This document shows positions 1 through 43,010 of a DNA stretch of 43,010 bases, one piece after another. The first letter of the stretch is position 1, and the number at the start of each line of letters is the position of its first letter. Source of the DNA: Rhodospirillales bacterium (lineage in GTDB: Bacteria > Pseudomonadota > Alphaproteobacteria > Acetobacterales > Acetobacteraceae); contig JANXVC010000086.1 in assembly GCA_025351925.1 (NCBI GenBank), forward strand, positions 1 to 43,010, given 5' to 3'. The translations under genes and the position numbers were made by a program. Below the pieces are notes generated by a model. That model did no database searches and was not told the DNA's origin. It saw only the letters and a list, made by a program, of their open reading frames with translations.

Positions 1-160
1 CTACCGCGGCGTTGTCGATGACGCGATTCACAATCATCTCGGCGGTGTCGTTCGGCACGGCGACCGGATCGGCGGCGACGGCGGCGATCTTCCAGGCCAA
101 CTGGTCCTCCCGCAGCAGCTTCGACTTCGACGGATGGACACGGACATCGTGCGACTGCAT
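1..160 (-). CDS. prpD: 2-methylcitrate dehydratase (MmgE/PrpD family), N-terminal part
   Basis: The 53 residues inside the window start MQSHDVRVHPSKSKLLREDQ and continue through LAWKIAAVAADPVAV to NRVIDNAAV, which matches the highly conserved N-terminus of PrpD proteins. PrpD dehydrates 2-methylcitrate in the cytoplasmic methylcitrate cycle that oxidises propionyl-CoA; some members are annotated as bifunctional with aconitate hydratase. The rest of the gene lies beyond the left edge, so catalytic residues cannot be checked. The ATG at 160 is preceded by a weak AGGGA. It is divergent from the next gene. Confidence 0.85.
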   Translation of the reverse strand, partial: MQSHDVRVHPSKSKLLREDQLAWKIAAVAADPVAVPNDTAEMIVNRVIDNAAV

Positions 161-397
161 TGGTGGTATCCCTGGACGTCTTGGAGGTGGATGGACAAGG
201 GTGGGGTGCGGTCATAGGATTGCTGGGCGCGCTCGGCAACTCACGACGGCAAACAGGGCCTGATCCGGCAGGCTGCCGGCGGGCTCGGCGGCGGGTGATA
301 TGGCTCTGCCGCGGTGCAGCACAGCGCCGCCTTCGGGTTGATCACAAGCCTGCACGGCATAATCTTACCGACTACCCTGTGTGCGCCAGGATCGGGC
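161..397. other. Intergenic region between prpD and the DUF983 gene
   Basis: No convincing coding region on either strand. It should carry the divergent promoters of prpD (minus) and the DUF983 gene (plus), but I could not pick a clear -35/-10 pair. A small hairpin, CCGGCA-N3-TGCCGG at about 265-279, is visible. If the DUF983 gene started at its internal ATG (518), the empty stretch would be about 357 bases. Confidence 0.4.
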
Positions 398-856
398 TTG
401 CACGCTTCACCCAGGCACGAGAGGCCTATCCTGCCCGACCAGACCCCCCCCGTTCGCTGGCAGCCGGACCGCACCCCGTCCTCGCCGCCCTGGCCTGTAC
501 CGCCGCTGTTCACCGCTATGGGACGCGGTGTGATGGGGCGCTGCCCGGCTTGTGGTCAGACCCATTGCTTCAACGGCTATCTGAGCGTGGTTCCGGCCTG
601 CGTTGCATGCGGCGCGCCGTTGGGTAACTTCCGGGCCGATGACGCGCCGCCATATTTCACGATTTTCATCGTGGGTCACATCATCGTGGGCCTGATGTTC
701 TGGGTGGATAGCGCCTATAAGCCGGACCTCTGGGTCCATGCTGCAATCTGGCTACCGTTTAGCCTGGTGCTGACGCTCGCATTGCTGCGGCCGGTCAAGG
801 GAGCGACGCTTGGGCTGATGCTGAAGCTTGGCATGGCGAAGTCGGACGACGAGTGA
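398..856 (+). CDS. DUF983 family membrane protein with zinc-ribbon-like cysteines
   Basis: The protein has two Cys-x2-Cys pairs (GRCPACGQTHCF and PACVACGAPLG), as in DUF983. A two-segment membrane region follows: FTIFIVGHIIVGLMFWV, then WVHAAIWLPFSLVLTLALL, ending in RPVKGATLG. The function is unknown. The start is uncertain: TTG at 398 has AGGA six bases upstream and gives 152 aa, GTG at 314 has no clear ribosome site, and ATG at 518 would cut a WQPDRTP...WPVPP segment that appears typical of alphaproteobacterial members. The stop overlaps the next gene by four bases (GTGA), so the two are probably co-translated. Confidence 0.75.
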   Translation: MHASPRHERPILPDQTPPVRWQPDRTPSSPPWPVPPLFTAMGRGVMGRCPACGQTHCFNGYLSVVPACVACGAPLGNFRADDAPPYFTIFIVGHIIVGLMFWVDSAYKPDLWVHAAIWLPFSLVLTLALLRPVKGATLGLMLKLGMAKSDDE

Positions 857-1377
857 CCAAGGGCCCTGGAGTGACCGAGGATCAGCCCTCTCCGCATCCC
901 AAAGGCCTTGATCGCGTGATCCTGGCTGGGGAGGCCCTGACGCGGCTCAATCCTTTGCTGGACGCCGACCGGGCGCAAGCGGTCGCCGACCTCGAATCCG
1001 ACAACCAGTTCGCACTATGCGGCACGGCTGGGCGGATGGCGGTGGCCGGGCCCTACGTGCTGCATTTGTCGGTGCAGGAGGGACGGCTGGTGTTCGATGT
1101 GCGGGATGCCGCCGACGCGCCCCTGCAGATGCTGGTGCTGGCGCTCGGCCCGTTCCGTGGTCTCATCAAGGACTACCAGCTTTTGGTTGACAGCCACATG
1201 CTGGCCGTCGAGGAGGGGCGAGAGCAGCGCATCCAGGCCATCGACATGGGTCGCCGCGGCTTGCACAACGAGGGTGCCGCGCTGCTGCGCGAGCGGCTGG
1301 AGAACAAGGCCAGCATCGACCATGAGACGGCGCGCCGGCTGTTCACACTGGTCTGCGTCCTGCACCAGAGAATCTAG
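853..1377 (+). CDS. UPF0262 family protein
   Basis: A 174-aa cytoplasmic protein with the pattern of UPF0262, a family largely confined to alphaproteobacteria. Visible features are RAQAVADLESDNQF near the N-terminus, GPYVLHLSVQEGRLVFDV in the middle, and LGPFRGLIKDYQLLVDSH before an arginine-rich C-terminal segment. No biochemical function is established. The GTG at 853 overlaps the DUF983 stop; a second in-frame GTG at 871 with AAGGG upstream is an equally reasonable start. It lies eight bases before mtnA, so the three genes are probably one operon. Confidence 0.8.
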   Translation: MTKGPGVTEDQPSPHPKGLDRVILAGEALTRLNPLLDADRAQAVADLESDNQFALCGTAGRMAVAGPYVLHLSVQEGRLVFDVRDAADAPLQMLVLALGPFRGLIKDYQLLVDSHMLAVEEGREQRIQAIDMGRRGLHNEGAALLRERLENKASIDHETARRLFTLVCVLHQRI

Positions 1378-1385
1378 GATTCGTC

Positions 1386-2504
<1,119 letters not shown>

Positions 2505-2584
2505 GGTCCAGGTTTCTCAGCACGGCCTCAACCACCGACCATCGCGGATTGAGATTGTTGCGAGATCATGTCATATTTTTGCGC

Positions 2585-3385
2585 ATGGTGCCACGCGGCC
2601 TGCTGCTTTTGCTTGTGCTGAGCGCCTGCGCGACCCGGCCTGCGCCGCCGTCTGCCGCTGTTGCACAACCCGCGATCGCGTTGGATCAACACGTGGCCGA
2701 GTTCGCGAAACGCCCGTTCGAGCCGTTCTCCCGCACCAACACGGTCGGCATCGCACTGCGGGAATGGCGTGGGTTCGGCAGCCTGGTGGACGACGATCCG
2801 CCGGATAGCCACCCGGTGCCACGCAGCCTGCGTCCCGACAAGCAGCCCGGCCTGTGGCAGCGCGTCGGCGAGTACTGGTGGCTCGGCCAGGACGCCGGGT
2901 CGCGGGAAAGCGAATGGACGAGCAAATATGACGAGTTCGGACAGCTCTATCAGGGGGACGCGCCCGCTTGGTCGGCAGCCTTCGTCTCGTATGTCATGCG
3001 CATGGCCGGGGCCGGAACGCGGTTCCCCTATTCGCCCCTGCATGCCGACTACATCAACGCCGCCGTGCAGGGCACGGGCGTGCTGCGTGCGGAGCGGCCC
3101 GAGGCCTATGCGCCGCAGCCCGGCGACCTGATCTGCGTCAGCCGTGGCCGTGCGCGAAGCATGCGGTTTGAGGACCTGTTGGGCGCGCGGTTTTTTGGAC
3201 ATTGCGACTTGGTGACGGCTGCGCAACCGGGTCAGCTCACGACCGTGGGCGGCAACGTGGGCGGCGGCGTCACGATGAAGCACGTGCCGACGACCATCGC
3301 CGGAATGCTGGCAGACACGGAGGGGCGCGTGGTCGATGCACGCTATGACTGGTTCGTCGTGCTCCGCGTACTGTACAACGAGTAG
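2585..3385 (+). CDS. DUF2272 domain lipoprotein
   Basis: The 266-aa product begins MVPRGLLLLLVLSACATRP, a lipoprotein signal with lipobox LSAC, so it is probably anchored in the outer or inner membrane facing the periplasm. The body carries the DUF2272 pattern: AWSAAFVSYVMRMAG, then FPYSPLHADYI, PQPGDLICVSRG, GHCDLVT and the GGNVGGGVTMK loop. The order (small-residue helix, PGDL strand, H-x-D strand) recalls NlpC/CHAP-like hydrolases, but a catalytic Cys is not evident and the function is unknown. ATG 2585 is chosen over an upstream in-frame start at 2549 because it opens the signal peptide. Confidence 0.85.
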   Translation: MVPRGLLLLLVLSACATRPAPPSAAVAQPAIALDQHVAEFAKRPFEPFSRTNTVGIALREWRGFGSLVDDDPPDSHPVPRSLRPDKQPGLWQRVGEYWWLGQDAGSRESEWTSKYDEFGQLYQGDAPAWSAAFVSYVMRMAGAGTRFPYSPLHADYINAAVQGTGVLRAERPEAYAPQPGDLICVSRGRARSMRFEDLLGARFFGHCDLVTAAQPGQLTTVGGNVGGGVTMKHVPTTIAGMLADTEGRVVDARYDWFVVLRVLYNE

Positions 3386-3389
3386 GCTT

Positions 3390-3800
3390 TTAACGCTGGC
3401 GCCAGGGCAGCGCCTCGGCTTTCCAGCCGGCGACGGCGCCACGATGGCCGTCCTGGTTCGGCGGCCCCTCGAAACCGTCGGTAATGTTGTAGGCGTGCGG
3501 AAAGCCGGCGGATTGCGCCGCCTGTGCCGCCGCCAGACTGCGGACGCCGCTCCGGCACAGGAAATACAGCTTGTGGGACGGTGTCAGACCAGCCTGCACC
3601 ATCTGGTCGATAAAACCCGTATTCACCTGCATCGACGGAAACAGCTGCCACGGGATCAGCACGGGCTGCTTGTCGGCCGCCGTCAGATCTGGCAGGCCGA
3701 CATAGGCCCACTCGGCATCCGTGCGCACATCGACGATCTGGGCCTCCGCATCGGTCCGGAGCGCATCCCAAACCTGCGTTGGGCTGACGTTCTCGATCAT
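3390..3800 (-). CDS. Rhodanese-like domain protein
   Basis: A single-domain 136-aa rhodanese. It shows IVDVRTDAEWAYVGLPDL at the N-terminal side and the active-site loop FLCRSGVRS, with the sulfur-carrying Cys at about residue 82 in a six-residue CRSGVR loop, followed by the characteristic AYNITDGFEGP. Such proteins transfer sulfane sulfur; the acceptor cannot be inferred here. AGGAGG stands before ATG 3800. It is convergent with the DUF2272 gene, with only four bases between the stops. Confidence 0.9.
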   Translation of the reverse strand: MIENVSPTQVWDALRTDAEAQIVDVRTDAEWAYVGLPDLTAADKQPVLIPWQLFPSMQVNTGFIDQMVQAGLTPSHKLYFLCRSGVRSLAAAQAAQSAGFPHAYNITDGFEGPPNQDGHRGAVAGWKAEALPWRQR

Positions 3801-3839
3801 GCTACGTTCCTCCTCAAGCTGCTTTGAAGGTGCTCCAGC

Positions 3840-3935
3840 ATGGCCGAAAGCGCAAATCCTGCTGCGTCGCCAGCCCGCGGTCCGGTTGGCGACCTGATGG
3901 AGATGATCGGCAACAACCGACGCCGTCTTAGATGA
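3840..3935 (+). CDS. Possible 31-residue small protein
   Basis: An ATG preceded by GAAGG at about eight bases opens a 31-codon frame whose product starts MAESANPAASPARGPVGD and ends in a basic NNRRRLR. It fills most of the gap between the divergently transcribed rhodanese gene and the 3' end of the glycosyltransferase gene. I do not recognise it, there is no membrane segment, and a frame this short could occur by chance. The ribosome site is the main argument for it. Confidence 0.25.
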   Translation: MAESANPAASPARGPVGDLMEMIGNNRRRLR

Positions 3936-3943
3936 GCTGACCG

Positions 3944-5164
3944 CTAGCCCGGCACCAAATCGTCAATTAGCCGCGTGTAGCCGAGCAGGTGGTCCTCCAT
4001 CCGCAAATGCTTGGTGGCGTACGCCCGGGCGCCAAGACGCAGGCTGGCTGCGCGATCAGTGTCTTCGAGCATTTCTTGAATGCGCATCGACAGGGCGGTG
4101 GGGTCGAGGAACGGGGTGAGCAGGCCAGTCTGGCCGTGCCGCACGAATTCCTGCACCGGTGCGGTGTCACTGGCCACGATGGCGCAGCCGACGGCGAGCG
4201 CCTCACGCAGCGACCACGACGCGACGAACGGATAGGTGAGATAGACGTGCGCGTCCGACCGCTGCAACAGGCGGAGATAGTCGGCATAGTCCATTCGACC
4301 GCAGAAATGGACGCGGTCCAGATCGAGCGACGGCCCGACCTCACGCAGCATGTGCTCCCGCCAAGTGCTTTCTTTCAGGCGTGCGCCGTAGCTGACGCCG
4401 TCGCTGCCGACCAGCGCCACCCTCACGTCCGGCCGGGCGCGCAACAGTGACGGCAATGCGCGCATTATAATGTGGAAGCCGCGATACGGCTCGAGGTCGC
4501 GTGCGACGTAGGTGACGAGCTTTTCGCCGGGCTGCACGGTCAATGGGCCGTGCTGGAAGATTTGGTCCATCGCGTCGGGAGCGGGACGGCAGATGTCGAG
4601 GTTCACGCCCTCCGGCAGGATGGAAATGCGTTCGCGCGCCCAGCCAGGATAGGTCGAGCGTTGAAAATGCGTGGGGGTTATGCCTTGGCCGGGATTGTCG
4701 AGCGCCAGCATATTCACCGCGTTCTTGGCCCGAACACGGGACAGAGCGTCCGGCACCGTCTGAAACTCAGGATCAAAGTTAACGTCGAACCCTTTGAGAT
4801 TGTAATAGAATTCGTAATATCCGAGATTTGGAGCGTCGGGCCAGATGTCCCCGAGGTTCAGCATCTCACCCCAGCCTTGATGACCGATGATAATGTCAGG
4901 CTGAAAGCCAAGGGTTTTAAGGTTTGACGCCACTTGCCCAACGCTTTGGGCTCGTGACATAGCCTGATCGAACTCCTGCGCATCGCGGTGAGTGGACGGG
5001 TTGAGTTCGCTGGGCCCGCGATACGTTGCCTTGCGCACCCCGGAGATGAAGTTGGCGTTTTCCTGGGTAATGAAAATCAGTTCATGCTCGCCCGAGGCTG
5101 CCAAATGCCGCAGGATATGCAGGAACTGGCCGGGAAAGTTTTGATGGACAAATAGGAACCGCAA
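3944..5164 (-). CDS. Glycosyltransferase, GT4 (GT-B) family
   Basis: A 406-aa GT-B enzyme. The N-terminal Rossmann half starts MRFLFVHQNFPGQFLHI and includes DIIIGHQGWGE. The C-terminal half carries YVARDLEPYRGFHIIMRAL, VALVGSDGVSYG and a donor-binding region SLREALAVGCAIVASDTA followed by PVQEFV, with the two glutamates of the E-x7-E-like motif. It would transfer a nucleotide-activated sugar to an unknown acceptor on the cytoplasmic face. The start lies 15 bases after the stop of the ChW-like gene, so it is probably the last gene of the T1SS/glycosyltransferase operon. Confidence 0.9.
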   Translation of the reverse strand: MRFLFVHQNFPGQFLHILRHLAASGEHELIFITQENANFISGVRKATYRGPSELNPSTHRDAQEFDQAMSRAQSVGQVASNLKTLGFQPDIIIGHQGWGEMLNLGDIWPDAPNLGYYEFYYNLKGFDVNFDPEFQTVPDALSRVRAKNAVNMLALDNPGQGITPTHFQRSTYPGWARERISILPEGVNLDICRPAPDAMDQIFQHGPLTVQPGEKLVTYVARDLEPYRGFHIIMRALPSLLRARPDVRVALVGSDGVSYGARLKESTWREHMLREVGPSLDLDRVHFCGRMDYADYLRLLQRSDAHVYLTYPFVASWSLREALAVGCAIVASDTAPVQEFVRHGQTGLLTPFLDPTALSMRIQEMLEDTDRAASLRLGARAYATKHLRMEDHLLGYTRLIDDLVPG

Positions 5165-5179
5165 GGCAGGAACTAGGCG

Positions 5180-6283
5180 TTAGCGGCGGCGGGTTGTGGC
5201 CGGGGTCCTTTTGGCCGCAGGCTTCGGCGTGGTCGCTGGAGCGGGCGGCGTCGCGACCGGCGCAGTTTTCCGGCCCGGCTTTGCAGCGGCCTTCTTGGGA
5301 GCCGGTTCCTGCGCGAGCGGCGACACGTCCTGCTGCGTGCGCTTTGTTGGGGTGGCCGCGGGCGCAGTGTTTCGGGCTCGGCCACTTGCGCGGGGCTTCA
5401 CAGCTGAAGCGGGCGTGCCGGCCATCTCCTGATCGTCCGACGCTGCGTCACGCGGGCGCAGCATGACCTTAAACGCCTCGAGCGGTGACAGGCTAGGCGC
5501 CTCACAAACCTCCCCGTCCGATATCGGGCCGACCTCCGTTCCGTCCACAAAGGCAGCCGAGATCGAGAGCGTATGCGTATCGGCCGCCGCACCACGCAGC
5601 CGGACCCGCAGGCCAAGTATCGGCAGCGACATGCCGCGGCTGCCGCAGAACTGCCCACCCTCGGACCAAGGCGATTGCCAGTTGCGGCCCAGCACAGCCT
5701 GATATTCGATATCGGACGTGGCGACGTCGTCACCAGGCATCAAGCCGAAACCTTCAATCCAGCGCTTGCTGCCGCGGTCACCCATCCACTCGCCGAGCAG
5801 GCCGCCCACGTCCCCGCGCCCGTAGATGTGCGCCGCGACCTCGATATGCCTGCCCGGGACAGACGCCTCCGCCATGCTGGAAGGCGCGGGTTCGTCGGCA
5901 ATTTGGGGCAGTGCTCCAGCCGGGGTCTCAGCGGCGGCTTCGGTCAGGCGGATCACCTGTAGTTTTGGAGCGTCGCGCGCGCCGTCCAGGTCCTGATACA
6001 CCGTCACCAGGACCTGGGCAGGGCCGCCGGTCACACGGACCAAAGCCGCCCCGTCATCACCGCTCAGCCAGCCGCCAGCGTTGAAGCCGCTAATGCTGAC
6101 GGTCCCCTCGAGCCCGGCCGGCGCTGGCGGCATCGAGAGGCGGACGCCTGGCAGGCCGGTCGCCGCGTCGGGCGATGGCGCACCGGGGCTGTTGAATACG
6201 CAGAATAGTCCAGCGTCCAGGAGCATCAGATGCGCGGACACTTTCAGTTCGGTAATCGTCTTGGACGCAGCGGTGCTGGACAT
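5180..6283 (-). CDS. Protein with clostridial hydrophobic W (ChW)-like repeats and a basic Ala/Pro/Lys tail
   Basis: A 367-aa protein. Residues about 146-182 (AHIYGRGDVGGLLGEW...GSKRWIEGFGL) and 191-229 (EYQAVLGRNWQSPWSEGGQF, then GSRG...LPILGLRVRL) fit the ChW pattern of an aromatic/Gly core, G-x-x-G-T/S-x-G and a closing hydrophobic-E/G-A/G strand. A third, weaker copy spans about 236-277 (FVDGTEVGPISDGEVC ... LEAFKVML). The last 80 residues are a histone-H1-like stretch with KKAAAKPGRK and TPKPAAKR motifs ending in RRR. There is no Sec signal peptide. ChW repeats are usually surface or glycan-associated modules, so a role with the flanking glycosyltransferases is likely but unproven. Confidence 0.6.
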   Translation of the reverse strand: MSSTAASKTITELKVSAHLMLLDAGLFCVFNSPGAPSPDAATGLPGVRLSMPPAPAGLEGTVSISGFNAGGWLSGDDGAALVRVTGGPAQVLVTVYQDLDGARDAPKLQVIRLTEAAAETPAGALPQIADEPAPSSMAEASVPGRHIEVAAHIYGRGDVGGLLGEWMGDRGSKRWIEGFGLMPGDDVATSDIEYQAVLGRNWQSPWSEGGQFCGSRGMSLPILGLRVRLRGAAADTHTLSISAAFVDGTEVGPISDGEVCEAPSLSPLEAFKVMLRPRDAASDDQEMAGTPASAVKPRASGRARNTAPAATPTKRTQQDVSPLAQEPAPKKAAAKPGRKTAPVATPPAPATTPKPAAKRTPATTRRR

Positions 6284-6333
6284 CGATCTCTCTCGTGCTC
6301 ATAGCCGGTCGGCAGAATGCGGAGTCGCGGGTC

Positions 6334-9324
6334 CTAGAGACATTGCGACGGCGCAAACGCCGGTGCAAGCCGTGCCATTGCGGATCGGGGTTGGAATAGC
6401 GGATGCAATGAAGCGTGCTGCAACGTGAGCAGAGCGTCGTTTACCGATCGGGCCTGCATACCTAGCGGCAGCAGCCAGCCACGTCCGGTGCGGCGTATCC
6501 GCTCTGCCTGCGCGCCAAGGTCAAACGCTGCCGCCGCCAAACCGGCCTCCCAGGCGCGACTCAGCGCGAAACACCAGGTCTCCGGCCATACAGAAGGCAG
6601 GAATGCGAGGTCCGCCGCCTGCGCCTGGATTAAAGCAACGGCGTCCGCCTCGGCGTACTCACCGGTGATGAACACCGGGCCGGCGTCCATCAGCCGGGTG
6701 TCATCGGCGGTGTAGCCCACGACGATGAACTCGATCGCCAGCGACCGCGCCCGGGCATCCCGTGCGCAGGCGAGCAGGATCTCATAGCCTTTTTCCACCC
6801 CGATCGCCCCGACGACGCAGACACGGCGCGTGACGCCTGACGGCATGGGTGCGAGGGGCGCCGGGGCAGAGTCGTCCTCCCAGGGCCGTACCAATGGCGC
6901 GATATTGGGAAAGTGCCGTCGAATGCGTGTTGCGGCGTCCGCAGACGGCGCGATGACCTGACGCGCCGAAGCCATATCGACGAGTGAGCGCGCCCGCAGT
7001 GCCGGCACTGCGATGTCTTCAAGCAGGTTGCTGCCGAGATCGGCGACGCAGGCCTCGCAACCCGCGGTATCCGGCTCGCCGCAATAGCGCCGGCCGGTGC
7101 TGACCAAGGCGATACGTTGGCAGAACCAGGCATAGTCGTGCACAAAGAGGTCCATCGGCAGCCGCAGCGTACGAGCCAGCCCGAGGATCGCGTGGTCATG
7201 ACCCAGCAGATGGTGCAATTCCATATGCCGGGGCCGGTCGGCCCTGAGTAGCCGGGCGACCTCCGGCAGCTCACGCGGCACGGCATAGGTTAGATTGGGA
7301 TATGTGGCGTCGTCGGCCTCAACGCGGCAGGTGCCCTGTTTCGAAGCACCCGGCCGCAGCACTATCGAGCGGAGACCGGCCGATGCGAGCGCTGTGGCTC
7401 GCTGTTTTACCACCTGGTCAACGCCGCCTCCGCCGCCATGGGTCACCAAGATCGCAGCGCCGGCGACAGACCGTCCGGCCGCCCAACGCAGCGCGTCGAT
7501 GCGCCTTCGTGCCGGTGCCAAAGGATCAGCCGCGATATGGGCCGCGACCAGCGCGTCGTATCCGGGATGCAGGCGGTTCAAAACGACTAGGTTGCGTCGC
7601 ATCAGATGGGTGCGGGCGGGTCCGAACGATTGACCGCCGACATGCGCCACGAACACGCCAGGAGCCGCCACACTGCGCCAGCCAAGATGTCGCGCGCGCA
7701 GGCAAAGGTCGTTCTCCTCGCCATAGCCCTGGGCAAAGCAGTCCTCGCGGAATAATCCGACTTCGTCCAGACAATCCCGTCGCAGATAGAGACAGAACCC
7801 GACGCCGGTGGGGATATCGACGACTGCATCGGCGTTGGCCCGCTGGGCCAGTTTGTCCGTCGTGACGCTCGCCGCCAGGTCTGGGACGGGATTGCCGCCA
7901 ATGATATCCGGGTAGCTCACGACGGTGCCGTCGTTCGTCAGCGGCGTGACGGTGCCGATGTCGGGTGCGGAGTATGCGGCCGCGCACAGCCGATCGAGCC
8001 AGCCCGGCGGCACCAGAGTGTCGCTGTTGAGCAGCACGGCATCCCGAGGCGCGCAGGCCCGCAATCCAGCGTTGGCCGTGGCAGGAAAACCAAGGTTCTC
8101 CGGTTGGCGGATCAGGCGAATGCGCTTTTGCCGCGCGAGCGCCTCCAATGCGGCTACGAGGTCAGGCTCCGGTGAGGCGTCCTCGACAACCCAAACGCGG
8201 GTGCCGCGCGGGATTGCGGCCAGCACGGAGTGCAGGCACGCCAGGGTCTGCGACCGGCCACGGTAGGCGGGGATCACCACGTCAACCGGGCTTGGGCGCG
8301 TGACGGGCCCGCCCCTCTGCGGCATGACGACGTCGGCCAGGATGGAGGCGTGCGTCGGCGCTGCTCCTAGGTGCTGCACGGCTCGGGCAAGGGTGGCGGC
8401 GGTACGCCGTTCCATGGCCGGGTCGATCGGACTGCCGGAAAGATGCCGGCCAGCCGGATCCCGGACCGATACTGCAGCATCCTGCCCGATAGCGATGGAT
8501 GCCACGGCAAAGCGGCGGGGGCGAGCCAGCGGCCGATCGAGCGATATGTCATCGGCGGGCTCGGTCGCTGTGATGGCCTGGCCTTGGATGGTGAGGACCG
8601 GATCACGCGCTGGGTCGGCAGGGTGCCAGGCCCAACCTGCCAAGCCATCGTCCTTCGTCTCGACGACGCCCTCAACCGCTATGATCTTGGCAATGTTGAG
8701 CGGACTGCCCAGACATGGCGCGCCGTTGCATTCAACATTCAGCAGACGGGCTTTGCGCCACCCTGCGGGTAGCTGGCCCTTATCGCCGGACCACACGGGT
8801 TCAACAGCTATGCCATCCAGCCAAAGCCGAACATTGCGAGACGCGCCCACATGCACTCTGCCGTCGCCGTCCAGCCCGCACCATCCAGAGACACCGGCGT
8901 CCGCCGTGACGGCCGAGGCAAGCGCTCGAAGGGTTGGGGTTGGCACGCTCGCCTGCAGCGCCGCTGCGGTGGCCAGAACAGCGCGATCGGTGTCGCCTAG
9001 CATGCGACGGCACGCGGCAAGACCAGCCCACGCCTCAGACAGTGAATGCTGGTCGCCAACTCTTTGGAACAACTCCGCCGCTTCGGCCAGGCTGCCCGCC
9101 TGCATCAATGCGCTGGCGAGCGCAAACGCGACGGTCGCATCTTTCGGCAGCAAACGGCGGGCGCGGTGCAGCCAGCGCAGTGCCTCGTCTGCATCGCCTA
9201 CCGCCGCTGCATCCCTGCTGTGACGCCAGGCAGACTGCGCCAGGGCCTGCCACTGCTGATCATAGGTTTGCCGGCGGCGCGCCTCCGCACGGGCCTGGAT
9301 GTCCGAGAGCAGGGCGTTGCTCAC
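6334..9324 (-). CDS. Large glycosyltransferase: TPR region, GT2 domain, GT4 domain
   Basis: A 996-aa multidomain enzyme. Residues about 20-130 form TPR-like helices (AVGDADEALRWLHRARRLLP, QAGSLAEAAELFQRVGD). A GT2 domain begins near 345 (VDVVIPAYRGRSQTLACLHS), with the metal-binding LNSDT near 433 and a base region FAQGYGEENDLCLRARHLGW near 530. A GT-B/GT4 domain begins near 628 (ILVTHGGGGGVDQVVKQRA) and carries VCVVGAIGVEKGYEIL and the donor site SRAWEAGLAAAAFDLGA. It probably adds two sugars sequentially to a glycan or protein. The start is a GTG with GGCGGG upstream, inside a hairpin (separate entry). Confidence 0.88.
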   Translation of the reverse strand: MSNALLSDIQARAEARRRQTYDQQWQALAQSAWRHSRDAAAVGDADEALRWLHRARRLLPKDATVAFALASALMQAGSLAEAAELFQRVGDQHSLSEAWAGLAACRRMLGDTDRAVLATAAALQASVPTPTLRALASAVTADAGVSGWCGLDGDGRVHVGASRNVRLWLDGIAVEPVWSGDKGQLPAGWRKARLLNVECNGAPCLGSPLNIAKIIAVEGVVETKDDGLAGWAWHPADPARDPVLTIQGQAITATEPADDISLDRPLARPRRFAVASIAIGQDAAVSVRDPAGRHLSGSPIDPAMERRTAATLARAVQHLGAAPTHASILADVVMPQRGGPVTRPSPVDVVIPAYRGRSQTLACLHSVLAAIPRGTRVWVVEDASPEPDLVAALEALARQKRIRLIRQPENLGFPATANAGLRACAPRDAVLLNSDTLVPPGWLDRLCAAAYSAPDIGTVTPLTNDGTVVSYPDIIGGNPVPDLAASVTTDKLAQRANADAVVDIPTGVGFCLYLRRDCLDEVGLFREDCFAQGYGEENDLCLRARHLGWRSVAAPGVFVAHVGGQSFGPARTHLMRRNLVVLNRLHPGYDALVAAHIAADPLAPARRRIDALRWAAGRSVAGAAILVTHGGGGGVDQVVKQRATALASAGLRSIVLRPGASKQGTCRVEADDATYPNLTYAVPRELPEVARLLRADRPRHMELHHLLGHDHAILGLARTLRLPMDLFVHDYAWFCQRIALVSTGRRYCGEPDTAGCEACVADLGSNLLEDIAVPALRARSLVDMASARQVIAPSADAATRIRRHFPNIAPLVRPWEDDSAPAPLAPMPSGVTRRVCVVGAIGVEKGYEILLACARDARARSLAIEFIVVGYTADDTRLMDAGPVFITGEYAEADAVALIQAQAADLAFLPSVWPETWCFALSRAWEAGLAAAAFDLGAQAERIRRTGRGWLLPLGMQARSVNDALLTLQHASLHPLFQPRSAMARLAPAFAPSQCL

Positions 9325-9341
9325 GATCCCGCCAGATCGTG
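9322..9341 (-). promoter_or_regulatory. Hairpin containing the GTG start of the glycosyltransferase
   Basis: On the minus strand CACGATC and GATCGTG form a perfect 7-bp inverted repeat around a 6-base loop. The 3' arm contains the GTG start codon, and the likely Shine-Dalgarno GGCGGG overlaps the loop. It could limit translation initiation relative to the upstream Sel1 gene. This is seen in the sequence only; the effect is inferred. Confidence 0.4.
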
Positions 9342-9351
9342 CAGAAGCGGC

Positions 9352-11148
9352 CTATTGCGCCGCGACGATCTGCTCCTGCGGCTGCGGCTGCGGCACTGGG
9401 TCGCTCTGGATCGCCGGCGCCGGCAGCGCTGCCAAGTCCTTTTCGGCCTCAACAACACCTGCCTTGCGTGCGTGCTCCAGCAGCACACGCGCTTGGGTTA
9501 GATCGGTCTGTCCCGCGAGGCCACGGGCAAGATAGCGGCCAAGCATCAGCAGGGCATACGGATGCCCCTTCTCGGCTGCCTTGATGAACCAGCCCTGGGC
9601 GGCCACACGGTCGATCGGTATGTCATGACCGCCGCCGAGCATGGCGCCCATCGCAAACTGCGCACCGACATGGTTCTTGTCCGCTGCGGCCTGAAAAAAC
9701 CCCTGTGCGGCGGCGTGATCGCGGGGTCCGCCGCGCCCGTTGACCATCATCTCGGCCACCGCGACCTGGGCGTCGGTCATTCCGGCATCGGCGGCGCGCT
9801 GCATCCAGGTCCGGCCCTCGTGCAGGTCGGCGTCAACGCCCCGGCCCTCGGCCAGCATCCGGCCATACCAATACTGCGCGTTCACCACGCCGTCTGCCGC
9901 CCGGCGCAGCCACTGCGCCGCCTTAGCGTCATCACGGTCAACCCCGACGCCCTCGGCCAAGCAAACGCCAAAGTTAAAGGCGGCGACCAGGTCGCCGGAA
10001 GTCGCAGCCGCTTCGAACCACTCGCGGGTACGCACACGGTCGTCGGGATTACCACCGCCGCTCATGGCGATGTTGGCCAGATCGGCTTGCGACGACTTGT
10101 CACCTTTCTCGCCGGCAATCCGAAGCCAGCGTGCGGCTTCATTTGAGTCGCGAGACACGCCCGCGCCGGTCAGATACAGCATGCCGAGCGCCCGCGCCGC
10201 GCCGCTGTGGCCCTGTTCCGCAGCGCGATGAAACCAGGCAGCAGCCTCAGCATAGTTTGGCGGCAGGTCGCCACCCTTTGCGTAGAGGTCACCAACCAAA
10301 GCGGCGGCTTCGGGATCGCCCGCGAGCGCCGCCCGCCGCAGCCAGCTCTCTCCGTTCACGGGGTCACGGTCAACGCCGCGTCCCTCCATCAAAACCAGCC
10401 CCCAGCGTGCCTGGCCCTGGCGCACGCCCCGCTCGGCCGCCTGGCGGTAAAGCTGGGCAGCCGCAGCCGGGTCACGTTCAACGCCAGTGCCGGCCTCGGT
10501 CATTACTCCATACAAATAGAGACCCAGCGGCAGATTGGCCGCGGCTGCTTTTGCGATCTCGCTAGCGCCGAGCTTGCGCCCGTCCTCAGTGGTGGCGACG
10601 CGCAACAACGCCAGCCCATAACCAAGCGAGCCCTGTGCGCAGCCGCCCTGCGCCGACCGCCTATACCACTCGTCTGCTGCGGGCAGATCGCGTATCGACT
10701 CTGGCCCGGAGGTCATGACATAGCCCAAAAGAGCCTGTGCGTCGGCCGACCCCGCTTCGGCCGCGGGCTTTGCCCAACGGACCGCTTGCGTGAAGTCCGG
10801 CTCACCGGGCAACGCCTCGGCAAAGAGGCCAGCCGCGGCGGTTTCGCCATGACCAGCCCCAGCGCCCGTCAAATAGAGGGCCGCAAGGGCAGCCTGGGCC
10901 TCGATCTTGCCGCTTTGTGCCGCGCGCTCCAGCCACTGCGCCGCCATCGTCCGGCTAGGCGGCACACCATTGCCGTCCAGATAGGCGCGCCCAACCCGGT
11001 ATTGCGCCTCAATGTCGCCGCGCTGGGCGGCTTTGGCGACCACCGGAAAACCCAGGTGCCGCTCGTTGCCATCCATCTGGGCGAAGGCGAGTTGCAACCG
11101 GGCGTTAGGCGAGATGACCGATCGAACGCGTTGAAAAAAGCCCGGCAT
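9352..11148 (-). CDS. Sel1-like repeat protein
   Basis: A 598-aa protein built almost entirely of Sel1-like repeats (about 36 residues each). They follow the pattern A-x4-G-x-x-x-A-x2-x-L-G-x-x-Y-x-x-G-x-G-V-x-R-D; examples are AQYRVGRAYLDGNGVPPSRT, GQARWGLVLMEGRGVDRDP and GAARALGMLYLTGAGVSRDS. Such alpha-solenoids act as protein-interaction scaffolds. A Gln/Pro-rich tail (PVPQPQPQEQ) closes it. There is no clear signal peptide. ATG 11148 is preferred to an upstream in-frame start at 11199, which would overlap the hlyD gene. Lying between the T1SS adaptor and the glycosyltransferases, it may couple glycosylation to export. Confidence 0.88.
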   Translation of the reverse strand: MPGFFQRVRSVISPNARLQLAFAQMDGNERHLGFPVVAKAAQRGDIEAQYRVGRAYLDGNGVPPSRTMAAQWLERAAQSGKIEAQAALAALYLTGAGAGHGETAAAGLFAEALPGEPDFTQAVRWAKPAAEAGSADAQALLGYVMTSGPESIRDLPAADEWYRRSAQGGCAQGSLGYGLALLRVATTEDGRKLGASEIAKAAAANLPLGLYLYGVMTEAGTGVERDPAAAAQLYRQAAERGVRQGQARWGLVLMEGRGVDRDPVNGESWLRRAALAGDPEAAALVGDLYAKGGDLPPNYAEAAAWFHRAAEQGHSGAARALGMLYLTGAGVSRDSNEAARWLRIAGEKGDKSSQADLANIAMSGGGNPDDRVRTREWFEAAATSGDLVAAFNFGVCLAEGVGVDRDDAKAAQWLRRAADGVVNAQYWYGRMLAEGRGVDADLHEGRTWMQRAADAGMTDAQVAVAEMMVNGRGGPRDHAAAQGFFQAAADKNHVGAQFAMGAMLGGGHDIPIDRVAAQGWFIKAAEKGHPYALLMLGRYLARGLAGQTDLTQARVLLEHARKAGVVEAEKDLAALPAPAIQSDPVPQPQPQEQIVAAQ

Positions 11149-11170
11149 GATCAGGATATTCCGATCGACA

Positions 11171-12556
11171 TCACGGCTCGCGCATCCCGTCCATGGCAAC
11201 GGGAAGCACGCGGCTCAGCAGGTAGCCAACCACCGTCCGCTCGCCCACCTTGATGTCCGCCGTGATCGGCATGCCCGGCGTCACTCGGAAGCCCGGAGGC
11301 GTCCCATGCAGCTTAATGTTGTCCATCGTTATCCGGCTCCGATAGAAGGCTGGGGCGTTGCCGGCCTGGTTCTGCTGGACACCGCGCTGCTTCTCATCCG
11401 GATTGCTGGTGAAGCTATCGGCACTGACGACACGTACCGTGCCTTCTGCTGCGCCGTATTGGGTAAACGGGAAGGTGTCGAACTTCACCATCACAGTGTT
11501 TCCAGGATGAACGAAACCGGCGTCCATCCCCGAAATATTGGTTTCGACCTCCAACGGCGCATCGACCGGTACTAGCGTGAGAAACTGCTCGCCTGACTGC
11601 AACACCGAACCCGGCGAGACCTTGGCAATATTGAGAACAATCGAGTCCTGCTCTGCTCGCAATTCCACCAGTTGCCGCCGGAGATCCGCCTTGTTCAGGT
11701 TCTCCCGCGCGTCATTCAGCTTGCGGCCTTGGTCTGTCAAATCCTGGCTCACCTGGCCACGCCACTGCTGATTATAGCCGTCGCGTTCAGCCTGCATGGC
11801 CTGCAGGTCGCGCGCTGCCTGCTCCACCTGGTTGGTTGCGTTGCTCAGGCCCCGCTTGACCTCGAGACGGCTGTCCGTCGCGGCCAACCGGTTGATCTGG
11901 CTGCCAACCTGCAGCCGCTCCAATTCGATACGTTTACGCTCCAACTCTTCTGCGACTTTCAGCCGTTCAGAGTAGGCTTCGCGGTCAGACAATGCCCGCT
12001 GTATCTGACTCTGCAGACTATTTATCTTCTGCGTGTAGTTCTCGTTCTTGAAGCCGCGCTCGGCCTGGCGCTGCAGGAAGATCGCTCCCTGCAGTAGAGC
12101 GAGCGGACTGCCGTCCTTCGGAGTGTATGTCGTGCCGGACGCCTCAGCCTGCAGCCGCTCGACCTCGGTCGATAGACTGGCAACTTGAGACTCCAGCGCG
12201 CTAGCGTCCGCGGTAGCAAACGTCGGATCAAGCCGGGCGAGAATGTCGCCTTTATGCACGACCTGGCCCTCTCTGACATCGATAGAGCGAACGATTGCCG
12301 TCTCAAGCGGCTGAACGACACTGGTCGCTGATTGGGCGACGACCTTGCCCTGGGAAGTAACGACCTTATCAATCGGGATTAATGCCGCAGCGCTGATGCA
12401 GGCCGCCGCGAGGGAGCATACAACCCAGATCGTGCCCCGCGCTCCATGGAGTGTGGGCGCAACGGTGAGCGCCGCCGTCGGGGAGTGAAATTCCAACAAT
12501 CCCGGAAGGGCGATAGCATCCCTTTTATTCAGATTGCGAACGGCTAGCTGAGCCAT
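11171..12556 (-). CDS. HlyD-family type I secretion periplasmic adaptor
   Basis: A 461-aa membrane fusion protein. A single N-terminal membrane segment (TIWVVCSLAAACISAAALIP, about 42-61) is followed by the first half of the lipoyl/barrel-sandwich domain (TSVVQPLETAIVRSIDVREG). A long coiled coil rich in Leu, Glu, Arg and Gln occupies about 110-310. The second lipoyl half and beta-barrel (LQSGEQFLTLVPVDAPLEVE) and a C-terminal YLLSRVLP signature of HlyD/PrtE proteins complete it. It would link the ABC transporter in the inner membrane to a TolC-like channel, which is not in this window. GGAG precedes the ATG. Confidence 0.93.
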   Translation of the reverse strand: MAQLAVRNLNKRDAIALPGLLEFHSPTAALTVAPTLHGARGTIWVVCSLAAACISAAALIPIDKVVTSQGKVVAQSATSVVQPLETAIVRSIDVREGQVVHKGDILARLDPTFATADASALESQVASLSTEVERLQAEASGTTYTPKDGSPLALLQGAIFLQRQAERGFKNENYTQKINSLQSQIQRALSDREAYSERLKVAEELERKRIELERLQVGSQINRLAATDSRLEVKRGLSNATNQVEQAARDLQAMQAERDGYNQQWRGQVSQDLTDQGRKLNDARENLNKADLRRQLVELRAEQDSIVLNIAKVSPGSVLQSGEQFLTLVPVDAPLEVETNISGMDAGFVHPGNTVMVKFDTFPFTQYGAAEGTVRVVSADSFTSNPDEKQRGVQQNQAGNAPAFYRSRITMDNIKLHGTPPGFRVTPGMPITADIKVGERTVVGYLLSRVLPVAMDGMREP

Positions 12557-12620
12557 TGAAGTCTCCGTCGAGCGGCTATGCAGGCAGCCGGTGTTTCATT
12601 CTCAAACGCTGCAGGCCGAA

Positions 12621-12637
12621 CGCCTGATAACCAGGCG
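12621..12637. repeat. Intercistronic hairpin between the ABC transporter and hlyD genes
   Basis: CGCCTG-N5-CAGGCG, a perfect 6-bp stem, sits in the 105-base gap between the ABC transporter stop (12662) and the HlyD start (12556). There is no U-run on the transcribed strand, so it is more likely an mRNA stability or processing structure than a terminator. Confidence 0.3.
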
Positions 12638-12661
12638 AGACCAATGCGCCGTACAAGCCGT

Positions 12662-14944
12662 CTAATCGCCTTGGGCGAGAACAGGCACGAGCGGCGGTGG
12701 CCGTCCCATCGCCCCGTCGAGGTGACGATTCTGCTGCGACCACAGCATCTTGTAGATTGCGCAACGCTCCAACAGGACACGATGCGGCGCCATGTCCACT
12801 ACAGTGCCCTTGTCCATCACCAAGATCAGGTTGCAGTCGATCAGCGATGACAGGCGGTGCGAGACGATCACCATCGTGCGCCCCTTACCCAGGCGGGTCA
12901 GGTTGGCATTGACGAGGGCCTCGCTCTCGGGATCAAGCGCACTGGTTGCTTCGTCCAAGATCATCAGCCGAGGATCCGCGATCACTGCACGGGCAATTGC
13001 TAGACGCTGCCGCTGCCCGCCCGATAGGTTGGCCGAGCCCTCCTCGATCCACGTATCATAGCCCTGCGGCAGGCGCTCGATGAACTCCTCAGCGCCGGCG
13101 AGTCGGGACGCCTTGATGACATCCTCAAGCGTCAGCCCGGGGCGTCCGGCGGTGACGTTGTCCCGCACTGTGCCGCGGAACAGGAAGTTGTCCTGCAACA
13201 CCACGCCGAAACTCCGGCGCAGATGGGTCAGGTTGATCTCCCGCAACTCAACTCCGTCTATCTTGAGGAATCCGCTATACTCACGGTTAATGCCCTGCAG
13301 CAACCGTGTAAGGGTGCTTTTACCGGAGCCGCTTCGGCCGACTACCCCCAGCATGGTCCCTGCCGGAATCTCAAAACTGACCTTATCGAGCGCCGGAAGC
13401 TTTGAGCCCGGATAGGTGAAAGTCAGGCCTTCGAAAGTCACGTCACCACTGAATTTCGGCCGCAGGCCACCCTGCATCGCAGCCGTCTCGTTTGGATTGT
13501 TCAGCACGTTCCCGACCTGACCGATTGAGGCGCGCACGTCCTCAAAGTCCTCGACCAAGCGCGCCAGACCTACCAGCGGCTGCGTCACGCGGCTGCCCAG
13601 CATCATGAACGCGACCAGACCGCCGACCGCAATGCCCGTCGTGTCCTGCATCGCTATGTAGGCGCCGATCATAATCACGCCGCGCTGGATGAACGACTCG
13701 ATTGGGCTGATGATCGTCTGCGGCCAGTTCGCCAAACGGCCAGCCTGCAGCTTCAGCTTGCCAGCGTGCGCCGTTCGTTCATCCCATTCGGCCCGGCGCT
13801 GCGGCTCAAGGGCCAGCGACTTTACCGTCCGAATGCCGTGCACCGTCTCGACCATGGTGCTGGCTTTTTCCGACTCGGCTATCGTCAGTTTGCCGATCAC
13901 CTTCCGCAACGCCGGCAAGAAGGCCAGGATCACCAGGGCAATGATGACAGCGCATACCAGCACGATCCACGCCAGCGTGGGCTCCATCCAGAACAGCAAC
14001 GGCAACAAGAACACCAGGGTGAACATGTCGAGGAAGGTGCCCATGAGCTTTCCGGTTAGGAACTCACGAATCTTCCAGACCTGCATCAGGCGATAGTTGA
14101 TCTGTCCGGCTGGGTTCTTTTCGAAGTAGTCGAGCGGCAATCCAAGCAGCCGGTTAAACACGTGCAGATGCAGCCGGGCGTCGACCCGGGTGGAGACGAC
14201 CTGTACCAGTTCCCGCCGGGCATAGCCCAGCAGCATCTCATAGGCGGACGTAATCAGCAGAATGCTGCTGAGCAGCACCAGTGTGGACAGGCTGTGGTGC
14301 GTTACGACCCGGTCCACGACGGTCATTACCAGCAGAGGTGGGATGATCGTGAGGGCGCTAAGCGTAATGGACGCGATGCTGACATCCCGGAGCGAGCGCT
14401 TTTCCTTAGCGACCAGGCCCATAAGCCAACCCAGCGAGAAGCGCCGTTCGCTTTCAGCCTCGCCGCGAATACGCTGGATGAGCAACACCTCGCCGCCCCA
14501 GGCCTGCGACAGCCGCAGCTCATCGACCGGCATGGCAGGGTCGCTCGACGATGCAGCGGGATCGCGGATCCAGATGATGTTGCGGCCGGGATCACTGCCT
14601 ACCAGCAATCCGGCGCCGCCATCCTTCAGCAGCAACACGATTGGCGGAACCGGGCGTTCGCTGCCCTGCAGCTTGAAAAGCTGTTTCCAGCGGACGCGCT
14701 CGGCCCTGGCGGCTAGTCCCTGATCCCGTGCCCAAGCGACCAAGGACGCTGGCGATGGCGTCGTCTCATTGGGAGCGGGACGGAAGTCCTCGAGATGCAA
14801 ATCCAGCCCGTGATGCCGCGCGACCGCTATGACGGCCGTCAGCCGATTTTGCGCAGCGGCACCAGGCCGATCGCTGCCGATGGTTCCAGTATTGATCAGC
14901 GACGAGGCGTCGCTGCTGGGAGCGGTCGAGGCGAGTTGATCCAC
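12662..14944 (-). CDS. Type I secretion ABC transporter (permease/ATPase) with C39-like domain
   Basis: A 760-aa HlyB/LapB-like protein. Residues about 30-165 resemble a peptidase C39 domain, but no Q-x-D/E-C-G/A catalytic motif is present, as in the C39-like domains of HlyB-type exporters that bind rather than cleave substrates. The transmembrane domain (about 180-450) shows TLSALTIIPPLLVMTVVDRV and the LDYFEKNPAGQI intracellular loop. The ATPase follows: Walker A GRSGSGKST near 536, signature LSGGQRQRLAIARA and Walker B LMILDEATSALD. Start GTG 14944 has AAGGAA upstream. It is the first gene of the minus-strand island. The substrate is unknown: no RTX protein is in the window. Confidence 0.93.
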   Translation of the reverse strand: MDQLASTAPSSDASSLINTGTIGSDRPGAAAQNRLTAVIAVARHHGLDLHLEDFRPAPNETTPSPASLVAWARDQGLAARAERVRWKQLFKLQGSERPVPPIVLLLKDGGAGLLVGSDPGRNIIWIRDPAASSSDPAMPVDELRLSQAWGGEVLLIQRIRGEAESERRFSLGWLMGLVAKEKRSLRDVSIASITLSALTIIPPLLVMTVVDRVVTHHSLSTLVLLSSILLITSAYEMLLGYARRELVQVVSTRVDARLHLHVFNRLLGLPLDYFEKNPAGQINYRLMQVWKIREFLTGKLMGTFLDMFTLVFLLPLLFWMEPTLAWIVLVCAVIIALVILAFLPALRKVIGKLTIAESEKASTMVETVHGIRTVKSLALEPQRRAEWDERTAHAGKLKLQAGRLANWPQTIISPIESFIQRGVIMIGAYIAMQDTTGIAVGGLVAFMMLGSRVTQPLVGLARLVEDFEDVRASIGQVGNVLNNPNETAAMQGGLRPKFSGDVTFEGLTFTYPGSKLPALDKVSFEIPAGTMLGVVGRSGSGKSTLTRLLQGINREYSGFLKIDGVELREINLTHLRRSFGVVLQDNFLFRGTVRDNVTAGRPGLTLEDVIKASRLAGAEEFIERLPQGYDTWIEEGSANLSGGQRQRLAIARAVIADPRLMILDEATSALDPESEALVNANLTRLGKGRTMVIVSHRLSSLIDCNLILVMDKGTVVDMAPHRVLLERCAIYKMLWSQQNRHLDGAMGRPPPLVPVLAQGD

Positions 14945-15142
14945 AAAAAATTCCTTGTCTCACACGCGCCCGCACGCGGCGAGCCGCCTGCCGGACCAGA
15001 GTTGCATAACACATAGCATTAGCGATTTGGAAAAAAACCGCTCACATGTTACCGCTGCCGCCTGTCATAAAAAGTTTTTTGCGTCTTAAACTTTGTTAAA
15101 GTGGCGCTGGTTCAGCGTGGGATAGGCAGCTAAGACGAAACA
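14945..15142. promoter_or_regulatory. AT-rich divergent promoter region between the T1SS operon and the GNAT gene
   Basis: This 198-base gap is markedly AT-rich compared with the flanking genes, with A- and T-runs at about 15030-15037 and 15075-15080. It holds a perfect hyphenated palindrome ACTTT-N3-AAAGT at 15090-15102, within TTAAACTTTGTTAAAG. It must drive both the six-gene minus-strand island and the plus-strand acetyltransferase gene. No unambiguous -35/-10 pair was identified; the palindrome is a candidate operator. Confidence 0.45.
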
Positions 15143-15661
15143 ATGAACATACATCCAGCGATCGACTCAGCTATTCCCGAAATCCAGGCAATCTACGCAC
15201 ATCACGTATTGCACGGAGCCGGGACGTTTGAAGAAATACCTCCATCAGTTGAGGAGATGCAGGAGCGCTATCAGGCCATTATCCACCAAGGCTGGTCATT
15301 TCTGGTGGCGAGCGATGCAACCGGGGTGCTCGGCTATGCCTATTTCACCCAGATGCGCGACCGGTCGGCCTATCGCTTCACCGCCGAGGATAGCATTTAC
15401 GTCCGCGAAGACGTGCGCGGCCAAGGTGTCGGCAAGGCATTGGTGCAGCAATTGCTGTCAGATGCCACAGTGGCCGGCTTCAGGCAGATGATCGCGGTGA
15501 TCGGCGACTCTGAAAATGTCGGCTCGATCGGTGTGCACGCCTCGCTGGGCTTTCACCGCGCCGGGCTGTTGCGCGCCTCAGGGTTCAAGTTCGGCCGCTG
15601 GGTGGACACCGTATATATGCAACGGGCGCTGGGCCGCGGTGACACCGATATCCCGACCTGA
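15143..15661 (+). CDS. GNAT acetyltransferase, phosphinothricin/methionine sulfoximine acetyltransferase-like
   Basis: A 172-aa GNAT protein of the Pat/Bar type. It has the N-terminal IQAIYAHHVLHGAGTFEE, the central YRFTAEDSIYVREDVRGQGV with the acetyl-CoA loop RGQGVGKAL, and the C-terminal IGDSENVGSIGVHASLGF and GFKFGRWVDTVYMQ. Members N-acetylate phosphinothricin, methionine sulfoximine or related amines using acetyl-CoA; the native substrate of chromosomal copies is usually unknown. The ribosome site is weak. It is convergent with the CobW-like small gene. Confidence 0.88.
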   Translation: MNIHPAIDSAIPEIQAIYAHHVLHGAGTFEEIPPSVEEMQERYQAIIHQGWSFLVASDATGVLGYAYFTQMRDRSAYRFTAEDSIYVREDVRGQGVGKALVQQLLSDATVAGFRQMIAVIGDSENVGSIGVHASLGFHRAGLLRASGFKFGRWVDTVYMQRALGRGDTDIPT

Positions 15662-15685
15662 AGGTCGCTGCAAATCCCGCCGATC

Positions 15686-15988
15686 TCAGGTTAGCCGAAA
15701 CCGCGCGGCAGCCACCGGGTCTGATTGAAGCGCTGCCCTGACCGCAAACTCCGCGGTGGCATCACCTGTCACAAGCACACGGTGAAAGAACGTGACCTCG
15801 CCCCGGGCCCGCCGGAGAAACAGTTGCCCGAACGTTTCGGCGGCAGGGGTGCGCTGCACGCAACAGCCACAGCCGACGCCATGGCTGAGCTCTCGACCGA
15901 AATCTTCATTCAACACGAAGTCGCCGTCGCGCCTGTCGGAGTGCGTGCCGAAAACAATGGGAATACGCGAGTCAAACATCAGTGCCAT
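15686..15988 (-). CDS. Short CobW/G3E-like protein without a P-loop
   Basis: A 100-aa protein. Its segments follow the order of G3E-family (CobW) metallochaperone GTPases: VLNEDFGREL resembles the N-E-F-G switch region, GVGCGCCVQRTPAAETFGQL resembles the metal-binding C-x-C-C and following helix, FFHRVLVTGDATAEFAVRA resembles the D-R-V-V-I-E-T-T-G strand and helix, and SDPVAAARFRL resembles the closing L-x2-D-P-x-L-x2-R-Y-x-L. The Walker A lysine, the T-T-G aspartate/threonine set and the C-terminal domain are absent, so GTP hydrolysis is unlikely. It is divergent from the ArsR-methyltransferase gene. Start ATG 15988 or 15979; neither has a clear ribosome site. Family placement is my inference. 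Confidence 0.5.
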   Translation of the reverse strand: MALMFDSRIPIVFGTHSDRRDGDFVLNEDFGRELSHGVGCGCCVQRTPAAETFGQLFLRRARGEVTFFHRVLVTGDATAEFAVRAALQSDPVAAARFRLT

Positions 15989-15997
15989 AGCATAGAC

Positions 15998-16013
15998 ATA
16001 AGGATGTCTTTAT
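15998..16013. promoter_or_regulatory. Candidate operator of the ArsR-methyltransferase regulator
   Basis: ATAAGGATGTCTTTAT is an imperfect palindrome (12 of 16 positions symmetric) lying between the divergent CobW-like gene (start 15988) and the ArsR-methyltransferase gene (start 16028). An overlapping, wider inverted repeat, GACATAA-N13-TTATGTC (15995-16021), is perfect. The AT-rich TATATTATG just downstream is a plausible -10 element. ArsR-family repressors commonly bind such 12-2-12-like or similar palindromes at their own promoter, so autoregulation is likely. The bound factor is inferred. Confidence 0.55.
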
Positions 16014-16027
16014 ATTATGTCCAGTGA

Positions 16028-16999
16028 ATGGATGCACTCCTAACAGCGCTACGTGCCACGGCCGAGCCGACCCGGCTGCGGCTGCTCGCCCTCGCGGCGC
16101 GCGGCGCGTTTTGCGTCATGGAATTCACCGAGATCCTCGGGCAGAGCCAACCCCGCCTGTCGCGACATCTCAAGCTGCTCTGTGACGCTGGGCTGCTGGC
16201 GCGGGTGCGGGAGGGCGCGAACGTCTGGTTCGGTCTGCCGCCGGATGCCGGACTGATCCAGGAGCTGCTGGCCCGGCTGCCCGAGGATGATCCCGTGCTG
16301 TCCGCCGATCGCCGTGGCGCCGCCCGCGTTTTGGCGGAGCGCGCGCGCGTCGCGTCGGAAAGTTTTCGCCGGCAGGGCGCGGATTGGGACGAGATGCGGG
16401 CGCTGGGTTTGCCGGCAGCCGACGTTGAGGCGGCGATACTGCGGTTGCTGCCGGGCGCACAGCTGGGCCGGGTGCTGGATATCGGCACCGGAACCGGTCG
16501 GACGCTCGAACTCTTGGCACCGCGCGTGTCCGCTGGGCTGGGCGTGGATGCGAGCCGGGCGATGCTGGCGCTGGCGCGGGCGCGGCTGGCCAGGCCGTCG
16601 CTCGCGCATTGCACGGTTCGCCAGGCGGACATGTATCGGCTGCCGCTGTCCGGCGGCTATGACGTTGTCGTGCTGCAGATGGTGCTGCACTACGCCGAAG
16701 ACCCGGACGCTGTCCTGGCCGAGGCCGCCCGCGTGCTGGCGCCAGGCGGCAGGCTAATTGTGGTTGACCTGGCCGGACATGACCGTGCCGACCTGACGGA
16801 GCGTCTGGCGCATCGCTGGCCTGGCTTCACCGATGCTGCCATGCAGGCGGCGTTGAGCCAGGTAGGCCTGCTGCCGGGAGCGCCTATGTCGGTGCCAGGC
16901 CCACTTGAGGTGCGGCTCTGGTCGGCTGCGATGCCGGACAATCTGGTGAACGCCGTTGCGACGGTTAATAGCTCTGAACTCATTTCTGAGGACGCTTGA
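16028..16999 (+). CDS. ArsR-family regulator fused to a SAM-dependent methyltransferase
   Basis: A 323-aa two-domain protein. Residues 1-95 are a winged helix-turn-helix of the ArsR type (TAEPTRLRLLALAARG, then the recognition helix SQPRLSRHLKLLCDAGLL). Residues about 140-260 are a class I methyltransferase with motif I VLDIGTGTGRTLELL, GLGVDASRAML and the acidic/aromatic VVVLQMVLHYAEDPD followed by VLAPGGRLIVVDLAGHD. ArsR proteins of this fused type in alphaproteobacteria lie next to methionine-cycle genes and are thought to sense S-adenosyl compounds (SahR-like). Here the gene overlaps metH by one base (TGATG), so it is almost certainly its transcriptional regulator. Confidence 0.88.
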   Translation: MDALLTALRATAEPTRLRLLALAARGAFCVMEFTEILGQSQPRLSRHLKLLCDAGLLARVREGANVWFGLPPDAGLIQELLARLPEDDPVLSADRRGAARVLAERARVASESFRRQGADWDEMRALGLPAADVEAAILRLLPGAQLGRVLDIGTGTGRTLELLAPRVSAGLGVDASRAMLALARARLARPSLAHCTVRQADMYRLPLSGGYDVVVLQMVLHYAEDPDAVLAEAARVLAPGGRLIVVDLAGHDRADLTERLAHRWPGFTDAAMQAALSQVGLLPGAPMSVPGPLEVRLWSAAMPDNLVNAVATVNSSELISEDA

Positions 17000-19900
17000 T
17001 GACTCGACCCCATTTGCTCGACGCGCTTCGTGACCAGGTGCTGCTGTGCGACGGCGGCATGGGCAGCCGTGTGCAGGCGCTGACGCTCGATATCGAGCGC
17101 GATTACTGGAATCAGGAGAACTGCACCGAGGTGCTGAACCTGTCGCGCCCCGACCTGGTGCGGGAGATCCATCGCGGCTACTTCGAGGCCGGCGCCGACA
17201 TGGTGGAGACCAACACATTTGGCGGCTCGCCGATCACCTTGGCCGAGTTTGACCTCGGCGAGCGGGCGCATGAGATCAACAAAGTCGCGGCCGAACTGGC
17301 GCGGGAGGCGGCTGACGGCTTCTCGGATGGGCGGCATCGCTGGGTGGTGGGCAGCATTGGGCCGGGCACCAAGCTGCCGTCGCTCGGCAATATCGCCTAT
17401 GATCCGCTGGAGGCGGCGCTCGCCGCACAGTCGCGCGGGCTGATTGCCGGCGGGGTCGATGCGATCCTGATCGAGACCTGCCAGGACACGCTGCAGATCA
17501 AGGCGGCGGTGAACGGCGCCAAGATCGCCCGGGCCGAGGCCGGCACCGACACGCCGATCTTTGTGCAGGTGACGGTCGAGACCACCGGCACTCTGCTGGT
17601 CGGACCCGATATCGCCGCCGCCGCCACAGTGATTCATGCGCTGGATGTGCCGCTGATCGGGCTGAACTGCGCGACGGGTCCGCAGGAGATGTCGGAGCAC
17701 GTGCGCTGGCTTGCGGCGAACTGGCCCGGGCTGATCTCGGTGCAGCCCAACGCCGGGTTGCCGGAGCTGGTCGATGGGCGGACGCACTATCCGCTGGATG
17801 CCGAGCAGATGGCCAGCTGGATGGAGCGGTTCATCCAGGAGGACGGGCTGAACCTGATCGGTGGCTGCTGCGGAACGGACACGCCGCATATCCGGGCGCT
17901 GGACGCCATGCTGCGCCGCCGGGGCGAGGGTTTTCGTCCCGCGCCGGTGCTGCGCAAGCCGGTCTGGGTGCCGAGCGTCGCCAGCCTGTATGGCCAGACG
18001 GCGCTGCGCCAGGAAAACAGCTATTTTTCCATCGGCGAGCGCTGCAACGCCAACGGGTCGAAGAAGTGGCGGGAATTACAGGAAAAAGGCGACTGGGACG
18101 GCTGCGTGTCGGTTGGGCGCGAGCAGGTCGCCGAGGGGTCCAACAGCCTGGACATCTGCACCGCCTTCGTCGGCCGCGACGAGGTCGCCGAGATGAACGA
18201 GGTGATCACCCGTTTCACCAGCAGCGTGAATTCGCCGCTGGTAATCGACAGCACGGAGACGATCGTGCTGGAGGCGGCGCTGCGACTGCACGGCGGCAAG
18301 CCGATCATCAACTCGATCAACTTCGAGGATGGCGAGGACGCGGCGCGCGACCGGCTGATTTTGGCGAAGAAGTTCGGGGCGGCGGTGATCGCGCTGACGA
18401 TCGACGAGACGGGCATGGCCAAGACGCCGGAGGCCAAGCTCGCCATCGCCCGGCGATTGGTGGAGTTCGCCTGCGATAAGCACGGCCTGCCGCAGTCGGA
18501 CCTGCTGATTGACCCCCTCACCTTTACCGTCGCGACCGGCAGCGAAGACGACCGGAAGCTCGGGCAGTGGACGCTGGAGGGCATCAAGCTGATCCGCGAC
18601 GCGTTCCCCGACATCCAGATCATCCTGGGGCTGTCGAACATCAGCTTCGGCCTCAACCCGGCGGCGCGCGCCGTGCTGAACTCGGTGTTCCTCGACCACG
18701 CGGTGCGCGCCGGCATGACGGGCGCCATCGTGCATGTGAGCAAGATCCGGCCGCTGCACCTGATCCCGCCCGAAGAGGTGCAGGTGGTCGAGGATCTGCT
18801 GTTCGACCGGCGACGCGAGGACTACGATCCGTTGCAAAAACTGCTGGAGATCTTCGCTGACCGCAAGCTGGCGGATGCGGTGAAGAAGGTCCGGGCTGAC
18901 ACAGTTGAGGGCCGTCTCAAGGACCGTATCGTCGATGGCGACCGCAAGGGACTGACGGAAGAGCTGGACGAGGCGATGCTGACCAACGCACCACTTGACA
19001 TCATTAACAACGTGTTGCTAGACGGCATGAAGGTGGTGGGTGAGCTGTTTGGCGCGGGCAAGATGCAGTTGCCGTTCGTGCTGCAGTCGGCGGAGACGAT
19101 GAAGGCGGCAGTGGCGCACCTCGAGCCGCACATGGAGCGGGTGGCCGGGCAGGAGAAGGGCACGATCGTGCTGGCCACCGTGAAGGGGGACGTGCACGAC
19201 ATCGGCAAGAACCTGGTCGATATTATTCTGACGAATAATGGCTACCGGGTGGTGAACCTGGGCATCAAGGTGCCGCTGGCTGACATGGTCGCGGCCGCGA
19301 AGCAGCATCAGGCGCACGCGATCGGCATGTCGGGGCTGCTGGTCAAGAGCACCGTCGTGATGCGGGAAAACCTCGAAGAGATGACGCGGCAGGGATTGGA
19401 GATCCCCGTAATGCTAGGCGGCGCCGCGCTGACCCGCAACTATGTCGAGGATGACTGCGTGCGGGCCTATGCCTCCGGGCGCGTCGCCTATGCGCGTGAT
19501 GCGTTCGACGGGCTGAACCTGATGGACCGGGTGACGGGCAACGGGTTTGACGACTATTTGGCGGCCATCCAGGCCAAGCGGTCCGGCAAGGCGCGCAACA
19601 CTCAGCGCACGCTGGGCCAGGCCGACCAGCGCGCCTTTCGCCCGGTCGATGTTGCCGCAGTGCAGGCGCGCCGCCGCCGGCTGACTGCGGACGTGCCGGC
19701 GCCCACGCCGCCGTTCTGGGGCGCCCGCATGATCGAGGCGGCACCCAAGGCGGTGATCCCGTTTCTGAATGAGCGGTCGCTGTATCAACTCCAGTGGGGC
19801 TTCCGGAAGCAGGGCAAGACGTTGGAGGACTTCCTGGGTTGGGCGAAGCAGGAGCTGCGCCCGGTCATGCGGCGGATGCTGTCGATTTGTGAGGCGGACA

Positions 19901-20487
19901 ACATCCTGCGGCCGCAAGCGCTGTACGGCTATTGGAAGGCCGCCGGCCAGGGCAACGACCTGATCGTGTTCGGCCAGGATGGTCAGACCGAGCTGTGCCG
20001 CTTTGCCCTGCCGCGGCAGCCGAAGGAGGACGGCGAGTGCATCGCCGACTTCTTCCGAGACGTGGACGACAGCGAGCGCGACGTGATCGGACTTCAAGTG
20101 GTCACCGTGGGGCAGAAGGCGTCCGACACGGCGCGGCTGTGGTTCGAGGATAACCGCTACCAGGACTACCTTTATCTGCACGGCCTCTCGGTCGAGGTTG
20201 CGGAGGCGATGGCCGAGTACACCCACAAGCGCATCCGGGCGGAGTTGGGCTATGCCGGGGAGGACGACCGCGACATTGAGCGCATGCTGTCGCAGCATTA
20301 CCGCGGGTCGCGCTACTCGTTCGGCTATCCGGCCTGCCCTAAGCTTGAGGATCAAGCGCCGTTGCTGCGTCTGCTGGATGCCGAGCGCATTGGCGTGTCG
20401 CTGTCGGATGAGTGGCAGCTGCATCCCGAGCAGTCCACCAGCGCCATCGTCGTGCTGAACCCGCAGGCGAAGTACTTCTCGGTATAG
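16999..20487 (+). CDS. metH: Cobalamin-dependent methionine synthase
   Basis: A full-length 1162-aa MetH, which methylates homocysteine from 5-methyltetrahydrofolate through enzyme-bound cobalamin. Homocysteine domain: LLCDGGMGSRVQ, zinc ligands in GLNCATGP (about 224) and GGCCGT (about 290-291). The pterin-binding domain follows (FSIGERCNANGSKKW, VIDSTE). The cobalamin domain has DVHDIGKN with the axial His near residue 733 and GMSGLLVKS. The C-terminal activation domain (RRMLSICEADNILRPQALYG, RGSRYSFGYPACP) allows reductive reactivation with SAM. ATG 16999 overlaps the regulator's TGA. metF, often next to this regulator in relatives, is not present here. Confidence 0.97.
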   Translation: MTRPHLLDALRDQVLLCDGGMGSRVQALTLDIERDYWNQENCTEVLNLSRPDLVREIHRGYFEAGADMVETNTFGGSPITLAEFDLGERAHEINKVAAELAREAADGFSDGRHRWVVGSIGPGTKLPSLGNIAYDPLEAALAAQSRGLIAGGVDAILIETCQDTLQIKAAVNGAKIARAEAGTDTPIFVQVTVETTGTLLVGPDIAAAATVIHALDVPLIGLNCATGPQEMSEHVRWLAANWPGLISVQPNAGLPELVDGRTHYPLDAEQMASWMERFIQEDGLNLIGGCCGTDTPHIRALDAMLRRRGEGFRPAPVLRKPVWVPSVASLYGQTALRQENSYFSIGERCNANGSKKWRELQEKGDWDGCVSVGREQVAEGSNSLDICTAFVGRDEVAEMNEVITRFTSSVNSPLVIDSTETIVLEAALRLHGGKPIINSINFEDGEDAARDRLILAKKFGAAVIALTIDETGMAKTPEAKLAIARRLVEFACDKHGLPQSDLLIDPLTFTVATGSEDDRKLGQWTLEGIKLIRDAFPDIQIILGLSNISFGLNPAARAVLNSVFLDHAVRAGMTGAIVHVSKIRPLHLIPPEEVQVVEDLLFDRRREDYDPLQKLLEIFADRKLADAVKKVRADTVEGRLKDRIVDGDRKGLTEELDEAMLTNAPLDIINNVLLDGMKVVGELFGAGKMQLPFVLQSAETMKAAVAHLEPHMERVAGQEKGTIVLATVKGDVHDIGKNLVDIILTNNGYRVVNLGIKVPLADMVAAAKQHQAHAIGMSGLLVKSTVVMRENLEEMTRQGLEIPVMLGGAALTRNYVEDDCVRAYASGRVAYARDAFDGLNLMDRVTGNGFDDYLAAIQAKRSGKARNTQRTLGQADQRAFRPVDVAAVQARRRRLTADVPAPTPPFWGARMIEAAPKAVIPFLNERSLYQLQWGFRKQGKTLEDFLGWAKQELRPVMRRMLSICEADNILRPQALYGYWKAAGQGNDLIVFGQDGQTELCRFALPRQPKEDGECIADFFRDVDDSERDVIGLQVVTVGQKASDTARLWFEDNRYQDYLYLHGLSVEVAEAMAEYTHKRIRAELGYAGEDDRDIERMLSQHYRGSRYSFGYPACPKLEDQAPLLRLLDAERIGVSLSDEWQLHPEQSTSAIVVLNPQAKYFSV

Positions 20488-20531
20488 CCGTCGCCTGCTA
20501 ATGCGGTCCGGCGACAGGCGCAGGGGCGACA

Positions 20532-21419
20532 TTGGACCAGGTAGGACGCATCGCTGGCGGCACGATTGCCGTCGGCATCGGCGTGCTGGCGATGAAGTCG
20601 GCGGCCTGGTGGCTGACCGGCAGCGCGGCGCTGTACTCCGATGCGCTGGAGAGCGTCGTCAATGTGGTAGCGAGCCTGGTCGCCTTTGCAGCGCTGCGGC
20701 TAGCTGCAAGGCCGGCGGATGCGAACCATCCTTACGGGCACGACAAGGTCGAGTTTTTCGCAGCCGTGATCGAGGGCGTGCTGATCATCGTGGCGGCCGG
20801 ATCGATCCTGCAGCATGCGTGGGAGACCTGGAACCAGCCGGGGTCGCTGCAGCAGCCCTGGCTCGGCTTGGGGCTGAATGCCCTGTCCACGGTGATCAAT
20901 GCAGGCTGGGCCATCGTGCTGGTGCGGTCAGGCAAGCGGCATCGCTCCCCGGCGCTGGCGGCCGACGGGCAGCATCTGTGGACGGATGTGGTGACATCCG
21001 TTGGCATCACGGCCGGTCTGGTATTGGCAATACAGACCGGGATTCAGTGGCTCGACCCGGTGCTGGCCTTGGGGGTCGCCGCAAGCGTGCTGTGGTCCGG
21101 CGTGCGCCTGGTGACGGACAGCGTCGGCGGCCTGATGGACGCGGCGCCGGCGGGGGTCATCGTCGAGCGCATCCGGCTGCTGGTCGGTCAGCACGCGGAC
21201 GGAGCGATCGAGGCGCACGACCTGCGGACACGACACGCCGGGCGGCTGACCTACCTCGAATTTCACCTTGTGGTGCCCGGTGACATGCGGGTGGCCGAGG
21301 CGCACGCGATCTGCGACCGCATCGAGGCGGCGCTGAAGGCCGAGGTCGAGGGCCTGGTTATCACTATCCACGTCGAGCCCGAGCTGAAAGCCAAGCACAG
21401 CGGCGTGCTGGTGCTGTGA
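20532..21419 (+). CDS. Cation diffusion facilitator family transporter
   Basis: A 295-aa CDF antiporter with about six membrane segments. Visible are the metal-site helices AALYSDALESVVNVVAS and QHLWTDVVTSVGITAG (H-x3-D type), the conserved HPYGHDKVEFFAA loop, and a C-terminal cytoplasmic domain with TYLEFHLVVPGDMRVAEAH and a terminal VITIHVEPE. CDF proteins export zinc, iron, manganese or cobalt using the proton gradient; the metal cannot be fixed from sequence. The start is a TTG with AGGGG upstream, 44 bases after metH, so it is probably part of the same transcript. Confidence 0.9.
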   Translation: MDQVGRIAGGTIAVGIGVLAMKSAAWWLTGSAALYSDALESVVNVVASLVAFAALRLAARPADANHPYGHDKVEFFAAVIEGVLIIVAAGSILQHAWETWNQPGSLQQPWLGLGLNALSTVINAGWAIVLVRSGKRHRSPALAADGQHLWTDVVTSVGITAGLVLAIQTGIQWLDPVLALGVAASVLWSGVRLVTDSVGGLMDAAPAGVIVERIRLLVGQHADGAIEAHDLRTRHAGRLTYLEFHLVVPGDMRVAEAHAICDRIEAALKAEVEGLVITIHVEPELKAKHSGVLVL

Positions 21420-21432
21420 TGGCATCGGACGA

Positions 21433-22062
21433 GTGAAAACCTGGGTTTTGCCGGTGTCAGCCTTGCTGCACATCGCGGTGATCGGGGCGCTCCTGCCCTG
21501 GCCGGCTGGCGGGAGTAACGACGCGGCCGACGCGCAGCCCATCGAGGTCGAACTGGTGCAGCAGGCCGATACGACACGCGGCGACACTCCTGGTCCCGCA
21601 GTGGAGGCGGTTAGCGTGCCTCTGCCCACAAATAAGCCAGAGCCGGCCGATGCAGACGCCGCGCCGCGTCCGGCTGGCAATCCTAAAACGTCCGCGCGGC
21701 CCGCCGCGGCTGCGGCCGTGAACCTTGGGAACGCTGCTGAAAACCGCGACGGCCTCGATGTGACTGGCCAGGGTGTGGTGCCGCCTAGCCCAGACAGCAG
21801 CTTTCACAACCAGCCGCCCGCCTATCCCGCCGAGGCTGCCCGGCTGCATATGCAGGGCACCGTGAGCCTGCTGATCCACGTGTCGGCCCGCGGCCTGCCG
21901 CAGGATGTGGTGATCGCCAATAGCAGCGGCGCGGCGAGCCTGGACCGTGCGGCGCGCAACGCGGTACGGCGATGGCGCTTTACCCCGGCGCAATTAGCGG
22001 GCAACCCAGTGCCGTTCGACTACCCAATCGACATTCGTTTTATTTTAGGGAATAACCCATGA
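21433..22062 (+). CDS. TonB family protein (energy transducer)
   Basis: A 209-aa TonB-like protein. An N-terminal signal anchor (WVLPVSALLHIAVIGALLPW) is followed by an Ala/Pro-rich periplasmic linker. The TonB C-terminal domain starts at about residue 130, with PAYPAEAARLHMQGTVSLLI, SSGAASLDRAARNAVRRWRF and PFDYPIDIRF. It would pass energy from ExbB/ExbD to outer-membrane receptors; exbBD are not in the window. Start GTG 21433 is 13 bases after the CDF stop. Its 3' end overlaps the adenosyltransferase start by four bases (ATGA), suggesting linkage to cobalamin uptake. Confidence 0.85.
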   Translation: MKTWVLPVSALLHIAVIGALLPWPAGGSNDAADAQPIEVELVQQADTTRGDTPGPAVEAVSVPLPTNKPEPADADAAPRPAGNPKTSARPAAAAAVNLGNAAENRDGLDVTGQGVVPPSPDSSFHNQPPAYPAEAARLHMQGTVSLLIHVSARGLPQDVVIANSSGAASLDRAARNAVRRWRFTPAQLAGNPVPFDYPIDIRFILGNNP

Positions 22063-22613
22063 TCCGAATTGACCGCATCGTGACCCGGGGTGGCGATGGT
22101 GGCCAGACCTCGCTGGGCGACGGCACCCGCGTGCCAAAGGATGCATTGCGCGTCGAGGCTTATGGGACGGTGGACGAGGCGAACGCGACGATCGGCTTAT
22201 TGCGTCTGCATACAACGGGCGACCCGGAAGCCGACGCTATGCTGGCGTTAATCCAAAACGACCTGTTCGACGTCGGCGCTGATCTGTGTGTGCCAGGCGC
22301 TGCGGGCGAGCGCCTGCGGGTGACGGACGCGCCTAGCGTCCGGCTGGAGACCGAGGTGGCCGCGATGAACGCTGTTTTGCCGTCGCTGACCAGCTTTATC
22401 CTGCCAGGCGGCACTCCGGCAGCAGCACATGCTCACCTGGCGCGGACCATTGTGCGCCGAGCGGAAAGGCTAGTCGTGCGGCTCTCGCACAGCGAGGAGG
22501 TGAACCCCGCAGTGATCCGGCTGCTGAACCGCCTGTCTGATCATTTATTCGTGCTCGGCCGCCGGCTCAATCCCGGCGGCGACGTGCAGTGGGTCCCCGG
22601 CGCGAACCGCTGA
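22059..22613 (+). CDS. Cob(I)alamin adenosyltransferase, PduO type
   Basis: A 184-aa ATP:cob(I)alamin adenosyltransferase of the PduO family, which makes adenosylcobalamin. The N-terminal ATP-binding signature TRGGDGGQTSLGDGTRVPKD is followed by EAYGTVDEANATIGLLR. The C-terminal helix carries the conserved RRAERLVVRLSHSEEVNP and LNRLSDHLFVLGR. The length is normal. It is translationally coupled to the TonB gene and ends two bases before the convergent CBS gene. It belongs with metH and TonB to a cobalamin-related neighbourhood. Confidence 0.94.
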   Translation: MIRIDRIVTRGGDGGQTSLGDGTRVPKDALRVEAYGTVDEANATIGLLRLHTTGDPEADAMLALIQNDLFDVGADLCVPGAAGERLRVTDAPSVRLETEVAAMNAVLPSLTSFILPGGTPAAAHAHLARTIVRRAERLVVRLSHSEEVNPAVIRLLNRLSDHLFVLGRRLNPGGDVQWVPGANR

Positions 22614-22615
22614 GG

Positions 22616-23050
22616 TCAGGCCGCTCCGGCTACGTAGGCCTTCATACTGTCCACCTCTTGCTCCTGCTGACTGAGCCGGGCCTTCACGACGTCGCCGATG
22701 CTGACGATGCCTAAAAGCCGTTCGCCGTCCATGACTGGAAGATGGCGGAAGCGTCCATTGGTCATCATCTCGGTCGCCTGCGCGACGGTTGTGGAGTTGG
22801 AGGCGGTATGCAGGTCCCGCGTCATCAGCTGTGCCGCGGTCATCTCCAGCGTGCGTTTTCCGTGCTCGGCCAAGCTGCTGACGATATCGCGTTCGCTGAC
22901 GATGCCGAGCAATTGATGGGCGGTGTCCATAACGACCACCGCGCCGATACGCCGGGCGGCGAGTTGCTGCACCACCTCGGCGATGGTTGCAGTCGGGGTG
23001 ACGCGGGCGACGTCATGGCCCTTGTGTTTAAGGATGGCAGCGATCGTCAT
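22616..23050 (-). CDS. CBS domain-pair protein
   Basis: A 144-aa stand-alone Bateman module. CBS1: DVARVTPTATIAEVVQQLAA ... GAVVVMD ... LLGIVSERDIVSSLAE. CBS2: TASNSTTVAQATEMMTNG ... RFRHLPVMDGERLLGIVSIG followed by DVVKARL. The SxRD-like SERDI and SIGDV ends match proteins that bind adenine nucleotides. The partner is unknown. GGAGG lies before ATG 23050. It follows the ndvA-like gene on the same strand, separated by a long inverted repeat. Confidence 0.92.
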   Translation of the reverse strand: MTIAAILKHKGHDVARVTPTATIAEVVQQLAARRIGAVVVMDTAHQLLGIVSERDIVSSLAEHGKRTLEMTAAQLMTRDLHTASNSTTVAQATEMMTNGRFRHLPVMDGERLLGIVSIGDVVKARLSQQEQEVDSMKAYVAGAA

Positions 23051-23092
23051 TGCGGTCCTCCATAGCGAAGCGGCGATGCTGCGCGCCTTTTG

Positions 23093-23136
23093 GGCCGGAT
23101 TGCAAATGGTCTGTGAGCAGGCGCAGCAATCCGGCC
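23093..23136. repeat. Perfect 11-bp inverted repeat between ndvA-like and CBS genes
   Basis: GGCCGGATTGC (23093-23103) and GCAATCCGGCC (23126-23136) are perfect inverted arms around a 22-base loop. In minus-strand mRNA the hairpin follows the ndvA-like stop and precedes the CBS gene, but an A-run instead of a U-run follows it, so it is not a standard terminator. It may be an mRNA processing or stability element. Confidence 0.5.
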
Positions 23137-23160
23137 AATCCAGGTTTATCTAACCCAGGT

Positions 23161-24930
23161 TTACTCTGCGGCGTGGGCCAGGGCCGGGCTGAGCTGGGTC
23201 GCGACCAGCTCGGCAAAGCGGCCCTGCTGCGCGATGAGCTGTTCGAAGCTGCCGCGCTCCACCACACGTCCCTGATCGAACACGAGAATCTCGTCCGCGT
23301 CGCGCACGGTGCTGAGCCGGTGCGCGATGATGAAGGTCGTGCGACCCCGCATCAGCGTCGCCATGGCGCGGGAGACCCGAGCCTCGGTGGCGGCATCGAG
23401 CGCGCTGGTCGCCTCGTCCAAGATGAGGATCGGCGGATCCTTCAACAGGGCGCGGGCGATGGCGAGACGCTGCCGCTGACCGCCGGACAGGGTAGCGCCG
23501 CGCTCGCCTACCACGGTATCATAGCCCTGCGGCTGACGGATGATGAACTCGTGCGCGTCGGCTTGGCGACAGGCCCGCTCGAGCTCCTCGTCGGTGGCGT
23601 CGAACCGGCCGATGCGCAGGTTCTCCCGGATCGAGCGATTGAACAGCAAGCTCTCCTGGAAGACGACGCCGACCGAACGTCGCAGGGTTTCGAGCGACAC
23701 GTCGCGCAGGTCCTGGCCGTCGATCTGAATGCTGCCCTGCACGGGGTCCCAGAGGCGCTGCAGCAGGTTCATCGCGGTGGACTTGCCGGCGCCGGTCTGT
23801 CCGACTAGCGCCACGGAGGTGCCGGGTTTTGCGGTGAATGTGACGTCACTCAAAATGTCGGGGCCGCCGGGATAGGCGAAGCTCACCTTCTCGAAGCGGA
23901 CTTCGCCGTGCGGCGCCGCGAGCTCGGCGGCATTCGGACGCTCGGGGACCGAGGACTTCGCATCCAGCACGCCGAAGAAGTCTTCGAGGATTGGAAGCTG
24001 AAAGAACAGCCGGGAGGCGAACTGCACGGCAGATTCCATGCGACCGATCAGCAGAGTGGCGAAGCCCATGAAGGAGACGATCTCGCCGACCGTCGCCATG
24101 CCCTGAATGTGCAGGATGGTGCCGATCAGCACGATGGCGATGACGGCCAGCGTGCTGGCGGCGCGGGTCAGCACGTTGACCACGGCCCACCAGTTCAGCA
24201 CCGGGAACTGGTAGCGGATCACGTCGTCGATGATCTGACCGAACAGGCGGCTCTCGGCGGCGAGCCGGGTGAAGGATTGCACGACCATGACGTTGGCCAG
24301 CGCGTCCTGCGCAGTGCCGGCGAGATGCGAGTGGTAGTGCTCGACCCGGCGCTGCCCGGCCTCGGTTTTGCGCACCACCATCACCGTCAGCACGATGAAC
24401 AGGATGACCAGGACCACCAGGGTCGTCGCAAGACGCCAGTTCAGCAGGAAAGTGAACGGCAGCAGCACGACGACGGCGACGTAGGTTGAAAGCTGGTCCT
24501 TGAAGAAGGCGAGCCACAGCCCGAACAGCGCGTCCGACCCGCCGAGCATCACCTTCATCAGGCGGCCGGAGTGGATGTCGCCGTGGAACGACAGCGGCAG
24601 CGACAGCACGTGGCCGAAGTAGCGGTTCATGACCTGCAGGCGGTTGCGGTGCGCCATGCGCTCGGAATGCAGCGCGGTCGCGATGTTGGCGCCGATGGCC
24701 GCCGCACCCACCGCGAACCAGATGCCCAGCAATATGGCGGATTGCGACCAGAGCTGACTGGGCTGCAGCTTGTCGGATTGCGTCAGCAGGCCGATCACGC
24801 GTCCGAACAGGACGGGGTCGAGGAACTGCAGCCCGGCCACAATGACGTTGGCGGCGCCGAGCATGATCGCCAGGCGTTTGTCGGCCCGCAGGACCGCGAG
24901 AGCCTGGCGGTAGATCTTGATAAAGCGCAT
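23161..24930 (-). CDS. ndvA: Cyclic beta-1,2-glucan exporter-like ABC transporter (NdvA/ChvA family)
   Basis: A fused membrane/ATPase half-transporter of 589 aa, the usual size of NdvA/ChvA. The N-terminus FIKIYRQALAVLRADKR and FLDPVLFGRVIGLLT resemble that family, as do SGRLMKVMLGGSDALFGLWL and the NWWAVVNVLTRAASTL region. The ATPase has Walker A GQTGAGKST, signature LSGGQRQRLAIARA and Walker B ILILDEATSALD. It would export a glucan to the periplasm. No glucan synthase (ndvB) is in the window, so another substrate is possible. I chose ATG 24930 because it fits family length; in-frame starts at 24951 and 24966 exist. Confidence 0.85.
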   Translation of the reverse strand: MRFIKIYRQALAVLRADKRLAIMLGAANVIVAGLQFLDPVLFGRVIGLLTQSDKLQPSQLWSQSAILLGIWFAVGAAAIGANIATALHSERMAHRNRLQVMNRYFGHVLSLPLSFHGDIHSGRLMKVMLGGSDALFGLWLAFFKDQLSTYVAVVVLLPFTFLLNWRLATTLVVLVILFIVLTVMVVRKTEAGQRRVEHYHSHLAGTAQDALANVMVVQSFTRLAAESRLFGQIIDDVIRYQFPVLNWWAVVNVLTRAASTLAVIAIVLIGTILHIQGMATVGEIVSFMGFATLLIGRMESAVQFASRLFFQLPILEDFFGVLDAKSSVPERPNAAELAAPHGEVRFEKVSFAYPGGPDILSDVTFTAKPGTSVALVGQTGAGKSTAMNLLQRLWDPVQGSIQIDGQDLRDVSLETLRRSVGVVFQESLLFNRSIRENLRIGRFDATDEELERACRQADAHEFIIRQPQGYDTVVGERGATLSGGQRQRLAIARALLKDPPILILDEATSALDAATEARVSRAMATLMRGRTTFIIAHRLSTVRDADEILVFDQGRVVERGSFEQLIAQQGRFAELVATQLSPALAHAAE

Positions 24931-25058
24931 GAATCCATCCGCTGCGTGCATAGGTGACCGGGACAATAGCGTGCTGCAAGGCGACGCTGTGGAGGACCTA
25001 CGCTGAGATCACGGCAAGAACAGGGCAAACATTAGATAATTTTGTGAAAGCAGCGCCG

Positions 25059-25919
25059 TCAGATCCGCTGTGAGCGAAACCAAATCGACGGGCTGACAAA
25101 CTCGTCCTGCGCCGCGACCATCTGGATCTCGCGGGAGCCCGCCTCCACGGTGCGGCGCAGCAGGCCATGGATCGCGCTGCCAGCGGCCTCCAGGGCGGTT
25201 TGCGCCTGGCCGGTCCGCAGGTGATGGAACAGGAACAGGGCAGCGACCGCATCCCCGGCGCCGTTTACCGACAGCGGCAGCATCGGCGTCCGCAGCAGGT
25301 GGGCGCCCTCCGCGTCGGCGGCCAGCATGTCAACGGCGTCCGTGGGCGTGTCTCGGGTCTGCAGGCTGGTGACCAGCACAACGCGCGGGCCCCCCAGCGC
25401 CATCATGGCCCGAAGCCGCGCCACCGCGTGCAGCGCGTCGTCGAGCGTGGCGCAGGACAGCCCGGTTAGGTGCTCCAGCTCGAACTGGTTCGGCGTCAGG
25501 ATGTCGGCGGCGGGCACGGCGCGGTCGCGAATCAGCTCAGGGATGCCGGGCCGCACGAAGACGCCGCGGCCGTGATCGCCGATGACGGGATCGCAGCAAT
25601 AGAGCGCGGCCGGGTTGGCGGCGCGGACCCGGGCAACGGCGTCCAGAATGGCGTCGCCGATGCCGGGGTCGCCCATGTAGCCCGACAGGATTGCGTCGCA
25701 GGACGGCAGCACGCCGCGTGCCGCGATGCCGTCCACCAAATCCTGCACCGCGGCACCGGTGAACACTTGGCCGGTCCAGGCACCGTAGCCCGTGTGGTTG
25801 CTGAACTGCACGGTGTTCACCGCCCAGACCTCGGCGCCGAGCCGCTGCAGCGGGAACATCGCGGACGCGTTGCCGACATGGCCATAGGCGACCCAGGACT
25901 GGATGGAGAGGATGTTCAT
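25059..25919 (-). CDS. pdxY: Pyridoxal kinase
   Basis: A 286-aa ribokinase-superfamily enzyme that phosphorylates pyridoxal in the PLP salvage pathway. The substrate site opens the protein ([20 protein letters not shown]), followed by [14 protein letters not shown], the conserved [31 protein letters not shown] and the anion hole/catalytic Asp motif [15 protein letters not shown] 25919 is preferred because the upstream TTG (25946) overlaps the SDR gene. It lies 17 bases after that gene, so they are probably co-transcribed. Confidence 0.93.
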
Positions 25920-25936
25920 CGGTGCAAGCGTATCCT

Positions 25937-26689
25937 CTAAGCGCAACGGCCCCCATCGACCGGGAGCAGCACGCCGGTGATGAAGCTGGAGCTATCCTCG
26001 GCGAGCCAGAGGCAGGCGTTGGCGATGTCGGCCGGCGTGCTCATGCGGCCGAGCGGAATGCTGGCGAGGAAGCGGGCGCGGTTCTCCGGCGTGTCCGGGA
26101 CGCCCATGAACTCGGTCAGCAGGTTCGTGGCGCCGATCACCGGGCAGACCGAGTTGACCCGGATGTTGTCGGGCGCGAGCTCGGTGGCCATGCAGTGGGT
26201 GACGGTGTTCACCGCGCCCTTGCTACCGTTGTACCAGACCAGGCCCGGGCGCGGCCGGATGCCGGCGGTGCTGCCGATGTTGATGAGCGACCCGCCCCTG
26301 CCCTGCTTGCGCAGCAGCGGCACGGCAGCCTGCGCCATCCAGTAGATCGACTTGACGTTCACGGCATAGACCCGGTCGAACTCGTCCGCCTCGACCTCCA
26401 GCATCGGGCGGTTGCGGTGCGTCGTGCCGGCGTTGTTCACCACGATGTCGAGGCCGCCGAAGCTCGAAACCGCCGCATCGACCATCGCCTGCACGTCGGG
26501 TCCGCGGCTCACGTCCCCCGGTATCGCGACAGCCATGGCGCCGATGCTGCTGGCCACCGCAGTCGCGGCCTCGGCACGCAGGTCGGCGCAGACGACTTTT
26601 GCTCCCTCCGCGGCGAATAGCCGGGCGATGCCCTCGCCGAACCCGCCGCCCGCGCCGGTCACCAGCGCCACCTTGCCTTGCAGCCGCAT
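25937..26689 (-). CDS. Short-chain dehydrogenase/reductase
   Basis: A 250-aa classical SDR. The NAD(P)-binding motif [12 protein letters not shown] (residues 11-22), the NNAG motif (85-88) and the catalytic Ser140, Tyr153 and Lys157 ([11 protein letters not shown]) are present, followed by [15 protein letters not shown] and the C-terminal [14 protein letters not shown]. The acidic residue after the second strand (CADLRAE) suggests a preference for NAD(H). The substrate is unknown; annotation pipelines often name such proteins glucose 1-dehydrogenase or 3-oxoacyl-ACP reductase. GAGGAAC precedes ATG 26689. It is divergent from the OYE gene. Confidence 0.9.
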
Positions 26690-26803
26690 TGTCGTTCCTC
26701 CCGTTGAGAGCCGAACGCTAAGCGCCGAGCTCCGCCACGGCAACGGGGTTGCAGGCGGTCCCGCACCCGCCTATCGCGGTGTGGTCCACGCAGGAGCCCT
26801 CGC

Positions 26804-27880
26804 ATGCCCGACCCCTTGCTGTTTCAGCCGATCACCTTCCGGTCGGTGACGGCGCGCAACCGTATCGCAGTCTCGCCGATGTGCCAGTACAGCGCCGAGG
26901 ACGGCCTGGGCGACGACTGGCACATCCAGAACCTGGGCGCGAAGGCGATGGCCGGGCCGGGCTTCGTGTTCACCGAGGCGACGCATACCTCGGCCATCGG
27001 CCGCATTACGCATGGCTGCCTGGGGCTGTGGAACACTGAGCAGACGGAGTTCCTGCGGCGCATCGTTCGGTTGATCGAATACGGCGGGGCGGTGCCGGGC
27101 ATCCAGATCAGCCATGCCGGGCGCAAGGCCAGCAGCCAGCGTCCGTGGGAGGGCGGCCAGGCCCTGCTGCCGGCGGCTGGCGGCTGGACGCCGCTGGCCG
27201 CGAGCGCCATCCCGTTTCACGACAACGCCATCGCGCCTCACGCCATGGATGCGGAGGAGATCGCCGGCATCGTCGCGGAGTTCGCGCAAACCGCTCGCCT
27301 GGCGCGTGAGGCCGGGTTCCGGGTGATCGAGCTGCACGCGGCGCATGGCTATCTGCTGCACTCGATGCTTTCGCCGATCTCGAACACGCGGAACGACCGA
27401 TATGGCGGCGACCTCGCCGGGCGGGCGCGCATGCTGATGGAGGTGATCGACGCCGTCCGGGCGGAGTGGCCCGACGACATGCCGCTGTTTGTGCGGCTAT
27501 CCTGCACCGATTGGCTGCCTGGCGGGCTGATTGCGGATGACGCGGTGCAGATCGGCCGCTGGCTGCATCAGCGGGGCGACGTGGACCTGATCGACTGTTC
27601 GACCGGCGGCGTGTCGCCGGCCGCGCGCATCCCATCGGTGCATCCTGGGTATCAGGTGCCGTTTGCCGAACGGGTGCGGGCCGAGGCGGGGATCGCGACC
27701 GGTGCGGTCGGCATGATCCGGGGCGCCGAGCAGGCGGCGGAGATCGTCGCCAATGGCCGGGCCGACCTGGTGTTTGTCGCCCGGGCGGTGCTGGCGGACC
27801 CGGCCTGGACGCTGCGTGCCGCCGAGGCGTTGGGGGTCAGGATCGAGTTGGTCAAGCAGTACTCTCGCGCCCGCGCCTGA
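26804..27880 (+). CDS. Old yellow enzyme family NADH:flavin oxidoreductase, YqjM type
   Basis: A 358-aa FMN-binding TIM barrel. It is of the thermophilic-like/YqjM class: IAVSPMCQYSAEDG with the FMN-tuning Cys at residue 27, QISHAGRKASSQRPW, the substrate-binding ELHAAHGYLLHSMLSP, NTRNDRYGG, and C-terminal VGMIRGAEQA and DLVFVARAVLADP phosphate-binding loops. These enzymes reduce activated C=C bonds with NAD(P)H; the physiological substrate is usually unknown. It is divergent from the SDR gene. Confidence 0.95.
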   Translation: MPDPLLFQPITFRSVTARNRIAVSPMCQYSAEDGLGDDWHIQNLGAKAMAGPGFVFTEATHTSAIGRITHGCLGLWNTEQTEFLRRIVRLIEYGGAVPGIQISHAGRKASSQRPWEGGQALLPAAGGWTPLAASAIPFHDNAIAPHAMDAEEIAGIVAEFAQTARLAREAGFRVIELHAAHGYLLHSMLSPISNTRNDRYGGDLAGRARMLMEVIDAVRAEWPDDMPLFVRLSCTDWLPGGLIADDAVQIGRWLHQRGDVDLIDCSTGGVSPAARIPSVHPGYQVPFAERVRAEAGIATGAVGMIRGAEQAAEIVANGRADLVFVARAVLADPAWTLRAAEALGVRIELVKQYSRARA

Positions 27881-27957
27881 GTTCAAGCAGCATCGGGCCG
27901 GATCGAACCGAAGCCGGTCGGGCCGCGTTGCCGCCGTATCGAAATGGAGGACATGTC

Positions 27958-28242
27958 GTGTTGCAGCGCCTGGTTCCCGTTATGCTAGCCCTGAGTATTG
28001 GTTTTGTCGCGACGCCCCGCCCGGTCCACGCCCAGCGATGGGACGAGCGGGGCCCGGATCGCCGCGAACGCTGGGAGCACGACCGTTGGGAGCGGCGGCA
28101 GGCTTATGAGCGGCAATATCCCCGACCGGGCTTTTACGCTCCGCCCCCGGTGTACTACGCTCCGCCGCCGCGTTCCTATTACCAAGCGCCGCCCGCACCC
28201 TATGCACCGCCGGGCGTCGGCCTTATCTTACCGTTCAGGTAA
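27958..28242 (+). CDS. Small exported Arg- and Pro/Tyr-rich protein
   Basis: A 94-aa protein with a signal peptide (MLQRLVPVMLALSIGFVATP, probable cleavage after PVHA). An Arg/Asp/Glu/Trp-rich stretch (RWDERGPDRRERWEHDRWER) follows, then Pro/Tyr repeats (FYAPPPVYYAPPPRSYYQAP) and a PPGVGLILPFR end. Such proteins are common in proteobacterial periplasms, often as glycine/proline-rich structural proteins; the function is unknown. GTG 27958 with GGAGG seven bases upstream is chosen. It lies just before the Spy-like gene. Confidence 0.75.
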   Translation: MLQRLVPVMLALSIGFVATPRPVHAQRWDERGPDRRERWEHDRWERRQAYERQYPRPGFYAPPPVYYAPPPRSYYQAPPAPYAPPGVGLILPFR

Positions 28243-28260
28243 CGAATAAGGGGTGCGTCC

Positions 28261-28758
28261 ATGATCAAACGATCTCCGCGAGTGCTTGCTCTGCTGGCTG
28301 CGATCAACCTGTTTGGGAGCCCAGCCTCGGCGCAGGGCACCACGCCGGCCGACTCATCCAACGCGCCGGCGCAGGCTGCCCGGCCGGAACGCACCAAATC
28401 CGACCGTGGCGGAATGGTGCAGGTGGAGCGTCGTATCACTGGTCTGCAGCGGCGGCTGAAGATTACGCCGGAGCAGCAGCCGCAATGGGACGCCTTCACG
28501 GCCGTTATGCGGCAGAATGCAGGGCATATGGAGACACTGCAGCGCGACCGCGCCGACAAGGTAACGACGATGACCGCGTCGGAGGACATGCGGTCCTACG
28601 CGGAAGTGGCGCGTGCCCATGCGGATGACCTGCAGCGTCTGGTCCCTGCGTTCGACACGCTCTACGCGGCGATGACGCCGGAACAGAAGGCCACAGCGGA
28701 CCGGACCTTTCACGAGTTCCAGGGCCGTGGCGGCAGGGGTCGCGCTCGGCAGCCCTGA
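28261..28758 (+). CDS. Spy/CpxP-family periplasmic protein (LTxxQ motif)
   Basis: A 165-aa protein with a signal peptide ending ...GSPASAQ. The mature part is helical and contains two LTxxQ-like motifs, LKITPEQQPQWDAF (about 77) and AAMTPEQKATADRTF (about 136), as in the Spy/CpxP chaperone family that protects periplasmic proteins under envelope stress. AAGGGG precedes the ATG. It follows the small exported protein gene by 18 bases and may share its transcript. No two-component system is nearby. Confidence 0.85.
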   Translation: MIKRSPRVLALLAAINLFGSPASAQGTTPADSSNAPAQAARPERTKSDRGGMVQVERRITGLQRRLKITPEQQPQWDAFTAVMRQNAGHMETLQRDRADKVTTMTASEDMRSYAEVARAHADDLQRLVPAFDTLYAAMTPEQKATADRTFHEFQGRGGRGRARQP

Positions 28759-28788
28759 CGGCTTGCGGTGCGACGGTTGAGACGGCTA

Positions 28789-28816
28789 TACCGTGCGGCT
28801 TTGCCGCCGGTCGGTA
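28789..28816 (+). promoter_or_regulatory. Hairpin upstream of rpmE
   Basis: TACCG...CGGTA outer arms and GCGGC-TTT-GCCGC inner arms form a 10-bp interrupted stem 26 bases before the rpmE start. Ribosomal protein L31 genes in several bacterial groups have structured autoregulatory leaders; this may be one, or the structure may close the Spy-family transcript, though no U-run follows. Confidence 0.35.
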
Positions 28817-28842
28817 TCGGCAGTGTTATTGGAGCAACCGCC

Positions 28843-29067
28843 ATGAAGCCTGGCATCCATCCGGAATACCACGAGATCACCGTCATCATGACCGATGGCA
28901 CCCAGTTCAAGACGCGGACCTGCGCCGGCAAGGCCGGGGACACGCTCCGGCTGGACATCGACCCGAAGTCGCATCCTGCCTGGACCGGCGTGCAGCGCAT
29001 GATGGACACTGGCGGCCAGGTCGCCAAGTTCAACAAGAAGTTCGCCGGGCTGGGGATGCGCAAGTAG
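28843..29067 (+). CDS. rpmE: 50S ribosomal protein L31
   Basis: A 74-aa L31 of the alphaproteobacterial type: [20 protein letters not shown], then [27 protein letters not shown] and a C-terminal [12 protein letters not shown]. The N-terminal zinc-binding cysteine set of the C+ form is absent, so this is a zinc-independent (C-) form. GGAG lies nine bases before ATG 28843. Confidence 0.96.
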
Positions 29068-29102
29068 GTTTATACCCGCGCTCGCATTCGCCGGCTGATC
29101 CC

Positions 29103-29146
29103 AGCGCCGCACCCTCTTGAACCAGGGCGCGGCGCTTTCTATTTCT
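29103..29146 (+). terminator. Likely rho-independent terminator of rpmE
   Basis: Arms AGCGCCGC and GCGGCGCT (8 bp, perfect, 29103-29136) are extended inside by CCCT/AGGG across one mismatch, with loop CTTGAACC. A T-rich TTTCTATTTCT tract follows. It overlaps the candidate RpoH promoter of hsp20. Confidence 0.65.
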
Positions 29147-29147
29147 G
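29116..29147 (+). promoter_or_regulatory. Candidate RpoH (sigma-32) promoter of hsp20
   Basis: CTTG at 29116-29119 (extended CTTGAA) is followed after 18 bases by TCTATTTCTG (29138-29147). This matches the alphaproteobacterial RpoH consensus CTTG-N17/18-CYTATNTNNG at all conserved positions but the first base of the -10 part. The -35 lies in the loop of the rpmE terminator hairpin and the -10 in its T-rich tail. Transcription would start near 29154. Confidence 0.6.
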
Positions 29148-29154
29148 GTGTGTT

Positions 29155-29243
29155 CGAGATGCCCACTCGGGGTTTTGAGGCCTAACCGAACCGGCCCATT
29201 TGGGCGGTTCTGCAAATGACCTTGCTTTTTTGGAGGTTTTTTC
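29155..29243 (+). promoter_or_regulatory. Candidate ROSE-type RNA thermometer in the hsp20 leader
   Basis: The predicted 5' leader of about 90 bases contains an upstream hairpin, GAACCG-G-CCCA / TGGGCGGTTC (29188-29210, one bulged G). A second, 3'-proximal hairpin has ACCTTGCT (29219-29226) facing the Shine-Dalgarno GGAGGT (29232-29237). The U-U-G-C-U anti-SD element with a bulged or non-canonical G opposite GGAGG is the signature of ROSE elements, which melt at heat-shock temperature to expose the ribosome site of small heat-shock genes. Confidence 0.6.
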
Positions 29244-29714
29244 ATGACATATGATTTCGCACCCCTTTTCCGTACGGCCATCGGTTTTGACCGCATGGCT
29301 CGACTGGCTGGCGCGGCTCAAGAAACGGTGTCGCAGGCCTACCCGCCGTATAATATCGAGCGTATCGGCGATGACAGCTATCGGTTGACGATGGCGGTTG
29401 CTGGTTTCAGCCAGGATGATCTCGAACTCACCGTGCGTGAGAACTCCCTGATTATTGCTGGCCGCGTGAAGCCGGAGGCGCAGAGCGGTGAGGTTCTGTT
29501 CCGCGGCATTGCCGGTCGAGCCTTCGAGCGTCGGTTTGCTCTCGCTGACCATATTGTGGTTGACGGCGCTGATCTGCAGAATGGCTTGTTGCACGTGGGC
29601 CTGAAGCGCGTTGTGCCAGAGGCATTGAAGCCGCGTCGCATTCAGATTGGCAGTGCTGCTCAGGCTGCACCAGCCATTGCGAATGATAGCCAAGACGCTG
29701 CTCAGGCGGCATAA
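29244..29714 (+). CDS. Small heat-shock protein, Hsp20/IbpA family
   Basis: A 156-aa class A-type small heat-shock protein. The N-terminus MTYDFAPLFRTAIGFDRM and YPPYNIERIGDDSYRLTMAV are typical of alphaproteobacterial IbpA-like proteins. The alpha-crystallin domain runs to about residue 130 (GFSQDDLELTVRENSLIIAG, RAFERRFALADHIVVDGA, NGLLHVGLKR), followed by a short Ala-rich tail after PRRIQI, the I-x-I oligomerisation motif. It holds unfolding proteins under heat stress. Upstream RpoH promoter and ROSE-like leader are described separately. Confidence 0.95.
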   Translation: MTYDFAPLFRTAIGFDRMARLAGAAQETVSQAYPPYNIERIGDDSYRLTMAVAGFSQDDLELTVRENSLIIAGRVKPEAQSGEVLFRGIAGRAFERRFALADHIVVDGADLQNGLLHVGLKRVVPEALKPRRIQIGSAAQAAPAIANDSQDAAQAA

Positions 29715-29733
29715 AACCAAACTCTAGAACGGA

Positions 29734-29759
29734 GGGCCAGGTGAAAGCCTGGCCCTTTT
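29734..29759 (+). terminator. Rho-independent terminator of hsp20
   Basis: GGGCCAGG (29734-29741), loop TGAAAG, CCTGGCCC (29748-29755), followed by TTTT. A perfect 8-bp stem with U-tail, 20 bases after the hsp20 stop and just before the end of the convergent DUF1192 gene. Confidence 0.9.
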
Positions 29760-29763
29760 CGCG

Positions 29764-29961
29764 TCAGGGTCGCCGGAATACGGTGTCGGCAGCGTTACGA
29801 TGGCCTAATTTTCGGGTGATCGCATCTTCCGCCCGCGTGATCTCGTGACGTAATTCATTGATGTAGTTTTGCAATTCGGCTACGCCAAGCGGATCAAGCG
29901 GTGGCGTAATCAATCGGGCTTTTGGGCGGGGCGCGTCGCCGTCGGTCAAACTATCTTCCAT
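29764..29961 (-). CDS. DUF1192 family protein
   Basis: A 65-aa cytoplasmic protein with the DUF1192 pattern: PPLDPLGVAELQNYINELRH followed by EITRAEDAITRK, a short amphipathic helix likely to form a coiled coil. The family is restricted mainly to alphaproteobacteria and has no known function. ATG 29961 with GGAAAG upstream is preferred to an upstream in-frame start. It is divergent from trcR, a common arrangement for small conserved genes here. Confidence 0.85.
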   Translation of the reverse strand: MEDSLTDGDAPRPKARLITPPLDPLGVAELQNYINELRHEITRAEDAITRKLGHRNAADTVFRRP

Positions 29962-30000
29962 TGGCTCTTTCCCATTCCGGCTGCTTTGCTGATTGATTGC

Positions 30001-30030
30001 TTGACCCTCGGGACGACGTGGGTCCATACC
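30001..30030 (+). promoter_or_regulatory. Candidate sigma-70 promoter of trcR
   Basis: TTGACC (five of six to the -35 consensus) at 30001-30006 and CATACC (weak -10) at 30025-30030, spaced 18 bases, about 70 bases before the trcR start. Alphaproteobacterial -10 elements are often degenerate; confidence is modest. Confidence 0.35.
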
Positions 30031-30101
30031 CCTAATTTTTCACCATATTGGACCGCCTTGCCCCGCTATGGCTACCGTGCGGCGCTGAAGGACATAACGC
30101 G

Positions 30102-30680
30102 ATGAGCTTACCGTTGATGCCGAAAGCTACCGCCGTGTGGCTGATCGAGAAGACCGCGCTGACGTTCACTCAGATTGCCGAATTTTGCGGCATGCATCCG
30201 CTCGAAGTACAGGCGATCGCTGATGGCGAGGTAGCTCAAGGCATCGTCGGCTACGACCCGGTCGCCAATAGTCAGTTGACGGCGGACGAGATCAGGCGTT
30301 GCGAGGCTGATCCGGCCGCGCGCCTCAAGCTGGTTCCAGCTAGTAATCCGATCAATAAACGGTCCCGGGGTGCACGCTATACGCCCGTTGCCAAGCGTAA
30401 TGATCGTCCGGACGCTATCGCCTTCGTGCTGCGCAACTTTCCGCAGTTGAGCGAGGCGCAGGTTATTAAGCTGTTAGGCACGACCAAGGACACCATCCAA
30501 AAGGTGCGCGAGCGCAGCCACTGGAACAGTACTAATATCAAGCCGCGTGATCCCGTAATACTAGGTTTGTGTAGTCAGACCGATCTGAATGCCATGGTTA
30601 CCCAAGCAAATGAGCGCCTGGCACGTGATGGTAAGACGGTGCCAGTTCCGCCGCCGCCCGAGGCAGAAGAGGCCGCCTGA
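30102..30680 (+). CDS. trcR: Cell-cycle transcriptional regulator TrcR (DUF1013)
   Basis: A 192-aa protein matching DUF1013/TrcR: PKATAVWLIEKTALTFTQIA, FCGMHPLEVQAIADGEVAQG, IVGYDPVANSQLTADEI, then RSRGARYTPVAKRNDRPDAI, FVLRNFPQLSEAQVIKLLGT and RSHWNSTNIKPRDPV. It contains two helix-turn-helix-like segments. In Caulobacter and relatives TrcR is an RNA-polymerase-associated regulator within the CtrA/CcrM cell-cycle circuit. ATG 30102 with AAGGA upstream is chosen over 30048. The C-terminus is a Pro/Glu tail (PVPPPPEAEEAA). Confidence 0.9.
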   Translation: MSLPLMPKATAVWLIEKTALTFTQIAEFCGMHPLEVQAIADGEVAQGIVGYDPVANSQLTADEIRRCEADPAARLKLVPASNPINKRSRGARYTPVAKRNDRPDAIAFVLRNFPQLSEAQVIKLLGTTKDTIQKVRERSHWNSTNIKPRDPVILGLCSQTDLNAMVTQANERLARDGKTVPVPPPPEAEEAA

Positions 30681-30694
30681 TTTTTCCAGGCGGC
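30672..30694. repeat. Hairpin spanning the trcR stop codon
   Basis: GCCGCCTG (30672-30679) and CAGGCGGC (30687-30694) pair perfectly around ATTTTTC. The stop TGA begins at 30678 inside the structure. The T-run is in the loop rather than after the stem, so it may be an inefficient terminator between trcR and the convergent YdcH gene, or an mRNA 3' stabiliser. Confidence 0.4.
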
Positions 30695-30723
30695 CCGGCT
30701 TCTACGAGCCTAGTCGGTTGATT

Positions 30724-30888
30724 TCAGCCACGCAGTCGCTCCATCTCCTCTTTCAGTCGCAGCTTCTCGACCTTTAGGCGCGCCAATGCGTCCCCATCGG
30801 GTTGCGGACGATGGTCTTCGTCCGCAATGCGGTTCTCCAGCGTGGCATGACGGTCCTTTAGGGTCTCAATGCGGGACTGCAGATTCAT
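30724..30888 (-). CDS. YdcH family (DUF465) protein
   Basis: A 54-aa, highly charged helical protein: MNLQSRIETLKDRHATLENR, then a Pro-containing turn, then ALARLKVEKLRLKEEMERLR. This is the antiparallel helical-hairpin pattern of DUF465/YdcH. The function is unknown. AAGGAGG precedes ATG 30888. A divergent paralogue lies 200 bases away. Confidence 0.85.
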   Translation of the reverse strand: MNLQSRIETLKDRHATLENRIADEDHRPQPDGDALARLKVEKLRLKEEMERLRG

Positions 30889-31087
30889 GATGCCTCCTTG
30901 CGAATGGGATCTGATCGTGTCGTCACAGCGGCAGCCGCGCCGCCCCTGTCTAACGACGGTACTCCCGCTGTGCCGCTTATTGCTACTCGAATCGAGAGTC
31001 GATCGAAAAAGCGTGATAGCCCCGGCCGATTTGGCCCTCAATCCGGGCCGCGTGGCGTTTGATTGATCGCCGTGGTAGTGACAAAGC

Positions 31088-31288
31088 ATGTTGACCGACC
31101 GTGATTCACTCCTGCGCCAACTACACGAGCTGCGCAGCGAGCATCGTGATCTCGATACCGTGATCGCCCGGCTGTCAGAAGCCGGAACAGATCAACTGCA
31201 TCTACAGCGCTTGAAAAAGCGCAAGCTGCTGCTGAAGGACGAATTGTCCTGGCTGGAAAGCCGGTTGATCCCCGACAACATCGCCTGA
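31088..31288 (+). CDS. YdcH family (DUF465) protein, second copy
   Basis: A 66-aa DUF465 protein: [20 protein letters not shown], then [20 protein letters not shown]. It overlaps purE by one base (TGATG), a linkage common in alphaproteobacteria. It is oriented away from the other YdcH gene (30724-30888); the two share the same family but are only weakly similar. Confidence 0.85.
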
Positions 31289-31791
31289 TGCCAAAACGTC
31301 TGATCCCGGCCGGGCCGCAGGTAGGCCTGATCATGGGCAGTCAGTCGGATTGGGCCACCATGCAGCATGCGGCCGAGGTGCTCACCCGCTTGAATCTCCC
31401 ACACGAAATTCGGATCATATCGGCGCACCGGACCCCCGACCGGCTGTCCGAGTATGCCAAGACCGCCCGCGACCGGGGCCTCCGCGTCATCATCGCCGGC
31501 GCTGGCGGCGCTGCGCATCTGCCCGGAATGTGCGCCGCCTGGACGTCGCTGCCCGTATTGGGCGTACCGATCGAAAGCCACGCGCTGAGCGGCATGGACA
31601 GTCTGCTGTCCATCGTGCAGATGCCAGCCGGCGTCCCGGTCGGAACGCTGGCGATTGGGCGGGCCGGCGCGGTGAATGCCGGACTGCTGGCCGCAGCGAT
31701 CCTGGCCGTCGCCGATCCTGCGCTGACCACCCGGCTCGATACGCTGCGCGCCGAGCAAACCGCCGCGGTCGCCGACGCGCCCGAGGGCTGA
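31288..31791 (+). CDS. purE: N5-carboxyaminoimidazole ribonucleotide mutase
   Basis: A 167-aa class I PurE, which converts N5-CAIR to CAIR in purine synthesis. The substrate-binding motif [28 protein letters not shown] with the catalytic His, [12 protein letters not shown], and [20 protein letters not shown] are all intact. It overlaps the YdcH gene upstream and purK downstream by one base each, so the three genes are translationally coupled. Confidence 0.96.
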
Positions 31792-32927
31792 TGCTTATGC
31801 CGGCGCTCCCGCCCAACGCGACCATCGGCATTATCGGCGGCGGGCAGCTCGGCCGCATGTCCGCCATGGCCGCGGCCCGCCTGGGCTATCGCTGCCATAT
31901 ATTGACGCCGGAGCCGGACAGTCCGGCCGCTCAGGTCTCGGCCGCGTGCACCCTAGGCGACTACGAGGATTCCGCAGTGCTACGGCATTTCGCCGAAGCG
32001 GTCGATGTCATCACCTTTGAGTTTGAGAACGTGAGCGCCGCTGGATTGGACCTTTTGGCGTCGTTGCGCCCCGTACATCCCTCCCCCGCCGTGCTGCGCA
32101 TTAGCCAGGACCGTGTTCTGGAAAAAAGCTTTTTGGCCGATGCCGGAGTACCGACCGCGCCGTGGCGGGCCGTAGCGACCCTGTCAGACCTGTGCGCTGC
32201 CGTTGACGCCTTGGGCCTGCCTGCCGTGCTGAAGACGACCCGGCTTGGCTATGACGGTAAAGGCCAGGCCGTGCTGCGCGCCGGCGAGGATATTGAGGCT
32301 GCCTGGGCCGCGCTCGACCCTAAACCATTAGTGCTGGAAGGTTTCGTCGCCTTCGCCTGCGAGATCAGCGTCATCGTCGCCCGCGGGGCTGACGGCGCTG
32401 GAACGGTATTTGACGTTATGGAGAACCGGCATCGCGACGGTATCCTGGACCTGACCTTGGCGCCGGCCCGGGTCGCACCAGGCACGGCTGCAGAGGCGCA
32501 ACGGGTGGCGTGGCGGGTCGCTGACGCGCTCGACCTCGTTGGCCTGCTGGCCGTGGAGTTGTTCGTGGACACGTCCGGCCGCGTGATGGTCAACGAGATT
32601 GCGCCGCGGCCGCACAACTCCGGCCACTGGACCATCGATGCCTGCCCGGCGAGCCAGTTCGAGCTGCATGTCCGCGCCGTCACCGGCCTGCCGCTGCCGC
32701 CGGGCCGGAGGCACGCGGATGCGGTGATGAAAAACCTGGTCGGGCCGGAGGAGACGGCGCTTTGGCCGCAGATCGTCGCAACACCCGGCATGATCCCGCA
32801 TCTTTATGGTAAGGCCGAGGCCCGGCCCGGCCGCAAGATGGGCCATGTGACCCGGCTGTTTCCGCTAGGCGCGCTGCCCGACGATGCCGGGATATCCCGT
32901 GCTCTGGGCTGCCTCGCGCCGGCCTGA
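31791..32927 (+). CDS. purK: N5-carboxyaminoimidazole ribonucleotide synthase
   Basis: A 378-aa ATP-grasp enzyme that carboxylates AIR with bicarbonate and ATP, supplying PurE. Motifs: IGIIGGGQLGRMSAMAAARL, ITFEFENVSAAGLDLL, the ATP-grasp core AVLKTTRLGYDGKGQAVL, and the metal-binding VNEIAPRPHNSGHWTIDAC. ATG 31791 overlaps the purE stop (TGATG). A second ATG six bases on is possible. Confidence 0.95.
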   Translation: MLMPALPPNATIGIIGGGQLGRMSAMAAARLGYRCHILTPEPDSPAAQVSAACTLGDYEDSAVLRHFAEAVDVITFEFENVSAAGLDLLASLRPVHPSPAVLRISQDRVLEKSFLADAGVPTAPWRAVATLSDLCAAVDALGLPAVLKTTRLGYDGKGQAVLRAGEDIEAAWAALDPKPLVLEGFVAFACEISVIVARGADGAGTVFDVMENRHRDGILDLTLAPARVAPGTAAEAQRVAWRVADALDLVGLLAVELFVDTSGRVMVNEIAPRPHNSGHWTIDACPASQFELHVRAVTGLPLPPGRRHADAVMKNLVGPEETALWPQIVATPGMIPHLYGKAEARPGRKMGHVTRLFPLGALPDDAGISRALGCLAPA

Positions 32928-33050
32928 CCTCTGGCCCGGCCGAGTAGTAACCCTCGACGACATGAGCCTTGGCTTGCTGTCCGGCAAGTCGGATGCGATT
33001 GTCCTGCCATAGGCGACCGGCCTGGCATGGGCCCGAAACACGAGGACCGC

Positions 33051-34277
33051 ATGGCCAAGATCAAGGTAAAAACTCCCGTTGTCGAGCTCGATGGCGATGA
33101 GATGACACGGATCATTTGGGGCTTCATCAAGGACAAGCTGATCCTGCCGTATCTCGACATTGACCTGAAATACTATGATCTGGGAATCGAGTACCGGGAT
33201 CAGACGGAAGACAAGGTGACGGTGGACGCCGCCAACGCCATCAAGCAATACGGCGTCGGCGTGAAGTGTGCGACCATCACGCCAGACGAGGCCCGGGTGA
33301 CCGAATTCAGGCTGAAGAAGATGTGGCGCAGCCCGAACGGCACGATCCGCAACATCCTGGACGGCACGATCTTCCGCGAGCCCATCATCTGCCACAACGT
33401 CCCGCGCCTGGTGCCGCACTGGACTCAGCCGATCGTCATCGGCCGCCATGCCTACGGCGACATCTATCGCGCGACCGAGCGGAAAATCCCCGGACCGGGC
33501 AAGGTCACGCTGACCTATCATCCGCCCGGCGGTGAGCCTGAGGTCATGGAGATTTTTGACTTCAAGGGCCCGGGCGTGGTGATGGGAATGCACAACACCG
33601 CAGCGTCGATCGGCGGATTTGCCCGTGCCAGCTTCAACTATGGCATCGCGCGCAAGTATCCGGTCTATCTGTCAACCAAGAACACGATTCTCAAAGCCTA
33701 TGACGGCATGTTCAAGGACATCTTCCAGCAGATCTTCGACGCGGAGTTTAAGACCGAGTTCGACGCGCTGGGCATCACCTACGAGCATCGTCTGATCGAC
33801 GACATGGTCGCCAGCGCGCTCAAGTGGAACGGCGGGTATGTTTGGGCGTGTAAGAACTATGACGGCGACGTGCAGAGCGATATCGTGGCGCAGGGCTTCG
33901 GCAGCCTTGGCCTGATGACCAGCGTGCTGATGAGCCCGGACGGCAAGACGGTCGAGAGCGAGGCCGCGCACGGCACGGTGACGCGGCACTTCCGCGAGCA
34001 CCAGAAGGGGCGGGAGACCAGCACCAATCCAATTGCCTCGATTTTTGCCTGGACCCGCGGCCTGGCCTATCGCGGGCGTTTCGACGCGACGCCCGACGTC
34101 ACGGCGTTCGCCGACACGCTGGAGCGCGTTTGCGTCGAGACGGTCGAGAGCGGGGCGATGACCAAGGACCTCGCCAGCCTGATCGGCCGGCAGCAGCCCT
34201 GGCTGAACACCCAGGACTTCCTGGACCGTATCGACGCCAACCTGCAGACGGCGATGGCGGTGTCGAAAGCGGCCTGA
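33051..34277 (+). CDS. icd: NADP-dependent isocitrate dehydrogenase
   Basis: A 408-aa TCA-cycle enzyme of the eukaryote-like (type II) homodimeric subfamily: [71 protein letters not shown], and the Asp-rich metal/isocitrate site [20 protein letters not shown]. The NADP-binding region [18 protein letters not shown] follows. ATG 33051 with GAGGA upstream is preferred over 33027. Confidence 0.96.
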
Positions 34278-34325
34278 TCTTCAACGAGCCTGGCCGATTC
34301 GGCGGGCATTTTTCGGGGTATAAGC

Positions 34326-35177
34326 ATGGACGGATTACAAGGCTTGGCGAGCTATCCCTTGCCGCGGCGCGGCGTAATTATGACCGGGCTGATTAGCGGC
34401 TTCACGCTCGCGACCACCCGCGTTGACGCGCAGGCGATCCACACCGACGCGGCCGGCCTCGCCGCCGGGGAGACCACGATCCCGACTTCCGAAGGGGTGT
34501 TGCCGGCGTATTTCGCCCGGCCGGACGGCGCCGGGCCGTTCCCGACCGTGCTGGTCATCGAAGAGATCTTCGGCGTCCATGAATACATCAAGGACACGTG
34601 CCGGCGGCTGGCGAAAGCCGGCTATCTGGCCGTGGCGCCCGAGCTGTATGCGCGGATCGGCGATCTATCGAAGATGACAGACGTCAGTGCCATCATACGC
34701 GACGTGATCAGCAAGACGCCGGACGACCAGCTGTTGCTGGACTTGGATGCTGCGGCGACATGGGCGGCGGCAAATCACGGCGATCCTAAGCGGCTGGCCG
34801 TAACCGGCTTCTGTCGCGGTGGCCGTGATACCTGGCTGTATGCCGCGCATAATCCGGCGCTGAAGGCGGCCGTCGCCTGGTATGGCCCGGTCGGCGGCAA
34901 CCCGTCGGCGATCCAACCGCATAATGCCGCTGATGTCGCGACCGAGCTCAAGGCGCCGTTGCTGGGCCTCTATGGCGGGCAGGACGCCGGCATTCCGGTG
35001 GCGGATGTCCAAACCGCGGCGGCAAAGGCTACAGCTGCCGGGAAGGTCGTGAAAATCCACGTGTTTGATGACGCCCCGCACGGCTTTCATGCGGACTACC
35101 GGCCGAGCTACCGCAAAGCCGACGCGGATGCGGGCTGGCAGGAAATGCTGCAGTGGTTCGCTAAGTATCTGGCCTAA
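34326..35177 (+). CDS. Dienelactone hydrolase family protein with Tat-like signal
   Basis: A 283-aa alpha/beta hydrolase. The catalytic triad is visible as Cys in VTGFCRGGRDTW, Asp in YGGQDAGIPV and His in APHGFHADYR; the usual dienelactone hydrolase nucleophile is Cys. The N-terminus has a twin arginine followed by a hydrophobic run (PRRGVIMTGLISGFTLATTR, then VDAQA), suggesting Tat export and periplasmic location. The substrate is unknown. It is convergent with alaS, only 15 bases apart. Confidence 0.88.
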   Translation: MDGLQGLASYPLPRRGVIMTGLISGFTLATTRVDAQAIHTDAAGLAAGETTIPTSEGVLPAYFARPDGAGPFPTVLVIEEIFGVHEYIKDTCRRLAKAGYLAVAPELYARIGDLSKMTDVSAIIRDVISKTPDDQLLLDLDAAATWAAANHGDPKRLAVTGFCRGGRDTWLYAAHNPALKAAVAWYGPVGGNPSAIQPHNAADVATELKAPLLGLYGGQDAGIPVADVQTAAAKATAAGKVVKIHVFDDAPHGFHADYRPSYRKADADAGWQEMLQWFAKYLA

Positions 35178-35192
35178 TCAGCACGGGCGAAT

Positions 35193-37832
35193 TTAAACCG
35201 CCAGCATAGCCCGAATCGCGTCGAATGCCGCCGAGGTTGCGGCGGCATTCGGTCCGCCGGCCTGGGCGAGGTCCGGTCGGCCACCCCCGCCGGTTCCGCC
35301 CATAGCGGCACTTGCCGTGCGTACGAGCTCGACAGCGTTGAACCGAGGCAATAGGTCCGACGACACGCGTACTACAAGGCTCGCTTTGCCGTCAGCCGAC
35401 GAAACGGCGGCTACGATGCCGCTGCCGAGTTGGGTGCCGATCGCCTCGGCCACCCCCTTCAGGTCGCGCGGCGGGATGTCGCCGAGATCACGCGCTGCAA
35501 AGACGACGTCCCCGACAGTCTCAACCGCCGCCGCGGCAGTTCCAGTCGCGAGTTTTCGCTGCAGCTCGGCGACCTGGCGCTCCAACTTGCGCCGATCCTC
35601 GACAAGCTGTCCGACACGGTCGGCAATCTCCGCTGGGCTTGCGCGCAGTGCGGCCGCGATGTCGGACACGCGACGATCGATCTCGGCAACCGCGGCAAGG
35701 GCAACGCTTCCGGTCACCGCCTCAATGCGGCGCACCCCGGCGCTGACCGCGCCCTCGCTGACGATTCGGAATAGGCCGATGTCGCCGGTTCGGCGGACAT
35801 GCGTGCCGCCGCAGAGCTCGACCGAGAACGCCCGTCCGGCCGGGTTCGAACCGCCCATCGAAACGACCCGAACCTCGTCGCCGTATTTTTCTCCGAACAG
35901 CGCCATGGCACCCTCCGCAACAGCGGTCTCCGGGGTCATCAGATGTGTTGTGACCTCGCTGTTCTCGCGGACGCGGGCATTCACCTCAGCCTCGACCAAC
36001 GCCAGGTCCGTCCGGCTGATGGGTGTTGGCTGGCTCACGTCAAAACGCAGCCGGTCCGGGGCATTTAGGCTGCCCTTCTGCATAACGTGCGATCCAAGCC
36101 GATCGCGCAGCGCCGCGTGCAGCAGATGAGTCGCACTGTGATGCGCCCGGATTGCGCCCCGGCGCGCATGGTCAACCTCGGCGGCAACCGAGGCGCCCAC
36201 GACGGCGGTGCCAGCTTCGACCACGCCGAAATGCACAAACAGGTCGCCGAGCTTTTTCTGGGTGTCGTCGATGCGGATCCGCAGCGCGCCTGATGCGACC
36301 AACAAACCGGCGTCGCCGACTTGGCCGCCGCTCTCGGCATAGAACGGCGTTTGGTTCAGCACGACCGCGACGGCCTGTCCTGCAGTGGCCTTGTCCGCCG
36401 CGACACCATCGACAACCAGCGCCACAACCTCCGCCTCGGCGCTCTCGGTCGAGTAGCCGAGGAACTCCGTCGCGCCGGTCCGCTCCCGCAAGTCGAACCA
36501 CACGCGCTCGGTTGCTGCGTCGCCGGAGCCGGCCCACGCCGCCCGTGCGCGTTTCCGCTGCTCCTGCATCGCCGCGTCGAACCCGGCCACATCCACAGTC
36601 CGCCCCTGCTCGCGTAGCGCATCCTGCGTCAGGTCGAGTGGAAATCCGAATGTGTCATACAGCTTGAAAGCGACAGCGCCGGGCAGCGCGCCGCCCTCGG
36701 ACAGTCGCGCCGTCTCTTCGGACAGCAGGCCAAGACCGCGCTCGAGCATCGCCTTGAAGCGATCCTCCTCCAGCCGCATCGTCTCGACAATCAACGGCTC
36801 GGCGCGCGGCAGCTCGGGGTAGGCCGCGCCCATCTGGCGTATCAAAGCCGGCACAAGACGATGGAATGTCGCCTCACGTGTGTCCATCAAATGCAGGTGA
36901 CGCATCGCCCGGCGCATGATCCGACGCAAGACATAGCCGCGTCCGTCACTTGCCGGCAGCACGCCATCGGCGATCATGAATGAGACGCTGCGCAGATGGT
37001 CGGCCACGATGCGGTGGCTGGTCTGAAACGGCCCATCCACGGCCTGCCCAGTCACCTCGGCACTTGCCAGCACCAAGGCGCGCATCATGTCGATATCGTA
37101 GTTGTTGTGCTTGCCCTGCATGACAGCGACGAAGCGTTCGAAGCCCATGCCGGTGTCAATCGACGGATGCGGCAACGGAGTGCGGGTCCCCGGCGGCCCC
37201 TCCTCGAACTGCATGAAGACAAGGTTCCAGATTTCAATGAACCGATCGCCGTCCTCATCGGCGCTGCCAGGCGGCCCACCTGGGATGCTGTCGCCATGGT
37301 CAAAGAATATTTCTGAACATGGACCGCAAGGCCCTGTGTCGCCCATGCGCCAGAAGTTGTCGGACGTAGCGATCCGCAGGATGCGACTATCCGGCAGTCC
37401 CGCGATCTTCCGCCAAAGGGCAGCAGCGTCGTCATCGTCGGCATAGACAGTGACCAGCAGCTTTTCCGGTTTGATGCCGAAGTCACGGGTCAGCAGCTTC
37501 CAGGCATGTTCTATGGCGACGGGCTTAAAATAGTCGCCAAAGCTGAAATTCCCCAACATCTCGAAAAAGGTATGATGCCGAGCGGTGTAGCCTACGTTAT
37601 CAAGATCGTTGTGCTTACCGCCGGCGCGGACACATTTCTGGGCTGTGGTGGCACGCACATAGGGACGCCGTTCCTGCTCCGTAAAAACATTCTTGAACTG
37701 AACCATGCCGCTATTTGTGAATAGCAGCGTAGGATCATTTGTTGGAACCAGCGAACTGCTGGGGACCACCTCATGGCCATTACGGGCGAAAAACTCAAGA
37801 AAGGTCGCACGGATGTCATTGCTGCTGGCCAT
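35193..37832 (-). CDS. alaS: Alanyl-tRNA synthetase
   Basis: An 879-aa class II synthetase, normal length. Catalytic core: [57 protein letters not shown] and [13 protein letters not shown]. Editing domain: [18 protein letters not shown] and the metal-site Cys/His of [11 protein letters not shown]-terminal coiled coil and C-Ala domain ([12 protein letters not shown]) complete it. ATG 37832 lies eight bases after a hairpin and U-run (separate entry); the upstream AGGA is inside the hairpin. Confidence 0.97.
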
Positions 37833-37836
37833 GGCG

Positions 37837-37867
37837 AAAAGGGGTCGTCCTAATAGGGTGCGACCCC
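37837..37867 (-). promoter_or_regulatory. Hairpin and U-run in the alaS leader
   Basis: In minus-strand orientation GGGGTCG and CGACCCC form a 7-bp stem with a loop that contains CCT-ATT-AGG. UUUU follows, and then the alaS ATG after four more bases. The only obvious ribosome site, AGGA, is within the structure. It could be an attenuator, a translational switch, or the palindromic target of AlaRS autoregulation as described for Escherichia coli. Confidence 0.45.
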
Positions 37868-37917
37868 GTGCGTAGCCTAGGTCACGCCTCCTGTCATCCG
37901 CGCCGGGCCCTTAGCCG

Positions 37918-38151
37918 TCAGTGGTTCTTCCCGCGGCCGGTCTTGTTCTGCAGGGCATCGATCTTCAACGAGGCGTCGGCCTTGCTCAATGATGAATCGA
38001 ATTCCTCCCCCGCCTCCTCACAAAGCGTCTTCAAGTAGCTCGCCTGGGCACCGGTCATCGTCTCATTGCCAGTCGTCCACTCATGCGGGTCTTTCTCAAC
38101 GTTCGACGGCGTCGCCTGCTCGTTCGCTGCAGCTTTTGGGTCTGTGCTCAT
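37918..38151 (-). CDS. DUF3072 family protein
   Basis: A 77-aa cytoplasmic protein. The conserved part is MTGAQASYLKTLCEEAGEEF ... LSKADASLKIDALQNKTGRG, the DUF3072 pattern (PF11272-type: T-x2-Q-x3-L-x2-L-x2-E-A ending in K-T-G-R). An Ala/Thr/Asn-rich N-terminus precedes it. The function is unknown. GGAG precedes ATG 38151. It is 44 bases after the deaminase-like gene and upstream of alaS on the same strand. Confidence 0.8.
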   Translation of the reverse strand: MSTDPKAAANEQATPSNVEKDPHEWTTGNETMTGAQASYLKTLCEEAGEEFDSSLSKADASLKIDALQNKTGRGKNH

Positions 38152-38195
38152 GAATACTCCAACGTTGAAAATCCTGTTTTGTTCCCTGAAAATCG

Positions 38196-38652
38196 TCATC
38201 GCTGATAGGGTATCGGCAGCAGAATGCGAACCGGCACCTTTTGCAGACCGCCTGCCGTGTTAATAATGACGAATGCGGCCGGGTCGTAGTCCAACAGGTT
38301 CTCACGGCATGCGCCGCAGGGCGATACGACCGCGATCTCCCGGACCGGCTCGTCTGGTTTCGGATGCCGGACCGCCACAGCGCACTCGATCGTGCCGTCC
38401 CCGTCCATCACCGCCCGGCCAAGCGCGATCGCCTCGGCGCAGATTGATAGCCGGCCAACCGTGGCGCCCAGGTGAACGCCCGTCCACACCCGCCCATCTC
38501 GGCCGCGCAACGCCGCACCGACCGTATGCCAAAATGGCCGATAATGATGCAACAGCACGGTACGGGCAGCGTCCACCAGCGCGTGGTCAGCAACCGTCAG
38601 CGGAACGGCGCCGATCAGGCCCGGCGCCGGAGAATAGTCGGGCAACTTGGAC

Positions 38653-38675
<23 letters not shown>
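38196..38675 (-). CDS. Cytidine deaminase-like protein
   Basis: A 159-aa zinc-dependent deaminase. The zinc-site motifs are intact: [13 protein letters not shown] (Cys and catalytic Glu in C-A-E) and [15 protein letters not shown] (P-C-x2-C). [17 protein letters not shown] and [12 protein letters not shown] precede them. The family includes cytidine and blasticidin-S deaminases; the substrate here is not clear. Its start overlaps the recA stop by 23 bases, so it is probably co-transcribed and translationally coupled with recA. Confidence 0.85.
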
Positions 38676-39693
<1,018 letters not shown>

Positions 39694-39811
39694 GTTCGAT
39701 CCTTGTCCCGCTCGTTCGCCCTGCAGCCCGCTCGCTTAACAGAGTGTCACACCGGCAAACGATGCCGCAACTATCCGGTTAACGCATTCTAAGAAAGTTC
39801 TAGCCAGGCAG

Positions 39812-39858
39812 GCGCTTGCCGCTCAAGAGAGTCCTAGATAGGCGAGCGTTTGCCGCTC
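39812..39858. repeat. Two 13-bp near-direct repeats in the recA leader
   Basis: GCGCTTGCCGCTC at 39812-39824 and GCGTTTGCCGCTC at 39846-39858 match at 12 of 13 bases with a 34-base period, and each is followed by a similar CAAGA/ACAAGA context. They lie between recA and flhB, in the presumed recA promoter region. They may be duplicated regulatory elements. Confidence 0.35.
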
Positions 39859-39863
39859 TACAA

Positions 39864-39878
39864 GAACGTAAAGTGAAC
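39864..39878 (-). promoter_or_regulatory. Candidate LexA/SOS box of recA
   Basis: On the minus strand the sequence is GTTC-ACTTTAC-GTTC, an exact match to the alphaproteobacterial SOS box GTTC-N7-GTTC. It lies 170 bases upstream of the recA start and immediately before TTGTAG, which could serve as a -35 element (with TATCTA 17 bases further). Repression by LexA and induction after DNA damage are expected. Confidence 0.65.
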
Positions 39879-39882
39879 GCAA

Positions 39883-40938
39883 TTAGCGACTGCCGAACTC
39901 GCCTCGCAGGCGCCAGACATAGGCGATAATCTCCGCAACCACCTTGAAGTGCTCAGCTGGCACCTCGGCGTCCAGCTCAAGCGTGTGCAGAATCCGCGCC
40001 AATGGCGGATTCGCCACGAGCGGAACCCCGTGTTTCGTTGCCATGGCGCGAATACGCGCGGCGACCTCGTCCATGCCTTTTGCCACGACACGCGGCGCGG
40101 ATTGCGTCCCACGATCATAGGCGAGCGCCACGGCGTAGTGCGTTGGGTTGGTGATGACGACGGTGGCGCTGGGCACGGCTGCCATCATGCGCTGCCGAGC
40201 GCGTGCCATGCGCATCTGGCGCAGCTTGGCCTTCAGGCGTGGGTCGCCCTCGCTGTCCCGATGCTCCTCCTTGATCTCTTGCGCCGTCATCCGCATGCGT
40301 TTGGCAAAGCGGAACCGGACCCAGGCGAGGTCGAGCACCGTGATGCCCGCCTGGCAGGCCAGGACCAATATGCAGAGGTGGATCAGGTCCCGGGTCAGCC
40401 GGTCCAACAAGGTCTCGGGCTGCCACATGACCGAGGCAGTCACGCCGGGCAACGCGTCCATGAGGGCACGCCAAGCTGCCCAGGCGAGGACGCCGACTTT
40501 TGCCAGAGACTTCAAAGCCTCGATCAGGCTGTTTGGGCCAAGCAACTTTTTCAGACCGCGCATCGGGCTGAGACGCGCCAGGTCCGGCATCAGCGCCTTG
40601 CCGTGCAGCAAGCCGCCGGTTTGCAGCAGGACCGAGACGCCGCCGGCCAGCAATACAGCCCCGATCAGCGGCCCGGCCGCGAACAGCAACGCCCAGCCAG
40701 CGTCCCGCAGCGCTGCATCCGGCGTCGCATTCATGGCGCCCAGCATGCGGACGAGCCGGGCTAACAGGTCGCGGGCCAACCCGGGACCGGCCATTGCAAG
40801 GACCAGGGTGGCAGCTCCAAGTCCGGCCAGAACGGAAAGCTCCCGCGAGAGCGGCGCCTCGCCGTCGTCACGGGCACGCTGCAGGCGGTGCTCGGTTGCC
40901 GGCTTATTGCGATCGCCGCTCTCAGCCCCTTCCGCCAC
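39883..40938 (-). CDS. flhB: Flagellar biosynthesis protein FlhB
   Basis: A 351-aa export-gate protein. It begins with the conserved N-terminal KPATEHRLQRARDDGEAPLS and has four membrane segments in the first 220 residues. The autocleavage motif N-P-T-H is present in VVITNPTHYAVALAYDRG (about residue 262), and the cytoplasmic C-terminal domain ends in GVPLVANPPLARILHTLELD. FlhB switches the export apparatus from rod/hook to filament substrates. It is the last gene of the flagellar run and 15 bases after fliR. Confidence 0.94.
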   Translation of the reverse strand: MAEGAESGDRNKPATEHRLQRARDDGEAPLSRELSVLAGLGAATLVLAMAGPGLARDLLARLVRMLGAMNATPDAALRDAGWALLFAAGPLIGAVLLAGGVSVLLQTGGLLHGKALMPDLARLSPMRGLKKLLGPNSLIEALKSLAKVGVLAWAAWRALMDALPGVTASVMWQPETLLDRLTRDLIHLCILVLACQAGITVLDLAWVRFRFAKRMRMTAQEIKEEHRDSEGDPRLKAKLRQMRMARARQRMMAAVPSATVVITNPTHYAVALAYDRGTQSAPRVVAKGMDEVAARIRAMATKHGVPLVANPPLARILHTLELDAEVPAEHFKVVAEIIAYVWRLRGEFGSR

Positions 40939-40953
40939 GGTCCGATCCCTGCG

Positions 40954-41727
40954 CTACAGGCCAGGCAGGCCGGACCAGGCGGTGTTCACCGCCTCGGTCC
41001 AGGCGCCCAGGATGTGCGACGCCAAGATGCCGAGCAATACCAGGCCAGCCAGGATTTGACCCGGCACCGCTGCGGTATAGACCTGCAGTTGCGGCACGAG
41101 GCGCGCGAGCAGGCCCAGCGCCACCTGGAACACCAATCCCGCGAGCAGGAACGGGGCAGAAAGCCGGATCGACAGGCTGAAACAGGCGACCAACGCTCCG
41201 GTGACGCTCTCAGCCAACGGCCCCGCAGGCATCACGGAGCCTGGCGGCACGAGCTGATAGCTTCCAGCGAGCGCGGTGAGCGGCAGGGCATACAGCCCGC
41301 CCGACAAGATCAGCACCGGCGCCACTAAGCCGAACAGCCGGGCCATCGCAGCCGACTGGCCGCCGAGCGCCGGGTCCTGCTGCACGACGCTCGACAGGCC
41401 GAGCATGTAGGACACGACAGCGCCCGCCATGCCGAGTGCCAATGCCGGCAGCCGCGCCAGCCAGCCGAGCAGGCTGCCGACCAACAGCTCGGCGGCCACC
41501 ATCGCGGCGCCGCCAAAGCCGATTTCAGGCACGGCGGGCACGAGCGGCGCGACGGCGGGAACCAGCAGGACGGTGATCGCCAACGCAAGTCCGGCACGGA
41601 CGATGGGCGGCGGCTCGGCCTCGCCCAAGCCCGGCAGCAGCATGACGGCCATGCCGGTGCGAGATAGCACGAGGGCGAATGCGAAAGCCCAGCTCGGCAG
41701 CGCGGCCAGCAGGGCTGCGTCATCCAT
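40954..41727 (-). CDS. fliR: Flagellar biosynthesis protein FliR
   Basis: A 257-aa very hydrophobic inner-membrane component of the flagellar export gate, with six or more membrane segments. Typical features are FALVLSRTGMAVMLLPGLGE near the N-terminus and the C-terminal FSLSIRLSAPFLLAGLVFQV ALG region followed by RLVPQLQVYTAAVPGQI. It forms the core channel with FliP and FliQ; fliP is not in this window. It lies 27 bases after fliQ. Confidence 0.93.
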   Translation of the reverse strand: MDDAALLAALPSWAFAFALVLSRTGMAVMLLPGLGEAEPPPIVRAGLALAITVLLVPAVAPLVPAVPEIGFGGAAMVAAELLVGSLLGWLARLPALALGMAGAVVSYMLGLSSVVQQDPALGGQSAAMARLFGLVAPVLILSGGLYALPLTALAGSYQLVPPGSVMPAGPLAESVTGALVACFSLSIRLSAPFLLAGLVFQVALGLLARLVPQLQVYTAAVPGQILAGLVLLGILASHILGAWTEAVNTAWSGLPGL

Positions 41728-41754
41728 GGTCCGGTGTCCGTCGGATGACGCAGG

Positions 41755-42027
41755 TCACTGGCCGCCGACGACGATCAGGCGGTCCATCAGGATGTGGGTG
41801 TAGTCGGCGAGGGTGGACGCCATGAACGGGCCCAGCAGCGCTATCATGCCGCCGAGCACCAGCAGCTTGGGAAGGAAAACGAGCGTCGCCTCGTTGATCT
41901 GGGTGACCGCCTGGATCAGCGACACGATCAGCCCGACCGCAAGCGCCGCGAGCAGCAGCGGTCCGCCGAGCTTCAGCACGATCCACAGCGTCTCCCGCAG
42001 CGCAGCGGCGACCTCGGTGTTATCCAT
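41755..42027 (-). CDS. fliQ: Flagellar biosynthesis protein FliQ
   Basis: A 90-aa protein with the two-helix FliQ layout: LKLGGPLLLAALAVGLIVSL, then IQAVTQINEATLVFLPKLLV and a second hydrophobic segment ending in MDRL. Length and order are normal. It forms part of the export gate with FliP and FliR. Its start lies 14 bases after the fliE stop. Confidence 0.94.
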   Translation of the reverse strand: MDNTEVAAALRETLWIVLKLGGPLLLAALAVGLIVSLIQAVTQINEATLVFLPKLLVLGGMIALLGPFMASTLADYTHILMDRLIVVGGQ

Positions 42028-42041
42028 GCTTTCTGGGCATG

Positions 42042-42356
42042 CTAGATGGGCATTCGCATGACGTCTTGGTACGCCTGCACGACCCTGTCGCGGATCGCCA
42101 CTGCGGATTGCAGCGCCAGCTCGGCGCGGGATACTGCCGTCACCACCTCCGTCAGGTTGCCGCCGCCAGCGATCGCCTGCATCGACTGCGCGTCCGCCTT
42201 GTGCCCTGCTTCCACGACGGAGCCGAGCGCCCGCGTCAGCGCGTCGCCAAATCCCGGCGTGGCCGGACCGCCCTCCCCCAGCCCAGCGCCGCTCTGCACG
42301 CGCGCATACGCTCCAGCGGCACCGGCCGGGGTGACGGTGACGACCGGGATCGTCAT
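42042..42356 (-). CDS. fliE: Flagellar hook-basal body protein FliE
   Basis: A 104-aa FliE. The conserved half is GFGDALTRALGSVVEAGHKA followed by NLTEVVTAVSRAELALQSAV and AIRDRVVQAYQDVMRMPI. It links the MS ring to the rod. It overlaps the flgC stop by four bases, indicating translational coupling. Confidence 0.94.
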   Translation of the reverse strand: MTIPVVTVTPAGAAGAYARVQSGAGLGEGGPATPGFGDALTRALGSVVEAGHKADAQSMQAIAGGGNLTEVVTAVSRAELALQSAVAIRDRVVQAYQDVMRMPI

Positions 42357-42760
42357 TTCAGCAGCTCGATCGTGCGAGTCAGCATCGAGCGCGTGACCTC
42401 CATCACGTTCAGGTTCGCGCTATAGCCGCGCTGCGCCTCGCGCATGTCCATGACCTCGATGAAGCTGTTGACGTTGGGCGTACGCACATAGCCCTTCGCG
42501 TCAGCCGCCGGATGCGACGGGTCGAAGCGCATCGGCAGCTCGCTTTTGTCGGGGGTGATCTCCTTGACGCGGACGGTCGTGACGCCCAGGGCCTGGTCCA
42601 TCCGGTTTTCGAAGCTGATGACCTTGCGACGGTAGGGTTCGGCGCCGGGCGTCGATCCCGTAGTGTCTTGGTTGGCGAGGTTCTCCGCGATGGTACGCAG
42701 CCGGGCGGTCTGCGCGTCCATGCCGCGGGCCGATATGGCGAGCGCCTTTGTGATGTCCAT
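42353..42760 (-). CDS. flgC: Flagellar basal-body rod protein FlgC
   Basis: A 135-aa proximal rod protein. The N-terminal rod motif MDITKALAISARGMDAQTAR with LRTIAENLANQDTTGSTPGA and the C-terminal VNSFIEVMDMREAQRGYSAN followed by LNVMEVTRSMLTRTIELLK are canonical. The ATG at 42760 is chosen because it opens this motif. The same reading frame stays open upstream into flgB, because flgB is out of frame (see flgB entry). Confidence 0.95.
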   Translation of the reverse strand: MDITKALAISARGMDAQTARLRTIAENLANQDTTGSTPGAEPYRRKVISFENRMDQALGVTTVRVKEITPDKSELPMRFDPSHPAADAKGYVRTPNVNSFIEVMDMREAQRGYSANLNVMEVTRSMLTRTIELLK

Positions 42761-42765
42761 CCGCC

Positions 42766-43010
42766 CTACCCCGCCCGACCGAGCGCGGTGCGGAACATTC
42801 CTTCGTATTTGCGATAGAGGTTCGCCACCAGCTCCTGCGTGCTGGCCGTATCGGCAACTTTGGTCAATTGATCGTGTCTGCTCATCTCCCCCGTTGATCT
42901 GGAATGTCTGGCGCTGCGCGTGAGGCGGCTTGACGTGACCCTGATGCTTGGGATTCAAAGCGGGGATGACCGAGCTTCCTGATCTCAGCTGTCTGACGCA
43001 CGAGGAGAAG
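42766..43010 (-). pseudogene. flgB: Flagellar basal-body rod protein FlgB, C-terminal part, apparent frameshift
   Basis: The gene runs off the right edge. From the edge one frame reads ...VIPALNPKHQGHVKPPHAQR then QTFQING, including the N-P-K-H motif of FlgB. A second frame, open from ATG 42885 to the TAG at 42766-42768, reads DQLTKVADTASTQELVANLY then RKYEGMFRTALGRAG, the conserved FlgB C-terminus. The frames join if the 5-G run at 42888-42892 (C-run on the plus strand) had four bases: the junction would read FQINGEMSRHDQL. As given, the first frame reads through into flgC. This is either a real mutation, phase variation, or a sequencing error. Confidence 0.8.

Follow-up and report, generated by a model that had tools for sequence, protein, structure and literature searches.

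The COG0523 proteins are a group of G3E GTPases that includes CobW, YjiA, YeiR, ZigA, ZagA and ZNG1 and is described by the Pfam models PF02492 and PF07683. In CobW, the tetrahedral metal site made by three cysteines assembles only with nucleotide bound (PMC7895991), and full-length COG0523 genes have been found elsewhere in clusters with zinc- and corrinoid-dependent methyltransferases (PMC2770081). COG0523 proteins without GTPase motifs are already known, and so are COG0523 genes that neighbour those of corrinoid methyltransferases. In the SahR regulon, the regulator sites are 20-bp palindromes, and the targets are sahR, metH, metF, ahcY and metK (PMC4239095). Here we describe, in a stretch of 43,010 nucleotides from an Acetobacteraceae genome (the window), a short gene of COG0523 descent which lies divergent from sahR and metH, and we compare it with these systems.

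Results

A short gene maintained in Acetobacteraceae

The short G3E-derived gene, which encodes 100 aa without P-loop or CobW_C domain, lies at 15686..15988 on the minus strand, as supported by the ORF, its homologues, hhalign, dN/dS and an AlphaFold model. The frame opens with ATG, and its position agrees exactly with that given in the earlier note, which had read a CobW/G3E-like protein of this length from the sequence alone. The gene is real and under purifying selection: orthologues of similar length are present in most Acetobacteraceae relatives, with named homologues in Acidiphilium, Asaia, Roseomonas, Acidisphaera and Sabulicella (all Acetobacteraceae), and the dN/dS of close pairs is 0.10-0.33, which together rule out a chance ORF or a pseudogene.

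Members of the short family have 100-130 residues, compared with 350-450 for the COG0523 G3E GTPases. When the 100-aa protein was used in tblastn, matches were obtained in 55 of 100 relatives, and the family profile matched 208 of the 250 genomes searched in the same family, with full-length G3E proteins partly among the matches of both searches. Putative short genes in the metH-less genomes G449, G463, G511 and G512 turned out to be full-length G3E proteins. In a survey of the class covering 385 genomes, frames from outside the family were at least 314 aa among the matches listed, G158 excepted, and the short form therefore appears to be restricted to Acetobacteraceae. The G158 protein, from another alphaproteobacterial family (L133:5710-6507, 265 aa), is COG0523-like with CxCC and a C-terminal domain, and its P-loop is absent; here the GTPase site seems to have been lost independently, and metH is not adjacent. 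In G048, a very divergent ORF (L129:8639-9052, E 0.016) carries H-x3-C-x-C-C, is divergent from metH and is probably a further family member below the detection threshold.

Homology to the metal-binding half of COG0523 GTPases

Over residues 39-99, tblastn matched the short protein to full-length COG0523 proteins from other alphaproteobacteria with E values of about 1e-8 to 1e-10 and 40-47% identity, and an hhalign comparison in which 25 short members were aligned with six full-length COG0523 proteins gave a probability of 98.4 and an E value of 4e-15 over 69 columns. A profile search of the PDB returned YjiA as the sole match, weakly (E 0.43), a Pfam scan of the 100-aa protein alone gave no match, and scans of single members with Pfam and NCBIfam found the PRK11537 GTPase in 4 of 25 (best E 0.009). 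Judged by these comparisons, the short protein corresponds by homology to the half of COG0523/CobW G3E GTPases that binds metal, and the G3E ancestry claimed earlier was borne out by both the tblastn and the profile results. Structure prediction gave an AlphaFold model (pLDDT 87, pTM 0.76), but Foldseek against the PDB found nothing significant for it (YjiA at rank 22, TMq 0.49), and the fold is therefore assigned from the sequence evidence.

The earlier reading that P-loop and C-terminal domain are missing was confirmed. The Walker A motif GxxGxGK(T/S) is absent from the window protein and from every member of our two alignments (A1 and A4), and among homologues in the same slot of the metH locus a P-loop is found only in the full-length protein of G040. 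The (S/T/N)KxD motif and CobW_C are missing as well: the window protein stops short of both, none is encoded downstream, and a search for remnants of the C-terminal domain downstream of short genes returned noise only. From these motif losses, GTPase activity and nucleotide-gated metal binding are expected to be absent from the short protein.

An invariant Cys cluster and an additional His

CxCC, the metal-binding motif of COG0523 proteins, is encoded as C40-G-C42-C43 at 15860..15871 (minus strand), and its three Cys are invariant in A1 and A4. The retention of C-x-C-C thus holds as noted earlier, and the cysteine variation that the earlier note would have taken against its own reading was not seen, the cysteines being constant across homologues. 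The invariant residues of A1 include D6, R8, H36, C40, C42, C43, R46, L56, R60, G63, D90 and R98, and A4 has the same core, with the N-terminal stretch missing in a few members. The family signature can be written as H-x3-C-x-C-C-x2-R ... LF-x2-R-x-R-G ... D-x7-R, in which the final pair corresponds to D90 and R98 of the window protein.

The His four residues ahead of the first Cys (H36, codon at 15881..15883, minus strand) is a feature beyond the motifs named in the initial reading. It is near-invariant, being present in 69 of the 70 distinct short members, with the remaining member interrupted by a contig end; this tally excludes L044 and L133, which lie outside the short family. At the same position, the full-length relatives have Leu, Met or Ile (9/9). 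N-E-D-F-G and V-T-G, which had been taken for G3E motifs, proved private to the window sequence and are not found in its orthologues, and NEDFG was dropped as a G3E base-binding motif since it is unconserved among them.

A predicted SahR operator and linkage to metH

Divergent from the short gene is a sahR-like gene (16028..16999, plus strand) for a 323-aa regulator with an ArsR HTH and a SAM-methyltransferase domain (Pfam HTH_5 and Methyltransf_11), followed by metH (16996..20487, plus strand), which encodes a cobalamin-dependent methionine synthase of 1163 aa with S-methyl_trans, Pterin_bind, B12-binding_2, B12-binding and Met_synt_B12 domains. The divergent methionine-cycle regulator of the earlier note was thus correct in kind and can be refined to a SahR-type ArsR/methyltransferase protein with an operator common to both genes; its methyltransferase domain is possibly the part that senses SAH/SAM. 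The homocysteine site of MetH is a zinc site, and the zinc-ligand motifs NCATG and GGCCG are present in the window protein. A CDF cation-efflux transporter gene (20532..21419, plus strand; PF01545, PF16916 and gene order) lies 3' of metH, here as in several relatives, and is a second metal gene nearby which possibly belongs to the neighbourhood. Type I secretion genes for an HlyD-type adaptor and an ABC protein (11171-14944 of the window) adjoin the short gene, and this pair also flanks it in many relatives, including G024 and G044, where the short gene is off metH.

The shared operator is a 20-bp palindrome, ACATAAGGATGTCTTTATAT, at 15996..16015, 8 nt from the start codon of the short gene. 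It has no other match in the 5.9-Mb genome, its chance expectation in the window is 0, and the palindrome ACATAAnnATATnnTTATGT is found in the intergenic region of relatives with adjacent sahR. The assignment as SahR-type was made by the description of a 20-bp palindrome and the adjacency of sahR. On this basis, we predict that the SahR regulon of Acetobacteraceae has the short gene as a new member.

The link to metH is tight, as gene order in relatives shows: homologues of the same length adjoin metH, and of the 48 genomes in the first set of relatives that carry the short gene, 45 (hand tally) have it divergent from sahR, metH or both. It lies away from metH in G015, G024 and G044, two of which have it adjoining type I secretion genes. 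In G015, the contig that carries it (L109:1467-1904) has neither sahR nor metH, and a full-length COG0523 GTPase is encoded about 0.8 kb away (2705-4120). sahR is missing from the locus, with the short gene still beside metH, in G051, Acidiphilium, G032, G012, G058 and G039. Because these lineages keep the arrangement, dependence on SahR is unlikely, and SahR as an obligate partner was set aside.

Co-occurrence points in the same direction. In a tally made by hand, the short gene was found in none of 16 metH-less Acetobacteraceae and in about 100 of 114 metH-bearing members, being absent from about 12; a Fisher test on nearly these counts, with kinship ignored, gave p ~1e-13. In genus g30, the short gene and metH are both present in G032 and both lacking in G490. 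Since about 12 metH-bearing members have no short gene, MetH can work without the short protein. By its activation domain, the MetH of alphaproteobacteria divides into two classes (about 140 vs about 430 bits to PF02965), and the Acetobacteraceae MetH proteins searched were of the low-scoring class only.

A full-length gene in the same slot

In G040, the slot at the metH locus and its operator ACATAAAGATATTGTTATGT hold a 376-aa frame instead of the short gene, and the encoded protein has the P-loop GSLGAGKTT, CxCC, ETTGLADP and CobW_C. In the MetH tree, all genomes with the short gene form a clade that excludes G040 (SH-aLRT 87). In a tree of the shared G3E core, which has only 74 columns and for which the full-length-in-slot case is one genome, 25 short proteins form one group (100/99) with the G040 slot protein as their nearest full-length sequence (98/87). 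Outgroup families have sahR near metH and no G3E gene in the stretch examined, except G186 (about 10 kb off). A full-length sister in the same slot under the same operator therefore points to a probable shortening of a G3E GTPase under SahR control. The simplest history is a single truncation, which probably gave the non-GTPase H-x3-CxCC protein, a conclusion that is supported, not proven, and the G040 slot gene is the apparent missing link. The short form is old and maintained, because dN/dS is 0.10-0.33, the Cys and His residues are invariant and no C-terminal residue is left downstream.

Discussion

We tentatively propose, with a probability of roughly 0.4, that the truncated COG0523 GTPase is a nucleotide-independent, zinc-binding accessory protein of MetH under the control of SahR. 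The suggestion of the earlier note, a metal carrier or sensor for a zinc- or cobalamin-dependent enzyme such as MetH, is supported in part. A helper role for MetH is probable because the short gene is still beside metH under the same predicted switch, and we infer that the protein binds zinc, needs no nucleotide for it and acts on MetH. In an ancestor of Acetobacteraceae, a COG0523-type G3E GTPase gene would have been placed divergent from sahR-metH under a SahR operator, and in the main lineage it may have been reduced to about 100 residues with loss of the P-loop, ETTG/GLADP, (S/T/N)KxD and CobW_C. The Cys triplet would have been kept and a His gained four residues ahead of the first Cys, and with this new His the short protein may bind an ion, most likely Zn(II), in a tetrahedral Cys3His site even when no GTP is present. 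The product would be a small protein that binds metal and partners MetH, for instance by supplying or protecting the zinc in the homocysteine-binding domain, and it would be made when high SAH takes SahR off the shared operator. The more specific reading of a dedicated MetH metallochaperone or metal guard, in which a GTP-gated switch became a constitutive Cys3His carrier and the ancestral GTPase persists in the G040 slot, seems doubtful.

Other explanations can be drawn from the same observations. The operator common to the short gene and sahR, together with a small size and a Cys/His cluster that fit a sensor, could indicate a metal- or thiol-responsive regulator, that is, a small switch which modulates the activity of SahR or MetH and delivers no metal. 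We consider this unlikely, since a DNA-binding domain was not found in the short protein and the gene lies beside metH in sahR-less loci, hence SahR is no obligate partner. A helper on the cobalamin side, which would load or guard the corrinoid or reactivate MetH with its Cys cluster on cobalt, would suit the finding of the short gene only in genomes with B12-dependent MetH, and CobW itself handles Co(II) (PMC7895991). However, zinc is preferred by the CxCC of most COG0523 proteins, and a corrinoid-binding feature is absent from the short protein. MetH reactivation is normally served by flavodoxin or ferredoxin systems, and such a helper is therefore improbable.

The adjacency to metH might also be inherited synteny without functional meaning, the protein being a general zinc buffer or some other metal protein, as could be argued from the three genomes with the gene off metH, two of them adjoining type I secretion genes, and from the CDF efflux gene often found 3' of metH. 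This is rather unlikely, since the linkage to metH has persisted although the remaining flanking genes turn over and the protein has diverged extensively, and both the joint absence with metH in G490 and the shared operator speak against it. Least probable by far is a functionless, decaying relic of a GTPase: although the nucleotide-binding site is lost, the gene changes more rapidly than sahR and metH do, and some genomes are without it, decay is contradicted by dN/dS of 0.10-0.33 and by the family-wide invariant Cys and His, and the lost C-terminal part leaves no residue downstream.

The zinc-binding MetH accessory that we favour would have arisen in what can be seen as a natural experiment, in which the metal motif was kept, the GTPase dropped and a candidate ligand added, with an apparent full-length sister in the same slot. 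It bears on why COG0523 proteins need GTP for metal and on whether the GTPase is dispensable for serving a client. It also offers a first link to function for a conserved protein family that has no name and is found in Acetobacteraceae such as Acidiphilium, Asaia and Roseomonas. A truncated form at sahR-metH that retains CxCC and gains a His was found neither in the family-model libraries nor in the open-access papers searched, the literature searched contained no MetH metallochaperone, and the accessible part of the text of PMC4239095 on the SahR regulon names no cobW-like or Acetobacter target.

Among described proteins, Rv0106 of Mycobacterium tuberculosis resembles the short family in being COG0523-derived with its GTPase motifs lost (PMC2770081). 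In Rv0106, CxSC replaces the canonical CxCC and control is by Zur, whereas the short family has kept CxCC with all its Cys, showing no Rv0106-like loss of the second one, has gained a His, is predicted to be regulated by SahR and lies beside metH. COG0523 subfamily 13, beside mtaABC/ramM, shares the link to zinc- and corrinoid-dependent methyltransferases (PMC2770081), but its members are full-length GTPases, mostly archaeal, with no truncation and no metH/sahR link. The locus is like the described SahR regulon in its 20-bp palindrome and in having sahR and metH, which are core members (PMC4239095). With the COG0523 GTPases in general, the short family shares CxCC and the R after it, the helix LF-x2-R-x-R-G and, at the end of the subdomain, D-P-x4-A-R-F/Y-R-L; in contrast to them, it is without Walker A, ETTG/GLADP, (S/T/N)KxD, CobW_C and the His-rich loop, and adds a near-invariant His four residues ahead of the Cys cluster.
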